Origin: an uncultured Bacteroidales bacterium
Lineage (GTDB): Bacteria; Bacteroidota; Bacteroidia; Bacteroidales; Paludibacteraceae
DNA length: 64,000 nt
Assembly (NCBI GenBank): GCA_900316995.1
Contig: ONEZ01000005.1
Location: 59,939-123,938 of the forward strand
Direction of reading: 5' to 3'
In this document: one piece after another, positions 1 through 64,000 of the stretch
How the letters are laid out: each line of letters starts with the position of its first letter
Position numbering within the stretch: position 1 is the stretch's first letter
Translations under genes and position numbers: made by a program
The notes under the pieces: generated by a model
Told to the model about the DNA's origin: nothing
What the model saw: the letters and a program-made list of their open reading frames with translations, nothing else
The model's database searches: none

Positions 1-645
1 GGCGGCTATCTGACCGGCCACAAGGGCTACTGCAGCACCTTCACTCTCCTTGACAGTATCGCCCAGAACCACACCTACACGGTTGTAGTTGAATGTTGTA
101 AGGTCTGCCAGTTCTGTGATATTCTCTTTCGCATAGCCACGTGCGGCGAGCAGAACAAACAACGGAGCAAAACGTGAATCCGTGGCCCACTCTGCAAGCT
201 GCTGAGCTTTCTGAGCCGCCACAAGCACATCGCTATCCAGTCCGTCTTCAATATCAGCCTCGTATGCTGCAGCTGGCTTGTGAGCCACGGCTATAAAGCG
301 GATGCGACCGTTGGCGAGTAGAATGAGCTTCTTGGCGTAAGCGTTCTCCTTATCCACCGCATCGGACGGTTTCACACTGTCTGCCACACCCATAAGCCAA
401 AGCTCCGCACCGTCACCAGCTGCGTCATAGAACTCCTTGATATGCTTGTATGCAAATGCGTTGTTCGTGCTATTCAGACCGAGAGTCGCAAGGTCTGACA
501 TCTGATGAATAATATAGCCGTTGCCAAGCACGAATGTGTCCGACACTGCAGCTGCTGTGACTATAAGTCCGGCCACGCAGTCAGCAGAGGGAGCAACAGT
601 GCCTAAGGCACCGTTGCTGAAGTTTATCTTTACTCTTGGTAACAT
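1..645 (-). CDS. DUF2586-like phage tail sheath protein (C-terminus cut by window edge)
   Basis: This reading frame is open from the ATG at 645 to the window edge, giving 215 codons of N-terminal sequence that start MLPRVKINFSNGAL. I read it as the DUF2586 family, proposed as the contractile tail sheath of Bacteroidetes Mu-like phages. The features are an early glycine/alanine-rich stretch, a segment reading WLMGVADSVKPSDAV, and a later segment reading AARGYAKENITEL. It lies 26 bp downstream of the capsid gene on the same strand, so it is the next gene of the leftward late unit. The assignment rests on remembered family resemblance. The presence of a sheath would imply a myovirus-type tail. 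Confidence 0.7.
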   Translation of the reverse strand, partial: MLPRVKINFSNGALGTVAPSADCVAGLIVTAAAVSDTFVLGNGYIIHQMSDLATLGLNSTNNAFAYKHIKEFYDAAGDGAELWLMGVADSVKPSDAVDKENAYAKKLILLANGRIRFIAVAHKPAAAYEADIEDGLDSDVLVAAQKAQQLAEWATDSRFAPLFVLLAARGYAKENITELADLTTFNYNRVGVVLGDTVKESEGAAVALVAGQIAA

Positions 646-671
646 AATCTCTACTGGTGTTTAATGGTTAT

Positions 672-2000
672 TTACGCTTGTGAGGCCATAGCCTGGCTTA
701 CTGTAACCTCCTTGGTTACGGATGTGCCCTCAATGCCTATTGTTACAGTCGCGGTACGCGGATCTGTAGCTTCAGCATCGTATGCGTATGCTGTGGCCTG
801 CATCTTCACCTTGTTACCTGTAACGGTAAGGGTCAGCCACTCAGCTTCTGTGGTTGCTGTTACACCTGCGCCGTTGCTTGTTGCATATACGCGATTTACT
901 GCTGTGCCAGCAGCGGAGAGGGAAACAGTGTCAGCTCCTGTTATTGTAGGAGTAACCTCTGAATACACATCAGATACAATGGCACCGATGGCCTCATTTT
1001 TAAGAGGCAGGCAGATGAAGTAATGACGTAGGTTGTAACGCCACTCCTGAGTCTGTGTGTCTGGCTCGTCTACGTATGCCTTTGTCTCACCTGTAGCCTT
1101 CATCATACGTGGAGCGTAGAATGCAACGGAGGCATTGCGGTCACCACTGCCGGCTGTCTGCCCGAAGGTCTTCTTTGTCAGGTTACTTACAGTATAGAGA
1201 GGAGAATCCACAAACTCGTAGATTTCAAATCCGTACATATTAGCTATCTCACCTGTGGTTGTGTTGTTGTAACGCTGGGCGAATGTCTTGTCCTGGATAA
1301 GTAGGTCGTTTACATGCTCTGGACAAAGCACAAGAATACGTCCTGCTGTAGGAACTTTCATCTTGTCAAACTTCTCCTTCAGGGCTATAATATCATCAAC
1401 AACCATACGTCTGCGGGTTCCGTCTGCAGCACCAGTGGTTAGCAATACAGGTGTATTTGTGGTGTTGCCAGAAGGGGCGAGTGCATGTAATGCCTTGGAG
1501 TATTTAGTCTCATCAACCTTGTCACGATGGCGCTCAATCACACTGCCAATCTTATCATAGCTCAGACCTCTTGCCTCGTCATCAGTAATTTTTGTGGCTT
1601 TTGTCTGATACTTGTCCAATCCTATAGCCTTATCTGCGTCATCAAGTGTTTCAACACCCAATGGGTATGTGGTGTTATTGATAAGCACTGTTGGATCTCC
1701 ACCCAAATCTACAAACTGTATAGTGTTATTCTTTGCGACCTGTGAGTCAAATGAACGTATTTTGTTCAACCATCCAATGCTCTTTAGCGAGTTGCGGAAA
1801 GCTTTTATGGTTTCACCTGTCCAGATTTCAGTATAGAGACCTGCTCTCAGACCCTCAATCCCTAAAAATGGGGACGCCACCGCTACGGCGTTGAGCGTTA
1901 CCGCACCAATCCAAGGTGCCATTCCTACCATAGCGGAAAGAGTTCCGCCAACAAGGCAGTTTACAACAACTGCCAATAAAAGAACAATAAACTTTTTCAT
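672..2000 (-). CDS. Mu-like phage major capsid protein with C-terminal BACON-like domain
   Basis: This 442-residue protein should form the phage head shell. The start chosen is the ATG at 2000; a longer frame runs upstream to 2084 but would overlap the protease gene. The N-terminus is hydrophobic (MKKFIVLLLAVVVNCLVGG...), which is odd for a capsid protein but which I recall from this Bacteroidetes phage capsid group. It is followed by the typical segment LYTEIWTGETIKAFR and the region VDLGGDPTVLINNTTYPL. Roughly the last 80 residues look like a BACON/Ig-like beta domain, with AEWLTLTVTGNKV, RTATVTIGIEGTSV and a terminal VTVSQA. Such domains bind glycans or mucin in other Bacteroidetes proteins. 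The neighbouring prohead protease and scaffold support the capsid role. Confidence 0.82.
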   Translation of the reverse strand: MKKFIVLLLAVVVNCLVGGTLSAMVGMAPWIGAVTLNAVAVASPFLGIEGLRAGLYTEIWTGETIKAFRNSLKSIGWLNKIRSFDSQVAKNNTIQFVDLGGDPTVLINNTTYPLGVETLDDADKAIGLDKYQTKATKITDDEARGLSYDKIGSVIERHRDKVDETKYSKALHALAPSGNTTNTPVLLTTGAADGTRRRMVVDDIIALKEKFDKMKVPTAGRILVLCPEHVNDLLIQDKTFAQRYNNTTTGEIANMYGFEIYEFVDSPLYTVSNLTKKTFGQTAGSGDRNASVAFYAPRMMKATGETKAYVDEPDTQTQEWRYNLRHYFICLPLKNEAIGAIVSDVYSEVTPTITGADTVSLSAAGTAVNRVYATSNGAGVTATTEAEWLTLTVTGNKVKMQATAYAYDAEATDPRTATVTIGIEGTSVTKEVTVSQAMASQA

Positions 2001-2019
2001 GTTGTGTAATTTTTTATGG

Positions 2020-2460
2020 TTAATCTTTTGGTAAATCAATACCATACTCAGCCTTGTAAAGGCGCTTGTAGGTGTCAATATCATTCTCTCTCATTAAGGC
2101 AACCTGGTCAGCCGGAACCTCTGACAGTTTCTTGTACTCTGTAGCTCCGTTTGCGGATGCCGGGTTAATCACGTCTGAGGGTCTTACCGCTCCGCCCATA
2201 AGAGACAAGGTTTCCTTAAGCTGAGCAAGTCCAATCTTCTCGCCCATGCTTATGAACATCTGCTTTTTGTCAGCAGTGATTTTCTGAAGGCGTACAGCCT
2301 CATCTACAGCCTCTGTCAAGGCTTTCTTCTGCTGCTCTTCACGCTCTTTCTTCAGTTGCACGGCTTGTGCCGCCTGACCTTGCAGGGCTTCAATTTTTGC
2401 AAGAACCTCGTTCTCGGTGGCCGTCTCAGGCAGGCCGAGTTTAATACAAATCGCTTTCAT
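2020..2460 (-). CDS. Nested in-frame scaffold protein (internal start in protease gene)
   Basis: An internal ATG at 2460, in frame with the protease, would give a 146-residue protein starting MKAICIKLGLPETA. It is preceded by an A-rich stretch (TTAAACACATTCAAC) of the kind used for initiation in Bacteroidetes. Separate scaffold proteins made from an internal start of the protease gene are known in lambda (C/Nu3) and Mu-type phages. The product is mainly helical and charged. The internal start is inferred and not proven. Confidence 0.5.
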   Translation of the reverse strand: MKAICIKLGLPETATENEVLAKIEALQGQAAQAVQLKKEREEQQKKALTEAVDEAVRLQKITADKKQMFISMGEKIGLAQLKETLSLMGGAVRPSDVINPASANGATEYKKLSEVPADQVALMRENDIDTYKRLYKAEYGIDLPKD

Positions 2461-2988
2461 GTTGAATGTGTTTAACTGTTGTTTAATAGGGTTTATAATA
2501 TCGTTTAATACGCTATCGTTAATGTTGTCTGCCAGGCACAGCATCTTACCGGAGTGACGCAGAGCCAACGCTTCATCATTCGCTCCTATATCCACCACGC
2601 TCACCTCCACAAGCTTTGACTTGGTTACGGTTTCACGTGTCTGACCAGGTAGAAGTACTGAAGGGTCTGAACTACGCTCTTTAACATCAAGGCCAGCCGA
2701 CACCATTTTTAATATACCGGCATCCCATTTGTCCTGGATCTGTTTGGCGAACTCATCTTTTTCATCAAACACAAGCGTGCCAGTCAGACGGTCGCCGTCA
2801 ACCTGAATGTCCTTGACAGTGCCTATTGGCAGCACCTCGTTCTTTGTTCCCATATACGGACGGTTGTGCATCCAGAGCAGTATGGGATTACGTTGGTATT
2901 GACGTATGTCAATACCTGATGTCAGAACTCTGAAACCATAGCTGTTCAGGCCTGACGTGCTTATTACAACCTTTCTTTCTTTGCTCAT
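2020..2988 (-). CDS. Prohead protease with C-terminal scaffold region
   Basis: This 322-residue protein should cleave the scaffold and mature the procapsid. The N-terminal half (VVISTSGLNSYGFRVLTSGI, PILLWMHNRP, PIGTVKDIQVDGDRLTGT, SAGLDVKE) resembles the caudovirus prohead protease fold. The C-terminal half is charged and helical (LKKEREEQQKKALTEAVDEA), as expected for a scaffold. The start is set at 2988. A longer frame begins at 3006, but that ATG would lie upstream of the transcription start predicted from the -7 box at 3006-3013. The gene is first in the leftward late unit, 19 bp before the capsid gene. Confidence 0.82.
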   Translation of the reverse strand: MSKERKVVISTSGLNSYGFRVLTSGIDIRQYQRNPILLWMHNRPYMGTKNEVLPIGTVKDIQVDGDRLTGTLVFDEKDEFAKQIQDKWDAGILKMVSAGLDVKERSSDPSVLLPGQTRETVTKSKLVEVSVVDIGANDEALALRHSGKMLCLADNINDSVLNDIINPIKQQLNTFNMKAICIKLGLPETATENEVLAKIEALQGQAAQAVQLKKEREEQQKKALTEAVDEAVRLQKITADKKQMFISMGEKIGLAQLKETLSLMGGAVRPSDVINPASANGATEYKKLSEVPADQVALMRENDIDTYKRLYKAEYGIDLPKD

Positions 2989-3005
2989 TTCTCTGTTTGT
3001 TTTCA

Positions 3006-3037
3006 CAAATGTAAAGCATTGAAAAACGCATTACAAA
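3006..3037 (-). promoter_or_regulatory. Leftward late promoter
   Basis: On the minus strand a TTTG box (3034-3037) lies 20 bp upstream of TACATTTG (3006-3013). This matches the Bacteroidetes -33/-7 consensus. Transcription would begin near 3000 and read the protease, capsid and sheath genes. Confidence 0.75.
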
Positions 3038-3042
3038 TATCT

Positions 3043-3078
3043 GTACAAGGGTTGAATACTTCCGTTCAAGGTGTGTAC
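3043..3078. promoter_or_regulatory. Dyad operator between divergent late promoters
   Basis: This is a hyphenated inverted repeat, GTACA-N4-TTGAA (3043-3056) opposite TTCAA-N4-TGTAC (3065-3078). Its centre (3060.5) is almost exactly midway between the two -33 boxes. It is a plausible site for one dimeric regulator controlling both late units. Confidence 0.55.
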
Positions 3079-3084
3079 GGTTTC

Positions 3085-3115
3085 TTTGGAGCACCTTTTT
3101 AAGATGTTATTTTTG
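3085..3115 (+). promoter_or_regulatory. Rightward late promoter
   Basis: A TTTG box (3085-3088) lies 19 bp upstream of TATTTTTG (3108-3115), a near-ideal Bacteroidetes promoter. It would drive the terminase-portal-head operon starting at 3150. Confidence 0.75.
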
Positions 3116-3149
3116 TGGTGTTATAAACACAACTTCAAACAAAGAGGAC

Positions 3150-3611
3150 ATGGCAAAACAACAACAATTAGAGCAGGCGCAGCGCAAGGAGTTCGCTCGT
3201 ATGCTTTACATGCAAGGGCACACGCAGAAAGAGATAGCCGAGAAAGTTGGTGTGACACGTAACACCATAAGTGCCTGGATAAACTCCGAGAAGTGGGGCG
3301 AGCTTAAAGCGGCAAAAACCATCACAAGAAAAGAACTGGTGGCCAAGATGCTCGCTAAAATCAACGAGAAGCTTGATGCGGATGACTGGACTTCAGATGA
3401 GATGGCCAAGGCCACAGCCGCCATTGAGAAGCTGGACAAGCAGACCAATGTAGTTACAATTATCGAGGTCTTCTCAGCATACGATACGTGGCTGATTGCA
3501 CGTATGAAACTGGACCAGGAACTGACACCGGAACTGGTAAAGGTGATGAACCGTTATCAGGACATGTTTATTGGTGAGCAACTTGGCAAGACAACCGTAG
3601 AACTGAAGTAA
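3150..3611 (+). CDS. Phage terminase small subunit-like DNA-binding protein
   Basis: This 153-residue protein opens the rightward late unit, 4 bp before the large terminase gene. The N-terminus carries a clear helix-turn-helix (residues about 15-40: RMLYMQGHTQKEIAEKVGVT, then NTISAWINSEKWGEL), the usual DNA-recognition module of small terminase subunits. The rest is helical (AKMLAKINEKLDADDW) and would support oligomerisation. It should bind phage DNA and recruit the large subunit for headful packaging. The role is inferred from position plus the HTH. Confidence 0.82.
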   Translation: MAKQQQLEQAQRKEFARMLYMQGHTQKEIAEKVGVTRNTISAWINSEKWGELKAAKTITRKELVAKMLAKINEKLDADDWTSDEMAKATAAIEKLDKQTNVVTIIEVFSAYDTWLIARMKLDQELTPELVKVMNRYQDMFIGEQLGKTTVELK

Positions 3612-3615
3612 TCCT

Positions 3616-5160
3616 ATGGCGACGGTAAAGGGACAGAAAGAAGCGTACAAGCAATGGAAGCAGCTATGCCGCACCATTGAGTCAATGTCAACGGTTGATG
3701 AGCTGGAGACCGAAGCACAGCGTCTCAAACGCATTGAGCGCTGCCGTAATGATTATGCCTATTTTGTTGAGTACTACTTCCCTCACTATTGCACAGACCA
3801 GGACACAGGACTGATAATACCTTCAGCCAAATTCCATATTGCAGCAGCTACAAAAATCAAGGCCAATAGAGACTTGAGAGCCGAGTTCAGATGGGCGCGC
3901 GGTCACGCCAAATCAACCCACATGGATGTAATGATACCAATGTGGCTGAAATGTCAGAAGCGCAAGGAGATTCATGTAATGGTTCTTGTTGGCAAAAGCG
4001 AGGACAGTGCCAAGACCCTGCTTGGAGACCTTCAGGCAGAGCTTCAGTTTAACAAGCGATACATACGTGACTACGGCGTTCAGTTCAATGCCGGCAACTG
4101 GCAGGAGGGACAGTTTGTAACTGCAGATGACACTGCCTTCTTTGCTCTTGGCAGGGGGCAGTCCCCACGTGGATTGCGCTACAGGAATAACCGTCCTGAC
4201 TACATAGTTATAGATGACCTTGATGATGACGAACTCTGCCTTAATGATGCACGTGTAAACAAAATAACAGACTGGGTTAAAGAGGCTCTTTTTGGTGCGT
4301 TTGGTGCTCAGGGCGGCAGGTTCATAATGGTTGGTAACCTTATATCCAAAAACAGTGTGCTTGCCAACATAGCCAAACAGCCTGGTGTTCATACAACGCA
4401 GGTCAATGTTCTTGACAAAGAAGGGAACCCTTCATGGCCTGAGTACTGGAAGCCGGATATGATAAAAGCCAAGGCTGAGTTTATGGGTTACAGGGCATTC
4501 CAGAAGGAGTATATGAATAACCCTATAACAGAGGGTGCCGTGTTCCGCAATGACTGGATACGGTGGAAGAACCCGCTGCCACTACGTGAATATGCGGAAC
4601 TGGTGTTGTACATAGACCCATCATTCAAACCCACAACCAAGAATGACTACAAGGCGGCCAAACTGTGGGGCAAAACCAAATCAGGGGAGCTGCACCATAT
4701 AACAGCGTTCTGCCGCCAGACCACGGTAAGTGAAATGGTCCGCTGGTTATATGACCTGTATGAGTGGCTTCAGCAGCATAATGCTCCAGCGCACTTCTAC
4801 ATGGAGGCAAATTTTGTCCAGGATATAATACTTGACGAGTTCCGTCGTGAGGGTGAGATAAGAGGCTACCAACTTCCAATCATTCCGGACAAACGCAAGA
4901 AGCCGGACAAGTTCCAGCGTGTTGAGGCCATCAGTCCGCTATGGGAGCGCGGGCTTGTCTTCTATAACGCACAAAAGAAGAACGACCCCGACATGCAGGC
5001 GGGTCTGGAACAGACACTCGCCTTTGAAAAAGGCATGTCCGGCCATGATGACGGTCCAGACGCAGATGAGGGAGCCATATACAAACTTCAGAAGCGCACA
5101 CGCACTGAATCATTCACGCCGCGTATAGGCAGATACACTAACTCTAAAAACATTTGGTAA
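3616..5160 (+). CDS. Phage terminase large subunit (TerL)
   Basis: This 514-residue packaging motor contains an ATPase and a nuclease. The ATPase shows a deviant Walker A (FRWARGHAKST, residues about 91-101) and a Walker B with acidic cluster (YIVIDDLDDDE, about 196-206). The C-terminal RuvC-like nuclease region begins near VLYIDPSFKP (about 335) and ends with the acidic motif GPDADEGA (about 480). Length and order match Mu-like terminases. It follows the small subunit by 4 bp and ends 1 bp before the gp36-like gene, so translation is probably coupled. It uses ATP to drive DNA into the prohead and cuts the concatemer or host-linked DNA. Confidence 0.93.
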   Translation: MATVKGQKEAYKQWKQLCRTIESMSTVDELETEAQRLKRIERCRNDYAYFVEYYFPHYCTDQDTGLIIPSAKFHIAAATKIKANRDLRAEFRWARGHAKSTHMDVMIPMWLKCQKRKEIHVMVLVGKSEDSAKTLLGDLQAELQFNKRYIRDYGVQFNAGNWQEGQFVTADDTAFFALGRGQSPRGLRYRNNRPDYIVIDDLDDDELCLNDARVNKITDWVKEALFGAFGAQGGRFIMVGNLISKNSVLANIAKQPGVHTTQVNVLDKEGNPSWPEYWKPDMIKAKAEFMGYRAFQKEYMNNPITEGAVFRNDWIRWKNPLPLREYAELVLYIDPSFKPTTKNDYKAAKLWGKTKSGELHHITAFCRQTTVSEMVRWLYDLYEWLQQHNAPAHFYMEANFVQDIILDEFRREGEIRGYQLPIIPDKRKKPDKFQRVEAISPLWERGLVFYNAQKKNDPDMQAGLEQTLAFEKGMSGHDDGPDADEGAIYKLQKRTRTESFTPRIGRYTNSKNIW

Positions 5161-5161
5161 C

Positions 5162-5584
5162 ATGAGATTCCTTACAGTAGAAGACTTCAAAACAGTGTGT
5201 GACAACGCCACACTGCAGGTTATAAACCAGTCAGACACGGAGAATATGAACCGTGCGGAGAACTACGCCATAGAAGAGATAAGCTCTTATCTGAACAGCC
5301 GATATGACACCTTTCTGGCGTTCTCTCAGACAGGGAATGGACGTAACGCCCAGCTTGTGATGATAACATGTGACGTGGCACTGTATCACCTCATATCCTG
5401 GCTGCCAAAACGCATTGGATTTGAGATACGTGAAATACGCTACAAGAGCGCAATAGCGTGGCTGCGTGACGTTCAGGCGGGCAAGTCATCGCCTGCACTG
5501 CCAATGCCTGTTGACAGCAGCGGTGACGAAGTGATAAAGCCGATTCGTTTTGGCGGTATGGAGAAAAGCAAATATGACTATTAA
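5162..5584 (+). CDS. Mu gp36-like protein (DUF1320)
   Basis: This 140-residue protein resembles Mu gp36 (DUF1320), a head-tail joining or head-completion factor. The start is MRFLTVEDFKTV. The middle reads YAIEEISSYLNSRYDTF, typical of the helical DUF1320 core, followed by LVMITCDVALYHLISWLPKR. The family normally has about 140 residues. It lies between the terminase and portal genes. A structural role is inferred from family and place. Confidence 0.82.
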   Translation: MRFLTVEDFKTVCDNATLQVINQSDTENMNRAENYAIEEISSYLNSRYDTFLAFSQTGNGRNAQLVMITCDVALYHLISWLPKRIGFEIREIRYKSAIAWLRDVQAGKSSPALPMPVDSSGDEVIKPIRFGGMEKSKYDY

Positions 5585-5595
5585 ATGACAGTACC

Positions 5596-6846
5596 ATGGA
5601 TAAAAGCAATATGACACCGGAAATGAAACGTGCTGTAAAACTCGCAAAAAAGGCAACCACCAAGAAGATGGTTGTGGATCTGCAGCAGAGAACTGAAATG
5701 CTTACCAAAAAGGACATTGGCGTGTGGCGTATGGCGTGGCAGAGAGCCATTGACGTTCAGAACCCCAACCGCAATATGCTGTATGATATATACACTGATG
5801 TGAACGTTGACATGCACATAACCGGCTGCTTAGGTCAGCGCAAGGGCTTTGCCACCAAAAAAGGCTTCAAGATAGTTGATTCCAAGGGAAAAAAGGATGA
5901 CGGCCGTACTGCTTTGTTTGAAACAGAGTGGTTTGACGAGTTTGTGTCTCTCGCACTTGACAGCCGCTATTACGGCCACTCTCTGATTGAGTTTGGCGGT
6001 GTGATAGAGGTTGAAGGGAAACTGCAGTTTGAAAGAGTGCAGCTTGTGCCTCGCCGTCATGTAATACCTGAGTATGGCGTAATAGTCAAAGATGCTAATG
6101 ACGTTCATCAGAACGGAATACCGTACCGTGAAGGGCCTATTGCATTATGGTGTATTGAGGTGGGTCAGCCATACGACCTTGGATTGTTCCTTAAATGTGC
6201 CCCGTCCGCCCTAAGCAAGAAGAACATGCTCGCATTCTGGGACTCCTTTGGTGAAATATTTGGAATGCCTATAAGAATAGCCAAGACATCAAGCTATGAT
6301 GACAAGGAGAATTCCAAGGTGGAAAGGATGCTATCTGATATGGGCGCGGCTTTCTACGGACTGTTCCCTGAAGGAACCGACATTGAGATTAAGGAGACAA
6401 CACGTGGTGATGCCTTCAATGTCTATGACAAGAGAATAGACCGCGCCAATTCAGAGCTTTCAAAAGGCCTGCTCAACCAGACAATGACCATTGACTCAGG
6501 CTCCAGCCTTAGTCAGAGTGAAGTCCACCTTGAGGTTTTTGAGAACGTCATAGCATCTGACGAGAAGCTTATACGTAACACAGTTAACAACCGCCTCATT
6601 CCGTTCATGATAAGACACGGCTTCCCTCTGGAAGGCTACCGCTTTGAGTGGGATGACACAGTGATTTATTCTCCTGAGCATATCCGTGAAGTGGAGCGTA
6701 TGTTGATTCAGGGCAATTATGAGATAGACCCCAAGTATTTTGCGGACAAGTACGGAATACCTATTACCGGCAGACGTGATGTGTCGTTGCCCAATCCGTC
6801 ACTCGTTCGTCAGCTTACAGGCGGAGATCCTGATTTTTTCGCCTAA
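5596..6846 (+). CDS. Mu-like portal protein (DUF935, gp29-like)
   Basis: This 416-residue protein should form the dodecameric portal through which DNA enters the head. It shows the DUF935 order: an early DIGVWRMAWQRAIDVQNPNR, then MHITGCLGQRKGF, RHVIPEYGVIV, a conserved AFWDSFGEIFGMPIRIAK (about 215-232), and LLNQTMTIDSGSSLSQSEVH. Its final codons GAT TTT TTC GCC TAA include a T TTT TTC slippery heptamer followed by a 9-bp hairpin. A fraction of ribosomes may therefore continue in the -1 frame into the MuF gene and make a portal-MuF fusion. The ordinary product ends at the TAA at 6844-6846. Confidence 0.92.
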   Translation: MDKSNMTPEMKRAVKLAKKATTKKMVVDLQQRTEMLTKKDIGVWRMAWQRAIDVQNPNRNMLYDIYTDVNVDMHITGCLGQRKGFATKKGFKIVDSKGKKDDGRTALFETEWFDEFVSLALDSRYYGHSLIEFGGVIEVEGKLQFERVQLVPRRHVIPEYGVIVKDANDVHQNGIPYREGPIALWCIEVGQPYDLGLFLKCAPSALSKKNMLAFWDSFGEIFGMPIRIAKTSSYDDKENSKVERMLSDMGAAFYGLFPEGTDIEIKETTRGDAFNVYDKRIDRANSELSKGLLNQTMTIDSGSSLSQSEVHLEVFENVIASDEKLIRNTVNNRLIPFMIRHGFPLEGYRFEWDDTVIYSPEHIREVERMLIQGNYEIDPKYFADKYGIPITGRRDVSLPNPSLVRQLTGGDPDFFA

Positions 6847-6869
6847 GGGCACTGCCATACGGTGGTGCC
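6834..6869 (+). promoter_or_regulatory. Candidate -1 programmed ribosomal frameshift signal
   Basis: The slippery heptamer T TTT TTC (6834-6840) is in the portal reading frame. It is followed by a 7-nt spacer containing the portal stop (TAA, 6844-6846). Then comes a hairpin with a 9-bp stem (GGCACTGCC 6848-6856, loop ATAC, GGTGGTGCC 6861-6869, two G-T pairs). The -1 frame is the MuF frame, which has no ATG/GTG/TTG start before 6960. Confidence 0.72.
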
Positions 6870-7955
6870 GTAACACTTGCAAAAGCCCCGGATATAGCCA
6901 GTACTGCAGAACAACTGTATAGCGAGTACCGCAAGCAGTTCTGCGACCCAATAGGCCGCTTGCTTACTGGAGACAGGTACGGAGTGCATGATGGGGAGAC
7001 AGTTACTAATGAGCGTAAGTACCAGGATCTGTCAGACTGTATGACGGCCAATGCTGCACGTTTTGCAGCGCACAAGGCGCACTATGTACGAGGGACGCTT
7101 GATTCAATACTTGCTAATGAGAAACTCACTCCAGAGCAAAGGAAAGAGCACGCAGCACAAGCGATGTCACTGTTTCATCATTGGGGCGATGCAGAGCAGA
7201 ACTTTGCCGTTCAGTCAGCCCAGATGGCGCAGAAATGGCAGGACTTCACCGCTGATGGAGACGAGTACCTGCTGCAGTACCGCACTGCCATGGATGAAAA
7301 AGTTCGTGAGGAACACGCCGCATTGCAGGGAACCACACTGCCTGTAGATGACCCGTTCTGGGATAAATACTATCCGCCTCTTGGCTGGAACTGCCGCTGC
7401 ACAGTGGCACAGGTTCGCCGTGGCAAGTACCAGGAGAGTGACTCCGCCAAAGCCTGTGAACTTGGTGAAAGCTGCACGGCCAATACACCGTCATTCAGAT
7501 TTAATCCTGGCAAGGCAAAAATAGCGTTCCCTGACGGGGTGAGCTACTTCAAACATGCTGGCGAAGATACTTCAAAAAAGGTTATTGGTATTGCAAGACA
7601 GTCTTTTAGAGAAACATTTCACGACTATGAAAAAATAATTAGATATAATGAAACCGATTTGGATATAGATGGTATTTCTATTATGGAGGTTTCAAAAGGA
7701 AGTGCAAGTGATAAAACTTATTTCTACAAGCAAGAGATATTATTACACATCGAGAATTATTTAAGTAAGCTTGTTTCAAAAGGTTCCGAGCCAATCGATT
7801 TAACTCATAATAATCCTCATAATGTATTTTATAGAAGAAAGTTACAGTTTTTACGTATGAATGTATATGAATTATCCGTTAATGGATTTCTGTACACAGT
7901 TAAAATGGGAGTCTATAGAGATGGGCACTTAAATCTTTACACTATAACAGGGTAA
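6834..7955 (+). CDS. MuF-type phage head morphogenesis protein with toxin-like C-terminal domain
   Basis: This is a Mu gp30/SPP1 gp7-like minor head protein. The signature lies mid-protein: QYRTAMDEKVREEHAALQGT, then DDPFWDKYYPPLGWNCRC. The frame is open from 6834 and looks protein-like from RLRALPYGGAVTLAKAPDI onward, yet the first usual start is TTG at 6960. The N-terminal 40 or so residues thus need a -1 frameshift from the portal gene or a rare start such as CTG at 6852. The last ~125 residues (from about 7580) are encoded by visibly more AT-rich DNA and end in FLYTVKMGVYRDGHLNLYTI. They resemble the BECR-fold nuclease tails of MuF polymorphic toxins. That toxin role is an inference. Confidence 0.8.
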   Translation, partial: FFRLRALPYGGAVTLAKAPDIASTAEQLYSEYRKQFCDPIGRLLTGDRYGVHDGETVTNERKYQDLSDCMTANAARFAAHKAHYVRGTLDSILANEKLTPEQRKEHAAQAMSLFHHWGDAEQNFAVQSAQMAQKWQDFTADGDEYLLQYRTAMDEKVREEHAALQGTTLPVDDPFWDKYYPPLGWNCRCTVAQVRRGKYQESDSAKACELGESCTANTPSFRFNPGKAKIAFPDGVSYFKHAGEDTSKKVIGIARQSFRETFHDYEKIIRYNETDLDIDGISIMEVSKGSASDKTYFYKQEILLHIENYLSKLVSKGSEPIDLTHNNPHNVFYRRKLQFLRMNVYELSVNGFLYTVKMGVYRDGHLNLYTITG

Positions 7956-8063
7956 AATAAAAGAACAAGATTGTAGGATTAAAAGGTGTAACCACACGAC
8001 AATCTTGTTCTTTATAGCCATTTCTGACATTGCAAATTTACATTAAAAATCTTAACCCGCAAA
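7955..8063 (-). ncRNA. Candidate short minus-strand transcript (sRNA or small peptide)
   Basis: A canonical promoter faces left: TTTG (8060-8063), a 19-bp gap, then TAAATTTG (8033-8040). The only sequence it can transcribe before the 15-bp hairpin at 7960-8013 is about 65 nt. A small hydrophobic frame starts at ATG 8021 (MAIKNKIVVWLHLLILQSC...), but it runs through the terminator stem. An RNA product, possibly antisense to the MuF 3' end, is as likely as a peptide. Confidence 0.35.
7960..8013. terminator. Bidirectional hairpin terminator after MuF gene
   Basis: A perfect 15-bp stem pairs AAAGAACAAGATTGT (7960-7974) with ACAATCTTGTTCTTT (7999-8013) and has T-rich flanks. It lies 5 bp after the MuF stop, separating the MuF gene from the downstream cassette. 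It could end transcription from either side. Confidence 0.7.
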
Positions 8064-8067
8064 TAAT

Positions 8068-8448
8068 ATGGGCAAAAAAGATATAAAAATACAGGAGTTC
8101 AGCCGAATCAACATAATACTGTCAACGGAAGGACGAGAAGGAGACTCTGCAATAGAGGCATATCACCGTGCTGTAACTATTGACGGAAAAGAGGTGTACC
8201 GTGACAGGATAATGCCTTATCACTATCTTCATGGCAAGGATTTGCTTTCCCTGTTTGTCCTTGCCTTAGAGTATGAAGCCGGTTATCGTAGCGATATTCG
8301 CCATACAGGCAAGAATCCTCTCCGCAAGCGTGGGATTGGTTTGCTTGAGATTCTCAAGCTCAGAGCGGAGAACATTATACTCCGTCTTAAGCTTTTCATT
8401 GTTAAGACGAAGATTCTCCTGTACAAGAAATTTTGTCTCGGCTCGTGA
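8068..8448 (+). CDS. Hypothetical phage protein, C-terminus overlapping an opposite gene
   Basis: The first 70 or so residues look like a real protein (MGKKDIKIQEFSRINIILST, then EGREGDSAIEAYHRAVTIDG, ending near LVLALEYEAGY). The remaining 50 residues are basic and lie wholly antisense to the minus-strand gene at 8266-8697. They read like a shadow translation. I infer that the original 3' end was replaced when the opposite-strand gene was inserted, or that the protein simply ends with an unselected tail. I do not recognise a family. It stands 54 bp after the hairpin at 7960-8013, within the phage late unit. Confidence 0.5.
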   Translation: MGKKDIKIQEFSRINIILSTEGREGDSAIEAYHRAVTIDGKEVYRDRIMPYHYLHGKDLLSLFVLALEYEAGYRSDIRHTGKNPLRKRGIGLLEILKLRAENIILRLKLFIVKTKILLYKKFCLGS

Positions 8449-8697
8449 CGTATATCCGCCATTATCCATGAAATCAATTATATTAACAGACAGAGTTAGC
8501 TGTGTGTTGGTATATCTAAAAGCCAGATTCGTAACCAGATTGTCGTTTTTGTATATTTCAAATAGATTCTTAACAACGTCCCATGTTAATTCAAACTCAT
8601 TTTTCAGTAATGATGTGTCTATCTGATGTAATACATTTAGAGGGTAAGTTTTAACAAGATACTTAAGTACATTGTCTTTCAATTCTGGTGTAATCAT
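8266..8697 (-). CDS. Hypothetical protein with C-terminal coiled coil and hydrophobic end
   Basis: This 143-residue protein starts at MITPELKDNVLKYLVKTYPL; an upstream in-frame ATG at 8742 is less likely. Residues about 35-85 (LTWDVVKNLFEIYKNDNLVT, then LSVNIIDFMDNGGYTS) suggest a small winged-helix-like fold. Residues 88-125 form a coiled coil (LVQENLRLNNEKLKTEYNVL). The last segment is hydrophobic (ANIATITGFIL). It is transcribed against the surrounding late genes, which is typical of a moron. It sits beside the MuF toxin-like tail and is one candidate for a linked immunity or cargo function, without direct evidence. Confidence 0.62.
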   Translation of the reverse strand: MITPELKDNVLKYLVKTYPLNVLHQIDTSLLKNEFELTWDVVKNLFEIYKNDNLVTNLAFRYTNTQLTLSVNIIDFMDNGGYTSRAETKFLVQENLRLNNEKLKTEYNVLRSELENLKQTNPTLAERILACMANIATITGFIL

Positions 8698-8736
8698 AAT
8701 AAAGCCTAATATTATTCCATTGCAAAGATAAACATT

Positions 8737-9264
8737 ATGCAAGATTTCCTAAAGAAACTGTTGAATGATCTCAGAGTGGAACTCAGTGACGAGTTTGACA
8801 AAAACTTTGAGCGCAAGGCCTTTTTTAACAAGCGGTGGAAGCCTCGCAAGCACGGACGTAAAGGAACACTTATGATGGTTACCGGTAAGCTGCGCCGCTC
8901 ACTGCGTTCAAGCGTTAATGGCCGTTCCATAACATGGACCAGTAGCGAGCCATACGCAGCCATTCATAATGAGGGAGGAACCATCACCGTAACGGCAAAG
9001 ATGAAGCGTTTCTTCTGGGCGAAGTATTATGAGGCTGGCGGCAAAATCAAGTACAATAAAAGCGGAGCTATGAGCAAGAGCAGCCAAAGAGCCAGTGATG
9101 AGGCGGAGTATTACAAAAGCCTTGCACTAATGCGCGTAGGAAGCAAAATAAACATTCCAGAACGCCGCTTTATTGGCGAGGCTGAACAAGTAACCGCCTG
9201 TGTTGAAAAGGTCGTTAAAGAGGGATTAAACAATGTTTTAAAAGAATTTACCAAAAAGAACTAA
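8737..9264 (+). CDS. Phage virion morphogenesis protein (Mu gpG-like)
   Basis: This 175-residue protein matches the phage virion morphogenesis family (Mu gpG, tail completion). Visible marks are FFNKRWKPRKHGRKGT, MMVTGKLRRSLRSSVNGRSI, and SEPYAAIHNEGGTITVTAKM, which together give the characteristic LTGxLRxS...Y...HNxGG pattern. The C-terminus carries IPERRFIGEAEQV, matching the usual 'P.R.FlG' end motif. It acts in finishing or stabilising the tail-head joint. It is 4 bp upstream of the next gene. Confidence 0.86.
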   Translation: MQDFLKKLLNDLRVELSDEFDKNFERKAFFNKRWKPRKHGRKGTLMMVTGKLRRSLRSSVNGRSITWTSSEPYAAIHNEGGTITVTAKMKRFFWAKYYEAGGKIKYNKSGAMSKSSQRASDEAEYYKSLALMRVGSKINIPERRFIGEAEQVTACVEKVVKEGLNNVLKEFTKKN

Positions 9265-9268
9265 AGTT

Positions 9269-9709
9269 ATGAGAGGATTCATCTTCAGTAAGATTAAGGA
9301 GACACTTGAGAGCATTGAAGATATTGCTCATGTTGAACTGTTCAACTCACAGCTGGAGTATGCAGAAGAAGAACAGGCATTTGCCACACCGGCTGTTTTT
9401 ATTGAATTCCAACCCATACAATGGAGGCATCAGTTGCACGGAGTCCGGGAGGCGGATATAACCGTGGTTCTGCACGTAGTCACAGACAGCCGCGTTGGCC
9501 ACTGGTCAGACACCGTTGAAGTGTTCAGTCTGCTTGACAGTATCAGTTCCGCTCTCCATGGCATTGGTGGAACCGCTGAGAACGGCAGTGTGATGAACTC
9601 ATTAACCCTCACCGCCAGCACCACAGACCACAACTTTGACGAACTCCAGGACAACACCGAAACTTACACCTGTCACGTCACAGACCGCAGTGCGTATCAT
9701 TACTACTAA
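9269..9709 (+). CDS. Probable tail terminator/completion protein (gp37-like position)
   Basis: This 146-residue protein has the make-up of small tail-terminator proteins. It has an N-terminal helix (FSKIKETLESIEDIAHVELF), a central beta segment (ATPAVFIEFQPIQW), the conserved-looking READITVVLHVVTD, and a C-terminal FDELQDNTETYTCHVTDRS. It follows gpG by 4 bp, the position of the Mu gp37 (DUF1834-like) gene. The family call is by position and general shape. Its stop overlaps by 4 bp the end of the converging cargo operon. Confidence 0.6.
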   Translation: MRGFIFSKIKETLESIEDIAHVELFNSQLEYAEEEQAFATPAVFIEFQPIQWRHQLHGVREADITVVLHVVTDSRVGHWSDTVEVFSLLDSISSALHGIGGTAENGSVMNSLTLTASTTDHNFDELQDNTETYTCHVTDRSAYHYY

Positions 9710-10185
9710 CCTACACCTTTCATAATGCAATATACCTTGCCGTACAATTCTCCTTCAATAGTATAAGGTGTAGAATGGTGAATGTCATTATTCGAGCCTA
9801 ACTTGCTCATCCAGCACCTATTCTGCCGGCTCTCTCTTGCTGCATGTGTCATATCCATCGTCTGAGGATCATAATACAATGCAACTTTAACGTAACCATC
9901 CTCATGTTCCCATGAAGCACATATTTCAAAACCAATTTTTTCGAAGGCTTCAACCAAACATTTAACATGCAATCCAACCGCAACATCGTTGGGCCACCAA
10001 GTATAAATATCTATATCTTGCGGTAATGGATTGCCCACTTCATCCACAGGAGGCCATACCCACCTGTCTTTATACATCATTGCCCAAGCCAAACAATTAT
10101 ATCTGTCATCCTCTGGACTTGAGATTGAAAAGCCAGGATCAAAAGCTAACAAAGGGAATAAATTGATTATATCTCTTTTATCCAT
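9706..10185 (-). CDS. DUF7689-like protein, possible papain-like cysteine enzyme
   Basis: This is the third gene of a leftward three-gene operon. The 159-residue protein has the segments DRYNCLAWAMMYKDRW (about 27-42), a middle YTWWPNDV, and MTHAARESRQNRCWMSKLGS (about 112-131) followed by NDIHHSTPYTIEGELYGKVY. The conserved Cys after YN, the His in THAAR and the His-rich IHH stretch suggest a papain/NlpC-like cysteine-dependent enzyme. I recall this pattern as DUF7689. No substrate is known. Its start overlaps the upstream gene by 19 bp, so translation is coupled. The DNA is visibly richer in A+T than the phage structural genes. Confidence 0.6.
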   Translation of the reverse strand: MDKRDIINLFPLLAFDPGFSISSPEDDRYNCLAWAMMYKDRWVWPPVDEVGNPLPQDIDIYTWWPNDVAVGLHVKCLVEAFEKIGFEICASWEHEDGYVKVALYYDPQTMDMTHAARESRQNRCWMSKLGSNNDIHHSTPYTIEGELYGKVYCIMKGVG

Positions 10186-10610
10186 AACCTACAAGCTTCA
10201 TCAATGGTTAGATTTGGCTTATTTGAAATTTTCTTACCATATATATAGTTGAGAGCCCAAACAAGAATTGATGGTTTTGCCAATAATTCAGTCTTAATAT
10301 AGGGTACAGCAACACGCCCCATCGCAACGATAGCTAAGAAATCTTCATCTTTGATTATTTTGGATACAGAAGACACAAAAGCCGTTTTTCTCCTCCATTC
10401 CATTAGATGATATTGAAATTTAACTTTAGAAGAAATATAGTCAATATCCTTACTATCAACGATTGACATATACTTAATGACTTCCTTACCATTGGTGTCA
10501 TTGTCAAAACAATCAATGTCCGAGTAAGAAAAAGACGGAACCGTTGACATTAAACCAACAGCTGCTAATGTTAGCGGCCTTAAGTGATTTGTGACTACTG
10601 GTAGCTGCAT
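10167..10610 (-). CDS. Uncharacterised protein, middle gene of cargo operon
   Basis: This 147-residue protein has a clear conserved-looking core: FQYHLMEWRRKTAFVSSVSK (about 66-85), then IIKDEDFLAIVAMGRVAVPY (about 86-105) and LLAKPSILVWALNYIYGKKI. The pattern W(R)xxTxxxSSxxxI, then IVxMGxxVVPxIL, then WALxxI recurs, to my knowledge, in a widespread uncharacterised bacterial family often near TIGR04255 genes. The structure is probably all helical. Overlaps with both neighbours (16 and 19 bp) indicate a tightly coupled three-gene unit. The function is unknown. Confidence 0.6.
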   Translation of the reverse strand: MQLPVVTNHLRPLTLAAVGLMSTVPSFSYSDIDCFDNDTNGKEVIKYMSIVDSKDIDYISSKVKFQYHLMEWRRKTAFVSSVSKIIKDEDFLAIVAMGRVAVPYIKTELLAKPSILVWALNYIYGKKISNKPNLTIDEACRLWIKEI

Positions 10611-11356
10611 AAGTCAATAGTTTCTTTTGTTATTGTGTCAAAAAATATCTGGTTTTTAATCTCACGAAGGTTGTCGGCAATATTCTCTATCACACAAACA
10701 TCAAATGATATTTGTTTCATATCTAACACGTCAATATCTAACGTGTATAGATATTTTTTTTGTGATACATTCTCAACATTATGGTTAACAACTGCAAGTA
10801 TTTCAGGGTCGGGATTCATAAGCAATCTAAATCCATATTGTTGCAGTGGATATGAGGTTTCACCTTCTTCCAATGAAGTGGTTATAAGAGTCCTAAAGTA
10901 TTTTGATGGATCTGAAAAATCATCTATGTTAAATCTGTTAACAAATCTGATGGAAGTTCTAAGGATGTCTGTCTGGCTAAGAACTGGAGACAATAGATTC
11001 AAGAACTTAAGCACCGTGCCCTTATAGTTACTCCATCCTGCGTATGCTTCCTCACTTATGAATGAGATTGTATCTTTAGAAATCTCAAGTCTACATCGTG
11101 ATTCTTTGGAATAGTAGACATAGCATGAAATTTCAGCATTAGATGTTCCTACTATTTGGGATTGACCAAGGTGGATATTAGTTCTGTCAAAATTAACACC
11201 TACGGCCATAGTGTCAGAACGGAGTGGCAATACATGTTTAATAATTTCGTCATATTGTAGTATCTCCTTCAGGACAAAATTTTTCTTGAAAAATTTTAGC
11301 TGGAAAATAGCAACAACTACTGGCGGCTTTTGTAGGGATGGCCAATTTTTGTTCAT
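10595..11356 (-). CDS. TIGR04255 family protein
   Basis: This 253-residue protein opens the leftward cargo operon. Features of TIGR04255 are visible: an N-terminal PPVVVAIFQLKF, a central beta-rich part (CRLEISKDTISFISEEAYAG), then ILRTSIRFVNRFNI and LLMNPDPEILAVV. The family is sporadically distributed in bacteria and lacks a known biochemical role. It has its own promoter box upstream (TATCTTTG, 11380-11387) and lies opposite to the surrounding late genes. This is the usual arrangement of a moron expressed in the lysogen. The gene is visibly AT-rich, suggesting recent acquisition. Confidence 0.75.
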   Translation of the reverse strand: MNKNWPSLQKPPVVVAIFQLKFFKKNFVLKEILQYDEIIKHVLPLRSDTMAVGVNFDRTNIHLGQSQIVGTSNAEISCYVYYSKESRCRLEISKDTISFISEEAYAGWSNYKGTVLKFLNLLSPVLSQTDILRTSIRFVNRFNIDDFSDPSKYFRTLITTSLEEGETSYPLQQYGFRLLMNPDPEILAVVNHNVENVSQKKYLYTLDIDVLDMKQISFDVCVIENIADNLREIKNQIFFDTITKETIDLCSYQ

Positions 11357-11379
11357 AGTTCAAGTGTTAAATTGCTCTG

Positions 11380-11387
11380 CAAAGATA
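11380..11387 (-). promoter_or_regulatory. -7 box of the cargo operon promoter
   Basis: TATCTTTG on the minus strand lies 24 bp before the TIGR04255 start. It is a perfect Bacteroidetes -7 element. No clear TTTG -33 box is present at the expected distance, so the promoter may be weak or activator-dependent. Confidence 0.5.
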
Positions 11388-11467
11388 CATAATTTGCCGT
11401 AGATATTCTACTCCTTGTGTTAAAATTTTATATTCTATTCGTAAATATCTCTATCCCGAATATAAAG

Positions 11468-11498
11468 ACTCCCCAAAACCGATGCAGTTTTGGGGAGT
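11468..11498. terminator. Strong hairpin, end of prophage early operon
   Basis: A perfect 12-bp stem pairs ACTCCCCAAAAC (11468-11479) with GTTTTGGGGAGT (11487-11498) around a 7-nt loop. On the minus strand it is followed by CTTTATAT. It lies downstream of the last early gene (DUF4494) and should stop the long leftward early transcript before the cargo operon. Confidence 0.65.
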
Positions 11499-11501
11499 TG
11501 C

Positions 11502-11584
11502 GCATTGCGGGGCGGCCATTCGCCATCCCCCCTTGCCTTCATTTTTTCCATGTCAGGCTTCTCAGGGCTCGTCTTTGGTCGGAC
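11502..11584 (-). pseudogene. Decayed copy of the small gene at 12683-12841
   Basis: This 83-nt stretch matches the 5' two thirds of the 52-codon gene at 12683-12841. Both begin GTCCGACCAAAG just after a stop codon and share GAAGGCAA, GGGGGG and TGGCGAATGGCCGCCCCGCA. Here one A is missing (AA against AAA) and a stop interrupts the frame, so this copy is no longer coding as such. The conserved GC-rich part can fold into a hairpin in both copies. Confidence 0.5.
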
Positions 11585-11586
11585 GC

Positions 11587-12024
11587 TTAAAACAAATCCA
11601 CAATTGAACTCTCAGAGAGTGAAATTATCTTGTAGTCCACAATAGAGTCTTTAAATCTCTCCACAATACTCTGATATGCCCAATAGAACGTGTCAGCTTT
11701 TACAAGCGCAGTGTTTGCCACCCAACTTTCAGTGCCTCTGGCTTCATCAACAACACACATCGCAATGCGTGCCTGATACCATCTGTCATGCTCTGTGTCT
11801 TCATTGATAATCTCAGCCACGTTTACAGCCTTGATGCTCTTGATTGACCACTCACCTTTGATGTACTGACCAACCTCCGCTGTGATGCGCGCCTCCGCCT
11901 CCGTGCAACTGAGGGCGTTCACCAAATAAGGTTCGTGCACTTTCTTTAACTTACCGCAATCCCTGCTTACTGGGTCGGTGATTTGCTTGTCATAAGCAAT
12001 TTTACATACATAATACTTTGCCAT
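11587..12024 (-). CDS. DUF4494 domain phage protein
   Basis: This 145-residue protein matches DUF4494, a Bacteroidetes family common in Mu-like phages and mobile elements. Visible marks are the start MAKYYVCKIAYDKQ, the segment HEPYLVNALSCTEAEARI, RWYQARIAMCVVDEARGTES, and the run WVANTALVKADTFYWAYQSI. The function is unknown. It is the last gene of the early operon, 2 bp after the GNAT gene and just before the operon terminator. Confidence 0.8.
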   Translation of the reverse strand: MAKYYVCKIAYDKQITDPVSRDCGKLKKVHEPYLVNALSCTEAEARITAEVGQYIKGEWSIKSIKAVNVAEIINEDTEHDRWYQARIAMCVVDEARGTESWVANTALVKADTFYWAYQSIVERFKDSIVDYKIISLSESSIVDLF

Positions 12025-12026
12025 AA

Positions 12027-12416
12027 TTATTTAATTTTTTTAGTCATGTAATACCTCTTGTCGTAATTTACCAATGTCGTGGTTTTCTTTCCGTCTTTAT
12101 CAAGAAAATAACTCCATCCCAGTTTCTCATACCACGCCAATAGCTTCGGCTCACACTGATTGACTGATATAATCATCCTTGAAACGCCACGTTTCTTCAA
12201 CTTTTTCTCCATTTTGTCAAGTAACACCTGACCATACCCTTGATTGCGGAACTTCTCTCCGATGTATAAGTCACACACTTCTGCATCATCAAGGTTGTCA
12301 TTATCAATATAGGCACATATCTTACCGTTGATGCTCGGTGCGATAATTGTGATACACGTGCAATCATCATAATACCATTCACACACCTGTGTGTAAGTAG
12401 CTAATGTTTTTGCCAT
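12027..12416 (-). CDS. GNAT-family N-acetyltransferase
   Basis: This 129-residue protein is a GNAT-fold acetyltransferase using acetyl-CoA. The acetyl-CoA loop is seen as EKFRNQGYGQVLLDKMEKKL (Q/RxxGxG/A motif, about 52-71). It is preceded by the beta strand AEVCDLYIG and followed by LLAWYEKLGWSYF, the usual motif B region. The substrate is unknown. Phage GNATs may modify host or phage proteins or small molecules. It lies in the early operon 2 bp before the DUF4494 gene. Confidence 0.8.
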   Translation of the reverse strand: MAKTLATYTQVCEWYYDDCTCITIIAPSINGKICAYIDNDNLDDAEVCDLYIGEKFRNQGYGQVLLDKMEKKLKKRGVSRMIISVNQCEPKLLAWYEKLGWSYFLDKDGKKTTTLVNYDKRYYMTKKIK

Positions 12417-12419
12417 AAT

Positions 12420-12686
12420 TTATTTTACTTTCATATATTTTGCAAATTCATCAATGAAATCTCTCTTAAGAACACGATGCGGAATTATTGTACCAGACAC
12501 TCGTATTTCTACTACATCATCAAGGTTGTTGTTTAGAAAGTTTACCGCCCTTTCAATAAAAGCATCGGTGCGGGTGTACTCAATACTATTCTCGTTAAAT
12601 GGTCTTTTTAACCAAGGTTTAATAAATTCTTTACCACCTATATCAGGGTGTAAATAGATTTTTTCTGGTGATTCGTTTGCTTTCAT
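12420..12686 (-). CDS. Small phage protein of unknown function
   Basis: This 88-residue protein has the pattern KIYLHPDIGGKEF...IEYTRTDAFIERAVNFLNNN. That pattern is seen in many short phage and mobile-element proteins (IEYTRTDAFIEKA). The C-terminus (HRVLKRDFIDEFAKYMKVK) is basic and helical. Its ATG overlaps the stop of the upstream 52-codon gene (ATGA). The function is unknown. Confidence 0.65.
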   Translation of the reverse strand: MKANESPEKIYLHPDIGGKEFIKPWLKRPFNENSIEYTRTDAFIERAVNFLNNNLDDVVEIRVSGTIIPHRVLKRDFIDEFAKYMKVK

Positions 12687-12841
12687 ATACTTTGTATTAT
12701 TTTATCTGGTTTTTCTTCTATGTATGTTAAGAAGTTTTTTTGCATTGCGGGGCGGCCATTCGCCAGCCCCCCTTTGCCTTCAATCAAAATGGTAGACTTC
12801 TTAGCGGACTCCTTGCAGGGTTTTAATCTTTGGTCGGACAC
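12683..12841 (-). CDS. Small 52-residue protein with GTG start
   Basis: A frame starting at GTG 12841 runs 52 codons to a TGA that overlaps the ATG of the next gene (ATGA). Such coupling supports real translation. It begins MSDQRLKPCKESAKK and has a central glycine-rich motif ILIEGKGGLANGRPAM, then NFLTYIEEKPDKII. Its 5' part has a degraded relative at 11502-11584. The start lies 7 bp after the stop of the upstream gene. No family is recognised. Confidence 0.55.
   Translation of the reverse strand: MSDQRLKPCKESAKKSTILIEGKGGLANGRPAMQKNFLTYIEEKPDKIIQSI
12742..12839 (-). repeat. Repeat copy B (homologous to 11502-11584), inside a small gene
   Basis: This copy shares GTCCGACCAAAG at one end and GCATTGCGGGGCGGCCATTC (plus strand) at the other with the copy at 11502-11584; the middle has diverged. 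Both copies start right after a stop codon on the minus strand. The GGGGC/GCCCC pairing of this copy is reduced to GGGG/CCCC in the other. Confidence 0.6.
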
Positions 12842-12847
12842 ATCTAA

Positions 12848-13336
12848 TTATTCAATCCACTTTCTAATGTCGTTTTTATACTTTCCTGGTTGGTATATGT
12901 AGAAAGTATCGTTATTGAGCTTGCTAATATCATCTTCCAGCTTCTTTATCCTTGCACTATATGGGCAGAAGTCCGTTCCGCTGAACATGTCACCACCGGA
13001 ATCTCTTAATAGTATCAATTTGCGGAGGTCAGACTGTTTTCGTTTAAGGATATTCTTGCGCCTTTTCTCTCTATATTCAGGAGACATCATGTATATAATC
13101 TCATCTTCAAGCCGTTCAATGGTAAGCCTAACTTGTCTGTCCCTGTGACGTACTTTTACAAGGGCAGCAACCCATTCAAACCATAGCCGATGGTTGAACG
13201 CTATTGACAATGGCAAAATGTTATAGTACACAACATCATCTACTATGTAACATCTTTTCATTGATATAGTAATTCTAACTGCAAGCAGAGCTTCTTCCTT
13301 TGATATTAGACGAGCCGTCCCTATTCCTTCTGCCAT
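12848..13336 (-). CDS. Hypothetical phage early protein, coiled coil
   Basis: This 162-residue protein is not assigned to a family. The N-terminal 60 residues are mixed (LISKEEALLAVRITISMKRC, WFEWVAALVKVRHRDRQ). The remainder is strongly charged and helical (SPEYREKRRKNILKRKQSDL, then RIKKLEDDISKLNNDTF), pointing to coiled-coil or nucleic-acid contact. It lies between two other small early genes with 6-7 bp gaps, so it is co-transcribed with the transposition genes. Confidence 0.6.
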   Translation of the reverse strand: MAEGIGTARLISKEEALLAVRITISMKRCYIVDDVVYYNILPLSIAFNHRLWFEWVAALVKVRHRDRQVRLTIERLEDEIIYMMSPEYREKRRKNILKRKQSDLRKLILLRDSGGDMFSGTDFCPYSARIKKLEDDISKLNNDTFYIYQPGKYKNDIRKWIE

Positions 13337-13342
13337 GGAAAA

Positions 13343-13666
13343 TCATTCAAATGTTATCTTTCCTCTACACCTTACAAGCGCCATCACGGTTTCACCATTA
13401 ACGTTAATATAGACATTCCCGTTTGTTTTTGCCCCGCATATAGCAACAGGAATGTCCTTTAACCTCGGATTGTCTGCCAGGATCTGTCTCTTTGCTCTGT
13501 TTAAATCCTCTTTAAGTTGGTTTAAAGAGCTGCTATCTATGACACGGTTGCGATATGTGTCATAGATGTAATCCTTTAGTTTTTTTGCTGCTGCAGTTCC
13601 GGCCAGAGTGGCATGATATGAGCAGAAAAAACGCTCAACATTGATGATGTTTAATTTAGTTTCCAT
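13343..13666 (-). CDS. Hypothetical phage early protein
   Basis: This 107-residue protein of unknown family starts METKLNIINVERFFCSYHAT. It has a basic helical middle (LKEDLNRAKRQILADNPRLK) and a beta-rich end (VAICGAKTNGNVYINVNGET). It sits 11 bp after the preceding early gene and 6 bp before the next. No catalytic motif is seen. Confidence 0.6.
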   Translation of the reverse strand: METKLNIINVERFFCSYHATLAGTAAAKKLKDYIYDTYRNRVIDSSSLNQLKEDLNRAKRQILADNPRLKDIPVAICGAKTNGNVYINVNGETVMALVRCRGKITFE

Positions 13667-13677
13667 AGTTTTGTGTT

Positions 13678-14169
13678 TTAGTATTTAAAATTTGTAAAGT
13701 GAATAATGGCCAGCGGTTCTGAAGGGTTGTGGCTTTGAAACCAAGGACGCCAGTCTTGCAGTAACAGGCCGTCATGATTGGCTACAATCTCTGGATCAAC
13801 CGCTTTGGTCTGAATGCTGTGCATGCTGTTTAATACATAGCAGAAACCGCTGTCTTCCACTGGCAGGTATAGCAGCTGCATCCCTATACCGTCGGCCTTT
13901 GTCAGCCTCCAAAGTTCCTCCTGTTTGCTCGCATACGGCTTGCCGCTCCACATACGGACAGACAAGCAGGCCTTGCCAGCGTTAATCTGCTCAAAACGCC
14001 TAACCCACAACCAAGGGTTTGCACGGATGGTGTGCAGCTTCAAATCTTCAGAACTCATCCTTCTACATGCCATCGCTCTAATGAACTTGTGCTTAAAGTC
14101 CGTTGGCTCTCCATGGCGTGGGTGTGTTGCCGGAAACCTTTCTGAAAGAATTAAGGTGTATGTTATCAT
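13678..14169 (-). CDS. Conserved phage protein, possible ASCH/PUA-like fold
   Basis: This 163-residue protein begins MITYTLILSERFPATHPRHG and carries KLHTIRANPWLWVRRFEQIN followed by ACLSVRMWSGKPYASKQ. The arrangement 'K.HTIR.....W..R...I..G.A.LSVR.W.G.PY.SKQ' is recurrent in Bacteroidetes phages. It resembles ASCH/PUA-type RNA-binding domains, where HTIR and a following W/K contact nucleic acid. The fold call is tentative. Its ATG overlaps the stop of the small membrane protein upstream (ATGA). Confidence 0.6.
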   Translation of the reverse strand: MITYTLILSERFPATHPRHGEPTDFKHKFIRAMACRRMSSEDLKLHTIRANPWLWVRRFEQINAGKACLSVRMWSGKPYASKQEELWRLTKADGIGMQLLYLPVEDSGFCYVLNSMHSIQTKAVDPEIVANHDGLLLQDWRPWFQSHNPSEPLAIIHFTNFKY

Positions 14170-14315
14170 TCTGCAGAGTCTTTTGCGGCTTCATCTTCCA
14201 AGACAAGCATGTTATAGCAATCACTGAAGCCTTTTGCATTGCCTGCTATGTAACAAGCCCAGCAGGCTGCGGCGCATATCATGCCTATAAACATGAAGAA
14301 TATCAAAGTAAGCAT
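14166..14315 (-). CDS. Small membrane protein (49 residues)
   Basis: A frame of 49 codons starts at ATG 14315 and ends with a TGA overlapping the next gene's ATG. The first 26 residues are strongly hydrophobic (MLTLIFFMFIGMICAAACWA...), forming one transmembrane helix. The tail is acidic (VLEDEAAKDSAE). Such single-pass proteins are common in phage early operons. A membrane or lysis-related role is possible but not shown. Confidence 0.62.
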   Translation of the reverse strand: MLTLIFFMFIGMICAAACWACYIAGNAKGFSDCYNMLVLEDEAAKDSAE

Positions 14316-14324
14316 AGAATATTA

Positions 14325-14579
14325 TTATTTAAAATCATCATCCTTGAAAAGGCTCGGACAGCGCTCTGCATCAGCCTGAACTTTGCGCTCTATGGCCTTC
14401 AACTGGGCGTTGTACGGGATGGCAAGATACTCATACAGCGTGGTGCGGCTTATATGGTACTTAGGCATTATGAAGTGACGGTATATGTACTCCGTTGATA
14501 GACCAGAGTTCTGCTTCTCCAGATAGAGTTCGTTCACCTCCTTCACTCTTAGTAGAAAGTTTTTCCTGTTATAAGCCAT
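14325..14579 (-). CDS. Small HTH-like phage protein
   Basis: This 84-residue protein is helical throughout. A segment reading STEYIYRHFIMPKYHISRTT then LYEYLAIPYNAQLKAIER resembles the helix-turn-helix of mobile-element regulators, where 'IS..T.Y.YL' forms the recognition helix. It recurs in Bacteroidetes Mu-like prophages to my knowledge. The likely role is DNA binding. It lies in the middle of the early operon. Confidence 0.6.
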   Translation of the reverse strand: MAYNRKNFLLRVKEVNELYLEKQNSGLSTEYIYRHFIMPKYHISRTTLYEYLAIPYNAQLKAIERKVQADAERCPSLFKDDDFK

Positions 14580-14591
14580 GCGATGTATGTG

Positions 14592-14933
14592 TTAGTTGTT
14601 TATAGATTTTAGTACCTCTTTCCAGCCAGGAAAACCGCCAGCGTTGCGGTCGTCGATATAGACATCCGCATACACCTTGCCGTAGTCACGCTTGCCGAAT
14701 ATCTTAATTTGAGACGGACACTCGTCATTGATGCGGTCAAACGGTATGTTGTGCTCCAGCATCCAGTTCACAGCGTCCAGAAGGTCACGTCCGCGTCGGC
14801 AAGTCCATACTATCAGGTAGTGGCCGTTATCACGCAGCCACTGCATTGAACTTCTTGCGTATGGAACCTCACCATGTATTTCCGGAAACGTGGTTCTGGC
14901 AATGGTTCCGTCAAAATCAACTGCTATTATCAT
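14592..14933 (-). CDS. HAD-superfamily hydrolase (BT0820-like)
   Basis: This 113-residue protein shows HAD motif I (MIIAVDFDGTIA, residues 1-12), motif II (YLIVWTCRRGRDLLDAV, threonine in about the expected place), a basic IKIFGKRDYGKVYADV, and the acidic motif YIDDRNAGG. The short length fits the BT0820-like Bacteroidetes subgroup without a large cap. It should be a small-molecule phosphatase. Phages may use it in nucleotide metabolism. It overlaps the upstream zinc-finger gene by 4 bp. Confidence 0.8.
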   Translation of the reverse strand: MIIAVDFDGTIARTTFPEIHGEVPYARSSMQWLRDNGHYLIVWTCRRGRDLLDAVNWMLEHNIPFDRINDECPSQIKIFGKRDYGKVYADVYIDDRNAGGFPGWKEVLKSINN

Positions 14934-15112
14934 CTTCTTTTATGCGGTTCTATTGTTATCTGAACTTCCACGTGCTTTCTCACCATACCGGAACCGCCGC
15001 ACACCTCGCAGGTGTGCCACGCTCCGGTTATATTATCACGTTTCCTGCCGTCACCCTGGCAATTACGGCATACTTCAATTTTGCTGTATTGTGTCTGAGA
15101 ATTCTTTGCCAT
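14930..15112 (-). CDS. Small DnaJ-type zinc-finger protein
   Basis: This 60-residue protein carries two CxxCxGxG-type motifs (CRNCQGDG and CEVCGGSG, about 15-42) that together should bind one zinc ion, as in the DnaJ cysteine-rich domain. There is no J domain. Similar mini proteins are common in phages. The ATG is at 15112, one base after the stop of the DUF3164 gene, and its own stop overlaps the HAD gene start. Confidence 0.72.
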   Translation of the reverse strand: MAKNSQTQYSKIEVCRNCQGDGRKRDNITGAWHTCEVCGGSGMVRKHVEVQITIEPHKRR

Positions 15113-15113
15113 A

Positions 15114-15779
15114 TCAACAGTCAGTCATATTAAGTGAAACAGGTTTCCATTCGTTAGTTTCGGCATCCTTGACCTGCACTTTCAAGAACTGCTTTGTCTT
15201 GATTGGCTTGTAGGCGTCACGGATGATGCGCATACCCTCAATAAAAGTCTCGTTCTTGCTGTCATTTGCCATCTTTTCCAGCCGCAGAACATTCTGCGCT
15301 CTCAGCTGTCCGGCCTTGCTACGCTCACGCAGCAGCGCAGTCACCATATCAGCCAGCTGGCGGCTCTTGTCGTCCGATGCCAGACTCTCAATGTATGCCT
15401 GGACCATTTCCACGCCAGCTGTGTATGTGTCATCGTAGTTATCAAGAGTGTTATAACCAAGAATAATGCGCTCAGTGCCCTCTGAGTTTGTGAAAGAGTC
15501 TGAATATCTGCCGTCCTTCAGCATCTTCTGACCTTTGAACAGCTCGTTCTTCATCTCTATCACAGTGCGGAAACTCTCAATCACAGCGTTCTTTGTCTGT
15601 GTCATTGACTCACTGAGGTTTTGAGCCGTGACAACACTCTCATGCACCACTTGGTCAACAAGTGACTTGTAGTTTTGAATCTCATTCTCTTTTTTAGCTT
15701 TAGCATCTCTCTGTGCCTTGATTGCACGCAGTTCAGCAAGTTCCTCTGCTGAAATCAGAATAGTCTTTTCTTCTGCCAT
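15114..15779 (-). CDS. DUF3164 family phage protein
   Basis: This 221-residue protein matches DUF3164, found in Mu-like phages including Mu itself, with unknown function. Diagnostic parts are a helical first half (LTQTKNAVIESF-like region reading SMTQTKNAVIESFRTVIEMK), LFKGQKMLKDGRYSDSF (unexpectedly well kept), TERIILGYNTLDNYDDTYTA, and the end segment KTKQFLKVQVKDAETNEWK. Early-operon position next to GemA is as in other Mu-like phages. Confidence 0.83.
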   Translation of the reverse strand: MAEEKTILISAEELAELRAIKAQRDAKAKKENEIQNYKSLVDQVVHESVVTAQNLSESMTQTKNAVIESFRTVIEMKNELFKGQKMLKDGRYSDSFTNSEGTERIILGYNTLDNYDDTYTAGVEMVQAYIESLASDDKSRQLADMVTALLRERSKAGQLRAQNVLRLEKMANDSKNETFIEGMRIIRDAYKPIKTKQFLKVQVKDAETNEWKPVSLNMTDC

Positions 15780-15792
15780 AGTTGTATAGTTT

Positions 15793-16251
15793 TTATGATG
15801 GTAATTGATTTTTGCATACGTCTAAATTAACAGGGAATTGTATCAGTGATGAAACGCTGGCCAAGTCTCTGCTTCTATGTGTAAATGCGTTGTAAAGGCT
15901 TCTTAAACGGTCCAGCGGAATGTTATTAAAGTCTTCCTTGCCAGCCGCACGGCAGGCGACGCGTTTTGCCGAGTATATGTCACACTCCCTGCCCATGTCT
16001 TTAAGGTAGCCTGAAACGGCCGCTATCAGACGCTTGCGCCATGTATCCAGTTTCTTCAGTTCCGGATTGGCTATAAGGTTAAGCGAGTGAATGAGGTCTA
16101 TGAGCTGATGAGCGTCAAGGTCAGCGCTGCTTTCAACCCCAAAGTTGTCAAGAAGCATCTGCCGGCGCTCGTCCTCACTCATGCCGAGCTTGTGAGCCAG
16201 TGCGTGATATACACGCCTCTGGCTTTTCTCCATTCTTTCAATTGCGTTCAT
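15793..16251 (-). CDS. GemA-like early regulatory protein (DUF1018, Mu gp16)
   Basis: The 152-residue protein starts at ATG 16251 (MNAIERMEKSQRRVYHALAH). The upstream in-frame extension to 16356 is antisense-like and lies inside the preceding gene. The GemA family pattern is visible: HALAHKLGMSEDERRQMLLD, NFGVESSADLDAHQLIDLIH, then WRKRLIAAVSGYL. In Mu, gp16/GemA modulates host gene expression and DNA relaxation. It begins 4 bp after the ATPase gene. Confidence 0.78.
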   Translation of the reverse strand: MNAIERMEKSQRRVYHALAHKLGMSEDERRQMLLDNFGVESSADLDAHQLIDLIHSLNLIANPELKKLDTWRKRLIAAVSGYLKDMGRECDIYSAKRVACRAAGKEDFNNIPLDRLRSLYNAFTHRSRDLASVSSLIQFPVNLDVCKNQLPS

Positions 16252-16255
16252 AGTC

Positions 16256-16894
16256 TTACATTTTGTTAAGGTTGTACTCATTTGCGCCTTTCTCCCAAAT
16301 GACAAAGTCTGCGCCGCCTTCGCCTTTCTCAGGGTTTTCATAACGTGTGGTAACAAACGCCGTGTAACCCTCCACGTGTATCTTTATGTCGCTATTGTAG
16401 CGAATGTACTGTGCCATTGAACCTTTGGGTTCTCCGTTCTTTTCATGGGCCACAAAGATGAAAAGCTTGTCAGGATAGCTTTCAAGCAGACTCATATAGT
16501 CATTCATCTTAAAGCCGAGCCAGTAGTGCAGAGAGTCAATGATAACCACCTGAGGTGAACGCTTCTTGTCAAGCCTTTCTCTAAGCTCCGCAAGGCTCTC
16601 CTTTTCAAGCAGCACCACATTGCCGCCAGCTTCGCCCATTTCAACACGGTTCCACGCCACCTGCAGACTCAGGCACAAGCCCTGCTCCAGAGAATTGTAG
16701 GCCACCTTGCGGAACTGGCTGATGTACTTGGCAAGTTTTAGCATGAAAGTGGTCTTGCCACTGCCGCTGCCGCCAAATACAAGCCAGCTGCCTCTCAGCT
16801 CCGGCTTGCCGAACGATGCAAGCCACTCCCCATCAAACTCCGCCGTGCGGAACCTGGCCTGTGTCACACTCCTGTTGCTAATTGTACGTCCCAT
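16256..16894 (-). CDS. RecA-fold P-loop ATPase
   Basis: This 212-residue single-domain ATPase has Walker A WLVFGGSGSGKTTFMLKL (P-loop about 41-48) and Walker B PQVVIIDSLHYWLG (about 113-126). A later VAHEKNGEPKGSMAQYIRYN resembles the L1/L2 region of RecA/RadA-like proteins. It starts on the last base of the MuB-like gene, so the two are coupled. A role in assisting transposition target capture or phage replication is inferred. Mu itself has no such second ATPase at this place. Confidence 0.78.
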   Translation of the reverse strand: MGRTISNRSVTQARFRTAEFDGEWLASFGKPELRGSWLVFGGSGSGKTTFMLKLAKYISQFRKVAYNSLEQGLCLSLQVAWNRVEMGEAGGNVVLLEKESLAELRERLDKKRSPQVVIIDSLHYWLGFKMNDYMSLLESYPDKLFIFVAHEKNGEPKGSMAQYIRYNSDIKIHVEGYTAFVTTRYENPEKGEGGADFVIWEKGANEYNLNKM

Positions 16895-17745
16895 CAGCCT
16901 CTTTCCTTCATCTTGCGCGCCTGTATGAGTCTCTTAACCCTGCGCAAGTCAAACTCACAGTCATCAATTATGTCCTCTATCACCTTGCGGTCCTCAATGC
17001 CGTTAGCCACACACACTGATGCTATGTCTTCAGCGTTCACCTGCTGCATGGGTACAAACTTGCGCCCGCAGCGGCTGTAAATCTCATTGTAGCCCTTGCG
17101 GTTGTTCCTTACGCCACGCTGGATGCGTTTCTTCAGATAGTCAGTTGCGCACAGAATAATGCCGCAGTGGTCCTCCAGCTGGTTGTATATGCTGATAAAG
17201 AAATACAGCACCTGGTCACTAAGTTTGTCAGCCTCATCCAGAACCAAAAGCGGGGTTTCCTTGCGTTTGAGGTTGTAGATAATCTCATCCATCATCTCAC
17301 CCACAGTGCAGCCCGTGTGATCCACGCCCATGCACTGCAGCAGCACACTCATAAAGTGCTTGCGGTTCCAGTACTCTGAGCAGCTAAGGTTGTACACATT
17401 AGCGTGGCTTCTGGCGTATGTTTTAACTGCTTCACTCTTGCCGCAGCCTGCGTCGCCCGTAACAGCTATCACAAGGCTGTGCGCCTGTGCGTCAGAGAGT
17501 AGCTGTGTCATACGGCGGTAGCCTCTGGTCTCCACAATCACCCAGCGGTTTGGGTCATAGCCAATCTGTGTGGCTATGTTGCGCCACATGTCATCTGTGA
17601 TTAACTCCCAGTTGTCATTAAGCACTTGGCTAACTGTGGCTGCACTAACACCGCGTAGGCTGTTGGCGGCCTTGTTCTGGCTCCCTTTCTGCTCGCAATA
17701 AGCGGCAAGAGTTTGTTTAATAAGCAGTTTTTCTTCTGTTCTCAT
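16894..17745 (-). CDS. MuB-like transposition ATPase
   Basis: This 283-residue protein should bind target DNA, activate the transposase and provide target immunity. An N-terminal HTH (KAANSLRGVSAATVSQVLN, about 25-43) is followed by an AAA+ domain with Walker A AVTGDAGCGKSEAVKTY (P-loop 97-104) and Walker B TPLLVLDEADKL (about 164-175). A sensor-like ILCATDYLKKRI and a C-terminal helical region complete the MuB/IstB layout. It lies 22 bp after the transposase gene. Confidence 0.92.
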   Translation of the reverse strand: MRTEEKLLIKQTLAAYCEQKGSQNKAANSLRGVSAATVSQVLNDNWELITDDMWRNIATQIGYDPNRWVIVETRGYRRMTQLLSDAQAHSLVIAVTGDAGCGKSEAVKTYARSHANVYNLSCSEYWNRKHFMSVLLQCMGVDHTGCTVGEMMDEIIYNLKRKETPLLVLDEADKLSDQVLYFFISIYNQLEDHCGIILCATDYLKKRIQRGVRNNRKGYNEIYSRCGRKFVPMQQVNAEDIASVCVANGIEDRKVIEDIIDDCEFDLRRVKRLIQARKMKERG

Positions 17746-17767
17746 GGTTCAAATTCTTAAATTACAA

Positions 17768-19801
17768 TTACATTATGTCATATAGTGATTTGTCATTATC
17801 ATCACCCTCTGGGCGCACCTCTGTGGCAGGGGCTGCACCTGATAGCTTTTTAAGGTCTATAACACCGCTTCCACGCTTGGCGTTACGGCGGTTCTTGTGC
17901 TGGCCGTCACTGTCACAGATGAGCAGCTTGCTCAGTGTAGGGTCTATCTGCTCGCACTCATAATCATCCGGCTCATTCATTTTCTCCAGTATGCGGTTAG
18001 TGGTGGCGTAAGCCCTCTCCATGGTGTCTTTTACGTGAGTGCGTATGCTCTGGTTAAAGTCAAGCACCTTTTTAAGCTGCTCCGCATCGCCTTCCGTGCG
18101 TTCTGCCAGCGCCATAGGCTGCACGTATTTCTCTTCAAGCATGAAGCGGTAGCTGCCGTCATCACTTACAGCCAGAACACGGCTTGTGTCATCTGGATCA
18201 TACTTTACGTTCCACTTCAGATGGGTCAGCTGACGGAACTTCATATCAAAGCAGTCATAGTCACGTCTCACACCTCCTATGGTGGCACGTATTCCGCTTG
18301 CTTCAATAGAGTGCTTGCGGCTTCCGCTTTCGCCAAAGTTCAGTAGGTACTGCTCGTCACTGAGAGGTAGCCTGTACTCATCAGGCAGCTTGGCATATAA
18401 GGCCACATATTCATCATGCAGCCTGGCACGTTCTGTCTCCATTATGCTGACCAGCTGGGCGGCGCAGCCGTCACGGTCTGGGAACTTATGACGCTTGGCG
18501 TTAAGCTCATCAACATTCACCTGCAGCTCCTTTGAACTGGTGGCTCCGTGGCCTGACCAGTTCTCCTGGTACTGGCAGTGGTTGGTATTGATGTAATCAA
18601 AGTAAGGCTCTATCACCTTTGCTTTGGCGTTGTGAGCCTGTGCCGGTGTCACCTTGGAGCCAATGACCTCATAGATAGGTGTCATGGCCTTTATTGCATA
18701 GCGGTCACACTGGAACTGGTTCACACGGTGGCGGTGGCCGAACAACTCAGCTGTATGATTCACCGCATTACGCAGAGCCTCTTTAATGAGTTCAGGCGTT
18801 TCATGGTCTCCTATGGCGTAGCCTACAGGATAGTTTATACACGGATCCAGAATAACAACTATGGTTAGGCGGTTGCTGTATGTGGTTACTCTGTGGCCTC
18901 GTTTGTCAATGGATGTCTTCTGGTACAGCAGCTCGGCGTCCCAACCGTCAGCGGTCCAATACAGCAGTGGCAGTGTTGGGCGTGAACGCTTGACTGTCAT
19001 AACACGGCTGCTGTTAAACGTTCTCATGCCATAGCGGCCAGCAGCTATCTCCAGACTGTGTTTCTCTCTGAAATTGGCAATCGTTCCTACTGAAATTATG
19101 TTCCAGCCCATACGTGCCGCCATACCGTTGTACATCTCACTTACCTGGGCGTTGTTGAGGTTACGATAGTCTGAACAGATGCGCAGCAGCACGTCAGTCT
19201 GGTCGTCATTCTTAATGCGTGCGGCGTGCTGGTTCATAAACCTGCCGTTGATAAGCGTTTCATAACCGCCTTCTATATATTGGCGGAACTTCTCCTGCAA
19301 GCGTGATGCGTTGAGAGGCAGACTGTTTGGCCACTTATCTGATATGCGTGGAAGAGCTGCTGCAACCTTGCGCCAGAACTCACCCTTCTTAACGCTTTTT
19401 CCGGCTCTGCCTCTCATGCTTTGGCAGCGCTCATAAACAGCCTTGCAGCAGTTAAGTATGGCAGCGTTATTGGAGTACTCCAGCTGCTTGTATTCCGGCA
19501 GGTGGCGACCGTCTGGCAGCGTGAACTGCTCAAACCAGCTTACAGCGTTGCCATCTGTTACAATAGCATCAAGCAGTGGCTTGGTTTCCGCCTGCGCCCT
19601 TAAATCAGGATTCTTTCTATATACCTCAACCTTATACTTTTGAGGCAGGCTTTCCACACTGTACAGTGCAGGTGTCTCCAGACATCCACGGCGAACACGC
19701 TCCGCTTTGCCTCTATGCTCAAGCTGCGCAAGTGTTGAATACGCAATGATACCATTAAGGTCCATCGGTGTGGCGCATAATATGTTATTGTAGTACTCCA
19801 A
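17768..19801 (-). CDS. MuA-like DDE transposase
   Basis: This 677-residue protein catalyses strand transfer for phage integration and replication. The DDE core is readable: YWTADGWDAELL (Asp about 285), VNQFQCDRYAIKAM (Asp about 366) and NAKAKVIEPYFDYIN (Glu about 398). N-terminal DNA-binding domains are followed by the rve core and a C-terminal beta-barrel/MuB-interacting region. The start used is TTG at 19801 (MEYYNNILCATPMDL). An ATG twelve codons later is the alternative. Three small early genes lie upstream and the MuB-like gene lies 22 bp downstream. Confidence 0.94.
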   Translation of the reverse strand: MEYYNNILCATPMDLNGIIAYSTLAQLEHRGKAERVRRGCLETPALYSVESLPQKYKVEVYRKNPDLRAQAETKPLLDAIVTDGNAVSWFEQFTLPDGRHLPEYKQLEYSNNAAILNCCKAVYERCQSMRGRAGKSVKKGEFWRKVAAALPRISDKWPNSLPLNASRLQEKFRQYIEGGYETLINGRFMNQHAARIKNDDQTDVLLRICSDYRNLNNAQVSEMYNGMAARMGWNIISVGTIANFREKHSLEIAAGRYGMRTFNSSRVMTVKRSRPTLPLLYWTADGWDAELLYQKTSIDKRGHRVTTYSNRLTIVVILDPCINYPVGYAIGDHETPELIKEALRNAVNHTAELFGHRHRVNQFQCDRYAIKAMTPIYEVIGSKVTPAQAHNAKAKVIEPYFDYINTNHCQYQENWSGHGATSSKELQVNVDELNAKRHKFPDRDGCAAQLVSIMETERARLHDEYVALYAKLPDEYRLPLSDEQYLLNFGESGSRKHSIEASGIRATIGGVRRDYDCFDMKFRQLTHLKWNVKYDPDDTSRVLAVSDDGSYRFMLEEKYVQPMALAERTEGDAEQLKKVLDFNQSIRTHVKDTMERAYATTNRILEKMNEPDDYECEQIDPTLSKLLICDSDGQHKNRRNAKRGSGVIDLKKLSGAAPATEVRPEGDDNDKSLYDIM

Positions 19802-19825
19802 TTTTAACTATCTTTGTAGAAAAAA

Positions 19826-20287
19826 TCAACAATGAACTGTTTTATCTGCTACTTCGTAAACATCAGCCATGTTAGAAAATTTGAGACAGCTGATAAGAAG
19901 ATTGCGCCTGTTATCAGTAAATTCGAGTCTTTCTGTAACGCTCTGGGTGTATCTTGTTATGTACAGAGAAATTGCACGTTTCATCTCCCCGTTTTTTACC
20001 GGTTTGAGATGTACTTCAGTTATAGTACAGTTGACTATCGTAGGTTTTCTACTGCTTTTTCTATATTTGCTGAGATTCACGGTTTGTCCTTCGGCAATGA
20101 AATATTCTCCATCGACGGCAAAGAGTGCTACTCTGAAAGAGGGCATATTTTGAATACTCATATATAGTGCGTCTTCTACAGACTTGCATTTTTCAATGAA
20201 ACGTTCAACCATCGAGCTATAATTGCTCAAGTCGTATATCATGGGCAGTTTTCCACTGTCAAGCATTATGATGTGAATATTATTCAT
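19826..20287 (-). CDS. Hypothetical phage early protein
   Basis: This 153-residue protein starts at ATG 20287 (MNNIHIIMLDSGKLPMIYDL), which overlaps the previous stop (ATGA); the longer frame to 20332 is not favoured. It mixes helices and strands, with FRVALFAVDGEYFIAEGQTV and a basic centre (SKYRKSSRKPTIVNC). No family is recognised. It lies just upstream of the transposase in the early operon. Confidence 0.6.
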   Translation of the reverse strand: MNNIHIIMLDSGKLPMIYDLSNYSSMVERFIEKCKSVEDALYMSIQNMPSFRVALFAVDGEYFIAEGQTVNLSKYRKSSRKPTIVNCTITEVHLKPVKNGEMKRAISLYITRYTQSVTERLEFTDNRRNLLISCLKFSNMADVYEVADKTVHC

Positions 20288-20526
20288 GCTCTTTTCTCCT
20301 TTTTCACCAGCGTTTCTGCAGCCTGTGTACATTGCTGCTCCAGTCTGATTATATCACTTACCTTAACATCACGCTCAGACACCTTAACGTTGTCATCCAC
20401 CACCACTGTGGCCGTGTTGTTCTTGCGGCTGCATACTAACTTAACTCTTCCGTTGAGCCAACTAATAGTCATTGTTCCTTCTGTAGTGTTGTGAGTACAC
20501 TCACCAATTAGCATTTCATTTTTCAT
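20284..20526 (-). CDS. Small hypothetical phage early protein
   Basis: This 80-residue protein has a beta-rich front (TEGTMTISWLNGRVKLVCSR) and a charged helical end (IIRLEQQCTQAAETLVKKEK). It is the second gene of the early operon, 23 bp after the Ner-like gene. The function is unknown. Confidence 0.6.
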   Translation of the reverse strand: MKNEMLIGECTHNTTEGTMTISWLNGRVKLVCSRKNNTATVVVDDNVKVSERDVKVSDIIRLEQQCTQAAETLVKKEKRA

Positions 20527-20549
20527 AGTAATAAGTATTTAAATGTTGT

Positions 20550-20729
20550 TTAATTAGCCCTTTCCATTCCGCCATACTCGCTTATAGCTGTATGGCGTAT
20601 TTTTCTGGCAAGTTCTGTATCAGTCTCAAACCTCAATGCTCTTCTGAGTGTAGGGTATGAGATGCTGAAAGCAGACATTATTCTAATTCTTTCGCCATGC
20701 CCGAGTAAAATTTCTTTGCCCTTATTCAT
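20550..20729 (-). CDS. Ner/Cro-like small DNA-binding regulator
   Basis: This 59-residue protein is too short for most ORF scans. It begins MNKGKEILLGHGERIRIMSA and carries FSISYPTLRRALRFETDTEL, a compact helix-turn-helix. It is the first gene of the early operon, divergent from the repressor, exactly where Mu places ner. It should down-regulate the early and repressor promoters during lytic growth. Confidence 0.7.
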   Translation of the reverse strand: MNKGKEILLGHGERIRIMSAFSISYPTLRRALRFETDTELARKIRHTAISEYGGMERAN

Positions 20730-20750
20730 ATTTTCCTTATCTTTACAGCG

Positions 20751-20817
20751 GTTTCAATTTTGAAACTTTCTGCAAAGATATAAGATATTTTCTAAATATA
20801 CAATATTTTGTAGAAAA
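20751..20817. promoter_or_regulatory. Early promoter and operators between repressor and Ner-like gene
   Basis: A minus-strand TATCTTTG (20773-20780) is the early -7 box. Two dyads flank it: GTTTCAAT-TTTGAAAC (20751-20766) downstream, and TTTTCTA (20788-20794) opposite TAGAAAA (20811-20817) upstream. The second overlaps TTTGTAGAAAAAATC (20807-20821), which recurs exactly at 19813-19827 upstream of the transposase gene. These are likely repressor and Ner binding sites. Confidence 0.6.
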
Positions 20818-20837
20818 AATCTTAAATATTTACTATT

Positions 20838-21482
20838 ATGACTACTACTGTTGAGCGAATCGGTCAATTTATTGAATACAAGAATATTTCAGTTAGGAAA
20901 TTTGAGGAAATGGTGGGCTTTTCCAATGGAGCATTTGCAAGCCAGTATAAAAACAATAGGACAATTGGAAGTGACAAGATAGAAAATATCTTACATGTAT
21001 TTCCTGAAATATCCCCTGAATGGCTTATAACGGGCAAGGGAGAAATGATTCGTAGTAAAAATAATGCTAATGCCGTGAAAGTAACATCTGGGGGAATACC
21101 ATTGATTCCAATTAACGCCATGGCTGGCATAGCAAAAGGTGAAAACACTATACTTGAATATGAATGCGAGCGTTACGTTGTGCCTATATTCAGAGAGGCT
21201 GAGTTTCTCATACCTGTAAAAGGATCTTCAATGCTACCAAAATATAATAGTGGTGATATTGTGGCTTGTAAGTGGGTGCCGCTCACTGATATATTCTTCC
21301 AGTGGAATAAAGTGTATGTGTTAGACACTAACCAGGGTGCGCTTATTAAGAGAGTCCATAAGGGAAGTGATGACCAGCATATAACACTGGTCTCAGATAA
21401 CAAAAATTACGAGCCCTTTGAGGTGGCTCTTTCTGCCATAAATGCAATAGCTATTGTTATTGGAGTTATACGTTTAGAATGA
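20838..21482 (+). CDS. Prophage repressor, HTH plus S24 (LexA/CI-like) peptidase
   Basis: This 214-residue protein keeps the prophage silent. The N-terminal HTH (NISVRKFEEMVGFSNGAFAS) is followed by a linker and an S24 peptidase domain. The catalytic Ser is in VKGSSMLPKYNSGD (Ser about 131) and the Lys in GALIKRVHKG (Lys about 171). A likely Ala-Gly self-cleavage site lies in NAMAGIAKG (about 96-97). This suggests induction by RecA/SOS-like self-cleavage, unlike the Mu c repressor. It is divergent from the early operon and next to the phage end. Confidence 0.92.
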   Translation: MTTTVERIGQFIEYKNISVRKFEEMVGFSNGAFASQYKNNRTIGSDKIENILHVFPEISPEWLITGKGEMIRSKNNANAVKVTSGGIPLIPINAMAGIAKGENTILEYECERYVVPIFREAEFLIPVKGSSMLPKYNSGDIVACKWVPLTDIFFQWNKVYVLDTNQGALIKRVHKGSDDQHITLVSDNKNYEPFEVALSAINAIAIVIGVIRLE

Positions 21483-22175
21483 TTTTTCATACCCTCTTTT
21501 GCATTTTACACCTGCAATCATCCCTTTTTCAGCCATTTATGTGGTATTTTAACGGTGCAAAATGGGGTGTTATAGCGTAAAAAATGGCACTTTCAACGCC
21601 ATTTTTGGTTCATTTAGGGTATTTATAGCCATAATTTTTGCACGGGTTTTGTCAATGCATTTGTCAATGCATTTGTCAACCCAATCAAAAAATCGTCATA
21701 TTTTTCAGGGTAAAACGCAATCTTTTTTGAGGCTCATATAAGCCCGCTTTAACAAGGAGTTGCAGTAGTAGTGACGCAATTATAGATCACCGCACAAAAG
21801 CTGTTTAGATGCCCTTAAAACGCCCATTAAAGCCTTTTTAAAGCCACGTGCCAAGTAATGCCAAGTTGATGCACAGCACATGCACAAAAAGAAAAGCACC
21901 AGACCGGCAAAAATGCCAACCTGATGCCAAGTAAATGCCCAATAATGCACATTTGGTTTTACAACCACTCAACTCCCATAAACCCACATAACTAACACAC
22001 AATCAATAACTTTACCCTCTATCCTCTTTATATTTAAATTTTACATTTAGTTTTATGCCCCATATTAAAGCCACGGACAATAGTATCTGACACAAAACAT
22101 TTTTCTGACTCAATTTTGTGATTTTTCATCAAGTTTGGCCCGATAATCCGCCACTACGGTCTGAAAAAATAATTG
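21483..22175. other. Gene-free prophage terminus and host junction
   Basis: No supported gene lies here. A 12-bp tandem repeat (GTCAATGCATTT twice plus a partial copy, 21651-21680) is near the repressor end. Repeated TGCCAAGT and ATGCCAA motifs follow at 21850-21949. Beyond about 22.0 kb the sequence looks like ordinary AT-rich host spacer leading to the BspA promoter. The phage-host border must lie between about 21.95 and 22.15 kb. Confidence 0.6.
21849..21949. repeat. Clustered TGCCAAGT sites, probable transposase-binding end sequence
   Basis: TGCCAAGT occurs at 21850, 21859 and 21925 with further variants (ATGCCAACCTGATGCC, ATGCCCAATAATGCAC). Consecutive sites read CATCAACTTGGCATTACTTGGC on the minus strand. 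Mu-type phages carry several transposase-binding sites within the last ~200 bp of each end, so this is the likely att end. Confidence 0.5.
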
Positions 22176-22207
22176 TTTGGAAATATGTGATGTATTGTTT
22201 ATCTTTG
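22176..22207 (+). promoter_or_regulatory. Promoter of the BspA-like gene
   Basis: TTTG (22176-22179) and TATCTTTG (22200-22207) are separated by 20 bp, an ideal Bacteroidetes promoter. The gene starts 24 bp further on. Confidence 0.75.
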
Positions 22208-22231
22208 TGAAATCAAATAAACTAAAACACT

Positions 22232-23686
22232 ATGAAAAAAAATCTACTCTATTTTGTAGCTTTGCTACTATGTATGCCGCAAATTGTTATGGCGGCAGGT
22301 GAGACTTTCGTATATGGTGGTCTAAATTACGTTGTAAATGAAGACGATGTTACTGTGTCTGTTGGAGAAAACGGAGGTTGCATCGGCGACATTGAAATTC
22401 CAGCTTTAGTTGAATATAATTCCAAACCCTACCCTGTGTCAGCCATTGGAGATAAAGCTTTTTACTTGAGCGGTAATTTGACATCTATTAAGATGACTTA
22501 TAGTATCTCCTCCATAGGAAATTATGCGTTATATGGTTGTAGCCGTTTAACAACTCTTACAATACCAAACAGTGTTGCTTCCATAGGGAATTCTGCGTTT
22601 GAAAGTTGTAGTGGTTTAACGTCCTTGCAAATGTCAAATAAGGTTATAACAATAGGTGATAATGCATTCACGGATTGCGAAAATCTATCATCCATTGAGA
22701 TACCAAACAGTGTCATTAGCATTGGTGAACACGCCTTTTATCGCTGTAAAAAACTTGTGTCAATAAAAATTCCTGAAGGTGTGAAGTTTTTAGGAAGTTC
22801 AGCTTTTACGTATTGTTTAGGTATGACTTCTGCAGAATTACCCGGTAGCATAGGCAGTGTTGCCACTCAATTGTTTGAAGGTTGCTCCGCTCTTGAAACT
22901 GTTAAAATAGCAAATGGAGTAACATCAGTTGGGCTCTATGTATTTCGTTATTGCACAAGCCTCAAATCAGTTGAACTGCCAAACAGCATTACTGAAATTG
23001 GCGTAGAGGCATTTAAGGACTGTACAAGTCTTGAATCTGTTACTCTTCCAAACCGTATTACTACTATTAGTCCAAACTTATTTGAAGGGTGTACAAGCCT
23101 CAAAAACATAGAACTACCAAATAACATTACAGTAATAGGGTATTATGCATTTAAGGGCTGTACAAGTCTTGAGTCTGCAACTATACCTAATGGAACGATC
23201 AAAGTGGAATATAGTGCATTCGAAAACTGCATAAATCTTACCCAAGTTGAGATACCAAGCAGTGTTGGGCTCATAGAAGGAGGCGCATTTTTTGGCTGCA
23301 CAAACATAAAAAAGATAATTTGCATGATACAAAATCCGTCAAATCAAAATGTTGAACCCACAAGATACCTTGATGAAAACCTTGATTATGAAAACTGCAA
23401 GTTATATGTGCCGTGCAATAAGATAGAAGAATACACAAACGCACAAGGCTGGAATAAATTTACCCAGATAACTTGTGAACTTGTTTCAGCTGAAGAACAA
23501 AGCGCAGAGGCTGAGTTTAAGGACAAAATTTATGTTCAGGATAAGAACATAATGGTTGACGGTCTCAGCTCAGAAGAGTACAGCATCTACAACACCGCTG
23601 GCAAGCAGGTGGGCAACCCAGTGCCTGCATCTGGTGTGTATGTAGTTAAAGTTGGTGATGAGGCTGTGAAGGTTATGGTTAAGTGA
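22232..23686 (+). CDS. BspA-like leucine-rich-repeat surface protein
   Basis: This 484-residue protein has a signal peptide (MKKNLLYFVALLLCMPQIVM). It is followed by about thirteen LRR_5/BspA repeats of roughly 23 residues with the core 'IPNSVTSIGxxAFxxCxxLxSV'; many repeats carry paired asparagine/serine and cysteine. The end (YSIYNTAGKQV, then GVYVVKVGDEAVKVMVK) resembles the C-terminal type A sorting domain of type IX secretion or a shortened form. Such proteins sit on the surface and bind host proteins or glycans. The gene stands alone, next to the prophage end, and converges with secA. Confidence 0.85.
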   Translation: MKKNLLYFVALLLCMPQIVMAAGETFVYGGLNYVVNEDDVTVSVGENGGCIGDIEIPALVEYNSKPYPVSAIGDKAFYLSGNLTSIKMTYSISSIGNYALYGCSRLTTLTIPNSVASIGNSAFESCSGLTSLQMSNKVITIGDNAFTDCENLSSIEIPNSVISIGEHAFYRCKKLVSIKIPEGVKFLGSSAFTYCLGMTSAELPGSIGSVATQLFEGCSALETVKIANGVTSVGLYVFRYCTSLKSVELPNSITEIGVEAFKDCTSLESVTLPNRITTISPNLFEGCTSLKNIELPNNITVIGYYAFKGCTSLESATIPNGTIKVEYSAFENCINLTQVEIPSSVGLIEGGAFFGCTNIKKIICMIQNPSNQNVEPTRYLDENLDYENCKLYVPCNKIEEYTNAQGWNKFTQITCELVSAEEQSAEAEFKDKIYVQDKNIMVDGLSSEEYSIYNTAGKQVGNPVPASGVYVVKVGDEAVKVMVK

Positions 23687-23711
23687 CACGCCTCCCAAAC
23701 ATGAGATAGCA

Positions 23712-23815
23712 AAAAGAGGGAGACTAAAAGTTGAATCTTAATCAATGAACGTCATTCTGAGCATCTGCGAAGAATCTCGCCCTTAACGATTAATGACTTT
23801 TAGTCTCCCTCTTTT
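23712..23815. terminator. Bidirectional terminator with a REP-like insert in its loop
   Basis: A 20-bp stem pairs AAAAGAGGGAGACTAAAAGT (23712-23731) with its perfect complement (23796-23815), and inner TTAATC/GATTAA extends it. T-runs lie on both outer sides, ending BspA and secA transcripts. The loop contains GTCATTCTGAGCATCTGCGA, a diverged piece of the dispersed palindrome found at 42808 and 63719. Confidence 0.75.
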
Positions 23816-23833
23816 ATTTTGTGCGGTTAGGGA

Positions 23834-26800
23834 TTACACCCCTCTGCCGCAGCAGTTCTTGTACTTCTTTCCGCTACCGCACGGACATGGGTCATTGCGG
23901 CCCACGGTTTTCTCAGCACGGATTGGCTGTGTCTTCTGCTGTTCACGTGTATCCTGCTGGCCGGCACGCATAATGTCACTGCGGCTGGTCTGGTAACGTG
24001 ATGGGTCATCACGTCTCTGCTCGCGAGCCTCTTGAACAGCATCACCCTCACGTACAGGAATCTGACCACGCATAAGTATTGTTATTGCCTTCTGGTTTAT
24101 GGTCTCAATCATGTTCATAAACAGACCGTGAGCCTCAATCTTGTAGATTACAAGCGGGTCTTTCTGCTCATACTGGGCGTTCTGTACGCTGGTGCGCAGG
24201 TCATCAAGGTCACGCAGGTGTTCCTTCCAAGCCTCATCTATAGTGTGGAGCAGAACAGCCTTCTGGAACTCCTTAACCACAGCCTTGCCCTCAGTCTCGT
24301 AGGCCTCCTTGAGGTTTACAGGTATGTTATACATCATCTTGCCGTCAGTGAACGGAATTATGATGCGCTCATACATCTGCCCCTGCTTCTCATATACGTT
24401 TTTAATTACAGGATATGCTATCTGGGCGGTTCGCTCACTCTTGCGAGAGAAGCTCTCATATATCTTGTCATATATCTGGTCTGTAAGCTCCTGTATCTTG
24501 GTCTTGCGCATCATCTCCTCCGTGAGGGCTATATCCACGGCAAACTGGCGCATAAGGGCGAGCCTTAGATTTTCTGCATCGGCGGAGTCATAGTGAGAGT
24601 CCACAAGAGCGGCGATGCCATCATAAATCATATTTACAATATCAATGCCAATGCGCTCACCCATAAGAGCGTGGTGACGGCGTGCGTAGATGTTTGTACG
24701 CTGCTTGTTCATAACGTCATCATACTCAAGCAGGCGCTTACGTATGCCAAAGTTATTCTCTTCAACCTTCTTCTGGGCACGCTCTATTGACTTTGAAATT
24801 TGGTTGTGCTCCATCATCTCGTCCTCTTGCAAACCGAGAGCGTCCATAACCTTGACTATACGGTCGGAGCCGAATACACGCATCAGGTGGTCCTCAAACG
24901 ATACGTAGAATACAGAAGAACCCGGGTCTCCCTGACGGCCTGAACGTCCGCGCAGCTGGCGGTCAATACGGCGGCTCTCATGGCGCTCAGTACCAATGAT
25001 TGCAAGACCTCCTGCCTCCTTAGCCTCAGGGGTAAGCTTAATATCAGTACCACGGCCTGCCATGTTGGTGGCAATGGTCACTGTGCCTGGACGGCCTGCC
25101 TGAGCCACAATCTCAGCCTCCTTCTGGTGCAGTTTGGCGTTAAGTACGTTATGCTTAATCTTACGCATATTCAGCATCTTGCTAAGCAGCTCAGATATCT
25201 CCACCGATGTGGTACCCACAAGCACCGGGCGGCCTTCTCCCACAAGTCTTTCAATTTCAGCAATAACCGCATTATATTTTGCACGCTTGGTCTTGTATAT
25301 GCGGTCATTCAAATCCTGGCGTATTACAGGACGGTTTGTAGGAATGGTTACAACATCAAGTTTGTAGATGTCCCAGAACTCGCCCGCCTCTGTTTCAGCT
25401 GTACCGGTCATACCCGCCAGCTTGCGGTACATACGGAAGTAGTTCTGCAGGGTGATGGTTGCAAATGTCTGTGTGGCAGCCTCAACCTTTACACGCTCCT
25501 TGGCCTCAATAGCCTGGTGCAGACCGTCAGAGTAGCGGCGGCCCTCCATAATACGGCCAGTCTGTTCATCCACAATCTTAACCTTGCCGTCACCGTCTAT
25601 AACGTATTGGTCATCCTTCTCAAAGAGAGTGTAGGCTTTAAGCAGCTGGTTTACAGTATGTACACGCTCAGATTTTACAGCGTAGTCTGCCATAAGCTCA
25701 TCATGTTTCTGTAGTTTCTCCTCTTCTGTAAGATTCTGATTCTCAAGCTCAGCAAGCTCTGTGCCTATGTCAGGCAGCACAAAGAAACGAGGGTCTCCGG
25801 TATCAGCTGATATAAGGTCAATACCTTTGTCTGTAAGCTCTATGCTGTTATGCTGCTCGTCTATGACAAAGAACAGGTCATCAGTGATTTCAGGCATACG
25901 CTTGTTATTCTGCTCCATATACACAGCCTCGGTCTTAAGCATGGCGGCCTTTACACCTGGTTCACTCAAATATTTGATAAGTGACTGGTTCTTTGGCAGA
26001 CCTTTGAAAGCACGGTATAGGTATATGGTTCCCTGAGCCTGCTCATTAGGGTCAGAAGACGCCATAAGTTTCTTTGCATCAATGATAAGGCGGGTTACAA
26101 GCGCCTTTTGAGCGGCTACAACTTTCTCCACCTTAGGGCAGTACTCCTCAAACATCTGGTCGTCTCCCTTAGGCACAGGACCTGAGATGATAAGTGGTGT
26201 ACGGGCGTCGTCAATAAGCACTGAGTCCACCTCATCCACAATAGCGTAATTGTGACGGCGTTGTACCAAATCGCTCGGCGATGACGCCATATTGTCACGC
26301 AAATAGTCAAAACCAAACTCATTGTTGGTACCAAAGGTTATATCTGCGTTATATGCCTGGCGGCGCTCATCTGAGTTAGGCTTGTGCTTGTCAATGCAAT
26401 CTACGCTCAGACCGTGGAACATATATAGCGGACCCATCCACTCGGAGTCACGTTTGGAGAGGTAGTCATTCACAGTTACCACATGAACACCGTTACCAGT
26501 CAGAGCGTTGAGAAAAACAGGAAGCGTGGCTACAAGCGTTTTACCTTCACCAGTGGCCATCTCTGCAATTTTACCCTTATGCAGAACCACACCGCCAATG
26601 AACTGAACATCATAGTGAGCCATATCCCACTTAATCATGTTTCCGCCTGCCATCCATTCATTTTTGTAAATGGCTTTGTCACCTTCAATGGTCACAAAGT
26701 CAAACTTGGTGGCAAGGTGACGGTCAAAATCTGTTGCAGTTACAGTTATGGTTTCATTCTCCTTGAAACGACGGGCTGTCTCACGTATAATGGCAAACAC

Positions 26801-27127
26801 CTCTGGAAGCACACGGTCAAGAATCTCATCCATGGTGTCAAGCGCCTTCTTGTCAAGATTGTCAATTTCTGCATAGAGAGGAGCACGGTCTTGAAAGTCA
26901 GTCTGCTCAATCTTAGCCTTAATCTCATCTATCTTTGTCTGTGCTTCTGCCGCCACAGCGCGCACCTCTGCCTTTATGGCTGCGGAACGCTCACGGAGCT
27001 CGTTATCGCTCAGAGCCTCCACTTTTGGATATACCGCCTTAATCTGCTGCAGATAAGGTTTTACCGCCTTCATATCCCTATCGGCTTTAGTGCCGAAGAG
27101 TTTTCCTAAAAAATCATTAAATCCCAT
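23834..27127 (-). CDS. secA: Preprotein translocase ATPase SecA
   Basis: This 1097-residue motor drives protein export through SecYEG. The start is at 27127 ([18 protein letters not shown]); a longer frame adds eight codons. Walker A reads [14 protein letters not shown], and the DEAD-like box [15 protein letters not shown] is clear. Other marks are [24 protein letters not shown] and [13 protein letters not shown]. The C-terminal zinc-binding end is complete ([15 protein letters not shown]). The length is typical of Bacteroidetes, longer than the ~900 of E. coli. It lies 7 codon-free bases after the M23 gene region on the same strand and converges with the BspA gene. Confidence 0.98.
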
Positions 27128-27157
27128 AATCTTTATTTTAGGGTTAATCACCAGTTA

Positions 27158-28060
27158 TCAATTAACTCTCAGTTTTCTACCTATTTTCAGTACTGTCTTG
27201 GTCGTAATATTATTTAACTTACAAATCTTTGATACTGAGGTACGTTGCTTTTTGGCTATGCCAGACAAAGTGTCACCTTTGCGTACTGTGTAATACCTTG
27301 TTTCAAGCACTACACCCTTGTATTTGAATGTTTCTGCATTTATCACAAGAACGGAATCCTTTGGAACGCCTGTCTCAAAGTCTATAACGCTTGTGGGCTT
27401 TATTGCATTGCCCACGTAACGTATCTCATAATGCAGATGCGAGCCTGTGCTGCGCCCTGTATTTCCTCCAAGGGCTATGGGATCACCGCTTTTCACATAT
27501 TTATCAGTGGTTACAAGCAGTTTGCTGCAATGCCCGTAAACGGTCTCCAAGCCGTTGTCATGGCGCAGGAGGACGTAATATCCGTATCCCTTGCCCCATT
27601 TTGATATTCTCACCACACCGTCAAAGGCTGCTCTGATGGTGTCACCCACAAGCAGTTTTACATCGGTGCCGTAGTGGTAACGGTAGCTTCGCATTCCAAA
27701 GTCAGAAGTAATTCTTCCAAGAAACGGGTGTGTGTAACCGCTCATGTCAATCTTCACGGTGTCCTTCATCTTGTAAAGGTTTATGTTATACGGATTCACC
27801 ACCGATGTACTCCATACCTTGTTGTATATGCCTTCATAACGTGTTGTATCAAATATCTGGCAATGATTGAACAGTGATGAGTCTGAAATAATTGTCACCA
27901 CGCTGTCTTCATCAATATCTTCATCAAAATCAAGCTCATCCTCGTATGTCTGAGCATCGGGGAATTCCACCTCTTCAATGCCAAATATATTGTCAATGTC
28001 CTTACCTGTTGCAGCAAGAATCGTACCAAAAGCAAAAAGCAGGGCAAATATTCTCTTCAT
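27158..28060 (-). CDS. M23 metallopeptidase with C-terminal LysM domain
   Basis: This 300-residue exported cell-wall protein has an N-terminal signal (MKRIFALLFAFGTILAATG), an acidic linker, and an M23 endopeptidase domain (about 110-225). Zinc ligands are seen in RYHYGTDVKLL (HxxxD) and SHLHYEIRY (HxH). A LysM domain ends the protein (YTVRKGDTLSGIAKKQ, then LKIGRKLRVN). It should cleave or remodel peptidoglycan cross-links, or activate amidases. It is encoded immediately upstream of secA, with which it may be co-transcribed. Confidence 0.92.
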   Translation of the reverse strand: MKRIFALLFAFGTILAATGKDIDNIFGIEEVEFPDAQTYEDELDFDEDIDEDSVVTIISDSSLFNHCQIFDTTRYEGIYNKVWSTSVVNPYNINLYKMKDTVKIDMSGYTHPFLGRITSDFGMRSYRYHYGTDVKLLVGDTIRAAFDGVVRISKWGKGYGYYVLLRHDNGLETVYGHCSKLLVTTDKYVKSGDPIALGGNTGRSTGSHLHYEIRYVGNAIKPTSVIDFETGVPKDSVLVINAETFKYKGVVLETRYYTVRKGDTLSGIAKKQRTSVSKICKLNNITTKTVLKIGRKLRVN

Positions 28061-28123
28061 GCTGAAATTTTCTTTAAATAAGGTGCAAATATAAGCAATT
28101 GTAGCAAATAAAAAAATTAAAAG

Positions 28124-28861
28124 TTACAGAATGTAACTAACTTCCTTAAATGCGTAGCGGCGGTCAGCTCCGTTGCTTGTTTTAATATGCAAGTGACCGT
28201 CAGGCTCCACGGCTGTTATTGTGCCGGTGAACAGTCCGCTTGCATCTTTGTAGCAAGCAGGCTCGCCGTACCTGAAAAGACGCTCTATATATCTGGCGTG
28301 CAGGGCGTTTTTATCAAAGTGGCCTAACTCTAAAAGAGTAAAAAAGTTTGTGAGAATCTGTCCAAGGGTGTCCTCTATGCTATATGTTTTGCCTGTAATG
28401 TTTTTCAGGGATACGGGATTGGGAGCATCGCTGCGGAAAACCTCTTGGTTAATGTTAAGACCTACGCCTATTACGCAGTCTTTCAGGTATGCCCCTGCCA
28501 GATTGTTTTCAATGAGTATGCCGCAAATCTTCTTGTTGCGCCAATAGATGTCATTCGGCCATTTTACGCTGATGTCAGTAGCCTCAGAATCAAGGTACTC
28601 GGCTATGGCAAGCGCTATGGCCTCCGATATGAAGAACTGCTCCAAGGCGTGAACTTTTGTAGGGTGTATTAGCAGTGAGAAGAGCAGGTTTTTGCCGCCC
28701 TCAGCCTCCCATGAGTTGCCTATCTGTCCGTAACCACGGCTCTGGTATGACGTATATACAGTATATCCGTCTGGCAGCGTCTCGCCTCTGTCAAGAGCCT
28801 CAAGCAGCAGACGGTTTGTTGAGGTGCAGGATTCCAGATAGTGAATTTCAGGCTTTGTCAT
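28124..28861 (-). CDS. birA: Biotin--protein ligase (BirA), catalytic domain only
   Basis: This 245-residue enzyme attaches biotin to acetyl-CoA carboxylase and related carriers. The ATP/biotin loop is YQSRGYGQIGNSWEAEGGKN, and the catalytic lysine region is VKWPNDIYWRNKKICGIL. The N-terminal DNA-binding domain of E. coli BirA is absent, so it is not a repressor (class I ligase). A C-terminal SH3-like domain is present (GLFTGTITAVEPDGHL). Its start overlaps the DUF4491 gene by 14 bp. Confidence 0.94.
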   Translation of the reverse strand: MTKPEIHYLESCTSTNRLLLEALDRGETLPDGYTVYTSYQSRGYGQIGNSWEAEGGKNLLFSLLIHPTKVHALEQFFISEAIALAIAEYLDSEATDISVKWPNDIYWRNKKICGILIENNLAGAYLKDCVIGVGLNINQEVFRSDAPNPVSLKNITGKTYSIEDTLGQILTNFFTLLELGHFDKNALHARYIERLFRYGEPACYKDASGLFTGTITAVEPDGHLHIKTSNGADRRYAFKEVSYIL

Positions 28862-29180
28862 GGCTGCTAACGTAATCTGCTTTGCGTTTGGGATTCATTG
28901 GGAACCAGCCTCTTAAAACTCTTTTGCGCTGCTCAAAAATCTCTTTTATACCCCAGAAACTTGTAAAGGAGAATACACCTGCAAGTATTGAAAGGGTGGT
29001 GTCTGTAACCAGTATTGACGCTGCAAATCCCACTATGCCAAACAGCAGGAACACCCACCAGCTCTTGGTGCCAAAGTAGTACTCCGCTTTAATAACCAAT
29101 GGGTGGTAGATACCTATTATCAGAAAAGTAAGCAGGCCCACTACAAGGCCCTCTATGTGATATTCTGCTAAAAAACTCAT
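28848..29180 (-). CDS. DUF4491 small membrane protein
   Basis: This 110-residue protein has three hydrophobic helices: GLVVGLLTFLIIGIYHPLVI, WWVFLLFGIVGFAASIL and TLSILAGVFSFTSFWGI. A basic tail follows (KRVLRGWFPMNPKRKADY). This matches DUF4491 of Bacteroidetes, function unknown. The start at 29180 (MSFLAEYHIEG) is preferred over a 22-codon longer frame that would run into the promoter region. It overlaps birA by 14 bp. Confidence 0.85.
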   Translation of the reverse strand: MSFLAEYHIEGLVVGLLTFLIIGIYHPLVIKAEYYFGTKSWWVFLLFGIVGFAASILVTDTTLSILAGVFSFTSFWGIKEIFEQRKRVLRGWFPMNPKRKADYVSSHDKA

Positions 29181-29272
29181 CTGCTTAAATTTGAATTCGG
29201 GGACAAAGATAGTGAAATTTTGCTCTTTTTTGACAGATTTATTCATACCTTTGCACCTAATAATTGAACAGT

Positions 29273-30046
29273 ATGGAGGTTAGAGCTAAAAAATATTTAG
29301 GGCAGCACTTTCTCACAGACCTTAATGTGGCGGGGAGAATTGCTGACACCATCGATGCCACCACTCAGCATAATGTGCTGGAGATAGGCCCTGGCATGGG
29401 TGTGCTAACGCAGTTTCTGCTTGCCAAGGACAAGAACCTTAAGGTGGTGGAGATTGACGGAGAGTCAGTTGATTACCTAAAACGTAATTTTGGCGGCAAA
29501 CTTGACGGCAGAATTATCTTTGATGATTTTCTGAAACTTGATATAAACAGCATCTTCGGCGATGAGAAGTTCGCTCTCATAGGCAACTATCCCTACAATA
29601 TTTCAAGCCAGATATTCTTTAAGGTGCTTGACAACCGTGACCGCATACCTTTTGTGTCAGGCATGATACAGAAGGAGGTGGCAAAAAGGATAGCATCGCC
29701 CGCAGGCAATAAAGACTATGGCATACTGAGCGTGCTGCTTCAGGCGTACTATGATATTGATTATCTGTTTACTGTGCCTCCTGGAGTGTTTGCTCCGCCA
29801 CCAAAAGTTGACTCTGCTGTAATATCAATGAAACGTAACGATGTGGAAAAACTGCCGTGTGATGAAAAACTCTTCCGCACTGTGGTTAAAACCGCTTTCA
29901 ACCAGCGTCGCAAGACCTTGCGAAACTCCCTGAAGTCCATTCTGCCGCCTGATTTTGAAACTGCCGCTCCAGTCTGGAACAAACGCCCGGAGCAGCTCAG
30001 CGTTGCAGATTTTATTGAGCTTACAAATTCTATTTTATTTCTCTGA
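29273..30046 (+). CDS. rsmA: 16S rRNA (A1518/A1519) dimethyltransferase RsmA/KsgA
   Basis: This 257-residue enzyme dimethylates two adenines in helix 45 of 16S rRNA during 30S maturation. The start at 29273 (MEVRAKKYLGQHFLTDLN) is the family's usual beginning. The SAM motif VLEIGPGMGVLTQFLL (about 36-51), the catalytic LIGNYPYNISSQIFFK (NLPY variant NYPY), and the C-terminal FNQRRKTLRNSL are all present. A TACCTTTG box (29246-29253) precedes it. It is followed 2 bp later by the permease gene. Confidence 0.96.
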   Translation: MEVRAKKYLGQHFLTDLNVAGRIADTIDATTQHNVLEIGPGMGVLTQFLLAKDKNLKVVEIDGESVDYLKRNFGGKLDGRIIFDDFLKLDINSIFGDEKFALIGNYPYNISSQIFFKVLDNRDRIPFVSGMIQKEVAKRIASPAGNKDYGILSVLLQAYYDIDYLFTVPPGVFAPPPKVDSAVISMKRNDVEKLPCDEKLFRTVVKTAFNQRRKTLRNSLKSILPPDFETAAPVWNKRPEQLSVADFIELTNSILFL

Positions 30047-30048
30047 TA

Positions 30049-31272
30049 ATGAATTTTTTACACTCTTTACTACATATTACCGCAGAGATGTCCCCATATC
30101 TGCTTTTAGGCTTTTTTGTGGCAGGAGTGCTTCATGTCTTTGTACCTTCAGATTTTTACAGAAATTACCTTACTGGTAAAGGCTTGAAGCCTGTGTTGAT
30201 TGCCACCTTGTTAGGCATACCTCTGCCACTATGCTCCTGTGGTGTCATACCTACTGCTGTGGGGCTGCGTAATGAGAAGGCGTCAGCAGGTGCGGTGGGG
30301 GCGTTTCTTATTGCCACACCGCAGACAGGTGTGGATTCCATTGTGGCTACATATTCACTTATGGGGTTGACGTTTGCTTTGTTTCGCCCGCTTGCAGCCC
30401 TCGTCACCGGTATAGTTGGCGGTATGCTGATAGGCTTTTATTGTAGCGACGCCAAGAAAAGTCAAACCATGGACGACAGCTGTGAAATACCAGCTAAAAG
30501 TTCCAATAGATTTGTAGCCATACTCCGCTACGCATTTGTAGATATGGTCAGAAACATAGGAGCCAGACTTGTTGCAGGCCTTATAATAGCAGCCGTTATA
30601 CAAGTGGCTGTGCCAGACTCTTTCTTCTTGCAGTTCAATGATTTGCCATTTTTGCAGATGCTTGTTATGTTAGTGGTGGCTGTGCCTATGTATGTATGCT
30701 CCACAGGAAGCATACCTATAGCGGCGGCGCTGCTTGCCAAAGGGCTCACCCCTGGAGCAGCCCTTGTTCTTCTCATGGCAGGCCCTGCAGTTAATTTTGG
30801 ATCCATTCTTGTAATTTCAAAAACAATGGGGCGTAAGTTCTGTTCGCTCTATATAGCGGTTATTGTATTGGGTGCGTTGTTTTTTGGAACTATCCTGAAC
30901 AATACAGATTTCTTGTTCAGTTTCTCAGATGAGGCCATGCAGCGTGTAAATGGAACAAACATGACGCACCATACATCGCCCGTTGGTATAGTGTGTGGAA
31001 TATTATTGACGTTGATGTTACTTAATGTATTTATTATGAGCATGTTTAATTTGTTTAAGAAGGAGAAAACGGAGTCATCTGAAACTCTTTACAGAGTAGA
31101 GGGTATGAAATGCAACCACTGCAAGGCATCTGTAGAAAAGGCTCTGCTCAAACTAAAAGGTGTAGAGAGCGCTGAGGCTAATTTAGAGCAGAAAACGGTA
31201 AAGGTGAAGGGTACTGTCTCTGCCGATGCGGTCCGCAAGGCGGTGGAAGAGGCTGGCTTTGAATTTGTTTAA
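30049..31272 (+). CDS. SO_0444-type Cu/Zn efflux permease with HMA domain
   Basis: This 407-residue inner-membrane permease of the DUF318/YraQ-type has about eight membrane helices. Its conserved metal-related motifs are LLGIPLPLCSCGVIPTAVGL (about 53-72) and AVPMYVCSTGSIPIAAALLA. The C-terminus is a heavy-metal-associated domain with MKCNHCKASVEKALLKLKGV (CxxC, about 350-369). It is likely an exporter of copper or zinc. The fusion of permease and HMA is characteristic of the family. It is co-transcribed with rsmA. Confidence 0.88.
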   Translation: MNFLHSLLHITAEMSPYLLLGFFVAGVLHVFVPSDFYRNYLTGKGLKPVLIATLLGIPLPLCSCGVIPTAVGLRNEKASAGAVGAFLIATPQTGVDSIVATYSLMGLTFALFRPLAALVTGIVGGMLIGFYCSDAKKSQTMDDSCEIPAKSSNRFVAILRYAFVDMVRNIGARLVAGLIIAAVIQVAVPDSFFLQFNDLPFLQMLVMLVVAVPMYVCSTGSIPIAAALLAKGLTPGAALVLLMAGPAVNFGSILVISKTMGRKFCSLYIAVIVLGALFFGTILNNTDFLFSFSDEAMQRVNGTNMTHHTSPVGIVCGILLTLMLLNVFIMSMFNLFKKEKTESSETLYRVEGMKCNHCKASVEKALLKLKGVESAEANLEQKTVKVKGTVSADAVRKAVEEAGFEFV

Positions 31273-31284
31273 CTCTCAACTGAT

Positions 31285-31977
31285 ATGTTTCTCATCAGAT
31301 ATTTAAACTCACTAATCTCCCTTGTCTTTCCCAAGACCTGCGGCGGATGTGGCGGTTATCTGGTTGAGGGAGAGAAAGAGGTATGCCTAAAGTGTCTATG
31401 TGAACTTGGTGTAACCGGGTTTCATAAAGAGCAGGACAATGATGCTGAAAGACTATTCTGGGGCAAGGTGAATGTGGAGCACGCTACCGCCTACTGCAAG
31501 TTTGTTAAGGGTGGAACGGCCCAGAAGATGTTACATAATCTTAAGTATGGCGGACGCAGGGATCTTGGGTATCAGATGGGCGTTATTATGGGAGGCGAGA
31601 TTATAGGCAGCCCTGTGGCAGATGTTGACTGCATAGTGCCGGTGCCGCTGCATCCGTCAAAACTCAGGAAACGTGGCTACAATCAGGCGGAGATGATAGC
31701 CCAAGGTATTAGTAGCAGGCTTGGCGTACCTGTAGAGGGCGCATCGCTGGTGCGTACACGCAAGAATGAGACACAAACCCACAAGAACATTAACGAGCGA
31801 TACCTTAATTCGCAGGGGCTTTTTGCCACCACGCCAGAATCTCAAAAACTTGCAGGCAAACATATCTTGCTCGTAGATGACGTAATAACCACAGGAGCTA
31901 CCCTTGAGGCCTGCGCCCGTGAACTGCTTAAAATAGAAGACGTAAAGGTAAACTGCATTGCCTTTGCAATGGTTTAA
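31285..31977 (+). CDS. comF: ComF family phosphoribosyltransferase-like protein
   Basis: This 230-residue protein has an N-terminal zinc finger (CGGCGGYL...VCLKCLCELG) and a C-terminal phosphoribosyltransferase fold with the PRPP loop LLVDDVITTGATLEACA (about 195-211). The middle YNQAEMIAQGISSRL is the usual ComF helix. In naturally competent bacteria ComFC aids DNA uptake. In Bacteroidetes the role is not settled. It lies 12 bp downstream of the permease. Confidence 0.9.
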   Translation: MFLIRYLNSLISLVFPKTCGGCGGYLVEGEKEVCLKCLCELGVTGFHKEQDNDAERLFWGKVNVEHATAYCKFVKGGTAQKMLHNLKYGGRRDLGYQMGVIMGGEIIGSPVADVDCIVPVPLHPSKLRKRGYNQAEMIAQGISSRLGVPVEGASLVRTRKNETQTHKNINERYLNSQGLFATTPESQKLAGKHILLVDDVITTGATLEACARELLKIEDVKVNCIAFAMV

Positions 31978-32006
31978 CAAAAAAATATTACCTTTGCAAC
32001 CACTTT

Positions 32007-32045
32007 AACTGTCAACTATCAACTGTCAACTATCAACTGTCAACT
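32007..32045. repeat. 14-bp tandem repeat AACTGTCAACTATC
   Basis: Two full copies and a partial third of AACTGTCAACTATC lie between comF and lgt, just after a TACCTTTG box (31989-31996). Similar GTTGACA/TCAACT units occur at 44811-44833 and 46124-46140. Confidence 0.8.
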
Positions 32046-32053
32046 AAATAAGT

Positions 32054-32878
32054 ATGCTATCAACAATCTTATCTTATATAGTCTGGAACCCGGATCCTGT
32101 GGCTTTCAGCATGGGGCCATTGGAGGTTCGCTGGTACGGTCTGATATATGCTACCGGATTCCTTTTTGCCGTATGGCTTATAAGTAAAATGTTTAAGAGC
32201 GAGGGTTACCCTGAGGAGTGGGCAGACAAGGTGTTCATTTACCTTGTAATTGCCACCATAGTAGGCTCACGCCTTGGTCATGTGTTCTTTTATGACTGGG
32301 CATATTATAAAGACCATCTGCTTGAGATATTCCAAGTATGGAAAGGCGGGCTTGCGAGTCATGGTGGCGCGGCAGCTATAATCCTTACCACATGGCTTAT
32401 GGCCAAGTATATGTGCCACAAGTCATTCTTTTGGCTGGCAGACCGTATATATGTGATATGCGCCCCTGTGGCGGCTCTCATACGTGTGGGTAATCTTATG
32501 AACTCAGAGATTTACGGTTGTGAAACCACGCTGCCTTGGGGATTCAAATTCCTGAGAGACTATCCCGGACTTCCTGTTGAGGCTGTGCCTGTGTGTCATC
32601 CCACCCAGATATATGAGTCTTTGGCATACCTCACAATGTTCCTGTTTATGCTCTGGCTATACTGGAAAACAGACGCCCGCAAGCGTGAAGGGCTTCTTAC
32701 GGGTGTGGGTTTCCTATGGACATTCCTGTCAAGATTCATAATAGAATTTATAAAAAACGACCAGTCAGAGTTTGAAGCAGGCTGGGTGCTTAACATGGGT
32801 CAGATACTTAGTATTCCGTTTATAATCTTTGGCTTATGGCTTATTATAAGAGCTTATAGAAAGCCGGTTAATAGTTGA
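32054..32878 (+). CDS. lgt: Prolipoprotein diacylglyceryl transferase
   Basis: This 274-residue membrane enzyme transfers diacylglycerol from phosphatidylglycerol to the lipobox cysteine of prolipoproteins. It shows seven hydrophobic helices, the conserved RWYGLIYATGF (about 25-35), VWKGGLASHGGAAAI (catalytic His region), IRVGNLMNSEIYG signature (about 141-153) and a C-terminal RFIIEFIKNDQ. The substrates are abundant in this window: lipobox proteins at 46138, 49465, 61968 and 62946. Confidence 0.95.
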   Translation: MLSTILSYIVWNPDPVAFSMGPLEVRWYGLIYATGFLFAVWLISKMFKSEGYPEEWADKVFIYLVIATIVGSRLGHVFFYDWAYYKDHLLEIFQVWKGGLASHGGAAAIILTTWLMAKYMCHKSFFWLADRIYVICAPVAALIRVGNLMNSEIYGCETTLPWGFKFLRDYPGLPVEAVPVCHPTQIYESLAYLTMFLFMLWLYWKTDARKREGLLTGVGFLWTFLSRFIIEFIKNDQSEFEAGWVLNMGQILSIPFIIFGLWLIIRAYRKPVNS

Positions 32879-32885
32879 CAGACTT

Positions 32886-33089
32886 ATGCGCATTTTATTA
32901 TTTATACTGCTTTTCTTCATATTTTTAATGTTGTTGAGCGTCATACGCATCAGACGTATGATGAAAGACGCTCATAACAGCACCTTTGAGCCTCGTCAGG
33001 AGAGCGCTGCAGCAAAATGGCTGCGCCGCAAGTTTGACAAAAACAAGGCTGAAGACGTTAAGTATGAAGAGATTAAAGAAGAGAAATAA
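32886..33089 (+). CDS. DUF4834 small membrane protein
   Basis: This 67-residue protein has one transmembrane helix ([18 protein letters not shown]) followed by a basic tail ([29 protein letters not shown]). This agrees with DUF4834 of Bacteroidetes, which usually precedes metG or lgt-type genes. The function is unknown. It starts 7 bp after lgt. Confidence 0.8.
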
Positions 33090-33150
33090 TTTTCAACTTT
33101 CAACTTTATTCACACTTCGTGTTCATCAACACGTCAATTTTCAACTTGAT

Positions 33151-35205
33151 ATGACATACAAGAGAACAACAGTAACATCAGCATTGCCGTATGCAAACGG
33201 GCCTGTACATATAGGCCACTTGGCAGGAGTTTATGTGCCTGCTGACATCTATGTGCGTTACCTCAGACTAAAGGGTGAGGATGTGCTTTTTATAGGAGGC
33301 TCAGATGAGCACGGTGTGCCTATTACTATTAAAGCCCGCCGTGAGGGAGTTACTCCGCAGGATATTGTTGACCGTTACCATAACCTTATAAAGAAGTCAT
33401 TTGAGGAGTTTGGCATATCATTTGATATATATTCCAGAACCACAAGCGCCACACATCGTCAGGTGGCCTCTGATTTCTTTAAAACCCTGTATGACAAGGA
33501 TGAGTTCATTACAAAGGAGAGCGAACAGTACTACGATGAGGAGGCCGGCGTTTTCCTTGCAGACCGTTACATAACAGGTGAGTGCCCACGATGCCATGAG
33601 CAGGGCGCATACGGAGACCAGTGTGAGAAGTGTGGTTCCACCCTCTCACCTGATGAACTTATAAACCCAAAGTCAACAATTAGCGGTAGCGTTCCTGTAA
33701 AACGCATGACCAAGCACTGGTATCTGCCTCTTGACAGGCATGAGAAGTGGCTTAGGAAATGGATTCTTGAAGATCACAAGGAGTGGCGCCCTAATGTTTA
33801 CGGCCAATGCAAGAGCTGGCTTGACATGCACCTGCAGCCACGCGCTGTGAGCCGTGATCTTGACTGGGGTATTCCTCTACCTATAGATAACGCCAAGGGT
33901 AAGGTTCTGTACGTGTGGTTTGACGCCCCAATAGGCTATATCTCAAATACCAAGGAACTGCTTCCAAATGACTGGGAGAAGTGGTGGAAAAGCCCTGACA
34001 CCCGCCTGATACACTTTATAGGTAAGGATAACATAGTGTTCCACTGCATAGTGTTCCCGGCAATGCTAAAGGCTGAAGGCTCATTCATTCTACCAGACAA
34101 TGTGCCTGCAAATGAGTTCCTGAATCTTGAGGGCGATAAAATCTCCACATCACGTAACTGGGCTGTATGGCTTCATGAGTACCTTGCGGACTTCCCCGGC
34201 AAGCAGGATGTGCTGCGTTATGTTCTTACCGCTAATGCACCTGAAACAAAAGATAATGATTTCACTTGGCGTGATTTCCAAGCCCGCAACAATAATGAGC
34301 TTGTTGCCATATACGGTAACTTTGTGAATCGAACCCTGGTGCTCACACATAAGTATTTTGAAGGGAAAGTGCCTGAGCGTGGAGAACTTACAGAGTATGA
34401 CAACGCCACCCTTAAAGAGTTCGCCGATGTTAAGGCTGAGGTGGAGAAGCTTCTTGACAATTTCAAGTTCCGTGATGCGCAGAAAGAGGCTATGAACCTT
34501 GCCCGCATAGGGAATAAATACCTTGCGGATACAGAGCCTTGGAAACTTGCAAAGACGGATATGGGGCGTGTGGCTACTATACTTAACATATCATTACAGA
34601 TAACGGCAAATCTTGCCATTGCATTTGAACCGTTCCTGCCTTTCAGCAGCAAGAAACTGCGTGATATGCTTAACCTTACATCGTGGTCATGGAGTAATCT
34701 GGGCAGTCTTGATATGCTCCCAGCTGGTGCTGTTGTTAACAAACCTGAACTTCTTTTTGAGAAAATAGAGGATGCTCCTATAGAGGCTCAGATAAAGAGG
34801 CTTGAGGTCATAAAGAAACAGAATGAAGAGGCAAAACGCCTGCAGGAGTTGCAGAACTTTAAACCAGCCCCTGTTCAGGAGAATATACCTTTTGACCAGT
34901 TTGAGCAGCTTGATGTGCGTGTGGGAACTGTGCTTGAGTGTTCACGTGTGCCAAAGGCAGACAAACTTTTGCAGTTCAAGATAGATGACGGCATGGGCTG
35001 CCGCACCATAGTGTCTGGTATTGCCGCATGGTATAATCCAGAAGACTTGGTAGGCAAGCAAGTTTGTTTTGTGGCTAACTTTGCGCCACGCAAACTGAAA
35101 GGCGTGGAGAGCCAGGGCATGATACTTTCAGCCCAGGATGCCGACGGCCGCCTTGTAGTGGTTTCACCGTCTGCCAGCGTCCGTAACGGCGTCAAGGTTT
35201 GCTAA
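33151..35205 (+). CDS. metG: Methionyl-tRNA synthetase
   Basis: This 684-residue enzyme charges tRNA-Met. The start is ATG 33151 ([18 protein letters not shown]); an upstream in-frame extension runs through DUF4834 and repeat DNA and is rejected. The HIGH motif is [13 protein letters not shown], the zinc knuckle is [18 protein letters not shown], and the KMSKS equivalent is [12 protein letters not shown]-terminal EMAP/Trbp111-like tRNA-binding domain ([17 protein letters not shown]) is fused, as in many bacteria. TTTCAACTT-type repeats lie just upstream (33090-33150). Confidence 0.97.
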
Positions 35206-35224
35206 AAAGAGAAGAATAGAGGAA

Positions 35225-35272
35225 AAAAGTCAGCCATTTTCAAGATTTTTTTTGAAAACGGCTGACTTTTTT
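35225..35272. terminator. Bidirectional terminator between metG and the ATPase gene
   Basis: AAAAGTCAGCC-A-TTTTCAA pairs with TTGAAAA-C-GGCTGACTTTT around an 8-nt loop, with A/T runs on both sides. It ends metG and the converging ATPase gene. Confidence 0.82.
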
Positions 35273-36395
35273 ACAGACTTCTAAGCCAAATCTCCATAAA
35301 CCTGTCATAAACACGGTATCCTTTGGAGTCCTTGTAAACAAGCTCTTTATCTACAAGAGCCAGAACTGCTGTGCTGTTACTGCTTGCCCCCTTTAATCCG
35401 TATTTCCTCACAAATTCATTAGCGTTTATCTCAGCCACCACACTCTCATGGGCTATAGCCTTCAGTATTGCTGCCTGATTAAGGGTTAGCAGATTATACC
35501 AGCTCTCGTATGTGTCTGATTTGGAGTCAACTATTTGTGCCACTATTGTATTAATGTCTTCAATGGTGACATCGGGGTATTTGTACTCATATATGCGGTT
35601 TAGTATATTTTGAATATACCATGTGTGCCCCTCAAAGGTGTTGTATATGTAATCAAACACTTCACGTTTTAAATCCGTCTTGGCCTTTTTTAAGTGATTT
35701 TTGGCAAACGTATAATATTTTTCTGGAGCAATTTCCTTGAGTGTCATAATGTCTGTTGAGGAGTAGAATGGGCGCTTTGGCGATGAAAACATATCTGCCA
35801 TAAGATGTTGCTTGCTCCCAGAGAATATGAAATGCACATTATTGCAGAACTGGATGTGAGACCTAAGCAGTGCCTCTGTCCCTTTTTCAGGGTATTCATT
35901 TATCTGCTGGAACTCATCAATTGCAATATAACACTCTTTGCCACAGCTTTTCAGATACTCAAAAACGCCGTCCAGAGTGCTCTCAGTTTGTGAAGGTTGC
36001 ACAGTTATACTGGTCTGTGGAGCACCTGTTATAGGGTCGTATGACAGCACTAAATGGCTGTTCTTTATGAACTGAGTTATGGACTTGCCCATCTTTGTAA
36101 GTGAGCTGTCTAACTTTCCTATTATATGCTTGCTGAGCACATTGACAAAATCATTAAGATTCTTTGTTGAGTAAATATCTATGTAAAAGCACACTATGCC
36201 CTTATCCACTTGCTCTAATTGGTGGAACACATGCTTTATCAGCCCTGTTTTTCCCATACGGCGTGGACTCATCAATGTAAGGTTCCTGCCGTTTTTAAGC
36301 GCTGAAATAATACTTGCACTCTCCTTCTCCCTGTCACAGAAGTACTCAGGAGAGAGATAGCCGTTAATCAAAAAAGGATTTAATGCCTCGCTCAT
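35271..36395 (-). CDS. AAA-family P-loop ATPase (archaeal ATPase-like)
   Basis: This 374-residue protein belongs to the ATPase_2/archaeal-type STAND-like group common in Bacteroidetes. Walker A is LTLMSPRRMGKTGLIKHV (about 40-57) and Walker B CYIAIDEFQQINEY (about 155-168), followed by sensor-like HFIFSGSKQHLM. The C-terminal part contains a winged helix (ATLKAIAHESVVAEINANEF-type region). Many copies per genome are usual and the function is not known. It is a single gene with a palindromic operator around its transcription start (36413-36445). Confidence 0.85.
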   Translation of the reverse strand: MSEALNPFLINGYLSPEYFCDREKESASIISALKNGRNLTLMSPRRMGKTGLIKHVFHQLEQVDKGIVCFYIDIYSTKNLNDFVNVLSKHIIGKLDSSLTKMGKSITQFIKNSHLVLSYDPITGAPQTSITVQPSQTESTLDGVFEYLKSCGKECYIAIDEFQQINEYPEKGTEALLRSHIQFCNNVHFIFSGSKQHLMADMFSSPKRPFYSSTDIMTLKEIAPEKYYTFAKNHLKKAKTDLKREVFDYIYNTFEGHTWYIQNILNRIYEYKYPDVTIEDINTIVAQIVDSKSDTYESWYNLLTLNQAAILKAIAHESVVAEINANEFVRKYGLKGASSNSTAVLALVDKELVYKDSKGYRVYDRFMEIWLRSL

Positions 36396-36412
36396 AGTCT
36401 TTCATATTTCCT

Positions 36413-36452
36413 GTTTCATAAAATATGAAACATAATTTATGAAACAAAGGTA
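36413..36452 (-). promoter_or_regulatory. Promoter and operator of the ATPase gene
   Basis: TACCTTTG on the minus strand (36445-36452) is followed by three GTTTCATA-type half sites: one at 36437-36445 and a palindrome GTTTCATA-AAA-TATGAAAC at 36413-36431. The sites lie over the transcription start and early leader, the place for a repressor. Confidence 0.6.
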
Positions 36453-36755
36453 AGTCATTCTAACTGAAAAAACAAGAGAAAATGGTAAAAAGTTATGCTG
36501 TATGCAACTTGCAGGTGGCATACGCATAACGTTAATTTGCATCATTGGGTTGGGGTGAGACGCCGTTGTCGCTGTGGTCAGTCTCTAATTGTAATAGCTT
36601 TGAAATATTCTTGAAACTTAATTGAAATAAAAGAAAGAAAAATGATGGTACTATGTGAAATTATTTATGCAAGTGTGTGTTGCGTAACAAAATAGCGTTA
36701 CATTTGCATTGTGATTTTTTCATAGTATTTGATTTTAAGGTTAGCAAATAGGCAC
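36453..36755. other. Spacer with possible plus-strand small RNA
   Basis: No protein gene is supported here. A plus-strand TACATTTG (36699-36706) and a hairpin with T-run (GGCACTCA 36751-36758, TGAGCGCC 36763-36770, then TTTTGTTTTTTT) would delimit an RNA of about 65 nt. It would be antisense to the end of the XRE gene. The -33 box is poor. Confidence 0.35.
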
Positions 36756-37136
36756 TCAAGCGTGAGCGCCTTTTGTTTTTTTAGCCAGGAAGTATTTGGC
36801 TTCTGATTCACTCACAAGAATTTCTGTAATAAGATGAACGTCATCTTTTAGAGATTGCATCTCTAAATAGAGATCCTTGAGCATCATATTGCCAACAGGC
36901 TTGTTCTCTACCAGATCATGCAGGTCCATGTCAAGCGCCTTAGCCAGCTGCCGTATTCTGTCCATGTTCACACCAGTTTCTCCTCTCTCTATTTTTGAAT
37001 AGGCAGTGACAGTAATGCGTAACATCTCAGCCACATTCTCCTGCGTTAGATTTAGTAAACGGCGTCTCTCTTTAAGGTTCTGACCAAATTTAATTCTCTC
37101 TTCTTTTTGCTTGCGCTTAAAAATGTCATTACTCAT
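36756..37136 (-). CDS. XRE-family HTH regulator
   Basis: This is a 126-residue protein (start MSNDIFKRKQKEERIKFG; four more codons are possible upstream). The HTH is clear: NLKERRRLLNLTQENVAEML, then VTAYSKIERGETGVNMDRIR. A C-terminal helical tail (MLKDLYLEMQSLKDDVHLIT) probably mediates dimerisation. It has Bacteroidetes-type architecture and may regulate itself through the 40-bp palindrome at 37218-37257. Confidence 0.85.
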   Translation of the reverse strand: MSNDIFKRKQKEERIKFGQNLKERRRLLNLTQENVAEMLRITVTAYSKIERGETGVNMDRIRQLAKALDMDLHDLVENKPVGNMMLKDLYLEMQSLKDDVHLITEILVSESEAKYFLAKKTKGAHA

Positions 37137-37217
37137 ACGTGCAATCAATGTTGTTTGTGTTATACAATTAGTTGGTAAATCTCTAATGTAAAGTTACAAA
37201 ACACATCAATGCAAATT

Positions 37218-37257
37218 CTATAACTTTTAGTTACATTTTTGTAACCAAAAGTTATAG
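37218..37257. promoter_or_regulatory. 40-bp palindrome upstream of the XRE gene
   Basis: CTATAACTTTTAGTTAC (37218-37234) and GTAACCAAAAGTTATAG (37241-37257) are reverse complements with one mismatch around ATTTTT. There is no T-run, so an operator is more likely than a terminator. It lies between the tyrA stop and the XRE start. Confidence 0.65.
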
Positions 37258-37281
37258 TTTAGTTTAATTTAAATCGTAATA

Positions 37282-38145
37282 TTAGGCCTTTTTGTCAAAA
37301 TAGCCGCGACGCTCGGTAGATGTGAGCATCATCTTTTTCATTGTAGCCTCATCGCCTGAGGCAATGGCGTTGCGGAGTCTGTTGAACTGTTCTGAGAACA
37401 AATCCATTTGTCGTAACAGCTCGTCACGGTTAAGGAGGAACAGCTCTGTCCACATCACCTCATTTATGCGGGCTATACGTGTAAGGTCTCGGAATGAGTC
37501 TCCGGTAAAGCGTGCAAGCTCTTGTGAGTTATCCTTGCAGTTCATTAGTGAAACTGCAATACAGTGTGTCAGCTGGCTCAGGAACCCAATCATTTCATCA
37601 TGCTGTTCAGTGGTAAGGCGTGATATTGTTTTGAAACCAAGTATGCGCCCAATCTCCTCGCAAGTTTCAATGGCCTCCGGAGTGTTTTTAGATGTAGGTG
37701 TAACTATGTAGTTAGCACCCTCAAATACACGGGCTGTGGCGTTTTGCACACCGCTTGTTTCGCGGCCGGCCATAGGGTGTGCGCCAATAAACTCCAAATC
37801 AGGACGTAGCATGCTTTGAACACGGTTCACTACAGCTCCTTTCACACCTGTAACATCGGTCAGAAGTGCGCCTGGTTTTATATACTCCTGATATTTCTCT
37901 ATCCACTCTATAAAAACGTGCGGGTATAGTGAGAATACCACTATGTCATACTCCGATACAAACTCAGGTGTTACACTAACTGTTCCTGCATCTATTATTC
38001 CATGCTCTAAGGCGTAGTCAATGGAACTTTGTGAGCGTGTTACTGCACCCACTTTGTAACCAGCCTTTTTAAGTCCCTCTGCATAGCTTCCTCCTATAAG
38101 ACCAAGGCCTACAATAAGGAATGATTTATCTTTCAAATTACTCAT
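37282..38145 (-). CDS. tyrA: Prephenate dehydrogenase
   Basis: This 287-residue NAD(P)-dependent enzyme converts prephenate to 4-hydroxyphenylpyruvate in tyrosine synthesis. The Rossmann motif is FLIVGLGLIGGSYAEGLK (about 9-26). The family motif GAHPMAGRETSGVQNA (about 140-155) holds the catalytic His, and LTHCIAVSLMN follows. There is no fused chorismate mutase or ACT domain. It is the last gene of the aromatic operon, separated from aroEK by a 141-bp structured element. Confidence 0.95.
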   Translation of the reverse strand: MSNLKDKSFLIVGLGLIGGSYAEGLKKAGYKVGAVTRSQSSIDYALEHGIIDAGTVSVTPEFVSEYDIVVFSLYPHVFIEWIEKYQEYIKPGALLTDVTGVKGAVVNRVQSMLRPDLEFIGAHPMAGRETSGVQNATARVFEGANYIVTPTSKNTPEAIETCEEIGRILGFKTISRLTTEQHDEMIGFLSQLTHCIAVSLMNCKDNSQELARFTGDSFRDLTRIARINEVMWTELFLLNRDELLRQMDLFSEQFNRLRNAIASGDEATMKKMMLTSTERRGYFDKKA

Positions 38146-38162
38146 AAATAATACATATTGTT

Positions 38163-38304
38163 AGTAATATTCTCTCCCATTCTTCAGGCTCAGCCCATTT
38201 GTAATGGGCTTCGTCCCTCCCATACGGGTCTGTGACCCTATGGGTCCCTCCCACTATACCTCTCCGTGGGTGGAGAGGCTTCTGAATTAGGAGAGAATAT
38301 TACT
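38163..38304. repeat. Structured intergenic element (closed by 15-bp perfect stem)
   Basis: AGTAATATTCTCTCC (38163-38177) is perfectly complementary to GGAGAGAATATTACT (38290-38304). Inside, on the minus strand, three local hairpins are readable: CCTCTCCACCCACGGAGAGG, GACCCATAGGGTC with a second GACCC...GGG, and GCCCATTACAAATGGGC. The right arm encodes the last codons of aroEK. Confidence 0.7.
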
Positions 38305-39507
38305 TAACTCTTCATCATTATTAATTATATTGTCAGCAATAGATTTATATATAGGTAATCTTTTATGGTATAGCGCTTTTAGCGCTTCTGAATCACTTGA
38401 AAGCGGGCGGTCACTTGTGGCTATGAGCTGGTCAAGCGGGCGGTTTATAAAGCTGATTCTGCCGTTCATCTTAAGGTTATGAACATTCTCACTGCGTAAC
38501 ACTGCACCACCGCCAAGTGCAATAACAAGCCCCTGGCGCATAGAAATGTCACGTATAACGCTGCTTTCCATATCACGGAACGCCTGCTCTCCCTGCTCCT
38601 TAAATATTTGTGTAATCTCCATGCCGGAACGCTCCACTATAAGTGCATCGGTGTCAACAAACTCTCTGCCATATTTGGCTGAAAGCTCCTTGCCTATGGT
38701 TGTCTTCCCGCATGACGGCATGCCACAGAGCACTATATTGCGCTTGTCGGTTAGTATCTTTTCGTATATACGGTCTGTGTCAGCCTGCCCAAGGTTGGAA
38801 CCCACAAACCAGTTCCTTGCTGCTACTGCCTGAGCTACAAGCATATAAAGTCCGCCGCTTGCTTTGATGCCACGCTCCATAGCGTCAAGCACAAGGTTTG
38901 TCTGTAGCGGATTATAGATACAGTCAAGCACTCCCTCAAGGCATGGAAACAGGTTTATATCCACCACACGAAGTGCATTATTTGGGAACATACCCACTGG
39001 TGTGGCGTTTATTATGATATTGTAGTTAAAGCTTTTCCCTCCTGTTTTCAGGGAATAGATGTCTATATCTGAATCTTTAGGGCTTCTGGCGGCGTGTGTT
39101 ATTGAGCCTGCGCCCAGCGATGCCGCCACAGCATGGGCTGTTTTAGCTGCACCTCCCACACCAAGAATCAGCACATGGCGCCCGGTAAAATCAATATTGG
39201 AGCGTATAGCCATAAGTTTCAACCCCTCAAAGTCTGTGTTGTAACCAAATAGTTTGCCTCCACGGTTCACTATTGTATTTACCGCCCCTATAGCCTTTGC
39301 ATCGTCAGAGATATAGTCTAAGTAGGGTATAACGCTCTCCTTGTAAGGTATGGTTACGTTGATGGCCTTAAAGCTGCGCTCACGCATAAAGGCGTCAAGT
39401 CCCTCACGGCTAACCTCATGCAGTTCATACGCATCGGCCGATAACATTCCGTGAATCTCACGTGAAAAACTATGCCCCAGATGCTCGCCTATTAGTCCGT
39501 ATTCCAT
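38287..39507 (-). CDS. aroE-aroK: Bifunctional shikimate dehydrogenase-shikimate kinase
   Basis: This 406-residue fusion joins two pathway enzymes. Residues 1-245 are AroE: GLIGEHLGHSFSREIHGML (substrate site), INVTIPYKESVI, LILGVGGAAKTAHAVAASLG (NADP loop), and INATPVGMFPNN. Residues about 255-406 are AroK: NIVLCGMPSCGKTTIGKELS (Walker A), FVDTDALIVERSG, and VIALGGGAVLR. The order dehydrogenase-kinase differs from the fungal AROM chain. Its ATG shares one base with the aroC stop (TAATG). Confidence 0.95.
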   Translation of the reverse strand: MEYGLIGEHLGHSFSREIHGMLSADAYELHEVSREGLDAFMRERSFKAINVTIPYKESVIPYLDYISDDAKAIGAVNTIVNRGGKLFGYNTDFEGLKLMAIRSNIDFTGRHVLILGVGGAAKTAHAVAASLGAGSITHAARSPKDSDIDIYSLKTGGKSFNYNIIINATPVGMFPNNALRVVDINLFPCLEGVLDCIYNPLQTNLVLDAMERGIKASGGLYMLVAQAVAARNWFVGSNLGQADTDRIYEKILTDKRNIVLCGMPSCGKTTIGKELSAKYGREFVDTDALIVERSGMEITQIFKEQGEQAFRDMESSVIRDISMRQGLVIALGGGAVLRSENVHNLKMNGRISFINRPLDQLIATSDRPLSSDSEALKALYHKRLPIYKSIADNIINNDEELSNILS

Positions 39508-40601
39508 TATCTCAGGTAGTTTTGTCCGTTCTTTATTGATAGCATATCACAAAGCACAATGGCAACCATGCTGCTTATAACTATGCAGATACGTCGCACT
39601 ATGGCGGGGTCATGGCGGCCTGTAAGGTTAAGAGTCTCCTCTTTGCCTGTCAGGAAGTTTATGGTCTGCTGGCTCTGTGATATAGACGGGGTGGGCTTTA
39701 CGGCTGTGTTGAACACCACGGGCATGCCGTTTGATATGCCGCCGTTAATGCCTCCATTATTGTTTGTGCGGGTTCGCACTGCGCCATTTTCAATGCAGAA
39801 CGGGTCATTTGCAGTTGCGCCAGTCATGTTGGCAAGGTCAAACCCTTTGCCAAACTCAATCCCTTTAACACCGCCAATGGCAAACACAGCCTTGGCAATA
39901 ACGCCTTCCAAGGAGTCAAACCAGGGTTCACCGATGCCAGCCTCCAAGCCTGTAATGGCTGTTTGTACTATGCCGCCAATGGAGTCAAGGTTATTTTTCA
40001 CCCCGATGATAGCATTGGTAATATCCTCTTCAATATGGTTGACAACAGGGAATGTCTTACTGTTTAGCACCTCTATGCCATGCTCAATGCTCTCAGCGTT
40101 GGTACAGAAATCAACATCTCTGACCCCGCCGCAGCTCAATATGTGAGTCCCTATTCTCACGCCCTTGCCTTCAAGCGCCTTGATGGCTATGGCACCTGCC
40201 GCCACTATTGCAGCTGTTATTCTGCCGCTAAAGTGCCCGCCGCCACGGTAATCTTCAAAACCAGAGTACTTTACGTGCGCAGTGTAGTCTGCGTGTGAGG
40301 GGCGTGCAAGCCCGTATGTTTTTGCGTAATCTCCGCTACGGGTGTTCTCATTAGGAATTATTATGCATATTGGTGCACCAGTGGTGTAGCCGTTAAAAAC
40401 GCCACTCACAATTTTAAAGTGGTCCTGCTCCTGCCTTGCTGTGTCTGTGGCACCCTGCGGACGGCGTTTTGAGAGTTGCTCCGCTATAAAAGCCTCATCC
40501 ACGGCTATGCCAGCGGTCATGCCGTCAAGTACAGCACCTATAGCCTCTCCGTGAGATTCTCCGAACAGGGTCAGGGTTATGTTTTGTCCTATGGTATTCA
40601 T
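39507..40601 (-). CDS. aroC: Chorismate synthase
   Basis: This 364-residue FMN-dependent enzyme makes chorismate from EPSP. The start at 40601 (MNTIGQNITLTLFGESHGEA) gives the classic N-terminus. The signatures GESHGEAIG, RRPQGATDTARQE, the flavin region YGLARPSHADYTAHVKYSG and RGGGHFSGRITA are clear. RPSHADY replaces the more common RPGHADY. A longer frame upstream runs into non-coding DNA. Confidence 0.97.
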   Translation of the reverse strand: MNTIGQNITLTLFGESHGEAIGAVLDGMTAGIAVDEAFIAEQLSKRRPQGATDTARQEQDHFKIVSGVFNGYTTGAPICIIIPNENTRSGDYAKTYGLARPSHADYTAHVKYSGFEDYRGGGHFSGRITAAIVAAGAIAIKALEGKGVRIGTHILSCGGVRDVDFCTNAESIEHGIEVLNSKTFPVVNHIEEDITNAIIGVKNNLDSIGGIVQTAITGLEAGIGEPWFDSLEGVIAKAVFAIGGVKGIEFGKGFDLANMTGATANDPFCIENGAVRTRTNNNGGINGGISNGMPVVFNTAVKPTPSISQSQQTINFLTGKEETLNLTGRHDPAIVRRICIVISSMVAIVLCDMLSIKNGQNYLR

Positions 40602-40720
40602 ATTTTTTATTCTTAACGTGTTACTTATCTGCAATTATCAAGAAAAAAATATGAACATATTTCCTTGATAATGAGGCTACGCCTCTTTTCGCTTCGCGGC
40701 GGGCAGAAGCCCGCTGTCGC
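40602..40720. other. Intergenic spacer with two hairpins in the aro operon
   Basis: The 119-bp gap between aroB and aroC holds GAGGCTACGCCTC and GCGGGCAGAAGCCCGC hairpins. There is no T-run, so these are probably mRNA stability or REP-type elements, not terminators. Confidence 0.5.
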
Positions 40721-41710
40721 TTATAGCTCCGTAACTTTCAACTCCTTAAACTCAAAGTTCCCAATCTCATTAACGTAAACCGTTGTGATTTTATTGCCGG
40801 AAGCTTTTTTATCCAGTTTTATATAGGGCTTGAGCGTCTCCATGCTATATGGGTTCACGGTAGGCAGGTCATACTTTTCAAGTACCGCCTTGATGCGTGC
40901 AGCTGCCTTTGGGCTTGCCATGCTGAGCATGCCTATTGCCACACATTCACCGTGATAGAGCTGCTTCTCTGGGTCGCTCTCCAGTGCGTGTGAAGCCGCT
41001 TCAATGGCGTGGCCTATTGTGTGCCCAAAGTTAAGCACTTTTCTGAGCCCTCCCTCTTTAGGGTCAGCCTTGACCACTGCGTATTTGATGGCAAGGGAGT
41101 CTGCAATTATGCGGTCAAGTTTCTCGTCAAGCGTGCCCACTGACTCTATGTAAGAGAAAAGTTCGGCATCGCTGGTGGCAGCCATTTTTATAGATTCAGC
41201 CAGACCTTCATGTAGTAACCGTGGAGTTAAAGTGCGTAGCGTTTCAGGATCTATTATAACTTTTTTAGGCATATAAAAAGCACCTATGTTGTTCTTCACA
41301 CCGCCAAAGTTAATTGCAGTCTTGCCTCCTATGGAAGAGTCAACCTGTGCAAGCAGGGTGGTTGGTATGTTGTAAAAATCCACACCACGCATATAGCACG
41401 ATGCAGCAAAACCTGCCATATCTCCAGTGACTCCACCTCCCACGGCCACCACTGCGTCAGTGCGTGTGAAACCATGGTCTATCATAGCCTGAAGTATAAG
41501 CTTCAGAGTGTCAAAACTTTTGCTCTCCTCACCGTGTTCAAACACAAACTTATAGCCGTTTTTGCACGTACTCAGCACAACATCGGAGTAGGCAGATGGC
41601 ACACCGTCATCTGTCACCACTAATACCTTACGGTTAAGATTTAGGTATTCGGCTACATGGCTCAGCGCACCACGTCTTAAAATAATATTTTCTGCAATTT
41701 GTTTGCTCAT
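40721..41710 (-). CDS. aroB: 3-dehydroquinate synthase
   Basis: This 329-residue NAD- and zinc-dependent enzyme starts at 41710 (MSKQIAENIILRRGALSH), 1 bp after the DAHP synthase stop. The longer frame to 41818 lies inside the previous gene and is rejected. Marks are VVAVGGGVTGDMAGFAAS (NAD loop), IPTTLLAQVDSSIGGKTAIN, LAESIKMAATSD and VLNFGHTIGHAIEA (zinc histidines). Confidence 0.96.
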   Translation of the reverse strand: MSKQIAENIILRRGALSHVAEYLNLNRKVLVVTDDGVPSAYSDVVLSTCKNGYKFVFEHGEESKSFDTLKLILQAMIDHGFTRTDAVVAVGGGVTGDMAGFAASCYMRGVDFYNIPTTLLAQVDSSIGGKTAINFGGVKNNIGAFYMPKKVIIDPETLRTLTPRLLHEGLAESIKMAATSDAELFSYIESVGTLDEKLDRIIADSLAIKYAVVKADPKEGGLRKVLNFGHTIGHAIEAASHALESDPEKQLYHGECVAIGMLSMASPKAAARIKAVLEKYDLPTVNPYSMETLKPYIKLDKKASGNKITTVYVNEIGNFEFKELKVTEL

Positions 41711-41711
41711 G

Positions 41712-42743
41712 TTATAATAGTTCTGCGATATCATAGATGAGGCGTTCTGTCTTCTCCCAGCCAAGACATGGGTCTGTGATAGACTTTCCGTAGATGCACT
41801 CGCCCTCCTTCTGAGCACCGTCCTCTATATAAGACTCTATCATTAAGCCTTTTACAAGTGCTTTTACACCTTCGCTGTGACGCATGCTGTGCAGCACCTC
41901 TTTTGAGATACGAATCTGCTCAATGAACTTTTTACCTGAATTTGAGTGGTTGCAGTCAACAATGACAGCAGGGTTTTTCAGGTTCTTGGCAGCGTCATAA
42001 AGCTCCACCAAATGGTTCAAATCCTCATAGTGGTAGTTAGGGTGCGCAGTGCCGTGGTTATCAACGTAGCCACGCAGAATGGCGTGAGCAAATGGATTGC
42101 CAGTGCTCTGCACCTCCCAGTTGCGGTAAATAAAAGTATGGCTGCCCTGAGCCGCCTTAATAGAGTTCATCATTACAGAGAGGTCGCCCGATGTAGGGTT
42201 CTTCATACCAACTGGAATATCCAGACCGCTGGCTGTAAGGCGGTGCTGCTGGTTCTCCACGCTGCGGGCGCCTACTGCTACGTATGAAAGCAGGTCTGAG
42301 AGGAATTGGTGGTTCTCCGGGTAGAGCATCTCATCAGCACATGAGAAGCCAGTCTCATTGAGAGCCTTCATGTGCAGTTTGCGGATGGCTACCAGACCTT
42401 TTAGAATATCCGGGTCTGCCAGCGGATTAGGCTGGTGAAGCATACCCTTGTAGCCGGCACCTGTGGTTCTTGGCTTGTTGGTGTAGATTCTTGGCACAAT
42501 AATAACCTTCTCTCTCACCTTGTCCTGTACTGGGCGCAGACGGCTGATGTAGTCTATCACGCAATCTTCATGGTCTGCTGAGCAAGGGCCAATGATTAGC
42601 ATAAACTTATTTGACTCACCACTGAGTATTGCTCTTATCTCTTTGTCGTTCTCCGCTTTAGCGGCAAGTCCTGCCTCAGAGACAGGATACATCTCCTTAA
42701 TCTCTTTGGGCTCAAACAGGGCCCTTTTAAAATTCATGTTCAT
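41712..42743 (-). CDS. aroF: 3-deoxy-7-phosphoheptulonate (DAHP) synthase, class I
   Basis: This 343-residue enzyme condenses PEP and erythrose-4-phosphate, the first step of the pathway. The AroFGH type is shown by LIIGPCSADHEDCVIDYI, RIYTNKPRTTGAGYKGML (KPRTxxG), DIPVGMKNPTSGDL (GxKNxTxG), and VIVDCNHSNSGK. There is no fused chorismate mutase. Allosteric feedback by an aromatic amino acid is possible. The order in the operon, after aroDA and before aroB, suggests a full pathway dose. Which isozyme letter applies is arbitrary. Confidence 0.94.
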   Translation of the reverse strand: MNMNFKRALFEPKEIKEMYPVSEAGLAAKAENDKEIRAILSGESNKFMLIIGPCSADHEDCVIDYISRLRPVQDKVREKVIIVPRIYTNKPRTTGAGYKGMLHQPNPLADPDILKGLVAIRKLHMKALNETGFSCADEMLYPENHQFLSDLLSYVAVGARSVENQQHRLTASGLDIPVGMKNPTSGDLSVMMNSIKAAQGSHTFIYRNWEVQSTGNPFAHAILRGYVDNHGTAHPNYHYEDLNHLVELYDAAKNLKNPAVIVDCNHSNSGKKFIEQIRISKEVLHSMRHSEGVKALVKGLMIESYIEDGAQKEGECIYGKSITDPCLGWEKTERLIYDIAELL

Positions 42744-42807
42744 AATTTTTTTATATTAGTTTTCAATATTTCTGCAATGTTCAAGGAAAAAATTCGCACG
42801 GCACGCT

Positions 42808-42890
42808 CGTCATGCTGAGCGTAGTGCAACGTAGCGAAGCATCTCGTAATGTTTATGAGATCCTTCGGGCATACTGCCCTCAGGATGACG
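42808..42890. repeat. Dispersed REP-like palindrome, copy 1
   Basis: Outer arms CGTCATGCTGAG (42808-42819) and CTCAGGATGACG (42879-42890) pair with one mismatch. An inner ATCTC/GAGAT forms a second stem. Copies with the same layout occur at 63719-63788 and, diverged, inside 23750-23800. Confidence 0.75.
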
Positions 42891-44804
42891 TTAACAGTTA
42901 ACTAAATGAAATCCAGGAAATGATTTTGCAACGCACTCTACGTCATCAATCATTATCTTGCTGTCTGCTCCAAGCGATGCAAGCATCAGCGCCATAACCA
43001 TACGGTGGTCATGGTGTGATGTGAAACTGCCTCCTTTAAGCAGGTTGCCAGTGGCGAACCTGCGGCTTAGCCCCATGCCATTCACTATTAGAGTGTCACT
43101 CTCAATGCGGCTCTCAACGCCAAGCCCGTCAAACATTCCTATAATTGCCTTGGCACGGTCAGATTCCTTGCTTGCAAGTCTGCCTACTCCGTCTAAATGG
43201 CTCTCACCCTCACTCATTGCGGCAAGCACTGCCACCACGGGGAAAAGGTCAGGAGATTGGTTCAAGTTGCACTTAAAACCATGCAGCGGGGATTTGGCAG
43301 TGCTTGCCACTCCGTGCCTGACGGTAACTTTAGTCCCAGCACTCTCAAGCACTTTAACCACAGCCAAGTCAGCCTGAGTGGAGTCAAGGCTAAGGTCAGG
43401 CACGGAGACGCTGCCGTAAACGGCACCGGCAATGAGCAGAGGTGCCGCACCGCTCCAGTCGCCCTCAAGGTTTATGTCGGCAGGCTTGTAACTCTGTCCG
43501 CCAGCAATCTTTATTATAAGTTTGCCGCATGAGCTCTCAAGCTTTATGTCAATACCAAACTCACGCAGCACATTTGCTGTAAGATGCAGGTATGGCACGC
43601 TGGTAGGCTCCTCAATGGTAATTTCAGAAGGAGAGTCAGCCAGCGGCAATGACGCCATTAGCCCGCTGATGAGCTGTGAGCCGCCTTTGCCCGTAATAAC
43701 GGCCTTGCCGGCATGTAGGTTCCCTTCTATGCGTAGTGGAACTGATGATTTGCTTAGCGTAACTCCAAACGCCTCCATAGTCTCTTGGGCGCATAGTAAC
43801 GGCCTGCCAACCAGAGTACCTTCCCCATTGACAGTTGTGCTGCCAGATTGCAGCATAGATATGATAGGAATTGAAATGCGTGTCAGGAATCCGGACTCGC
43901 CTGTGAAAACTTCTTGTGGTATGCGTGGATTGGCTCCTATGCCCTTTACTATCAAAGTGCTGCCTTCTTGGGTGATTTCTGCTCCAAGTGTGCGTGCAAA
44001 CCTTATGGCGGATTCTGAGTCAGCGCAAGGGCTGTAACCTGCAAGGTGTGAGGTGCCGCAGGCAAGCGTGGCGGCTATAACCGCTCTCTGTGCCATGCTC
44101 TTAGACGCCGGAACCTGTGCCACTCCGCCCCTCCACAGGGAGCCGCCACCGTAGAGAGCCCCGCGCATCTCTTCAGCAGTCCACTGCCCGTCAGCGGTGC
44201 GCTCTTCTTCACTTAGTGCAGCGTAGGTGAACGGGGCTCCTCTACGCAGAGCCTCAAACCGGCTCAGCTTGCCTGCCGCACCCATGCAGAACGCACATAG
44301 TCTGCCGCTTGGCACCATGCTTTTGTAGCTGTCATACAGAGCCATAACCCTCTCCGCATCGGCGTGGCTATGAGCGTATGTCACAATCTTAACTGTGTCA
44401 GCACCTCCGCTTAGGCAGCTCTTAACCGTCTTGTCAAGCACACTTGAATCAGGGGTGCCGTCATAAAAGTGAACTGAACGTACAAATCTTGCTCCGTATT
44501 GTGTGGCTGTCTTGCCAATCATTGTTGCTATACTCTCAGGCGCTTCAATCTCCAAATCCACAAAAGAGGCTCCTGCTTCCACGGCTTTGCAGAGTTTGTG
44601 CTCCGCCTCCTGCTCAGTAACGCTGCCGCCAATACGGCATGTTGCAAGCAGGGTGACATCCGTGCGTGAAAAGAGCGCCTCAATATCAGCGTAGGTCAGG
44701 GAGGGGCAGAGGTCTATTCTAATCTCAGCCATCTCCACCGCTCCGCTGTCAAGGATAGCGGAAATTTCGCTTAGTGTTTTATTCTGTATGCTTGTACAAA
44801 TCAT
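42891..44804 (-). CDS. aroD-aroA: Bifunctional 3-dehydroquinate dehydratase-EPSP synthase
   Basis: This 637-residue fusion contains two pathway steps that are not adjacent (AroE and AroK act between them). Residues 1-225 are a type I dehydroquinase: AEIRIDLCPS, ATCRIGG, FVRSVHFYDGTPDSS (catalytic His), and VKIVTYAHSHAD (Schiff-base Lys). The remainder is EPSP synthase: VAQVPASKSMAQRAVIAATL, LEGDWSGAAPLLIAGAVY, and SHHDHRMVMALMLAS. The start is MICTSIQNKTLSE at 44804, 7 bp after pheA; a TTG at 44822 lies within the repeat and is rejected. Confidence 0.95.
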   Translation of the reverse strand: MICTSIQNKTLSEISAILDSGAVEMAEIRIDLCPSLTYADIEALFSRTDVTLLATCRIGGSVTEQEAEHKLCKAVEAGASFVDLEIEAPESIATMIGKTATQYGARFVRSVHFYDGTPDSSVLDKTVKSCLSGGADTVKIVTYAHSHADAERVMALYDSYKSMVPSGRLCAFCMGAAGKLSRFEALRRGAPFTYAALSEEERTADGQWTAEEMRGALYGGGSLWRGGVAQVPASKSMAQRAVIAATLACGTSHLAGYSPCADSESAIRFARTLGAEITQEGSTLIVKGIGANPRIPQEVFTGESGFLTRISIPIISMLQSGSTTVNGEGTLVGRPLLCAQETMEAFGVTLSKSSVPLRIEGNLHAGKAVITGKGGSQLISGLMASLPLADSPSEITIEEPTSVPYLHLTANVLREFGIDIKLESSCGKLIIKIAGGQSYKPADINLEGDWSGAAPLLIAGAVYGSVSVPDLSLDSTQADLAVVKVLESAGTKVTVRHGVASTAKSPLHGFKCNLNQSPDLFPVVAVLAAMSEGESHLDGVGRLASKESDRAKAIIGMFDGLGVESRIESDTLIVNGMGLSRRFATGNLLKGGSFTSHHDHRMVMALMLASLGADSKIMIDDVECVAKSFPGFHLVNC

Positions 44805-44811
44805 ATAATTG

Positions 44812-45912
44812 TCAACTGTCAAATGTCAACTGTCTATAGCTCCCCAAGTGCTTCATCTTGCTACATATAGTGTTCAGCTGAATAAGAAGGTCCTGACCGT
44901 CTTGTGAGTTCACACTTCCTTCAAGTTCGGCAAAGAAGTAGTGCCCCCACATCTTGCCTTTCAGCGGGCGGCTGTGCAGGCTGCTCATGTTAAAGCCGTG
45001 AGATCCAATAAGGTTAAGTGCCTGAGCCAGCGCTCCGCAGGCGTTCTTTACCGTGAATACAAGGATAAAGTGTTCGCCCAGGTGCTCCTTGCTGGCAGTG
45101 CTGTTCATTGTGCGTGAAAACACTGCAAAACGGGTTGAGTTTGTGTTGGAGGTGTTTATCTTGCGCTCCAAAATCTCAAGTCCGTACAGCTCAGCTGTCT
45201 CTTCTGATGATATGGCTGCAAGGGTTACATCGCCGCGCTCAGACACATATTTTGAAGCCACAGCAGTGTTGCCAAACGCCTCCTCTTCAAATCCGTGCTT
45301 ATGAATGTACTCAGTGCACTGCGCCAAGGCCTGTGGATGGCTAACCACCTTCTTGATGTCACTTATCTTAGCTCCCTTTACACCGTTTAGGTTTTGCACA
45401 ATGCTCATCTCAACCACTACATTTACAAACAGAGAACCATAGAAAGCAAGGTCCATAACATCGCCAACATCACCGGCGTGGCTGTTCTCCATAGGAAGCA
45501 GGGTTACATCCACCTCGCCAGCCTCACAAGCCATGTATGCGCTTGCAAAATCTGGGTATGATATAAGCTGGGCTGTTGGATAGAGTTTTCTGGCGGCGAT
45601 ATGGGCGTATGCTCCTGGAATACCGCAGTATGCAACCTTCATCTTATCCATAACACGCTCCTGATAAGCCTTAGATACATCCATAAGGTTCTTTACAAAT
45701 ATTCTGTGGTACTCTTTAAGAGACGGATCTTGTACGTACTCTGCACTATGTGCAAGTATCTTTTTCTCCTGCTCCTCATCATAGATAGGGAGCCCGCTTG
45801 CCTGCTTGAACTCCATAACGCCCTTTGCAAGCTGCATCCTGCGCTCAAATAGAGCTGCCATCTCTTTGTCAACGGCTTGAATCTGTTTCCTGATGTTATC
45901 TAAATTTTCCAT
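44812..45912 (-). CDS. pheA: Chorismate mutase-prephenate dehydratase (P-protein)
   Basis: This 366-residue protein starts at MENLDNIRKQIQAVDKEMAA, an AroQ-type chorismate mutase (1-90). It is followed by prephenate dehydratase (about 105-275: VAYCGIPGAYAHIAARKLYP, NSTRFAVFSR) and a C-terminal ACT domain (LVFTVKNACGALAQALNLIG, then NMSSLHSRPLKGKMWGHYFF) for Phe feedback. An in-frame upstream extension begins inside the terminator stem and is rejected. It is the first structural gene of the operon, after an attenuator. Confidence 0.95.
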   Translation of the reverse strand: MENLDNIRKQIQAVDKEMAALFERRMQLAKGVMEFKQASGLPIYDEEQEKKILAHSAEYVQDPSLKEYHRIFVKNLMDVSKAYQERVMDKMKVAYCGIPGAYAHIAARKLYPTAQLISYPDFASAYMACEAGEVDVTLLPMENSHAGDVGDVMDLAFYGSLFVNVVVEMSIVQNLNGVKGAKISDIKKVVSHPQALAQCTEYIHKHGFEEEAFGNTAVASKYVSERGDVTLAAISSEETAELYGLEILERKINTSNTNSTRFAVFSRTMNSTASKEHLGEHFILVFTVKNACGALAQALNLIGSHGFNMSSLHSRPLKGKMWGHYFFAELEGSVNSQDGQDLLIQLNTICSKMKHLGSYRQLTFDS

Positions 45913-45923
45913 AACTGAAAAGT

Positions 45924-45954
45924 AAAAAGGCTGTTCGAACCAGTCGGACAGCCT
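45924..45954 (-). terminator. Attenuator terminator before pheA
   Basis: On the minus strand AGGCTGT (45954-45948) pairs with ACAGCCT (45934-45928), followed by TTTTT (45928-45924), then the pheA ATG at 45912. The stem overlaps CTGTCCGACT (45951-45942), which pairs alternatively with AGTCGGACAG (46015-46006). Confidence 0.8.
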
Positions 45955-46015
45955 CATTTATATCTCATATTTCTCTTTGCCTAATTAACGTACACAATGA
46001 AGAGCCTGTCCGACT
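45942..46015 (-). promoter_or_regulatory. Antiterminator pairing of the aromatic attenuator
   Basis: AGTCGGACAG (46015-46006) is perfectly complementary to CTGTCCGACT (45951-45942), with GCTC/GAGG-type extension (13 of 14 bp). The upstream arm lies within codons 17-20 of the leader peptide. A ribosome stalled at the aromatic codons leaves the arm free, whereas one that passes covers it and permits the terminator. Confidence 0.8.
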
Positions 46016-46065
46016 TTATTATTAAATCGAAACCAATAATAGAAGTATGTGCTGTACAAACTCAT
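45985..46065 (-). CDS. Aromatic leader peptide (26 codons) of the aro/phe/tyr operon
   Basis: The frame begins at ATG 46065, about 13-15 nt after the predicted transcription start, and ends at TAA 45985-45987. It reads MSLYSTYFYYWFRF, then NNKVGQALHCVR, so 8 of the first 14 residues are aromatic (four Tyr, three Phe, one Trp). Slow decoding by scarce Tyr-, Phe- or Trp-tRNA would stall the ribosome just before the antiterminator arm. This is the classic arrangement of phe/trp leaders in Proteobacteria. Confidence 0.85.
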   Translation of the reverse strand: MSLYSTYFYYWFRFNNKVGQALHCVR

Positions 46066-46084
46066 CACTTTTGTTTTAACGGCG

Positions 46085-46115
46085 CAAAGTTAATGTAATT
46101 ATTGTTATCTGCAAA
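46085..46115 (-). promoter_or_regulatory. Promoter of the aromatic operon
   Basis: TTTG (46112-46115) and TAACTTTG (46085-46092) on the minus strand are 19 bp apart, exactly the Bacteroidetes consensus. Transcription should start near 46079, giving a leader of about 165 nt before pheA. Confidence 0.85.
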
Positions 46116-46137
46116 AAAAATAACTGTCAAATGTCAA

Positions 46138-46797
46138 CTATTTCTTAAGAAGCCCTTTGTCCATCATGTCTGTGACTATGGTTTTTGCAAACTCAGATGA
46201 CATTGTCTGTGCGTCAGACGGGTCAGTGGTTGATGTTTTTGCCACATATATGGCATCATTCTCATCCTGAGCATTATATAGGCGGGCCTCAAGAATGTAA
46301 CTTGTGGTTTCTGTCCAGTAGCCAGGTGTGGTTACCTGGTCAAAGTAGTAGTTGTAGCATGTGAAGTATGGGTGGAACCAGGGGTCATAAAACACAGGAC
46401 CTGTAGGAACTGCGTATGTAGTGGTGGTAGGAGGAGTGTACTCTTCATTCTGCTCTTTGTCAAGCAGTGTAATCAGCAATACACCAGTATAACCACCGTC
46501 ACGTATGGCTTTTGCAATATCCTCCTTCTGTTGTTTTTTAAGCGCATCAGGGCCGAAAATATCGAATGCTGAGAAAGATTTTGCACCGTGAGCATTGAGG
46601 TTTGCCACTATGGCGTCCTCAAAATTATCCTGTAGTTTGTTGTCGCTTTTGCTTAAAAGTGAGAATACAAGAACTTTATCCATTGTGTTAGATGGAACTG
46701 TACCAGCCCATGATGAAATCAGACGGGTTGATGAACATGATGCAAGTAGCATTGCACTGAGCAGAACTGCAATTGATGTAAAGATTTTGTTTTTCAT
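46138..46797 (-). CDS. Predicted lipoprotein, DUF4136-like
   Basis: This 219-residue protein has a lipobox (AVLLSAMLLASCSS, Cys about 21), so it is anchored in the outer or inner membrane. The mature part starts STRLISSWAGTVPSNTMDKV and continues KDIAKAIRDGGYTGVLLITLL-like (DIAKAIRDGGYTGVLLITL), a pattern shared with DUF4136-type lipoproteins. A Pro/Thr/Tyr-rich loop (PPTTTTYAVPTGPVFYDP) follows. It ends just before the aromatic promoter. A TATCTTTG box lies upstream (46817-46824). Confidence 0.72.
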   Translation of the reverse strand: MKNKIFTSIAVLLSAMLLASCSSTRLISSWAGTVPSNTMDKVLVFSLLSKSDNKLQDNFEDAIVANLNAHGAKSFSAFDIFGPDALKKQQKEDIAKAIRDGGYTGVLLITLLDKEQNEEYTPPTTTTYAVPTGPVFYDPWFHPYFTCYNYYFDQVTTPGYWTETTSYILEARLYNAQDENDAIYVAKTSTTDPSDAQTMSSEFAKTIVTDMMDKGLLKK

Positions 46798-46887
46798 AAA
46801 TTTTGTGTTTGATATGCAAAGATAGTAATAATATTATTCTACTATGAAAAAAATAGCGTAAATTTGACCCCAAACATATTAAAACAG

Positions 46888-48222
46888 ATGGAGTTGGTGA
46901 TTGTTATAATTTTGTCATTGGCGGTAGGGGCGTTATGCTCAGGTATAGTGGTTTATTTACTGCAGGCTGGGAAGTGGCATGAACTGAACGGAAGACTGAT
47001 AGCGGCAGAGTCTGATTTAGGGCGGACTAAATCTGATTTGGCTCAGGCTGAAGAGAGGGCTGAAGTAAGATGCAAGGATATGCAGGAGCAATGCAGCAGA
47101 GACATCGCAAGCCAGAAAGAGAACTATGAAGCCCGTGTTGCGGAACTTAAGGCTCAACATGAGAGGGAACTGAAAAACTACGATGAGCAGTTCAAACTTA
47201 CTCTTGAAAGTGCTAAAGAGCAGATGAAGGGTCAGTTTGAAGAAGAGACCAAACGTAGGTCAGAGCAGTTGAAGCAAGATAATGCAGAGCGTATGAGTGC
47301 AGTAATACTGCCGCTTAAAGAAGAACTTGACAGGCTGCGCACACTTGTAAATGAAACCAAGGAGAAGAATGATAAGTCCACATCGGCGCTTGAAAAATCA
47401 ATAGAAATGATGATTCAGAATGACCGTGAGCGAGACAAAACTACTCAAGACCTTGCAAACGCCCTGAAGAACAGAGGCAAAGTTCATGGTGACTGGGGGG
47501 AGCAGGTGCTTTCTGATATTCTGCGTGATAGCGGATTACGTGAGGGTGTGGAATATTTTTTACAGCAGAATGAAAAGAGTGAGGACGGAGCTAATCTGCG
47601 CCCTGATGTCATAGTAAAGGCACCAGATGGCTCCACTATAGTTATAGACTCAAAAGTCTCTCTCACGGCATATACAGATTATGTGGGGGCTGAAAATGAA
47701 GAGGAGCGAGCCAAGGCTGTTAAAGAGAACTATGCATCTATATGGGGTCATGTTGTAGAACTTGCCCAGAAAGATTACAGCAAGGTGGTTGAAAACTCTG
47801 TGCCATACGTACTAATGTTTGTTCCTAATGAGGGCGGTTACCTTTTAGCATTAAACAAGGATCAGAGTCTGCTGCGTAATGCGTACAAGAAAAATGTTAT
47901 TATAGTGAACCCCACTAATCTTATGTTCACCCTCAAACTTATACTGCTAACGTGGCACAACGCACGTCAGGAGGAGAATTGCGCCAAAATTCTAAAAGAG
48001 GCTGATGCTATTTTTGAAAAGTATGTGGCTTTCTCAAAGAGTTATGAGATTATAGGTAAGCATATTAAAGATGCTGACAAGGCGTACCAGACAGCACTTG
48101 GACAGCTGAGTGAGGGTAAGGGTAACCTTTCACGGCGCATTGATAATCTGCGTCAGCTTGGCGTTCAGAGTGCTAACAGAATATCCAAGACCATAATGCC
48201 TGAAATTGAAGATGAAAATTGA
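46888..48222 (+). CDS. rmuC: RmuC-family DNA recombination protein
   Basis: This 444-residue protein starts at 46888 (MELVIVIILSLAVGALCSGI). It has an N-terminal membrane helix, a long coiled coil (about 40-190) and the RmuC nuclease-like domain with GKVHGDWGEQVLSDILRDSG, NLRPDVIVKAPDG, and TIVIDSKVSLTAYTDYV. RmuC limits inverted-repeat recombination in E. coli and may be a restriction-like endonuclease. TAAATTTG (46859-46866) is a -7 box. It overlaps the next gene by 11 bp. Confidence 0.93.
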   Translation: MELVIVIILSLAVGALCSGIVVYLLQAGKWHELNGRLIAAESDLGRTKSDLAQAEERAEVRCKDMQEQCSRDIASQKENYEARVAELKAQHERELKNYDEQFKLTLESAKEQMKGQFEEETKRRSEQLKQDNAERMSAVILPLKEELDRLRTLVNETKEKNDKSTSALEKSIEMMIQNDRERDKTTQDLANALKNRGKVHGDWGEQVLSDILRDSGLREGVEYFLQQNEKSEDGANLRPDVIVKAPDGSTIVIDSKVSLTAYTDYVGAENEEERAKAVKENYASIWGHVVELAQKDYSKVVENSVPYVLMFVPNEGGYLLALNKDQSLLRNAYKKNVIIVNPTNLMFTLKLILLTWHNARQEENCAKILKEADAIFEKYVAFSKSYEIIGKHIKDADKAYQTALGQLSEGKGNLSRRIDNLRQLGVQSANRISKTIMPEIEDEN

Positions 48223-48844
48223 GGTTTTTACATTTAACTCTTTTGCAGAAAACACCTATCTGCTTATAGATGAGGATTCTAAGGTGTGCATTGTGATAGA
48301 TGCCGGGTGCAGTACCGCGGCAGAGAAGAGCAAACTTGAATCATATATCAAGGATAATAGTCTCACGCTTAAGCGAGTGCTTAACACTCATCTCCATTTT
48401 GACCACTGGGCAGGTAACGCTTTTTTGTACCAAACATTTGGTGTCAAGCCGGAGGCGAGTGAAAAGGATGAGTTCCTGCTTGGTAAGTATCTTGGTGATG
48501 CTGAGCGGCTTGGTTTCAATGTAGAACTGCAGCCTATTGGTGGTCACCTCTCCCACGGCGATGTCATCAGAGAGGGTTCTCTTGAACTTCATGTCATTGA
48601 AGTTCCGGGCCACAGCCCGGGCGGTCTTGCGTTCCACTGCCCAAATGAGGGTGTGCTGTTTAGCGGAGACACTCTGTTCCAGAGCAGCATTGGACGTACA
48701 GACCTCAGTGGAGGCAGCTATGCAGATATAGTGAACTCCATATCAAAGAGGCTCTTAACCCTGCCAGAAGATACCATAGTATATCCAGGCCACGGTGGCA
48801 CCACCACCATAGGCTATGAAAAGCAGTATAACCCCTACTTATAA
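48212..48844 (+). CDS. MBL-fold metallo-hydrolase (glyoxalase II-like)
   Basis: This 210-residue enzyme of the metallo-beta-lactamase fold starts at MKIEVFTFNSFAENTYLLID. It has the metal motif THLHFDHWAGN (HxHxDH, about 62-72), VPGHSPGGLAFHCP, LFSGDTLFQSSIGRTDL and YPGHGGTTTIGYE. This is the set found in hydroxyacylglutathione hydrolase-like proteins of Bacteroidetes. The substrate is not known. It is translationally coupled to rmuC and 3 bp before rsmG. Confidence 0.9.
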   Translation: MKIEVFTFNSFAENTYLLIDEDSKVCIVIDAGCSTAAEKSKLESYIKDNSLTLKRVLNTHLHFDHWAGNAFLYQTFGVKPEASEKDEFLLGKYLGDAERLGFNVELQPIGGHLSHGDVIREGSLELHVIEVPGHSPGGLAFHCPNEGVLFSGDTLFQSSIGRTDLSGGSYADIVNSISKRLLTLPEDTIVYPGHGGTTTIGYEKQYNPYL

Positions 48845-48847
48845 TCC

Positions 48848-49468
48848 ATGACAAACATCTTAAAATACTTCCCTAACCTCACTGCGGAGCAGATAGAGCG
48901 TTTCTCAGCTCTTGACTCCCTATATCGTGACTGGAACTCCAAGATAAATGTAATATCACGCAAGGATATAGACAATCTTTATGAGCATCACGTGCTTCAC
49001 AGCCTTGCCATTGCCAAGATTCTGCGTTTCCAGCCTGGTACAGACGTGGTTGATATAGGTACAGGCGGCGGATTCCCTGGCATACCGCTTGCCATAATGT
49101 TCCCTGAGTGTAACTTCACTCTTGTGGATTCAGTGGGTAAGAAGATAAAGGTGGCATCGGAGGTGGCGGCATCGCTTGGCCTTAATAACGTTAACTTTGT
49201 GTATGACCGCATGGAGAACGTTAAGCAGAAGTTTGATTTTGCCGTGAGCCGTGCAGCCATGAGCCTTGACCTTCTTGTCAAGGTGTGCCGCAAGAATATA
49301 AACAAGGCTGGGCATAACGCTCTGCCAAACGGCCTTATATGCTTAAAGGGCGGCGAACTTGAAACTGAGGTCAAAGCCTACAGCCGTATCGCCACCCTTT
49401 ACAGTGTCTCTGATTTCTTCTCAGAGGAATATTTTCAGACTAAAAAAGCTGTGTATCTGCCGCTTTAG
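48848..49468 (+). CDS. rsmG: 16S rRNA (G527-N7) methyltransferase
   Basis: This 206-residue SAM enzyme modifies G527 of 16S rRNA. The N-terminal EQIERFSALDSLYRDWNSKI, the HHVLHSLAIAKI (HVxDSL-like), and the SAM loop VVDIGTGGGFPGIPLAIMFP (about 63-82) are characteristic. The SRAMSLDLLVK region follows. It converges with the following lipoprotein gene, overlapping by 4 bp at the stops. Confidence 0.95.
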   Translation: MTNILKYFPNLTAEQIERFSALDSLYRDWNSKINVISRKDIDNLYEHHVLHSLAIAKILRFQPGTDVVDIGTGGGFPGIPLAIMFPECNFTLVDSVGKKIKVASEVAASLGLNNVNFVYDRMENVKQKFDFAVSRAAMSLDLLVKVCRKNINKAGHNALPNGLICLKGGELETEVKAYSRIATLYSVSDFFSEEYFQTKKAVYLPL

Positions 49469-51240
49469 TTCTTTACGCAGCGGACGCTGAGAGCCTTGTC
49501 CTTAGACACCTTATGAAAATATGTCCAGTCAATAGCATCGTCGTTATAAAGTCGTGCAGAATAGGAATCGTTGTTGTCTTTTGGAGTGGCACTCCAAAAA
49601 ATGGCTTCATACCCTGTTCTTATGTAATCATTATTTGTATTTACATACAGCCCTGAAGGTAATGCATAGAAACCGTAAATATCACCACCATCCCATTTAT
49701 ACCAACCATTATCGGACATTAATTTAGTGGCATTATAATCTATATAATCTGAAAGAGTTTTCCACTCGCTCATTTTAGGTAAGTGCCATCCGTCAGGGCA
49801 GATACCTTGACGGTTGCCACTGAAATCTGTAGTTTTACTTTGTGCTTCAGTTCCTGCTGTTAAGCCTACTGCCGCCCCCCAATTGTAAAGGAAACCAATT
49901 CGTGCTTTGTTGTAGTTTGACCAGTCTTTGATTGCTGTGGAATTTTCATTGTAGTAGCAATAATAATCATACCAACTGCTTGGTGGTGTTACAAAGTTTA
50001 AGGCATTAAGAATATAGTATCCTGCTAATCCACTGTTGTCTCCGTATCGTTGGCAACGTAGGTTCTCTGCCATCCACCATTGGTTGCCAATCTTAACTGT
50101 TCTGTATGTGTTATTGCATTTATCGGTGACAGAACCAATAGCTTCCGCGATTTTTAATTTGTATGTGGCACTTGTCATTTTGCCAGAAATCTTGACACTT
50201 ATGTTCCCGGCTTTATTTGGTGAGACCACAGCTGATTTTCCGTCTGATGCTGGTGTAATAGTTGCGCTGCCGCTGAAAGACCCCTCTGGAATCACTTCCC
50301 AAAGCAGTTTCTCATTAGCATTTGACGGAGTCAGTTGAGCAGTTATGGTAGCTTTCGTTTTGTTTTGAACGTCTAATATATCGTTGTTTGAAGTAAGGCT
50401 TATAGATGTTGCTTGAATTTCTTGCAATGACACAGTGCATTTAGCTTCCTTACCATCAGCTGTGGCTGTAATTACAGCGTCCCCAGCACCTGTGCATGTA
50501 ACTAATCCATTTGTCACTGTGGCTACAGATGTGTTTGATGAACTCCATACTATTTTATGATATGCCGCTTTTTCTGGTATTATGGTGGCGGTAAGCTGCT
50601 CTTTATCACCTACATTAGTAAAGTTTATGCTGCTTTTTGATAATATTATATCATCAACAGGCTCTTTTTCTACTATGAGATTACAAGTTCTGCTTTTACC
50701 GTTGGCTGTGGCTGTAACAGTAACGGTTCCCTCTTTTACACCTGTTACTGTACCAGCCTGATCTATGGTGGCAATAGCTTGATTACTTGTTTTCCATGTA
50801 AAACGGCTGTGGCTTATACCACTTGGAGTTGTGTTTAGCGGAGCTTCCGCTGTGCCGTTTATGTGTACAGAGAAATCCTCCAAAGCAAAGTCCTCAATCT
50901 CCACAATTGTTATTTTTACATTGCATGTGGCACTCTTACCTTGAATGGTTGCAGTAACTTTAACATCGCCGTCACGCTTAGGTTCTAAGAAACTGCCATT
51001 CATAGTGGCAATGCTCTCATCGCTGACGGCCCACTCTATTTTGTTTGTGTTTATTATATCAGCGGGTACGGTCTCAAGCTCTTTTCTAAGATTGAGGTCA
51101 AGGTAGTTTTCTGTTATTGTGTAGCTTTCCTGCTTGAACCTGATGCTCTCAAGCTGACCTGGTTTCTCCTCTTTCTTACAGCCTGCTGCCAGCATCATCA
51201 GTGCGGCGGCAAATAATAGGATTAGTTTTCTCGTTTTCAT
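49465..51240 (-). CDS. Ig-like (BIG2) and FISUMP lipoprotein
   Basis: This 591-residue protein has a lipoprotein signal (LILLFAAALMMLAAGCKKEE, Cys about 21). Four to five bacterial Ig-like (BIG2) repeats follow (about 30-380), each with 'W...S.....ATV...G.VTG...G...ITATA'. The C-terminal 200 residues form a Fibrobacter succinogenes major paralogous (FISUMP) domain: TVKIGNQWWMAENLR, GICPDGWHLPKMSEWKTL and a final ALSVRCVKN. It is exposed on the cell surface and may bind glycans or other cells. FISUMP proteins also occur at 61968 and 62946. Confidence 0.88.
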   Translation of the reverse strand: MKTRKLILLFAAALMMLAAGCKKEEKPGQLESIRFKQESYTITENYLDLNLRKELETVPADIINTNKIEWAVSDESIATMNGSFLEPKRDGDVKVTATIQGKSATCNVKITIVEIEDFALEDFSVHINGTAEAPLNTTPSGISHSRFTWKTSNQAIATIDQAGTVTGVKEGTVTVTATANGKSRTCNLIVEKEPVDDIILSKSSINFTNVGDKEQLTATIIPEKAAYHKIVWSSSNTSVATVTNGLVTCTGAGDAVITATADGKEAKCTVSLQEIQATSISLTSNNDILDVQNKTKATITAQLTPSNANEKLLWEVIPEGSFSGSATITPASDGKSAVVSPNKAGNISVKISGKMTSATYKLKIAEAIGSVTDKCNNTYRTVKIGNQWWMAENLRCQRYGDNSGLAGYYILNALNFVTPPSSWYDYYCYYNENSTAIKDWSNYNKARIGFLYNWGAAVGLTAGTEAQSKTTDFSGNRQGICPDGWHLPKMSEWKTLSDYIDYNATKLMSDNGWYKWDGGDIYGFYALPSGLYVNTNNDYIRTGYEAIFWSATPKDNNDSYSARLYNDDAIDWTYFHKVSKDKALSVRCVKN

Positions 51241-51400
51241 AATATTGATATAAGTTGGTGTTTACATTGGGCAAAGGTAACGATTTAAATTTATAAAACA
51301 ACATGGTAGGCTGGATTTTTTCGCTTTGTACCGTGGGTAGGCTGGATTACCTCGCTACCGCTCGGTGATCCAGATACACTACCGTGGGTAGGCAGCTAAA
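51241..51400. repeat. Dispersed palindromic repeat region
   Basis: This region contains the palindrome CTGGATTACC...GGTGATCCAG (51342-51373), flanked by repeated ACCGTGGGTAGG units (51330 and 51381). The same architecture occurs at 63854-64000 with different but complementary arms. No gene is seen. Confidence 0.7.
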
Positions 51401-51408
51401 ACAAAAAT

Positions 51409-51447
51409 AGAGATGATTCGCCTTTGCAAGGCTCTCATCTCTTTTTT
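51409..51447. terminator. Hairpin terminator
   Basis: AGAGATGA (51409-51416) pairs with TCATCTCT (51435-51442), with inner GCCTT/AAGGC, followed by TTTTTTATTT. It serves as a plus-strand or bidirectional terminator. Confidence 0.65.
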
Positions 51448-51500
51448 ATTTCGCACTCTCCGCTTGCAAGAGCAAGCTCTTGACGCGGCTTGTGCTCAAT

Positions 51501-51536
51501 AAAAATAGAGTTTGCCGTTTGGCAAACTCTATTTTT
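51501..51536. terminator. Terminator of tRNA-Pro
   Basis: A perfect 16-bp stem AAAAATAGAGTTTGCC / GGCAAACTCTATTTTT with a GTTT loop lies 8 bp past the 3' end of the tRNA gene. It is strong and bidirectional. Confidence 0.85.
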
Positions 51537-51543
51537 GTTTTGT

Positions 51544-51617
51544 CGGGATGACTGGATTCGAACCAGCGACCACGCGCCCCCCAGACGCGTACTCTAACCG
51601 GACTGAGCTACATCCCG
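51544..51617 (-). tRNA. tRNA-Pro (anticodon GGG)
   Basis: The 74-nt minus-strand sequence folds as a tRNA. The acceptor CGGGATG pairs with CATCCCG, the D arm is GCTC..GAGT, the anticodon stem is CGCGT/GCGCG with loop CTGGGGG (anticodon GGG, proline), and the T arm is CTGGTTCGAATCCAG. CCA is not encoded. A 16-bp terminator follows. Confidence 0.95.
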
Positions 51618-51663
51618 TTTGCGGTGCAAAGGTAATCTATTTTTTTTATTTTACTAAATAAAT

Positions 51664-52281
51664 TTATCTTATAAGGCCATTTTTTATCAAGGTTATTATC
51701 TCATTTTTACGTGATTCTATGAAATCATCCACCTCACTGTCATCCTTTTCAAGCCATGTGGTGTACATTGGCAGGCTGATGAATGTGAATGCACAAAGTG
51801 ATAGCACATCTAAAATCAGATTCAGTGTTTCTATAGGTCTGATAGTTCCTTTCTCTATCTCTTGTTTTACTATTTTGTCAAATTTGTAATATACTGAACG
51901 TCTCAGTTCATTATTAACAAAATTTTCTCGGAAAAATATTCTACGATCTTCATTCATTGCAAACTCTTTTATCAGAAAAAGAGGCAGATTGCGGTTTGCT
52001 TTAAGTATTTCAAAATAGGATTCTATGCCTTTCTCCAGGAATTGCATAAAATCTCCGCTGTACATGTAATTGTTTGCAAATGAGAGAAATGTCTCTATGT
52101 TTTTTTTGAAGATTCGCAGAAAAAGGTTCTCTTTGGTACGAAAATAGTAATGGACCAATGCCTGGTTACAGCCTGCTTTTTTTGCAATATCTGTAGTGGA
52201 GGTGCTATCAAAGCCTCGTTCTAAAAAGAGCTCCGTGGCGGCGTCAAGAATCTCCTGCTCTAAATTTGTATTAGATTTCAT
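51664..52281 (-). CDS. TetR-family transcriptional regulator
   Basis: This 205-residue protein has an N-terminal TetR HTH: EILDAATELFLERGFDSTST, then TDIAKKAGCNQALVHYYFRT (about 10-48). The C-terminal ligand domain is all helical. It is the last gene of the activase/dehydratase operon (ATGA overlap with the upstream gene). It probably represses this operon through the palindrome at 56546-56587. Confidence 0.9.
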   Translation of the reverse strand: MKSNTNLEQEILDAATELFLERGFDSTSTTDIAKKAGCNQALVHYYFRTKENLFLRIFKKNIETFLSFANNYMYSGDFMQFLEKGIESYFEILKANRNLPLFLIKEFAMNEDRRIFFRENFVNNELRRSVYYKFDKIVKQEIEKGTIRPIETLNLILDVLSLCAFTFISLPMYTTWLEKDDSEVDDFIESRKNEIITLIKNGLIR

Positions 52282-54755
52282 TTAGTAAGATTTTTTGCAT
52301 TACTCACCATAAAGTGAAGTCTGTTGTATATATTAGCTTCAGATGTACTACTGTCAAAGTCAAGAAATAATAAGTTCATTTTTGGAAAAACCTGCTTGAT
52401 ACGTTTCTCCACGCCCTTGGAGATAATGTGGTTTGCTATGCAGCCAAAAGGTTGCAGGCTTATCACATTCTCCACTCCCTGCTCTGCAAGTGAGCATATC
52501 TCGCCAGGCAGACCCCATCCTTCGCCAAAGTCAGCTGCTAAATTCAGTATGGAGGATGCAAGTTTTGCATCGTCAAAGATATTTGAGAACTTGCGGTAAT
52601 ATGGATAAGGTGCGCAGATACGGTCAAACTTTCGCATCACATGGCGCAGGTAGAAGTAAATTAAATCATTTATCCACAGAGGGTTGCTCTCTTTTTTTAT
52701 GTGAAGGCGTTTGTTTACGTGCCTGCTTACAAAGGATGTGGTGAAAAAGCTGATTAATGTGGGTGGAATCACCTCCACTTGGTTTTCAAGAAGCCAGTTC
52801 ACCACGTTTTTGTGGCTGAATGAATTATATTTTACGTAAATCTCGCCCACCAATCCTATTGTGGGAACATCTTTCAGTTCTGTTATGCTTGAGAACTCTT
52901 CTACAGCCTCTTTTAGCAGAGATGTAAGTCTCTTGCCTTTGTTCTCCTCAATTATTGGGAATGCAGCTTTTATGTATTTGTTTCTGAGAACAGCCGCTGC
53001 TCCTTTCTCTTTCTCTCTTGCCGCCGATGAGTGATATAGCTTGTTTATGCAGTCTGCGTAGAGCATTGCGTATATCAGTGTGCCAGCCACTCTGCTCCAT
53101 GACACGTCAAATCCTGGCTGTGTGTTGCTGACACCGCTGCCTGTGGCAAGTGACACCACTGGAATATCGCTGTAGCCGGCTTGAACCATGGCATTCTTTA
53201 TAAGAGAGTAGTAGTTAGTGGCACGGCACTGACCGCCTGTCTGGGTGATGATAATGGCAACGTCATCTCTATTGTACTTGCCGCTGCTTAAGGCGTTCAT
53301 AATGCTTCCCACCACAATAGTTGCAGGGTAGCAGATATCGTTGTTCGCATATTTCAGACCTGTCTCTGCGTCGCTTTGACTGCCCATAGGCAGATTCACC
53401 AGATTATATCCTGCTATTTTTAGAAGCGATGGCAGAAACTCAGAATATCCCTCCGCAAAATAGGGCGCAAGCAGAGTGCGGCGTTTGTCGTCAAGTCCGA
53501 ATATCTTTGTGGTCTCATACGGCTTTGGCTCAGCGATGCCTGATTTTGGAGCAATTTTGCAAGACTCCACTAATGAGCGCACCCGCAGCTTCAGAGAACC
53601 TATGTTGTTCACATCGTCAATCTTAAGTATTGTCAGATTCTTCCCGTACCTGCGCAGAATGGCTGAAACTTCATCAAGAATAAAGGCATCCGGACCGCAT
53701 CCAAACGATGTCAGCTCCACCATTTGCAGATTTTCGCCCGTGTGAATGCCTGTAAAATGGGCTGCTTTGAATATACGGTTAGGGTATGCCCACTGAGTAA
53801 CAGCATTTATATTCTCATAAACGGTGGCGCCGCTTTTTGAAGCCACGTTCTCTGTAATCACGTCAATGCCCATATCAGCTATCGCCCATGATATTTTGTG
53901 CTCTATAAGTGGGTCTATGTGGTAGGGGCGTGCTGCAAGCAGGATAACCATCCTTCCTTCAAGGTCTGCTTTTTCAAGAATGTCCGCAGCTCTGTTTGTA
54001 AGCGCATCCAAGTATGAGTTTTGAGCATCCTGGGCTGCTTTTATAGCCTTAATTGCTGTGGATTTGGATACGCCAAGCGTTTTAAGATAGGCGTAGCAGC
54101 TTTCATACATCAGTTTCTCATCGTTGAATGTGATGACAGGGGAGTCAAGCGGAATGTTATATCTGCCAATGGTGTCTATAGAGCTTTTCAGCACATCGCT
54201 GTAACCAGATACCACGGGACAGTTGAAACTGTTCTTTGACTTCTCATCCTCTTTGCGCTCATAAACCACGTAAGGGTAGAATATGCGGTCCACCTTCTTC
54301 TCTATCAGGTCAAAGATATGGCCGTGCATAAGTTTGGCTGGAAAGCATATATTGTCGGCCATAATGGTTTGTACGCCTTTCTCATAGAGCTTGTTGCTTG
54401 ACGGCGATGATAGTTTCACATCTATGTTGCACTCTGTAAAAAGTGTATGCCAGAAAGGGTAGTCCTCGTATATTCCAAGCCCGCGTGGAATGCCTATTGT
54501 AATTGCCGGCTCCTTGTCAAAATGGGCCTTAGGCTGCCTGCCAAATAACATTCTGTATTTCTCAGCAAACATGTTCACGCCTCTCACACTGCTCTCGCTC
54601 TTGTTTGAATACACCTTCTCACAATTGTTTCCTGAGTAGTATGAGTTGCCGTTTGCAAAGCGGAAAACCTTAACCATGCAGTGGTTCTCGCAGCCTTTGC
54701 AGTTCTCAAAGTGTGACTCGTACTTGTTTGCTGATAAAATTTCCTTTAGGTTCAT
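52278..54755 (-). CDS. 2-hydroxyacyl-CoA dehydratase/DUF2229-like protein
   Basis: This 825-residue protein matches the large DUF2229 plus 2-hydroxyacyl-CoA dehydratase-like half of Bacteroidetes activase-related proteins. The N-terminus has a cysteine cluster (CKGCENHCMVKVF...NNC). DUF2229 includes ITIGIPRGLGIYEDYPFWHT and ADNICFPAKLMHGHI. A later half contains NDICYPATIVVGSIMNAL and TQTGGQCRATNYYSL. It may reduce or dehydrate an acyl-CoA, or act in another radical electron-transfer task. The substrate is unknown. It lies 6 bp after the activase gene. Confidence 0.85.
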   Translation of the reverse strand: MNLKEILSANKYESHFENCKGCENHCMVKVFRFANGNSYYSGNNCEKVYSNKSESSVRGVNMFAEKYRMLFGRQPKAHFDKEPAITIGIPRGLGIYEDYPFWHTLFTECNIDVKLSSPSSNKLYEKGVQTIMADNICFPAKLMHGHIFDLIEKKVDRIFYPYVVYERKEDEKSKNSFNCPVVSGYSDVLKSSIDTIGRYNIPLDSPVITFNDEKLMYESCYAYLKTLGVSKSTAIKAIKAAQDAQNSYLDALTNRAADILEKADLEGRMVILLAARPYHIDPLIEHKISWAIADMGIDVITENVASKSGATVYENINAVTQWAYPNRIFKAAHFTGIHTGENLQMVELTSFGCGPDAFILDEVSAILRRYGKNLTILKIDDVNNIGSLKLRVRSLVESCKIAPKSGIAEPKPYETTKIFGLDDKRRTLLAPYFAEGYSEFLPSLLKIAGYNLVNLPMGSQSDAETGLKYANNDICYPATIVVGSIMNALSSGKYNRDDVAIIITQTGGQCRATNYYSLIKNAMVQAGYSDIPVVSLATGSGVSNTQPGFDVSWSRVAGTLIYAMLYADCINKLYHSSAAREKEKGAAAVLRNKYIKAAFPIIEENKGKRLTSLLKEAVEEFSSITELKDVPTIGLVGEIYVKYNSFSHKNVVNWLLENQVEVIPPTLISFFTTSFVSRHVNKRLHIKKESNPLWINDLIYFYLRHVMRKFDRICAPYPYYRKFSNIFDDAKLASSILNLAADFGEGWGLPGEICSLAEQGVENVISLQPFGCIANHIISKGVEKRIKQVFPKMNLLFLDFDSSTSEANIYNRLHFMVSNAKNLTK

Positions 54756-54761
54756 GGCTGT

Positions 54762-56543
54762 TTAGTCAGTGAATTGTTTCATTGCATAGAGCGCACATCC
54801 GTATGCCCCCATAAGTTCTGGAATATTGCTGAATGACACCTCGCATCCGGTCATAATCTCCAATGCTCTCACTATGCTGTGATTTCTGAATGTGCCACCT
54901 TGCACCACAATCTTGCCGCCAAGTTCAGATGTGTTTTTAAGTTTCAGTACCTTGTAAAGTCCGTTCTTTACTACTGAGTAGCTGAATCCTGCAGCTATAT
55001 CCTCCACTGGGGCACCCTCACGCATGGCCTGCTTAACTTTTGAGTTCATGAAAACCGTGCATCGTGTACCAAGGTCGTACGGATGTTGCGCCAGACAGCT
55101 CAGATGAGCGAAGTCAGTCACCTTATAGCCTAACATATTTGCAAAAGTCTCAATAAAAGAGCCGCATCCTGATGAGCAGGCCTCATTAATCTCTATTCGG
55201 TGTATTGTCCCGTTTTCCGCAAATATGGCCTTCATGTCCTGGCCTCCAATGTCCATAACAAATGTAACATCGGGTTCCACTTGGCATGCTGCTGAAAAGT
55301 GTGCCATGGTTTCCACTATGCCGTAGTCCATATTGAAGGCGTTTTTCAGCAGATTCTCTCCGTAACCTGTAACACAGCTTGCCACTATGTTCACGTTTTC
55401 AGGCTTGACAGCTGCTGAGTTCATGCGGTTCAGCGCCTCATAGAAAGTGTTGAAACTGTCACCGTTGTTTTTGCAGTAGTCTTTGTAAACCACTTCGCCC
55501 TTGCTGTTAAGGAGCACTATTTTTGTGGTGGTGGAGCCGGAGTCCACACCTAAAAAGTAGTTCTCTTTTTTCTCTGTGCTGAATTTAGCCTCTGGTACAT
55601 TGTAGATGTGTTTCTTTTTCAGCCAATCTTTGTAGGTGTCTTCTGAACCGAACAGAGGTTCCATTCTGTGAGACTTGTCTATTGTCTGCACCTCCTTGCC
55701 AAACATTATGTTATAAGCAAGGCGTTTAAGCTCCATACCCTCTGATGGGTTGCTTAGTGCAATAAGTGCGCAGCCTGTTGCCGGAATTATTTGAGCGTTG
55801 TCTGGAAGCATGCATTCATCAGAATTAAGTTTCAGGACTCTCTCAAAGTGCTTTTTCAGTTGAGGCAGAAATGCGAAAGGTCCTCCGCACATAAAAACCT
55901 TAGGCTTAATGTCCATACCTCTTGCCAGCGATGCCACTACTTGCAGTGCCACGGCGTTAAATACTGAGGCGGCTATATCCGCCTTGCTAACTTTGCGGCT
56001 AATCAGGTTCTGTATGTCTGTTTTTGAAAAAACTCCGCATCGGGAGGCTATGGGATATATGTTCTCATATTCTGCTGCAAGAGTGTCAAGTTGGGCTGTG
56101 TCCACACCAAGCAGGGTGGCTGTTTGGTCAATAAACGCTCCTGTGCCTCCCGCGCAGCTTCCGTTCATCCTTATGTCAGGAACCTTCCCATCCTCAAAGA
56201 ATATCATCTTGCTGTCCTCTCCGCCCATATCAATAAATGTATGCACGTTTGGATACAGACTTTTAATAGTCTCTGCTGCGGCCACCACTTCCTGCACAAA
56301 TCTTAGGTTCATTCGTTCTGCATAACCCATGCCCACAGAGCCTGTTATCACTAAATCAAGCAGACAGTTCCCTAATTCATTGTATATCCCGCGTATGACT
56401 TCAGATGCCGTTGCTCTAATGTTAGCGTTATGGCGTCGGTAGTCACTATAAACCAACTTGCCGTCTTTATCAAGTATTGCAACTTTTAGGGTGGTGGACC
56501 CTATGTCTACCCCAAAACTGTAGCGTTCCAATTCTTTGCCCAT
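54762..56543 (-). CDS. Tandem acyl-CoA dehydratase activase (BadF/BcrA/HgdC-type ATPase)
   Basis: This 593-residue protein has two ASKHA ATPase domains in a row. The first has [26 protein letters not shown], and cluster cysteine motifs [12 protein letters not shown] and ASRCGVFSK. The second has [42 protein letters not shown] and [11 protein letters not shown]. Each pair of Cys holds a [4Fe-4S] at a dimer interface in HgdC. The ATPase injects electrons at low potential into the partner dehydratase. In many relatives these parts and DUF2229 are one long chain; here they are two genes. Confidence 0.9.
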
Positions 56544-56545
56544 TT

Positions 56546-56587
56546 TTAATAAGTTTGTTTAATTAATTTATTTAATAGACTTATTAA
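56546..56587 (-). promoter_or_regulatory. Palindromic operator upstream of the activase operon
   Basis: TTAATAAGT (56546-56554) and ACTTATTAA (56579-56587) are perfectly complementary, spaced around an AT-rich near-palindromic core (TTTAATTAATTTATTTAA). It is within 45 bp of the ATG, fitting a TetR operator for the regulator encoded at 51664. Confidence 0.6.
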
Positions 56588-56631
56588 TACTGCGCAAATG
56601 TAAAAACATTTATTGAAATATGCAAGAAAAT

Positions 56632-58113
56632 CTACTCCCAGCCGTTGAAAATATCCTCTCCGTAGAAGTTGTTTTCCTCTTTATCGTGTATAGGATACCA
56701 TATTTGAGCAAAGAATGGATTGCTCTTGGCTATGTGGTCATAATTCCATGGCATAGGGGTGCATTCAGGGCACCAGTGTCCGCCCAGAAGTATAAGAGCT
56801 GGTGATGCTTTGAATTTATGGCCTTCCGCGCACTGCCATTCAAGCGGAGTGGCAAGGTCGCCCTTTACCATGCTCTCAGACAAGCATTTGCCGCCACGGA
56901 AAGAAGCTGCTTCGCGCATGTCATCAATGTCAAGTTCCGCACGAGGCTTACTTTCATCATATCCGTGTTTAATATCTATTAATGGAGTCTCTGATGGACG
57001 TGACAAATCCTGCTCTTTCCAGGGTTTTATTGCTTTGTATGCCTCCATAGAGCCATAGTAGGCGGCTATACGTAGTTTCTCATTGTTATTAATCCAGTAC
57101 TGTGTTCCCCATTTCTTTTTGTATGCCATAGGGCGCATTGCCATCTTAATAATAAAGGAAGGTACAATACGTGCAAGGCTATAGAACCACGGCAGCTTTT
57201 TGCCCATCTGCTTAAAATATTCATCTACAGGTATGTTGGCTCTGAAATGCAGATAATTCTCCAACCGGTCGCTGTCCTGATACCACTGCCCGTGGAAGTT
57301 GCGTAATACAAACCATTGAGGCTCAAATATTTTTTCAGGGCGTGGGCATGAAATGGTGTCAAGTAATTTACATTCAAACTCATAATTTGTAAGTCTGTAC
57401 TCCTTACCTGAACCTATATTGTAAAAGTTGTTCCAGAATTCATCTGGCACGTTATCTTCAACCACATTGGCAAGCAGACGCCCTGAATCCTCCACTGTGG
57501 CCCACTCTAAAACGCCTCTTAGCGGTACATGAAACATGATAGGGTCATACTTACTAAGAATGCCCGGATGCAGAATTCCGCTCTGGCGCAAACTCACCCA
57601 ATTCTTTATACCGGACTCCACAATAACTTTTTCAGCCTGTGTTTTAGATATGGCGTAGTGGTCATATACACTTATGCAGATTGGGTCTCCGGTGCGTCCC
57701 CAGTGAATAGGTTCACTACGGTCAGATGTCTGAGCCACTGTGCCTATATACACCACTTTGATATTATCTTTGTTTGGCTGTGCCAAAACAGCCTTGGCTA
57801 TATTCTCAGCTGCTCCCACATTTGTTTTTATGGTGCGTTTTGGATAGTAGTCAGCAGCTGGAGATACCATGCCTCCCACGTGTAGTACGTAATCGGCTCC
57901 TGTCACACCAGCAAGTACATCTTCATACTTAAGCAGATTGCCCCAAACCACTTTCACACCCATATCCATGTATCGGGAAAGTTTTTTACGGTTAATCTTG
58001 CTGTCTCTTGCAAGCACTGTTACGTTAAAACGGTCAAGTTTTTTTGATAACTCCTGTAGTCCTGCCGCACCCATCACGCCGGTGGCGCCAGTGAGAAATA
58101 TTGTTTTTTTCAT
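56632..58113 (-). CDS. NAD-dependent epimerase/dehydratase with C-terminal zinc ribbon
   Basis: This 493-residue protein has an SDR-type Rossmann domain: FLTGATGVMGAAGLQELSKK (1-25), YVLHVGGMVSPAAD, and the catalytic YDHYAISKTQAEKVIV (YxxxK, about 170-180). The last 70 residues include WQCAEGHKFKASPALILLGG then HWCPEC, a CxxGH...CPxC zinc-binding motif not typical of epimerases. The substrate is unknown. It may act on a nucleotide sugar or lipid-linked sugar. It is followed downstream by the activase operon and preceded by cstA. Confidence 0.83.
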   Translation of the reverse strand: MKKTIFLTGATGVMGAAGLQELSKKLDRFNVTVLARDSKINRKKLSRYMDMGVKVVWGNLLKYEDVLAGVTGADYVLHVGGMVSPAADYYPKRTIKTNVGAAENIAKAVLAQPNKDNIKVVYIGTVAQTSDRSEPIHWGRTGDPICISVYDHYAISKTQAEKVIVESGIKNWVSLRQSGILHPGILSKYDPIMFHVPLRGVLEWATVEDSGRLLANVVEDNVPDEFWNNFYNIGSGKEYRLTNYEFECKLLDTISCPRPEKIFEPQWFVLRNFHGQWYQDSDRLENYLHFRANIPVDEYFKQMGKKLPWFYSLARIVPSFIIKMAMRPMAYKKKWGTQYWINNNEKLRIAAYYGSMEAYKAIKPWKEQDLSRPSETPLIDIKHGYDESKPRAELDIDDMREAASFRGGKCLSESMVKGDLATPLEWQCAEGHKFKASPALILLGGHWCPECTPMPWNYDHIAKSNPFFAQIWYPIHDKEENNFYGEDIFNGWE

Positions 58114-58128
58114 GTGGAAAGTACTTTT

Positions 58129-59574
58129 TTATTTTTCAAAATGCATTTTCTTGGATATACTGCGCTCACGGGCATAGAATACCCTTGACACTACTAATGC
58201 TAAAAGCCCTGAGCATAGAAGCACCATGTCATATTGCTCTATAAGCCCAAGCCCTTCAGGCGCAAGCATAATATAGGATGTGACCACCATTGTCATAAAT
58301 ATAGCCGGTATCAATGTAAGCAGATGCCAATGTCCGTAATTGCGGTATAGATAAGCTGATATCGCCCATAGGGTGAATACAGACAGAGTCTGATTTGACC
58401 ATGCAAAATAGCGCCATATAATTTCAAATCCGTCACGGTGTCTCATGCTCCAGACAAGCACCAGGCCAGTTACTGCAAAAAGTGGCAGGCATATAGCAAG
58501 GCGTTGCAATATTTTTTTCTGACTCATATTTATAAAGTCGGCTATTATAAGCCTGGCTGAGCGTAGAGCGGTATCTCCCGATGTAATGGGCGCAAAAACA
58601 ACTCCAAGCAGTGCGAGCACACCACCAGCTCTGCCAAGCCATGTGTTTGAAATAAAGGAGACAATTGAGCCGGCAGACTCGTTTGTGTCATATCCGTACT
58701 CAGAATAGTACACATTAGCGGCGGCAGCCCATGCAAGAGCCACCACGCCTTCTGTAATCATGGCGCCGTAAAAAATAGGTCTGCCCTGTTTCTCGTTTGT
58801 CATGCATCGTGCCATAAGCGGTGATTGTGTGGCATGAAAACCTGATATGGCACCGCAAGCTATGCTGATAAACAACATTGGGAATATTGGCTTTATGTCT
58901 GCTGCAGGGTTTGTGTTTTGCAGACCGTCCGTTATCTCAGGTATGGCTGGCCAATTGATAAACAGCACACTTATTATGCCTAAAGCCATAAAGATAAGGG
59001 ATATGGCAAAGATGGGATATATCTTGCCTATTACCTTGTCAATAGGGAGTATGGATGCCAATATATAGTATGCAAAAATAATTAAGACCCAGCTGAGCAT
59101 ACTAATGTGAGGTGTCATTCTTGCAAGCAGCTCCGCCGGCGTATAGACAAAGACCACACCCACTAAAACCATTAGCAGTACAATAAACACAATGGCTATT
59201 CTCTGCGTATGGACGCCTATGTACTGGCCTATGATTTGCGGGAGGCTTTCTCCGTTATTACGTAGTGAAATCATGCCGGATATGTAATCATGCACCGCGC
59301 CTGCAAAAATACAGCCCACAACAATCCACAGGTAGGCCGATGTTCCGAATTTTGCTCCCATGATAGCACCAAAGATGGGTCCGGTTCCAGCAATGTTCAG
59401 GAATTGAATCATAAAAATCTTCCATCCCGGAAGTGGCACATAGTCAACTCCGTCAGGGTTTGCTATCGCCGGGGTTTTGCGGTCTGGATCAGGTTTGATA
59501 ATCCAGGATATCAACTTGCTGTAGAGCAGGTATCCAAGAATCAATAAAACTAATGATATTGAAAATGTTACCAT
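58129..59574 (-). CDS. cstA: CstA-like pyruvate/peptide transporter
   Basis: This 481-residue inner-membrane protein of the carbon-starvation CstA family has about fourteen hydrophobic helices. Characteristic parts are FLNIAGTGPIFGAIMGAKFG, DYISGMISLRNNGESLPQII, SGFHATQSPLMARCMTNEKQ and LGVVFAPITSGDTALRSARL. CstA imports pyruvate or peptides. A TAACTTTG (minus) lies about 30 bp upstream. It is 15 bp before the epimerase gene and divergent from the CPA2 antiporter. Confidence 0.93.
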   Translation of the reverse strand: MVTFSISLVLLILGYLLYSKLISWIIKPDPDRKTPAIANPDGVDYVPLPGWKIFMIQFLNIAGTGPIFGAIMGAKFGTSAYLWIVVGCIFAGAVHDYISGMISLRNNGESLPQIIGQYIGVHTQRIAIVFIVLLMVLVGVVFVYTPAELLARMTPHISMLSWVLIIFAYYILASILPIDKVIGKIYPIFAISLIFMALGIISVLFINWPAIPEITDGLQNTNPAADIKPIFPMLFISIACGAISGFHATQSPLMARCMTNEKQGRPIFYGAMITEGVVALAWAAAANVYYSEYGYDTNESAGSIVSFISNTWLGRAGGVLALLGVVFAPITSGDTALRSARLIIADFINMSQKKILQRLAICLPLFAVTGLVLVWSMRHRDGFEIIWRYFAWSNQTLSVFTLWAISAYLYRNYGHWHLLTLIPAIFMTMVVTSYIMLAPEGLGLIEQYDMVLLCSGLLALVVSRVFYARERSISKKMHFEK

Positions 59575-59652
59575 TTTGAATTGTTTTAGATATTTAAGGG
59601 CGCAAAGTTAAATAAAAAGCACTAATTTTGCGGCGAAAAAATGTAAAAAGAT

Positions 59653-61911
59653 ATGCATTTACCCGTTCTGATTAGTGATTTGGCACTTATTCTTTTATGT
59701 GCCGCTGTGATGTCTCTTTTATTCAAGAAACTCAAACAGCCTGTGATTCTTGGCTATATTGTGGCAGGCTTTCTGGCTGGCCCGTACATGCCTTTCACAG
59801 ATACAATTGTTGATGCTGAGGCTATAAAAACATGGGCTGAAATAGGTGTGATATTCCTTCTCTTCTCCCTTGGACTGGAGTTTAGTTTCAAAAAACTGCT
59901 TAAGATTGGTAGCGCACCCGTTGTGGCAACCATACTTATTCTTGTAAGCATGATATTCATAGGCATAGGAATAGGTGCTGTTTTCAAATGGGGGTTTATG
60001 GACGGACTCTATCTTGGAGGTATGATTGCCATGTCATCCACTAGCATAATAATTAAGGCGCTTGATGATTTGGGACTCAAACAGAAAAAGTTCACATCGT
60101 TGATTTTCAGTGTTTTGATATTGGAGGATATTGTGGCCATTATAATGATGATTCTCTTTGGAACGTTAGGTAAGGGAGGCTCTATTGACAGTCAGGAGAT
60201 ATTCAAAAGTGTTATAAGCATGGTCTTTTATCTTGTCTTATGGTTTGTGGCAGGTATCTATTTTGTGCCGCTCATTCTCAAGAAATGTAAAAGCTATCTT
60301 AATAATGAAACACTTCTTATTGTATCATTGACACTATGCTTCTTAATGGTTTATGCGGCGTCAATTGCAGGTTTCTCCGCTGCCTTTGGTGCGTTTGTCA
60401 TGGGTTCTATCCTTGCAGAAACCACTGAGTCAGAGCACATAGAACATATAACAGCTCCTATAAAAGACCTTTTTGGAGCTATATTCTTTGTGTCTGTGGG
60501 TATGATGATAGTACCTGAGATGCTGGTTACATATTGGCTTCCAATACTTGTTGTAACATTTGCTGTATTGGTCCTTCGTACCATTGTGAGTGTCTTCTCA
60601 TTCATGGCAGGAGGTACTAATTTCCGTACATCTGTGGAGTGTGCCATGTCTTTAGCTCCAGTAGGAGAGTTCTCTTTCATTATTGCCACGTTAGGCATTA
60701 GTTTAGGTGCGATTAGTGAACACATATATCCCATAATTGTATCGGTGTCTGTTGTCACCACGTTTGTAACTCCCTATATGATTAAACTTGCCAAACCCAT
60801 TGCAGACAAGATAGAACCACATATACCAGAAAAGTTCAAGCGTGAAATAGCCAGAAATGAGTCAGCCTCTGAGAGCGCCCGCTCAAACAGGCAATGGAGG
60901 CAATTGCACAAGGATTCTGCAATTACTGTGATGGTTTATACTGTTTTAAGTATTGCAATTATTGAGATTTGCGAATACACTCTTTTCCCCTATCTGTCAA
61001 ATATTATACCTGATATTTGGGCAAGAGTTTCAACCCTTGTAGTCTCTTTAATAGCTCTTTTGGCTTTTGTCCGTCCTATTGTGGTGAAAGGTCTCTATGA
61101 TGAACGTTACTGGGGACTGTGGAATGACAAGTACTTTAACCGTGCGCCCCTTGTTCTATTGTCTGCTTTTAGGGCGCTTATTGCCGTGACTCTTGTTACA
61201 TACGCTATTCATAATATGTTCTATTCCACTTGGGTGGTACTTGGCGGAACAATTATGTTTGCAGTTGCAATGTGGATTCTTTCTCGTCAACTCATAAAGG
61301 GTCAGAACCATATGGAGTCTGTATTTATGTCAAATTTCAATTCAAAAGAGAATAACTCCGATGCCGGTTTTGCCAAGGAACTGATGGATAGGAATCTACA
61401 TTTAACAGAACTGCAAATGCCATTTAATTCCAAGTGGTGTGGAAAAACAGTAGGAGAGGCCAACTGGGGGCGTTTGTATGGAGTTCACATCACATCCATC
61501 TTAAGAGATTCATGCCGAATTAACATTCCGTCCATTGATATGCAGCTGTTCCCCGGGGATAAAATCCAGCTTATTGGCTCGGATGATAATCTCACCTTGT
61601 TTGCAATGGAGCTTAAGAAAGAGGATAATATGTTGAAACTTGACTCCACTACCTCAGACAATACTATTGAGATGGCCCGTGTGGTTATACCTACTGGTTC
61701 TTGCTATGATGGCAAAAAGATAAAAGAGAGCCAGATTCGTAAGGATTTCCGCTGTATGATTGTAGGTTTGGACCGTGGTGCGGATAATCTTATAAGACCA
61801 TTGCCAGATAATGAGATATTAGGAGGTGATATGCTGTGGGTGGCGGGTGAGTCTTCTGATATTAAGGCGCTAAGAGAAAAGGCCAACGATATATCTTCTT
61901 CAAATAAATAA
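59653..61911 (+). CDS. CPA2-family cation:proton antiporter with TrkA-C domains
   Basis: This 752-residue membrane protein has about twelve helices of the Kef/NapA type. Marks are LGYIVAGFLAGPYMPF, IFLLFSLGLEFSFKKLLKIG, AMSSTSIIIKALDDLGL and GFSAAFGAFVMGSILAETTE. The C-terminal ~200 residues hold two RCK-C/TrkA-C-like domains (LHLTELQMPFNSKWCGKTVG; IEMARVVIPTGSCYDGKKIK). No full RCK-N nucleotide-binding motif is seen. It is likely a K+ or Na+/H+ antiporter. A plus-strand TAATTTTG (about 59622-59629) is the -7 box. Confidence 0.93.
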   Translation: MHLPVLISDLALILLCAAVMSLLFKKLKQPVILGYIVAGFLAGPYMPFTDTIVDAEAIKTWAEIGVIFLLFSLGLEFSFKKLLKIGSAPVVATILILVSMIFIGIGIGAVFKWGFMDGLYLGGMIAMSSTSIIIKALDDLGLKQKKFTSLIFSVLILEDIVAIIMMILFGTLGKGGSIDSQEIFKSVISMVFYLVLWFVAGIYFVPLILKKCKSYLNNETLLIVSLTLCFLMVYAASIAGFSAAFGAFVMGSILAETTESEHIEHITAPIKDLFGAIFFVSVGMMIVPEMLVTYWLPILVVTFAVLVLRTIVSVFSFMAGGTNFRTSVECAMSLAPVGEFSFIIATLGISLGAISEHIYPIIVSVSVVTTFVTPYMIKLAKPIADKIEPHIPEKFKREIARNESASESARSNRQWRQLHKDSAITVMVYTVLSIAIIEICEYTLFPYLSNIIPDIWARVSTLVVSLIALLAFVRPIVVKGLYDERYWGLWNDKYFNRAPLVLLSAFRALIAVTLVTYAIHNMFYSTWVVLGGTIMFAVAMWILSRQLIKGQNHMESVFMSNFNSKENNSDAGFAKELMDRNLHLTELQMPFNSKWCGKTVGEANWGRLYGVHITSILRDSCRINIPSIDMQLFPGDKIQLIGSDDNLTLFAMELKKEDNMLKLDSTTSDNTIEMARVVIPTGSCYDGKKIKESQIRKDFRCMIVGLDRGADNLIRPLPDNEILGGDMLWVAGESSDIKALREKANDISSSNK

Positions 61912-61915
61912 AAAT

Positions 61916-61939
61916 GGAGCCTGCTCAGCGGCAGGCTCC
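61916..61939. terminator. Terminator of the antiporter gene
   Basis: GGAGCCTGC / GCAGGCTCC, a perfect 9-bp stem with TCAGCG loop, begins 5 bp after the antiporter stop and is followed by TCTCATTGTAATTTTATTT. Confidence 0.8.
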
Positions 61940-61967
61940 TCTCATTGTAATTTTATTTATTCAAAAT

Positions 61968-62588
61968 TTAGTTGTTGCGCACGCAGCGGACTGCAAGTTT
62001 AATGTTGTCAGTTATGTTGTTAATATTTACCACCTCATATCTGTCTTCGTAAATATATACGGCACCGTCTGTAAGCCAGAAACCTGCAAAGTTTGATCTT
62101 TCAAATGGTTTGAAATTGAGCGCAGATGTGTTTGTACCATCTTTCCATGCATTGCAGCGCATAGCCTTTGAAATGCCCTCAGGCTCACCTCCGTTGCAGT
62201 GATGTCCCATCTCCTCTTTAAGATCTTCCCAAGCGTCTGTTGTGGGGATGAACCATCCTTCAGGACAAACACCGCTCATTGCATCGGCGTAAGTGTAGTA
62301 GTGCTCTCCCTTTTCGGTGATCTCTGAATTAGCGGTGTTAGTCTTGAGGTTAGAAGTCATCCATGCATAGCGGTGGATTTGAACCTGCTCAAACTCATTT
62401 CCGTCTCTGTCAAAGAACTTAGCAGCGTGGTCTTCCTTAAACTCGCCGGTTGTGGTACTCTTCTCAATACTTCCTGCTGGCAGAATGTTAGAATCTTTCT
62501 TACAAGATGTGAATGCTGCGCTAAGTGTTGTTATTGCAGCGGCAGCAATAAAAATTTTTCTCAGTTTAATTGATTTCTTTGTTTTCAT
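61968..62588 (-). CDS. FISUMP-domain lipoprotein
   Basis: This 206-residue protein has a lipoprotein signal (FIAAAAITTLSAAFTSCKKD; Cys about 29). The mature part is a single short FISUMP domain: HRYAWMTSNLKTNTANSEIT, GVCPEGWFIPTTDAWEDLKE, NFAGFWLTDGAVYIYEDRY and the closing KLAVRCVRN. It is surface-exposed by lipid anchor. It is divergent from a relative at 62946 and shares its general layout with the C-terminus of the 49465 protein. Confidence 0.85.
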   Translation of the reverse strand: MKTKKSIKLRKIFIAAAAITTLSAAFTSCKKDSNILPAGSIEKSTTTGEFKEDHAAKFFDRDGNEFEQVQIHRYAWMTSNLKTNTANSEITEKGEHYYTYADAMSGVCPEGWFIPTTDAWEDLKEEMGHHCNGGEPEGISKAMRCNAWKDGTNTSALNFKPFERSNFAGFWLTDGAVYIYEDRYEVVNINNITDNIKLAVRCVRNN

Positions 62589-62945
62589 AATTGTTTAATT
62601 TTTTGTTTTTTTCTTTGCAATTGCACTGCAAATGTAGGTTACTATTTTTTTAACAAAAGTGTTTACAAGTGTTAAAATAAGTATTTGAAGCCCAAGTTTA
62701 ACATATATGTTACAACTCAGTTACAATATGATTTTTCAGGGCTATATCTATAAAATAAGGTACTGTAGTGCACTTTTAACGTTTGAAATGTTTTTGTAAT
62801 AGAAGTGTTAAAAATATTAACCAATGTCAAATATTAACAGGCGTTAATTGGTGTTAACATTTATACGCTCTACATTTGCACTCGGTGTCGCGACCAACGT
62901 GAGATTAAAAACTATTATTAAAAGACTTTATTGAAATTAGAAAAA
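62589..62945. promoter_or_regulatory. Divergent promoter region with GTGTTAA repeats
   Basis: Between the two FISUMP genes lie several GTGTTAA/TTAAC motifs: AAGTGTTTACAAGTGTTAAA (62658-62677), AAGTGTTAAAAATATTAACC (62802-62821) and GCGTTAATTGGTGTTAACAT (62841-62860). TACATTTG (62871-62878) is a plus-strand -7 box, with TTG (62848-62850) 20 bp upstream. The repeats are probable binding sites of a regulator shared by both genes. No coding sequence is seen. Confidence 0.5.
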
Positions 62946-63638
62946 ATGAAAAAAGCATTAATTGTTATGTCTGCAGTTATAGCTGCTGGTAGCATATTCA
63001 CATCATGTAAGAAGGGCTCAGACGTTCAGTCTGCATCAGAGGTTAAGGCTCCAAAGGCAGGGGAACAGGTAGCCTTTGCACCAGATTTTAGGCCAAGTGA
63101 GGATGGCACTTTCCATGATGTTCACATCTGGAACTCTACTGGTGTTCAGTATGGTGGTTACAATTTTAATGACCGTGTCTGGATGGACTCAAACCTTAAG
63201 GCGGTTAAGTACTCAGATGGTACTCCTATCAGTTATTTTGAGGAGGGTAATGCTGGTAATCTTTACAGCTACTATGATGCGTATGAAAACCACAAGGGTC
63301 TAGGAGATACTCAGGGCGCATGTCCTAATGGTTACCACCTTCCAAATCTTGACGAGTGGGCTTGGACAGCTGCTATGATTAAGGGTGAAGCAAAGTGTGA
63401 CCCTAATGACGGTGGTTGTCTTTCAGTTGCTTTGAGAGCTAATGAGTGGGATGGAAATAATATTTCTGGTCTTAATATCCAGAAGGAGAAGGGCTTTGGT
63501 GGAAACCTTGGCAGTGGTGTAACAGGTTTCTGGTTCCGTGACGGTGCCCTTATTATTCAATACTGGGGAACAGAGTGGAAGTCTGTTGACGAGGCTGGCA
63601 AAATGGCTAACTTGAGTGTACGTTGCATAAAGAATTAA
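62946..63638 (+). CDS. FISUMP-domain lipoprotein
   Basis: This 230-residue protein starts at ATG 62946 (MKKALIVMSAVIAAGSIFTS, lipobox FTSC, Cys about 21); a TTG five codons earlier is not needed. The FISUMP domain is complete: NDRVWMDSNLKAVKYSDGTP, GACPNGYHLPNLDEWAWTAA, GVTGFWFRDGALIIQYWGTE and LSVRCIKN. It is similar in size and plan to the divergent gene at 61968. The role may be adhesion or binding at the cell surface. Confidence 0.87.
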   Translation: MKKALIVMSAVIAAGSIFTSCKKGSDVQSASEVKAPKAGEQVAFAPDFRPSEDGTFHDVHIWNSTGVQYGGYNFNDRVWMDSNLKAVKYSDGTPISYFEEGNAGNLYSYYDAYENHKGLGDTQGACPNGYHLPNLDEWAWTAAMIKGEAKCDPNDGGCLSVALRANEWDGNNISGLNIQKEKGFGGNLGSGVTGFWFRDGALIIQYWGTEWKSVDEAGKMANLSVRCIKN

Positions 63639-63670
63639 TTTTGAGTTTGTTTTAGTTTTTTTGTGAAGGA

Positions 63671-63708
63671 GGGTGACCCTGATTTTTGTGGTCACCCTTC
63701 TTTTTTTT
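63671..63708 (+). terminator. Terminator after the FISUMP gene
   Basis: GGGTGACC (63671-63678) and GGTCACCC (63690-63697) form a stem with an 11-nt loop, followed by TTC and a run of eight T. Confidence 0.85.
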
Positions 63709-63718
63709 ATTTGCCTCC

Positions 63719-63788
63719 CGTAATGCTGAGGCTTTGCCAAAGCATCTCGCACTGATTATGAGATGCTTCACATTCGTTCAGCATGACG
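63719..63788. repeat. Dispersed REP-like palindrome, copy 2
   Basis: The outer arms are CGTAATGCTGA (63719-63729) and TCAGCATGACG (63778-63788), and the inner arms are AAGCATCTC and GAGATGCTT. The layout is the same as at 42808-42890. A further hairpin (AATCGGGAC/GTCCCGATT, 63802-63827) follows. Confidence 0.75.
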
Positions 63789-63839
63789 TATGGAAATTTT
63801 TAATCGGGACTCTTACGGGTCCCGATTGTTATTACATAC

Positions 63840-64000
63840 GCTCCGCGGGTTGGCAAGATTTTTTCGCTTCGCTCAAAGATCTTGATACGCTCCGCGGGCT
63901 ACAAGATTACCTCACTGTCGTTCGGTGATCTTGATACACTGCCGTGGGCAAGATTTTTTCGCTGCGCTCAAAGATCTTGATTCACTGCCGCAAGATTACC
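63840..64000. repeat. Tandem array of alternating palindromes (runs past window edge)
   Basis: Three complete hairpin units occur: CAAGATTTTTTCGC...AAAGATCTTG (63854-63884), CAAGATTACCTC...GGTGATCTTG (63902-63933) and a second TTTTTTCGC type (63949-63979). Each is joined by an ATACRCTSCCGYGGG-like spacer. A fourth begins at 63994. No gene is seen here. Confidence 0.75.

Follow-up and report, generated by a model that had tools for sequence, protein, structure and literature searches.

The 64,000-nt window analysed here comes from an uncultured Bacteroidales bacterium of the Paludibacteraceae and carries, on its minus strand, a run of aromatic amino-acid genes headed by pheA. The short region upstream of pheA raises the question of how this run is controlled. 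The first-pass annotation saw in it a classical leader-peptide attenuator, and this is still the best reading, given the anatomy of the region, its conservation, the covariation of its helices and its codon pattern. With a probability of about 90%, the region is a ribosome-mediated transcription attenuator of an aromatic amino-acid operon and a member of a widespread Bacteroidia family. Translation of the leader, ribosome stalling, transcription termination and the choice of amino acids that count are steps that we infer.

Architecture of the region upstream of pheA

The seven genes of the run (Table 1) cover the shikimate pathway to chorismate together with the enzymes of the Phe and Tyr branches, and their order suggests that pheA to tyrA are co-transcribed. 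Two gene fusions, aroD-aroA and aroE-aroK, occur in this one run. The ACT domain of the pheA product is weak, scoring 21.5 bits against a Pfam cut-off of 27, and the true start of aroB probably lies inside its listed ORF. The ORF list begins pheA at an in-frame ATG at 45957, inside the terminator; the resulting 15-codon in-frame extension (45957-45913, MRLSDWFEQPFYFSV) crosses the terminator, and a stop codon closes it in the sister genome G015. We prefer the start at 45912, because pheA of G015 begins at the matching residue and has an in-frame stop codon upstream.

Table 1. Attenuator elements and aromatic genes, in window coordinates
Feature	Coordinates	Strand	Basis or detail
Promoter, Bacteroidetes-type	46085..46115	-	TTTG 46115-46112, 19-nt spacer, TAACTTTG 46092-46085; read directly in the sequence
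Leader peptide ORF	45985..46065	-	ATG 46065 to TAA 45987-45985; 26 codons plus TAA
Arm 1 (protector)	46056..46063	-	8 bp including GU with 46009-46002 once the terminator forms; constrained fold
Arm 2 (antiterminator 5' arm)	46002..46015	-	within leader codons 17-22
Arm 3	45942..45954	-	common to antiterminator (45951-45942) and terminator (45954-45948, 45946-45944)
Arm 4 and T run, intrinsic terminator	45924..45938	-	stem 45954-45928; T5 45928-45924
pheA, fused chorismate mutase type II - prephenate dehydratase	44812..45912	-	Pfam CM_2 and PDT over cut-off
aroD-aroA fusion	42891..44822	-	Pfam DHquinase_I and EPSP_synthase
DAHP synthase	41712..42743	-	Pfam DAHP_synth_1
aroB	40721..41818	-	Pfam DHQ_synthase
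aroC	39507..40634	-	Pfam Chorismate_synt
aroE-aroK fusion	38287..39507	-	Pfam Shikimate_dh_N and SKI
tyrA (prephenate dehydrogenase)	37282..38145	-	Pfam PDH_N, PDH_C; closes the co-directional aromatic run

The elements described in the first-pass annotation were all recovered on the minus strand. The promoter is present base by base and is of the Bacteroidetes type, judged by the TTTG and TAnnTTTG pair that we take to be the consensus; the leader transcript would be expected to start near 46080. The leader peptide (MSLYSTYFYYWFRFNNKVGQALHCVR) has the eight aromatic codons among its first 14 that had been claimed (codons 4, 7, 8, 9, 10, 11, 12 and 14). The antiterminator helix was likewise confirmed base by base, as 10 perfect base pairs between 46015-46006 and 45942-45951, and the terminator does overlap the antiterminator segment, with arm 3 as the middle arm common to both. 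The terminator stem consists of 7 bp, one mismatch and a further 3 bp (-14.2 kcal/mol), and 11 nt separate its T5 run from the pheA ATG. A generic scan reported the same inverted repeat in the plus orientation only, and the promoter that it gave nearby is a different, sigma-70-like one; the minus-strand T run and the TAnnTTTG box were read directly and lie outside the output of that scan.

Since T-richness makes Phe codons cheap, the region could be imagined as a constitutive terminator behind a chance aromatic-rich ORF in T-rich DNA, with no regulation at all, and when the 400 nt upstream of pheA were shuffled 2000 times, an aromatic leader alone turned up in 5 shuffles. The full arrangement, by contrast, did not appear in any of a separate 2000 shuffles of the same 400 nt; our detector counts it where 12 residues of a short ORF include 7 or more F/Y/W and where a terminator follows, together with an antiterminator run of 6 bp or longer. 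On both strands of the 64-kb window the detector found a single site, which is this leader. Applied to the strands of fetched loci 2-5 kb long, 511,602 nt in all once the repeats L001, L002, L016, L022-L024 and L059 had been dropped, it made 65 detections, 64 of which are leader sites and one of which is stray. Simple chance was rejected on the shuffles of the full arrangement and on this single stray. Together with the three-arm covariation and the occurrence in 60 of 68 class-level genomes described below, these counts leave an unregulated chance ORF scarcely credible.

Conservation, covariation and codon pattern in the Bacteroidia

Of the 16 genomes in the genus sample, 14 match the pheA of the window, G011-G013 over the chorismate mutase domain only. 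An F/Y leader lies upstream in seven of the 14 (G000, G015, G001, G002, G003, G005 and G006) and is absent upstream in the other seven (G007, G009, G010, G014 and G011-G013). The leader of the sister G015 (MNLSFAKYYYYWFRFNSQIGQW) has arms matching those of the window, and its gene order of pheA, aroDA, DAHP synthase and aroB is the same over the fetched piece. At the family level, matches to a standalone prephenate dehydratase came from 82 of 120 genomes, and a leader with a terminator was present at all 30 loci taken from the best-scoring 30 of these 82. Three of the 30 loci repeat earlier genomes; among the 27 new ones, four (L030, L033, L035 and L039) carry tandem leader-terminator units. 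Two attenuators in series before pheA were also seen in L099 and L100.

At the class level, a leader was found before pheA or before an upstream DAHP synthase gene in 60 of the 68 genomes with a dehydratase match (G000 aside). Thirty-six of the 68 have a match to model R1 directly upstream, by coordinates. Another 20 class loci, without an R1 match directly upstream, were fetched, and every one of them has a leader and a terminator; in 19 the antiterminator run reaches 6 bp or more, L102 being the exception. In four more genomes (G203, G238, G321 and G400), the leader is farther off, at 3.5-4 kb upstream, and a DAHP synthase-chorismate mutase gene follows it. No leader was found in the other eight, whose enzymes are divergent and include two that are CM-PDT fusions, judging by the extent of the match. 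Beyond the class, 37 pheA upstream regions were fetched: 3 have a leader (L109, L110 and L111) and 34 have none; the antiterminator run of L109 is only 5 bp, and L110 falls under the detector threshold and was recognised by eye.

Across the phylum, model R1 gave 86 match rows in 65 of 296 genomes at E<=0.01, an overcount that is not usable as a prevalence, because only 3 of 40 weaker hits proved aromatic. The rows comprise 30 fetched loci (one being the window's own), 14 directly before a dehydratase by coordinates, and 42 others. All of the 29 best hits other than the window's own stand before aromatic genes (25 PDT, 3 DAHP synthase and 1 tyrA), and 28 pass the full detector, L071 failing it. 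The 40 weaker hits fetched from the 42 others consist of three aromatic leaders before DAHP synthase, four leader-like sequences for other amino acids and 33 that were not recognised; that is, the detector saw no aromatic attenuator at 37 of these 40 hits away from pheA. Among the 13 outside-class genomes with R1 hits, six have aromatic ones (G267, G283, G311, G382 and G410; G193 by coordinates). No second attenuator of the Phe/Tyr family was found in the window's own genome, where the next of 14 R1 matches has an E-value of 0.06 and the seven further loci that were read, the strongest of the remaining matches, are not aromatic leaders.

Model R2, made from 34 leaders with the window and G015 left out, gives the window leader a score of 40.2 bits (E 1.4e-5, a rough E-value for 80,487 nt searched) and that of G015 one of 37.7 bits (E 4.2e-5, same 80,487 nt), with the best non-leader at 16.5 bits; the low-complexity, Phe/Tyr-rich and T-rich tract makes such a leader easier for any model to find. 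The window attenuator is a member of a widespread Bacteroidia family without an Rfam match. The pheA product of the window shares only about 30% identity with the standalone enzymes, which suggests that the attenuator stayed in place while the gene below it changed, or was reused. Convergence on T-rich sequence keeps a small share of probability as an alternative origin.

We aligned 38 leaders, 34 of them first copies and four second copies. Helix 2:3 is paired in 85.6% of cells and helix 3:4 in 92.9%, each with two-sided changes in 8 of 9 pairs. Covariation was 0.328 for helix 2:3, compared with 0.189 +/- 0.015 in shuffles (0/500) and at most 0.098 when slid, and 0.475 for helix 3:4, compared with 0.243 in shuffles (0/500) and at most 0.161 when slid. 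The slid controls are the better guide, because the shuffles ignore relatedness. Further pair types in helix 2:3 showed no excess, at 12 vs 13.4 in shuffles, which counts against the reading. The first-pass annotation had proposed that related genomes be compared for conserved aromatic codons and compensatory stem changes; the comparison went in its favour, with aromatic codons kept, two-sided changes in both helices and loci spread across the class.

Over nine aligned leader codons, the pairwise differences are 0.101, 0.387 and 0.399 at codon positions 1, 2 and 3; as read from the aligned sequences, the differences are exchanges of Phe and Tyr or mostly synonymous. Taking the nearest ATG as the start, both Phe and Tyr occur in 35 of 37 distinct leaders (L044 and L045 have Phe only), Trp occurs in 8 of 37, and the F/Y tract stays constant while lengths vary between 14 and 26 aa. 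Because F and Y codons interchange, most leaders hold both and few hold Trp, the leader appears to be mainly a Phe/Tyr sensor. The earlier suggestion that the codon mix of the window fits an operon serving all aromatic amino acids is refined by this: the mixture is general among relatives and Trp is a minor part of it. A Trp codon that tracks operon content was set aside, as Trp is also found in the leaders of ordinary pheA genes.

The same variability bears on whether the short ORF might instead encode a functional small protein that shares its 5' region with a terminator by coincidence. In Sinorhizobium meliloti, according to the available text, a trp leader peptide reportedly acts in trans (PMC7298713). 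Against such a role here, only the F/Y tract is constant among leaders of 14 to 26 aa, and the covariation of the overlapping arms would be left unexplained; we regard it as highly improbable.

Each of the 34 first copies has a TAnnTTTG box 26-47 nt upstream of its leader start, and none of the four second copies has one, which indicates that the tandem units are probably on one transcript.

Predicted ribosome positions and the displaced stop codon

In the attenuation mechanism that we propose, a transcript would start near 46080 and a ribosome would begin the leader. When charged Tyr- and Phe-tRNA (here also Trp-tRNA) are short, the ribosome would stall on codons 4-14, leaving arm 2 free for arm 3 and the terminator blocked, and pheA-aroDA-DAHPS-aroB-aroC-aroEK-tyrA would be transcribed. 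When charged tRNA is plentiful, the ribosome would pass over arm 2, arm 3 would pair with arm 4, and RNA polymerase would stop at about 45924.

Folds of the window leader were calculated with an assumed ribosome footprint of P-13 to P+15 and with equilibrium energies that leave co-transcriptional folding aside. With a stall at codons 4-12, all 10 antiterminator base pairs are free and the antiterminator fold is the lower in energy; with codon 14 in the A site, 8 of 10 are free and the terminator is slightly preferred (-27.2 vs -26.3 kcal/mol). A ribosome at codons 16-24 blocks the antiterminator arm. At the stop codon (27), the ribosome leaves the arm free and the antiterminator is slightly preferred (-27.0 vs -25.0 kcal/mol). 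In the textbook attenuator, a ribosome at the stop codon covers the antiterminator arm, whereas in the window leader it does not, by fold or by spacing.

In 29 of the 38 aligned leaders, the first stop base is followed 3-5 nt later by the arm-2 reference base (alignment column 71), a spacing at which a terminating ribosome should cover arm 2. In the window this base lies 22 nt before the first stop base (-22), the extreme of the 38, and in G015 at -7. With the stop codon so displaced, the window leader would have to repress through kinetics, or through the ribosome's bulk lying between arms 2 and 3, while the family fits the textbook. The window attenuator could also be partly degenerate, with poor repression and semi-constitutive expression, as its extreme place among the 38 leaders and the free arm at the stop codon might suggest. 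However, all arms are intact, the terminator keeps its -14.2 kcal/mol, a ribosome at codons 16-24 would still block arm 2, and the sister G015 is nearer the usual spacing; we consider partial degeneracy unlikely.

Without a ribosome, the two folds of the transcript are close, at -36.3 and -34.1 kcal/mol. Near-equal folds in the free transcript would also suit a real switch in which the sensor is an RNA-binding protein or a small molecule on the leader RNA and the aromatic codons are incidental, and the riboswitch class SAM-II long loops is listed for Bacteroidetes in the available text of PMC2864571. Such a sensor does not account for an aromatic frame kept through exchanges of Phe and Tyr and synonymous changes, for an arm 2 that a terminating ribosome could cover (3-5 nt past the first stop base in 29/38), or for the aromatic genes below 29/29 best hits. 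We judge it quite improbable and favor sensing by the translating ribosome.

Known attenuators and candidate leaders for other amino acids

Proteobacteria have classical leader-peptide attenuators at pheL-pheA and trpL (Phe_leader and Trp_leader in Rfam). The window attenuator is like these in its codon-rich leader, its protector, antiterminator and terminator arms, and a terminator just before the first gene. It is unlike them in that it has no Rfam match, F and Y codons are interchangeable in the Bacteroidia family, arm 2 of the window lies inside the leader frame, and the operon joins the shikimate pathway to pheA and tyrA. Locally distinctive are the fused CM-PDT pheA heading seven genes, the Trp codon and the displaced stop codon.

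At gathering scores, Rfam reported one tRNA only in the window. Phe_leader, Trp_leader and Bacteroid-trp (RF01692) had no match up to E 10 in 45880-46150, nor any in 12 relative loci, nine with pheA leaders; an existing Rfam family was thus rejected for the window and these 12 loci. Bacteroid-trp, which from its name we take to be tied to trp genes, resembles the present family as a cis-regulatory candidate in Bacteroidetes and differs from it in concerning Trp rather than Phe/Tyr.

The available text of PMC2864571 presents Bacteroid-trp as a cis-regulatory candidate in Bacteroidetes. In Flavobacterium psychrophilum and further members of the Flavobacteriaceae, a conserved 5' element without an Rfam hit has been described before pheA, and the authors also noted clues for leader-peptide attenuation at amino-acid operons (PMC9723704, available text). 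This element probably belongs to the same family as that of the window, although the available text gives no leader sequence, arms, tandem copies or class-wide survey. In B. thetaiotaomicron, some 5'-UTR sORFs were called reminiscent of leader peptides (PMC7366714), and Korolev et al. 2016 counted Bacteroidetes leader genes by distance only (PMC4833913), both in the text available; the main text of Naville and Gautheret 2010, as available, contains no word starting with bacteroid or flavobact (PMC2965389). The first-pass annotation called such attenuation little documented in Bacteroidetes, which is roughly fair but passes over two precedents, RF01692 and the Flavobacteriaceae pheA element. 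Vitreschak et al. 2004 reportedly predicted attenuators in Bacteroidetes/Chlorobi by comparative analysis, and Lopatovskaya et al. 2010 are said to have surveyed amino-acid attenuators in the same group; either may already have predicted some of the present family. The kind of attenuator is already known, while its class-wide extent, the exchange of Phe and Tyr, and the tandem units were not found in the portion of the full-text literature covered by our searches.

Leader-like sequences for other amino acids were seen as well. Upstream of trpE, L163 (G428) and L164 (G426) have Trp leaders that contain WWW and precede terminators, with a tandem pair in L163; at gathering score, no Rfam family, Bacteroid-trp among them, matches either locus. 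L178 (G349 C3:21310-22699) has tandem Ile-rich leaders, MKNLINIAFIIIIIIIR and MKQAIQNNIIISIIIIRIT, each followed by a terminator-like repeat, before a gene for which Pfam gave no identification. Thr/Ile-rich leaders occur in L180 (G265 C1) and L179 (G372 C15); that of L180, MIFNTSIITTIIITTG, precedes an aspartokinase-like amino acid kinase with an ACT domain, and that of L179 is MKNLNNIIITITIIAIQQ. In L210 (G283 C57), the leader (MANCCCCCKTCQSEREACI) is rich in Cys and stands upstream of a PALP-family enzyme that may be cysteine synthase, making it a candidate Cys attenuator, and a short ORF with HHQLFHHH upstream of hisG in L149 (G428) is a possible His leader. In the window's own genome, neither a His leader before hisG nor a Trp leader before trpB-trpE was found. 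At its trpB-trpE locus (G000 C25, L165), a box resembling a promoter lies near trpB and no leader of the Trp type was seen, and the aro leader of this genome has a Trp codon.

These observations lead us, tentatively and at somewhat less than even odds, to a broader picture: leader-peptide attenuation may be the general control of Bacteroidia amino-acid operons, with the Phe/Tyr family at its center, kept or reused over a replaced pheA (here a fused CM-PDT in a whole-pathway operon) and repeatedly doubled into a two-step gate. The candidate Trp, Ile, Thr/Ile, His and Cys leaders, two of them tandem, fit this picture.

The Phe/Tyr leader RNA family could be added to Rfam, and its tandem copies would lend themselves to testing how attenuators behave in series. 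Our results also suggest that attenuation coupled to translation operates in a phylum whose promoters are unusual. The Bacteroidota are major gut and rumen bacteria, and the control of their amino-acid synthesis is little documented in the literature searched. A widespread attenuator offers a concrete, testable mechanism by which these bacteria would match Phe and Tyr synthesis to supply.
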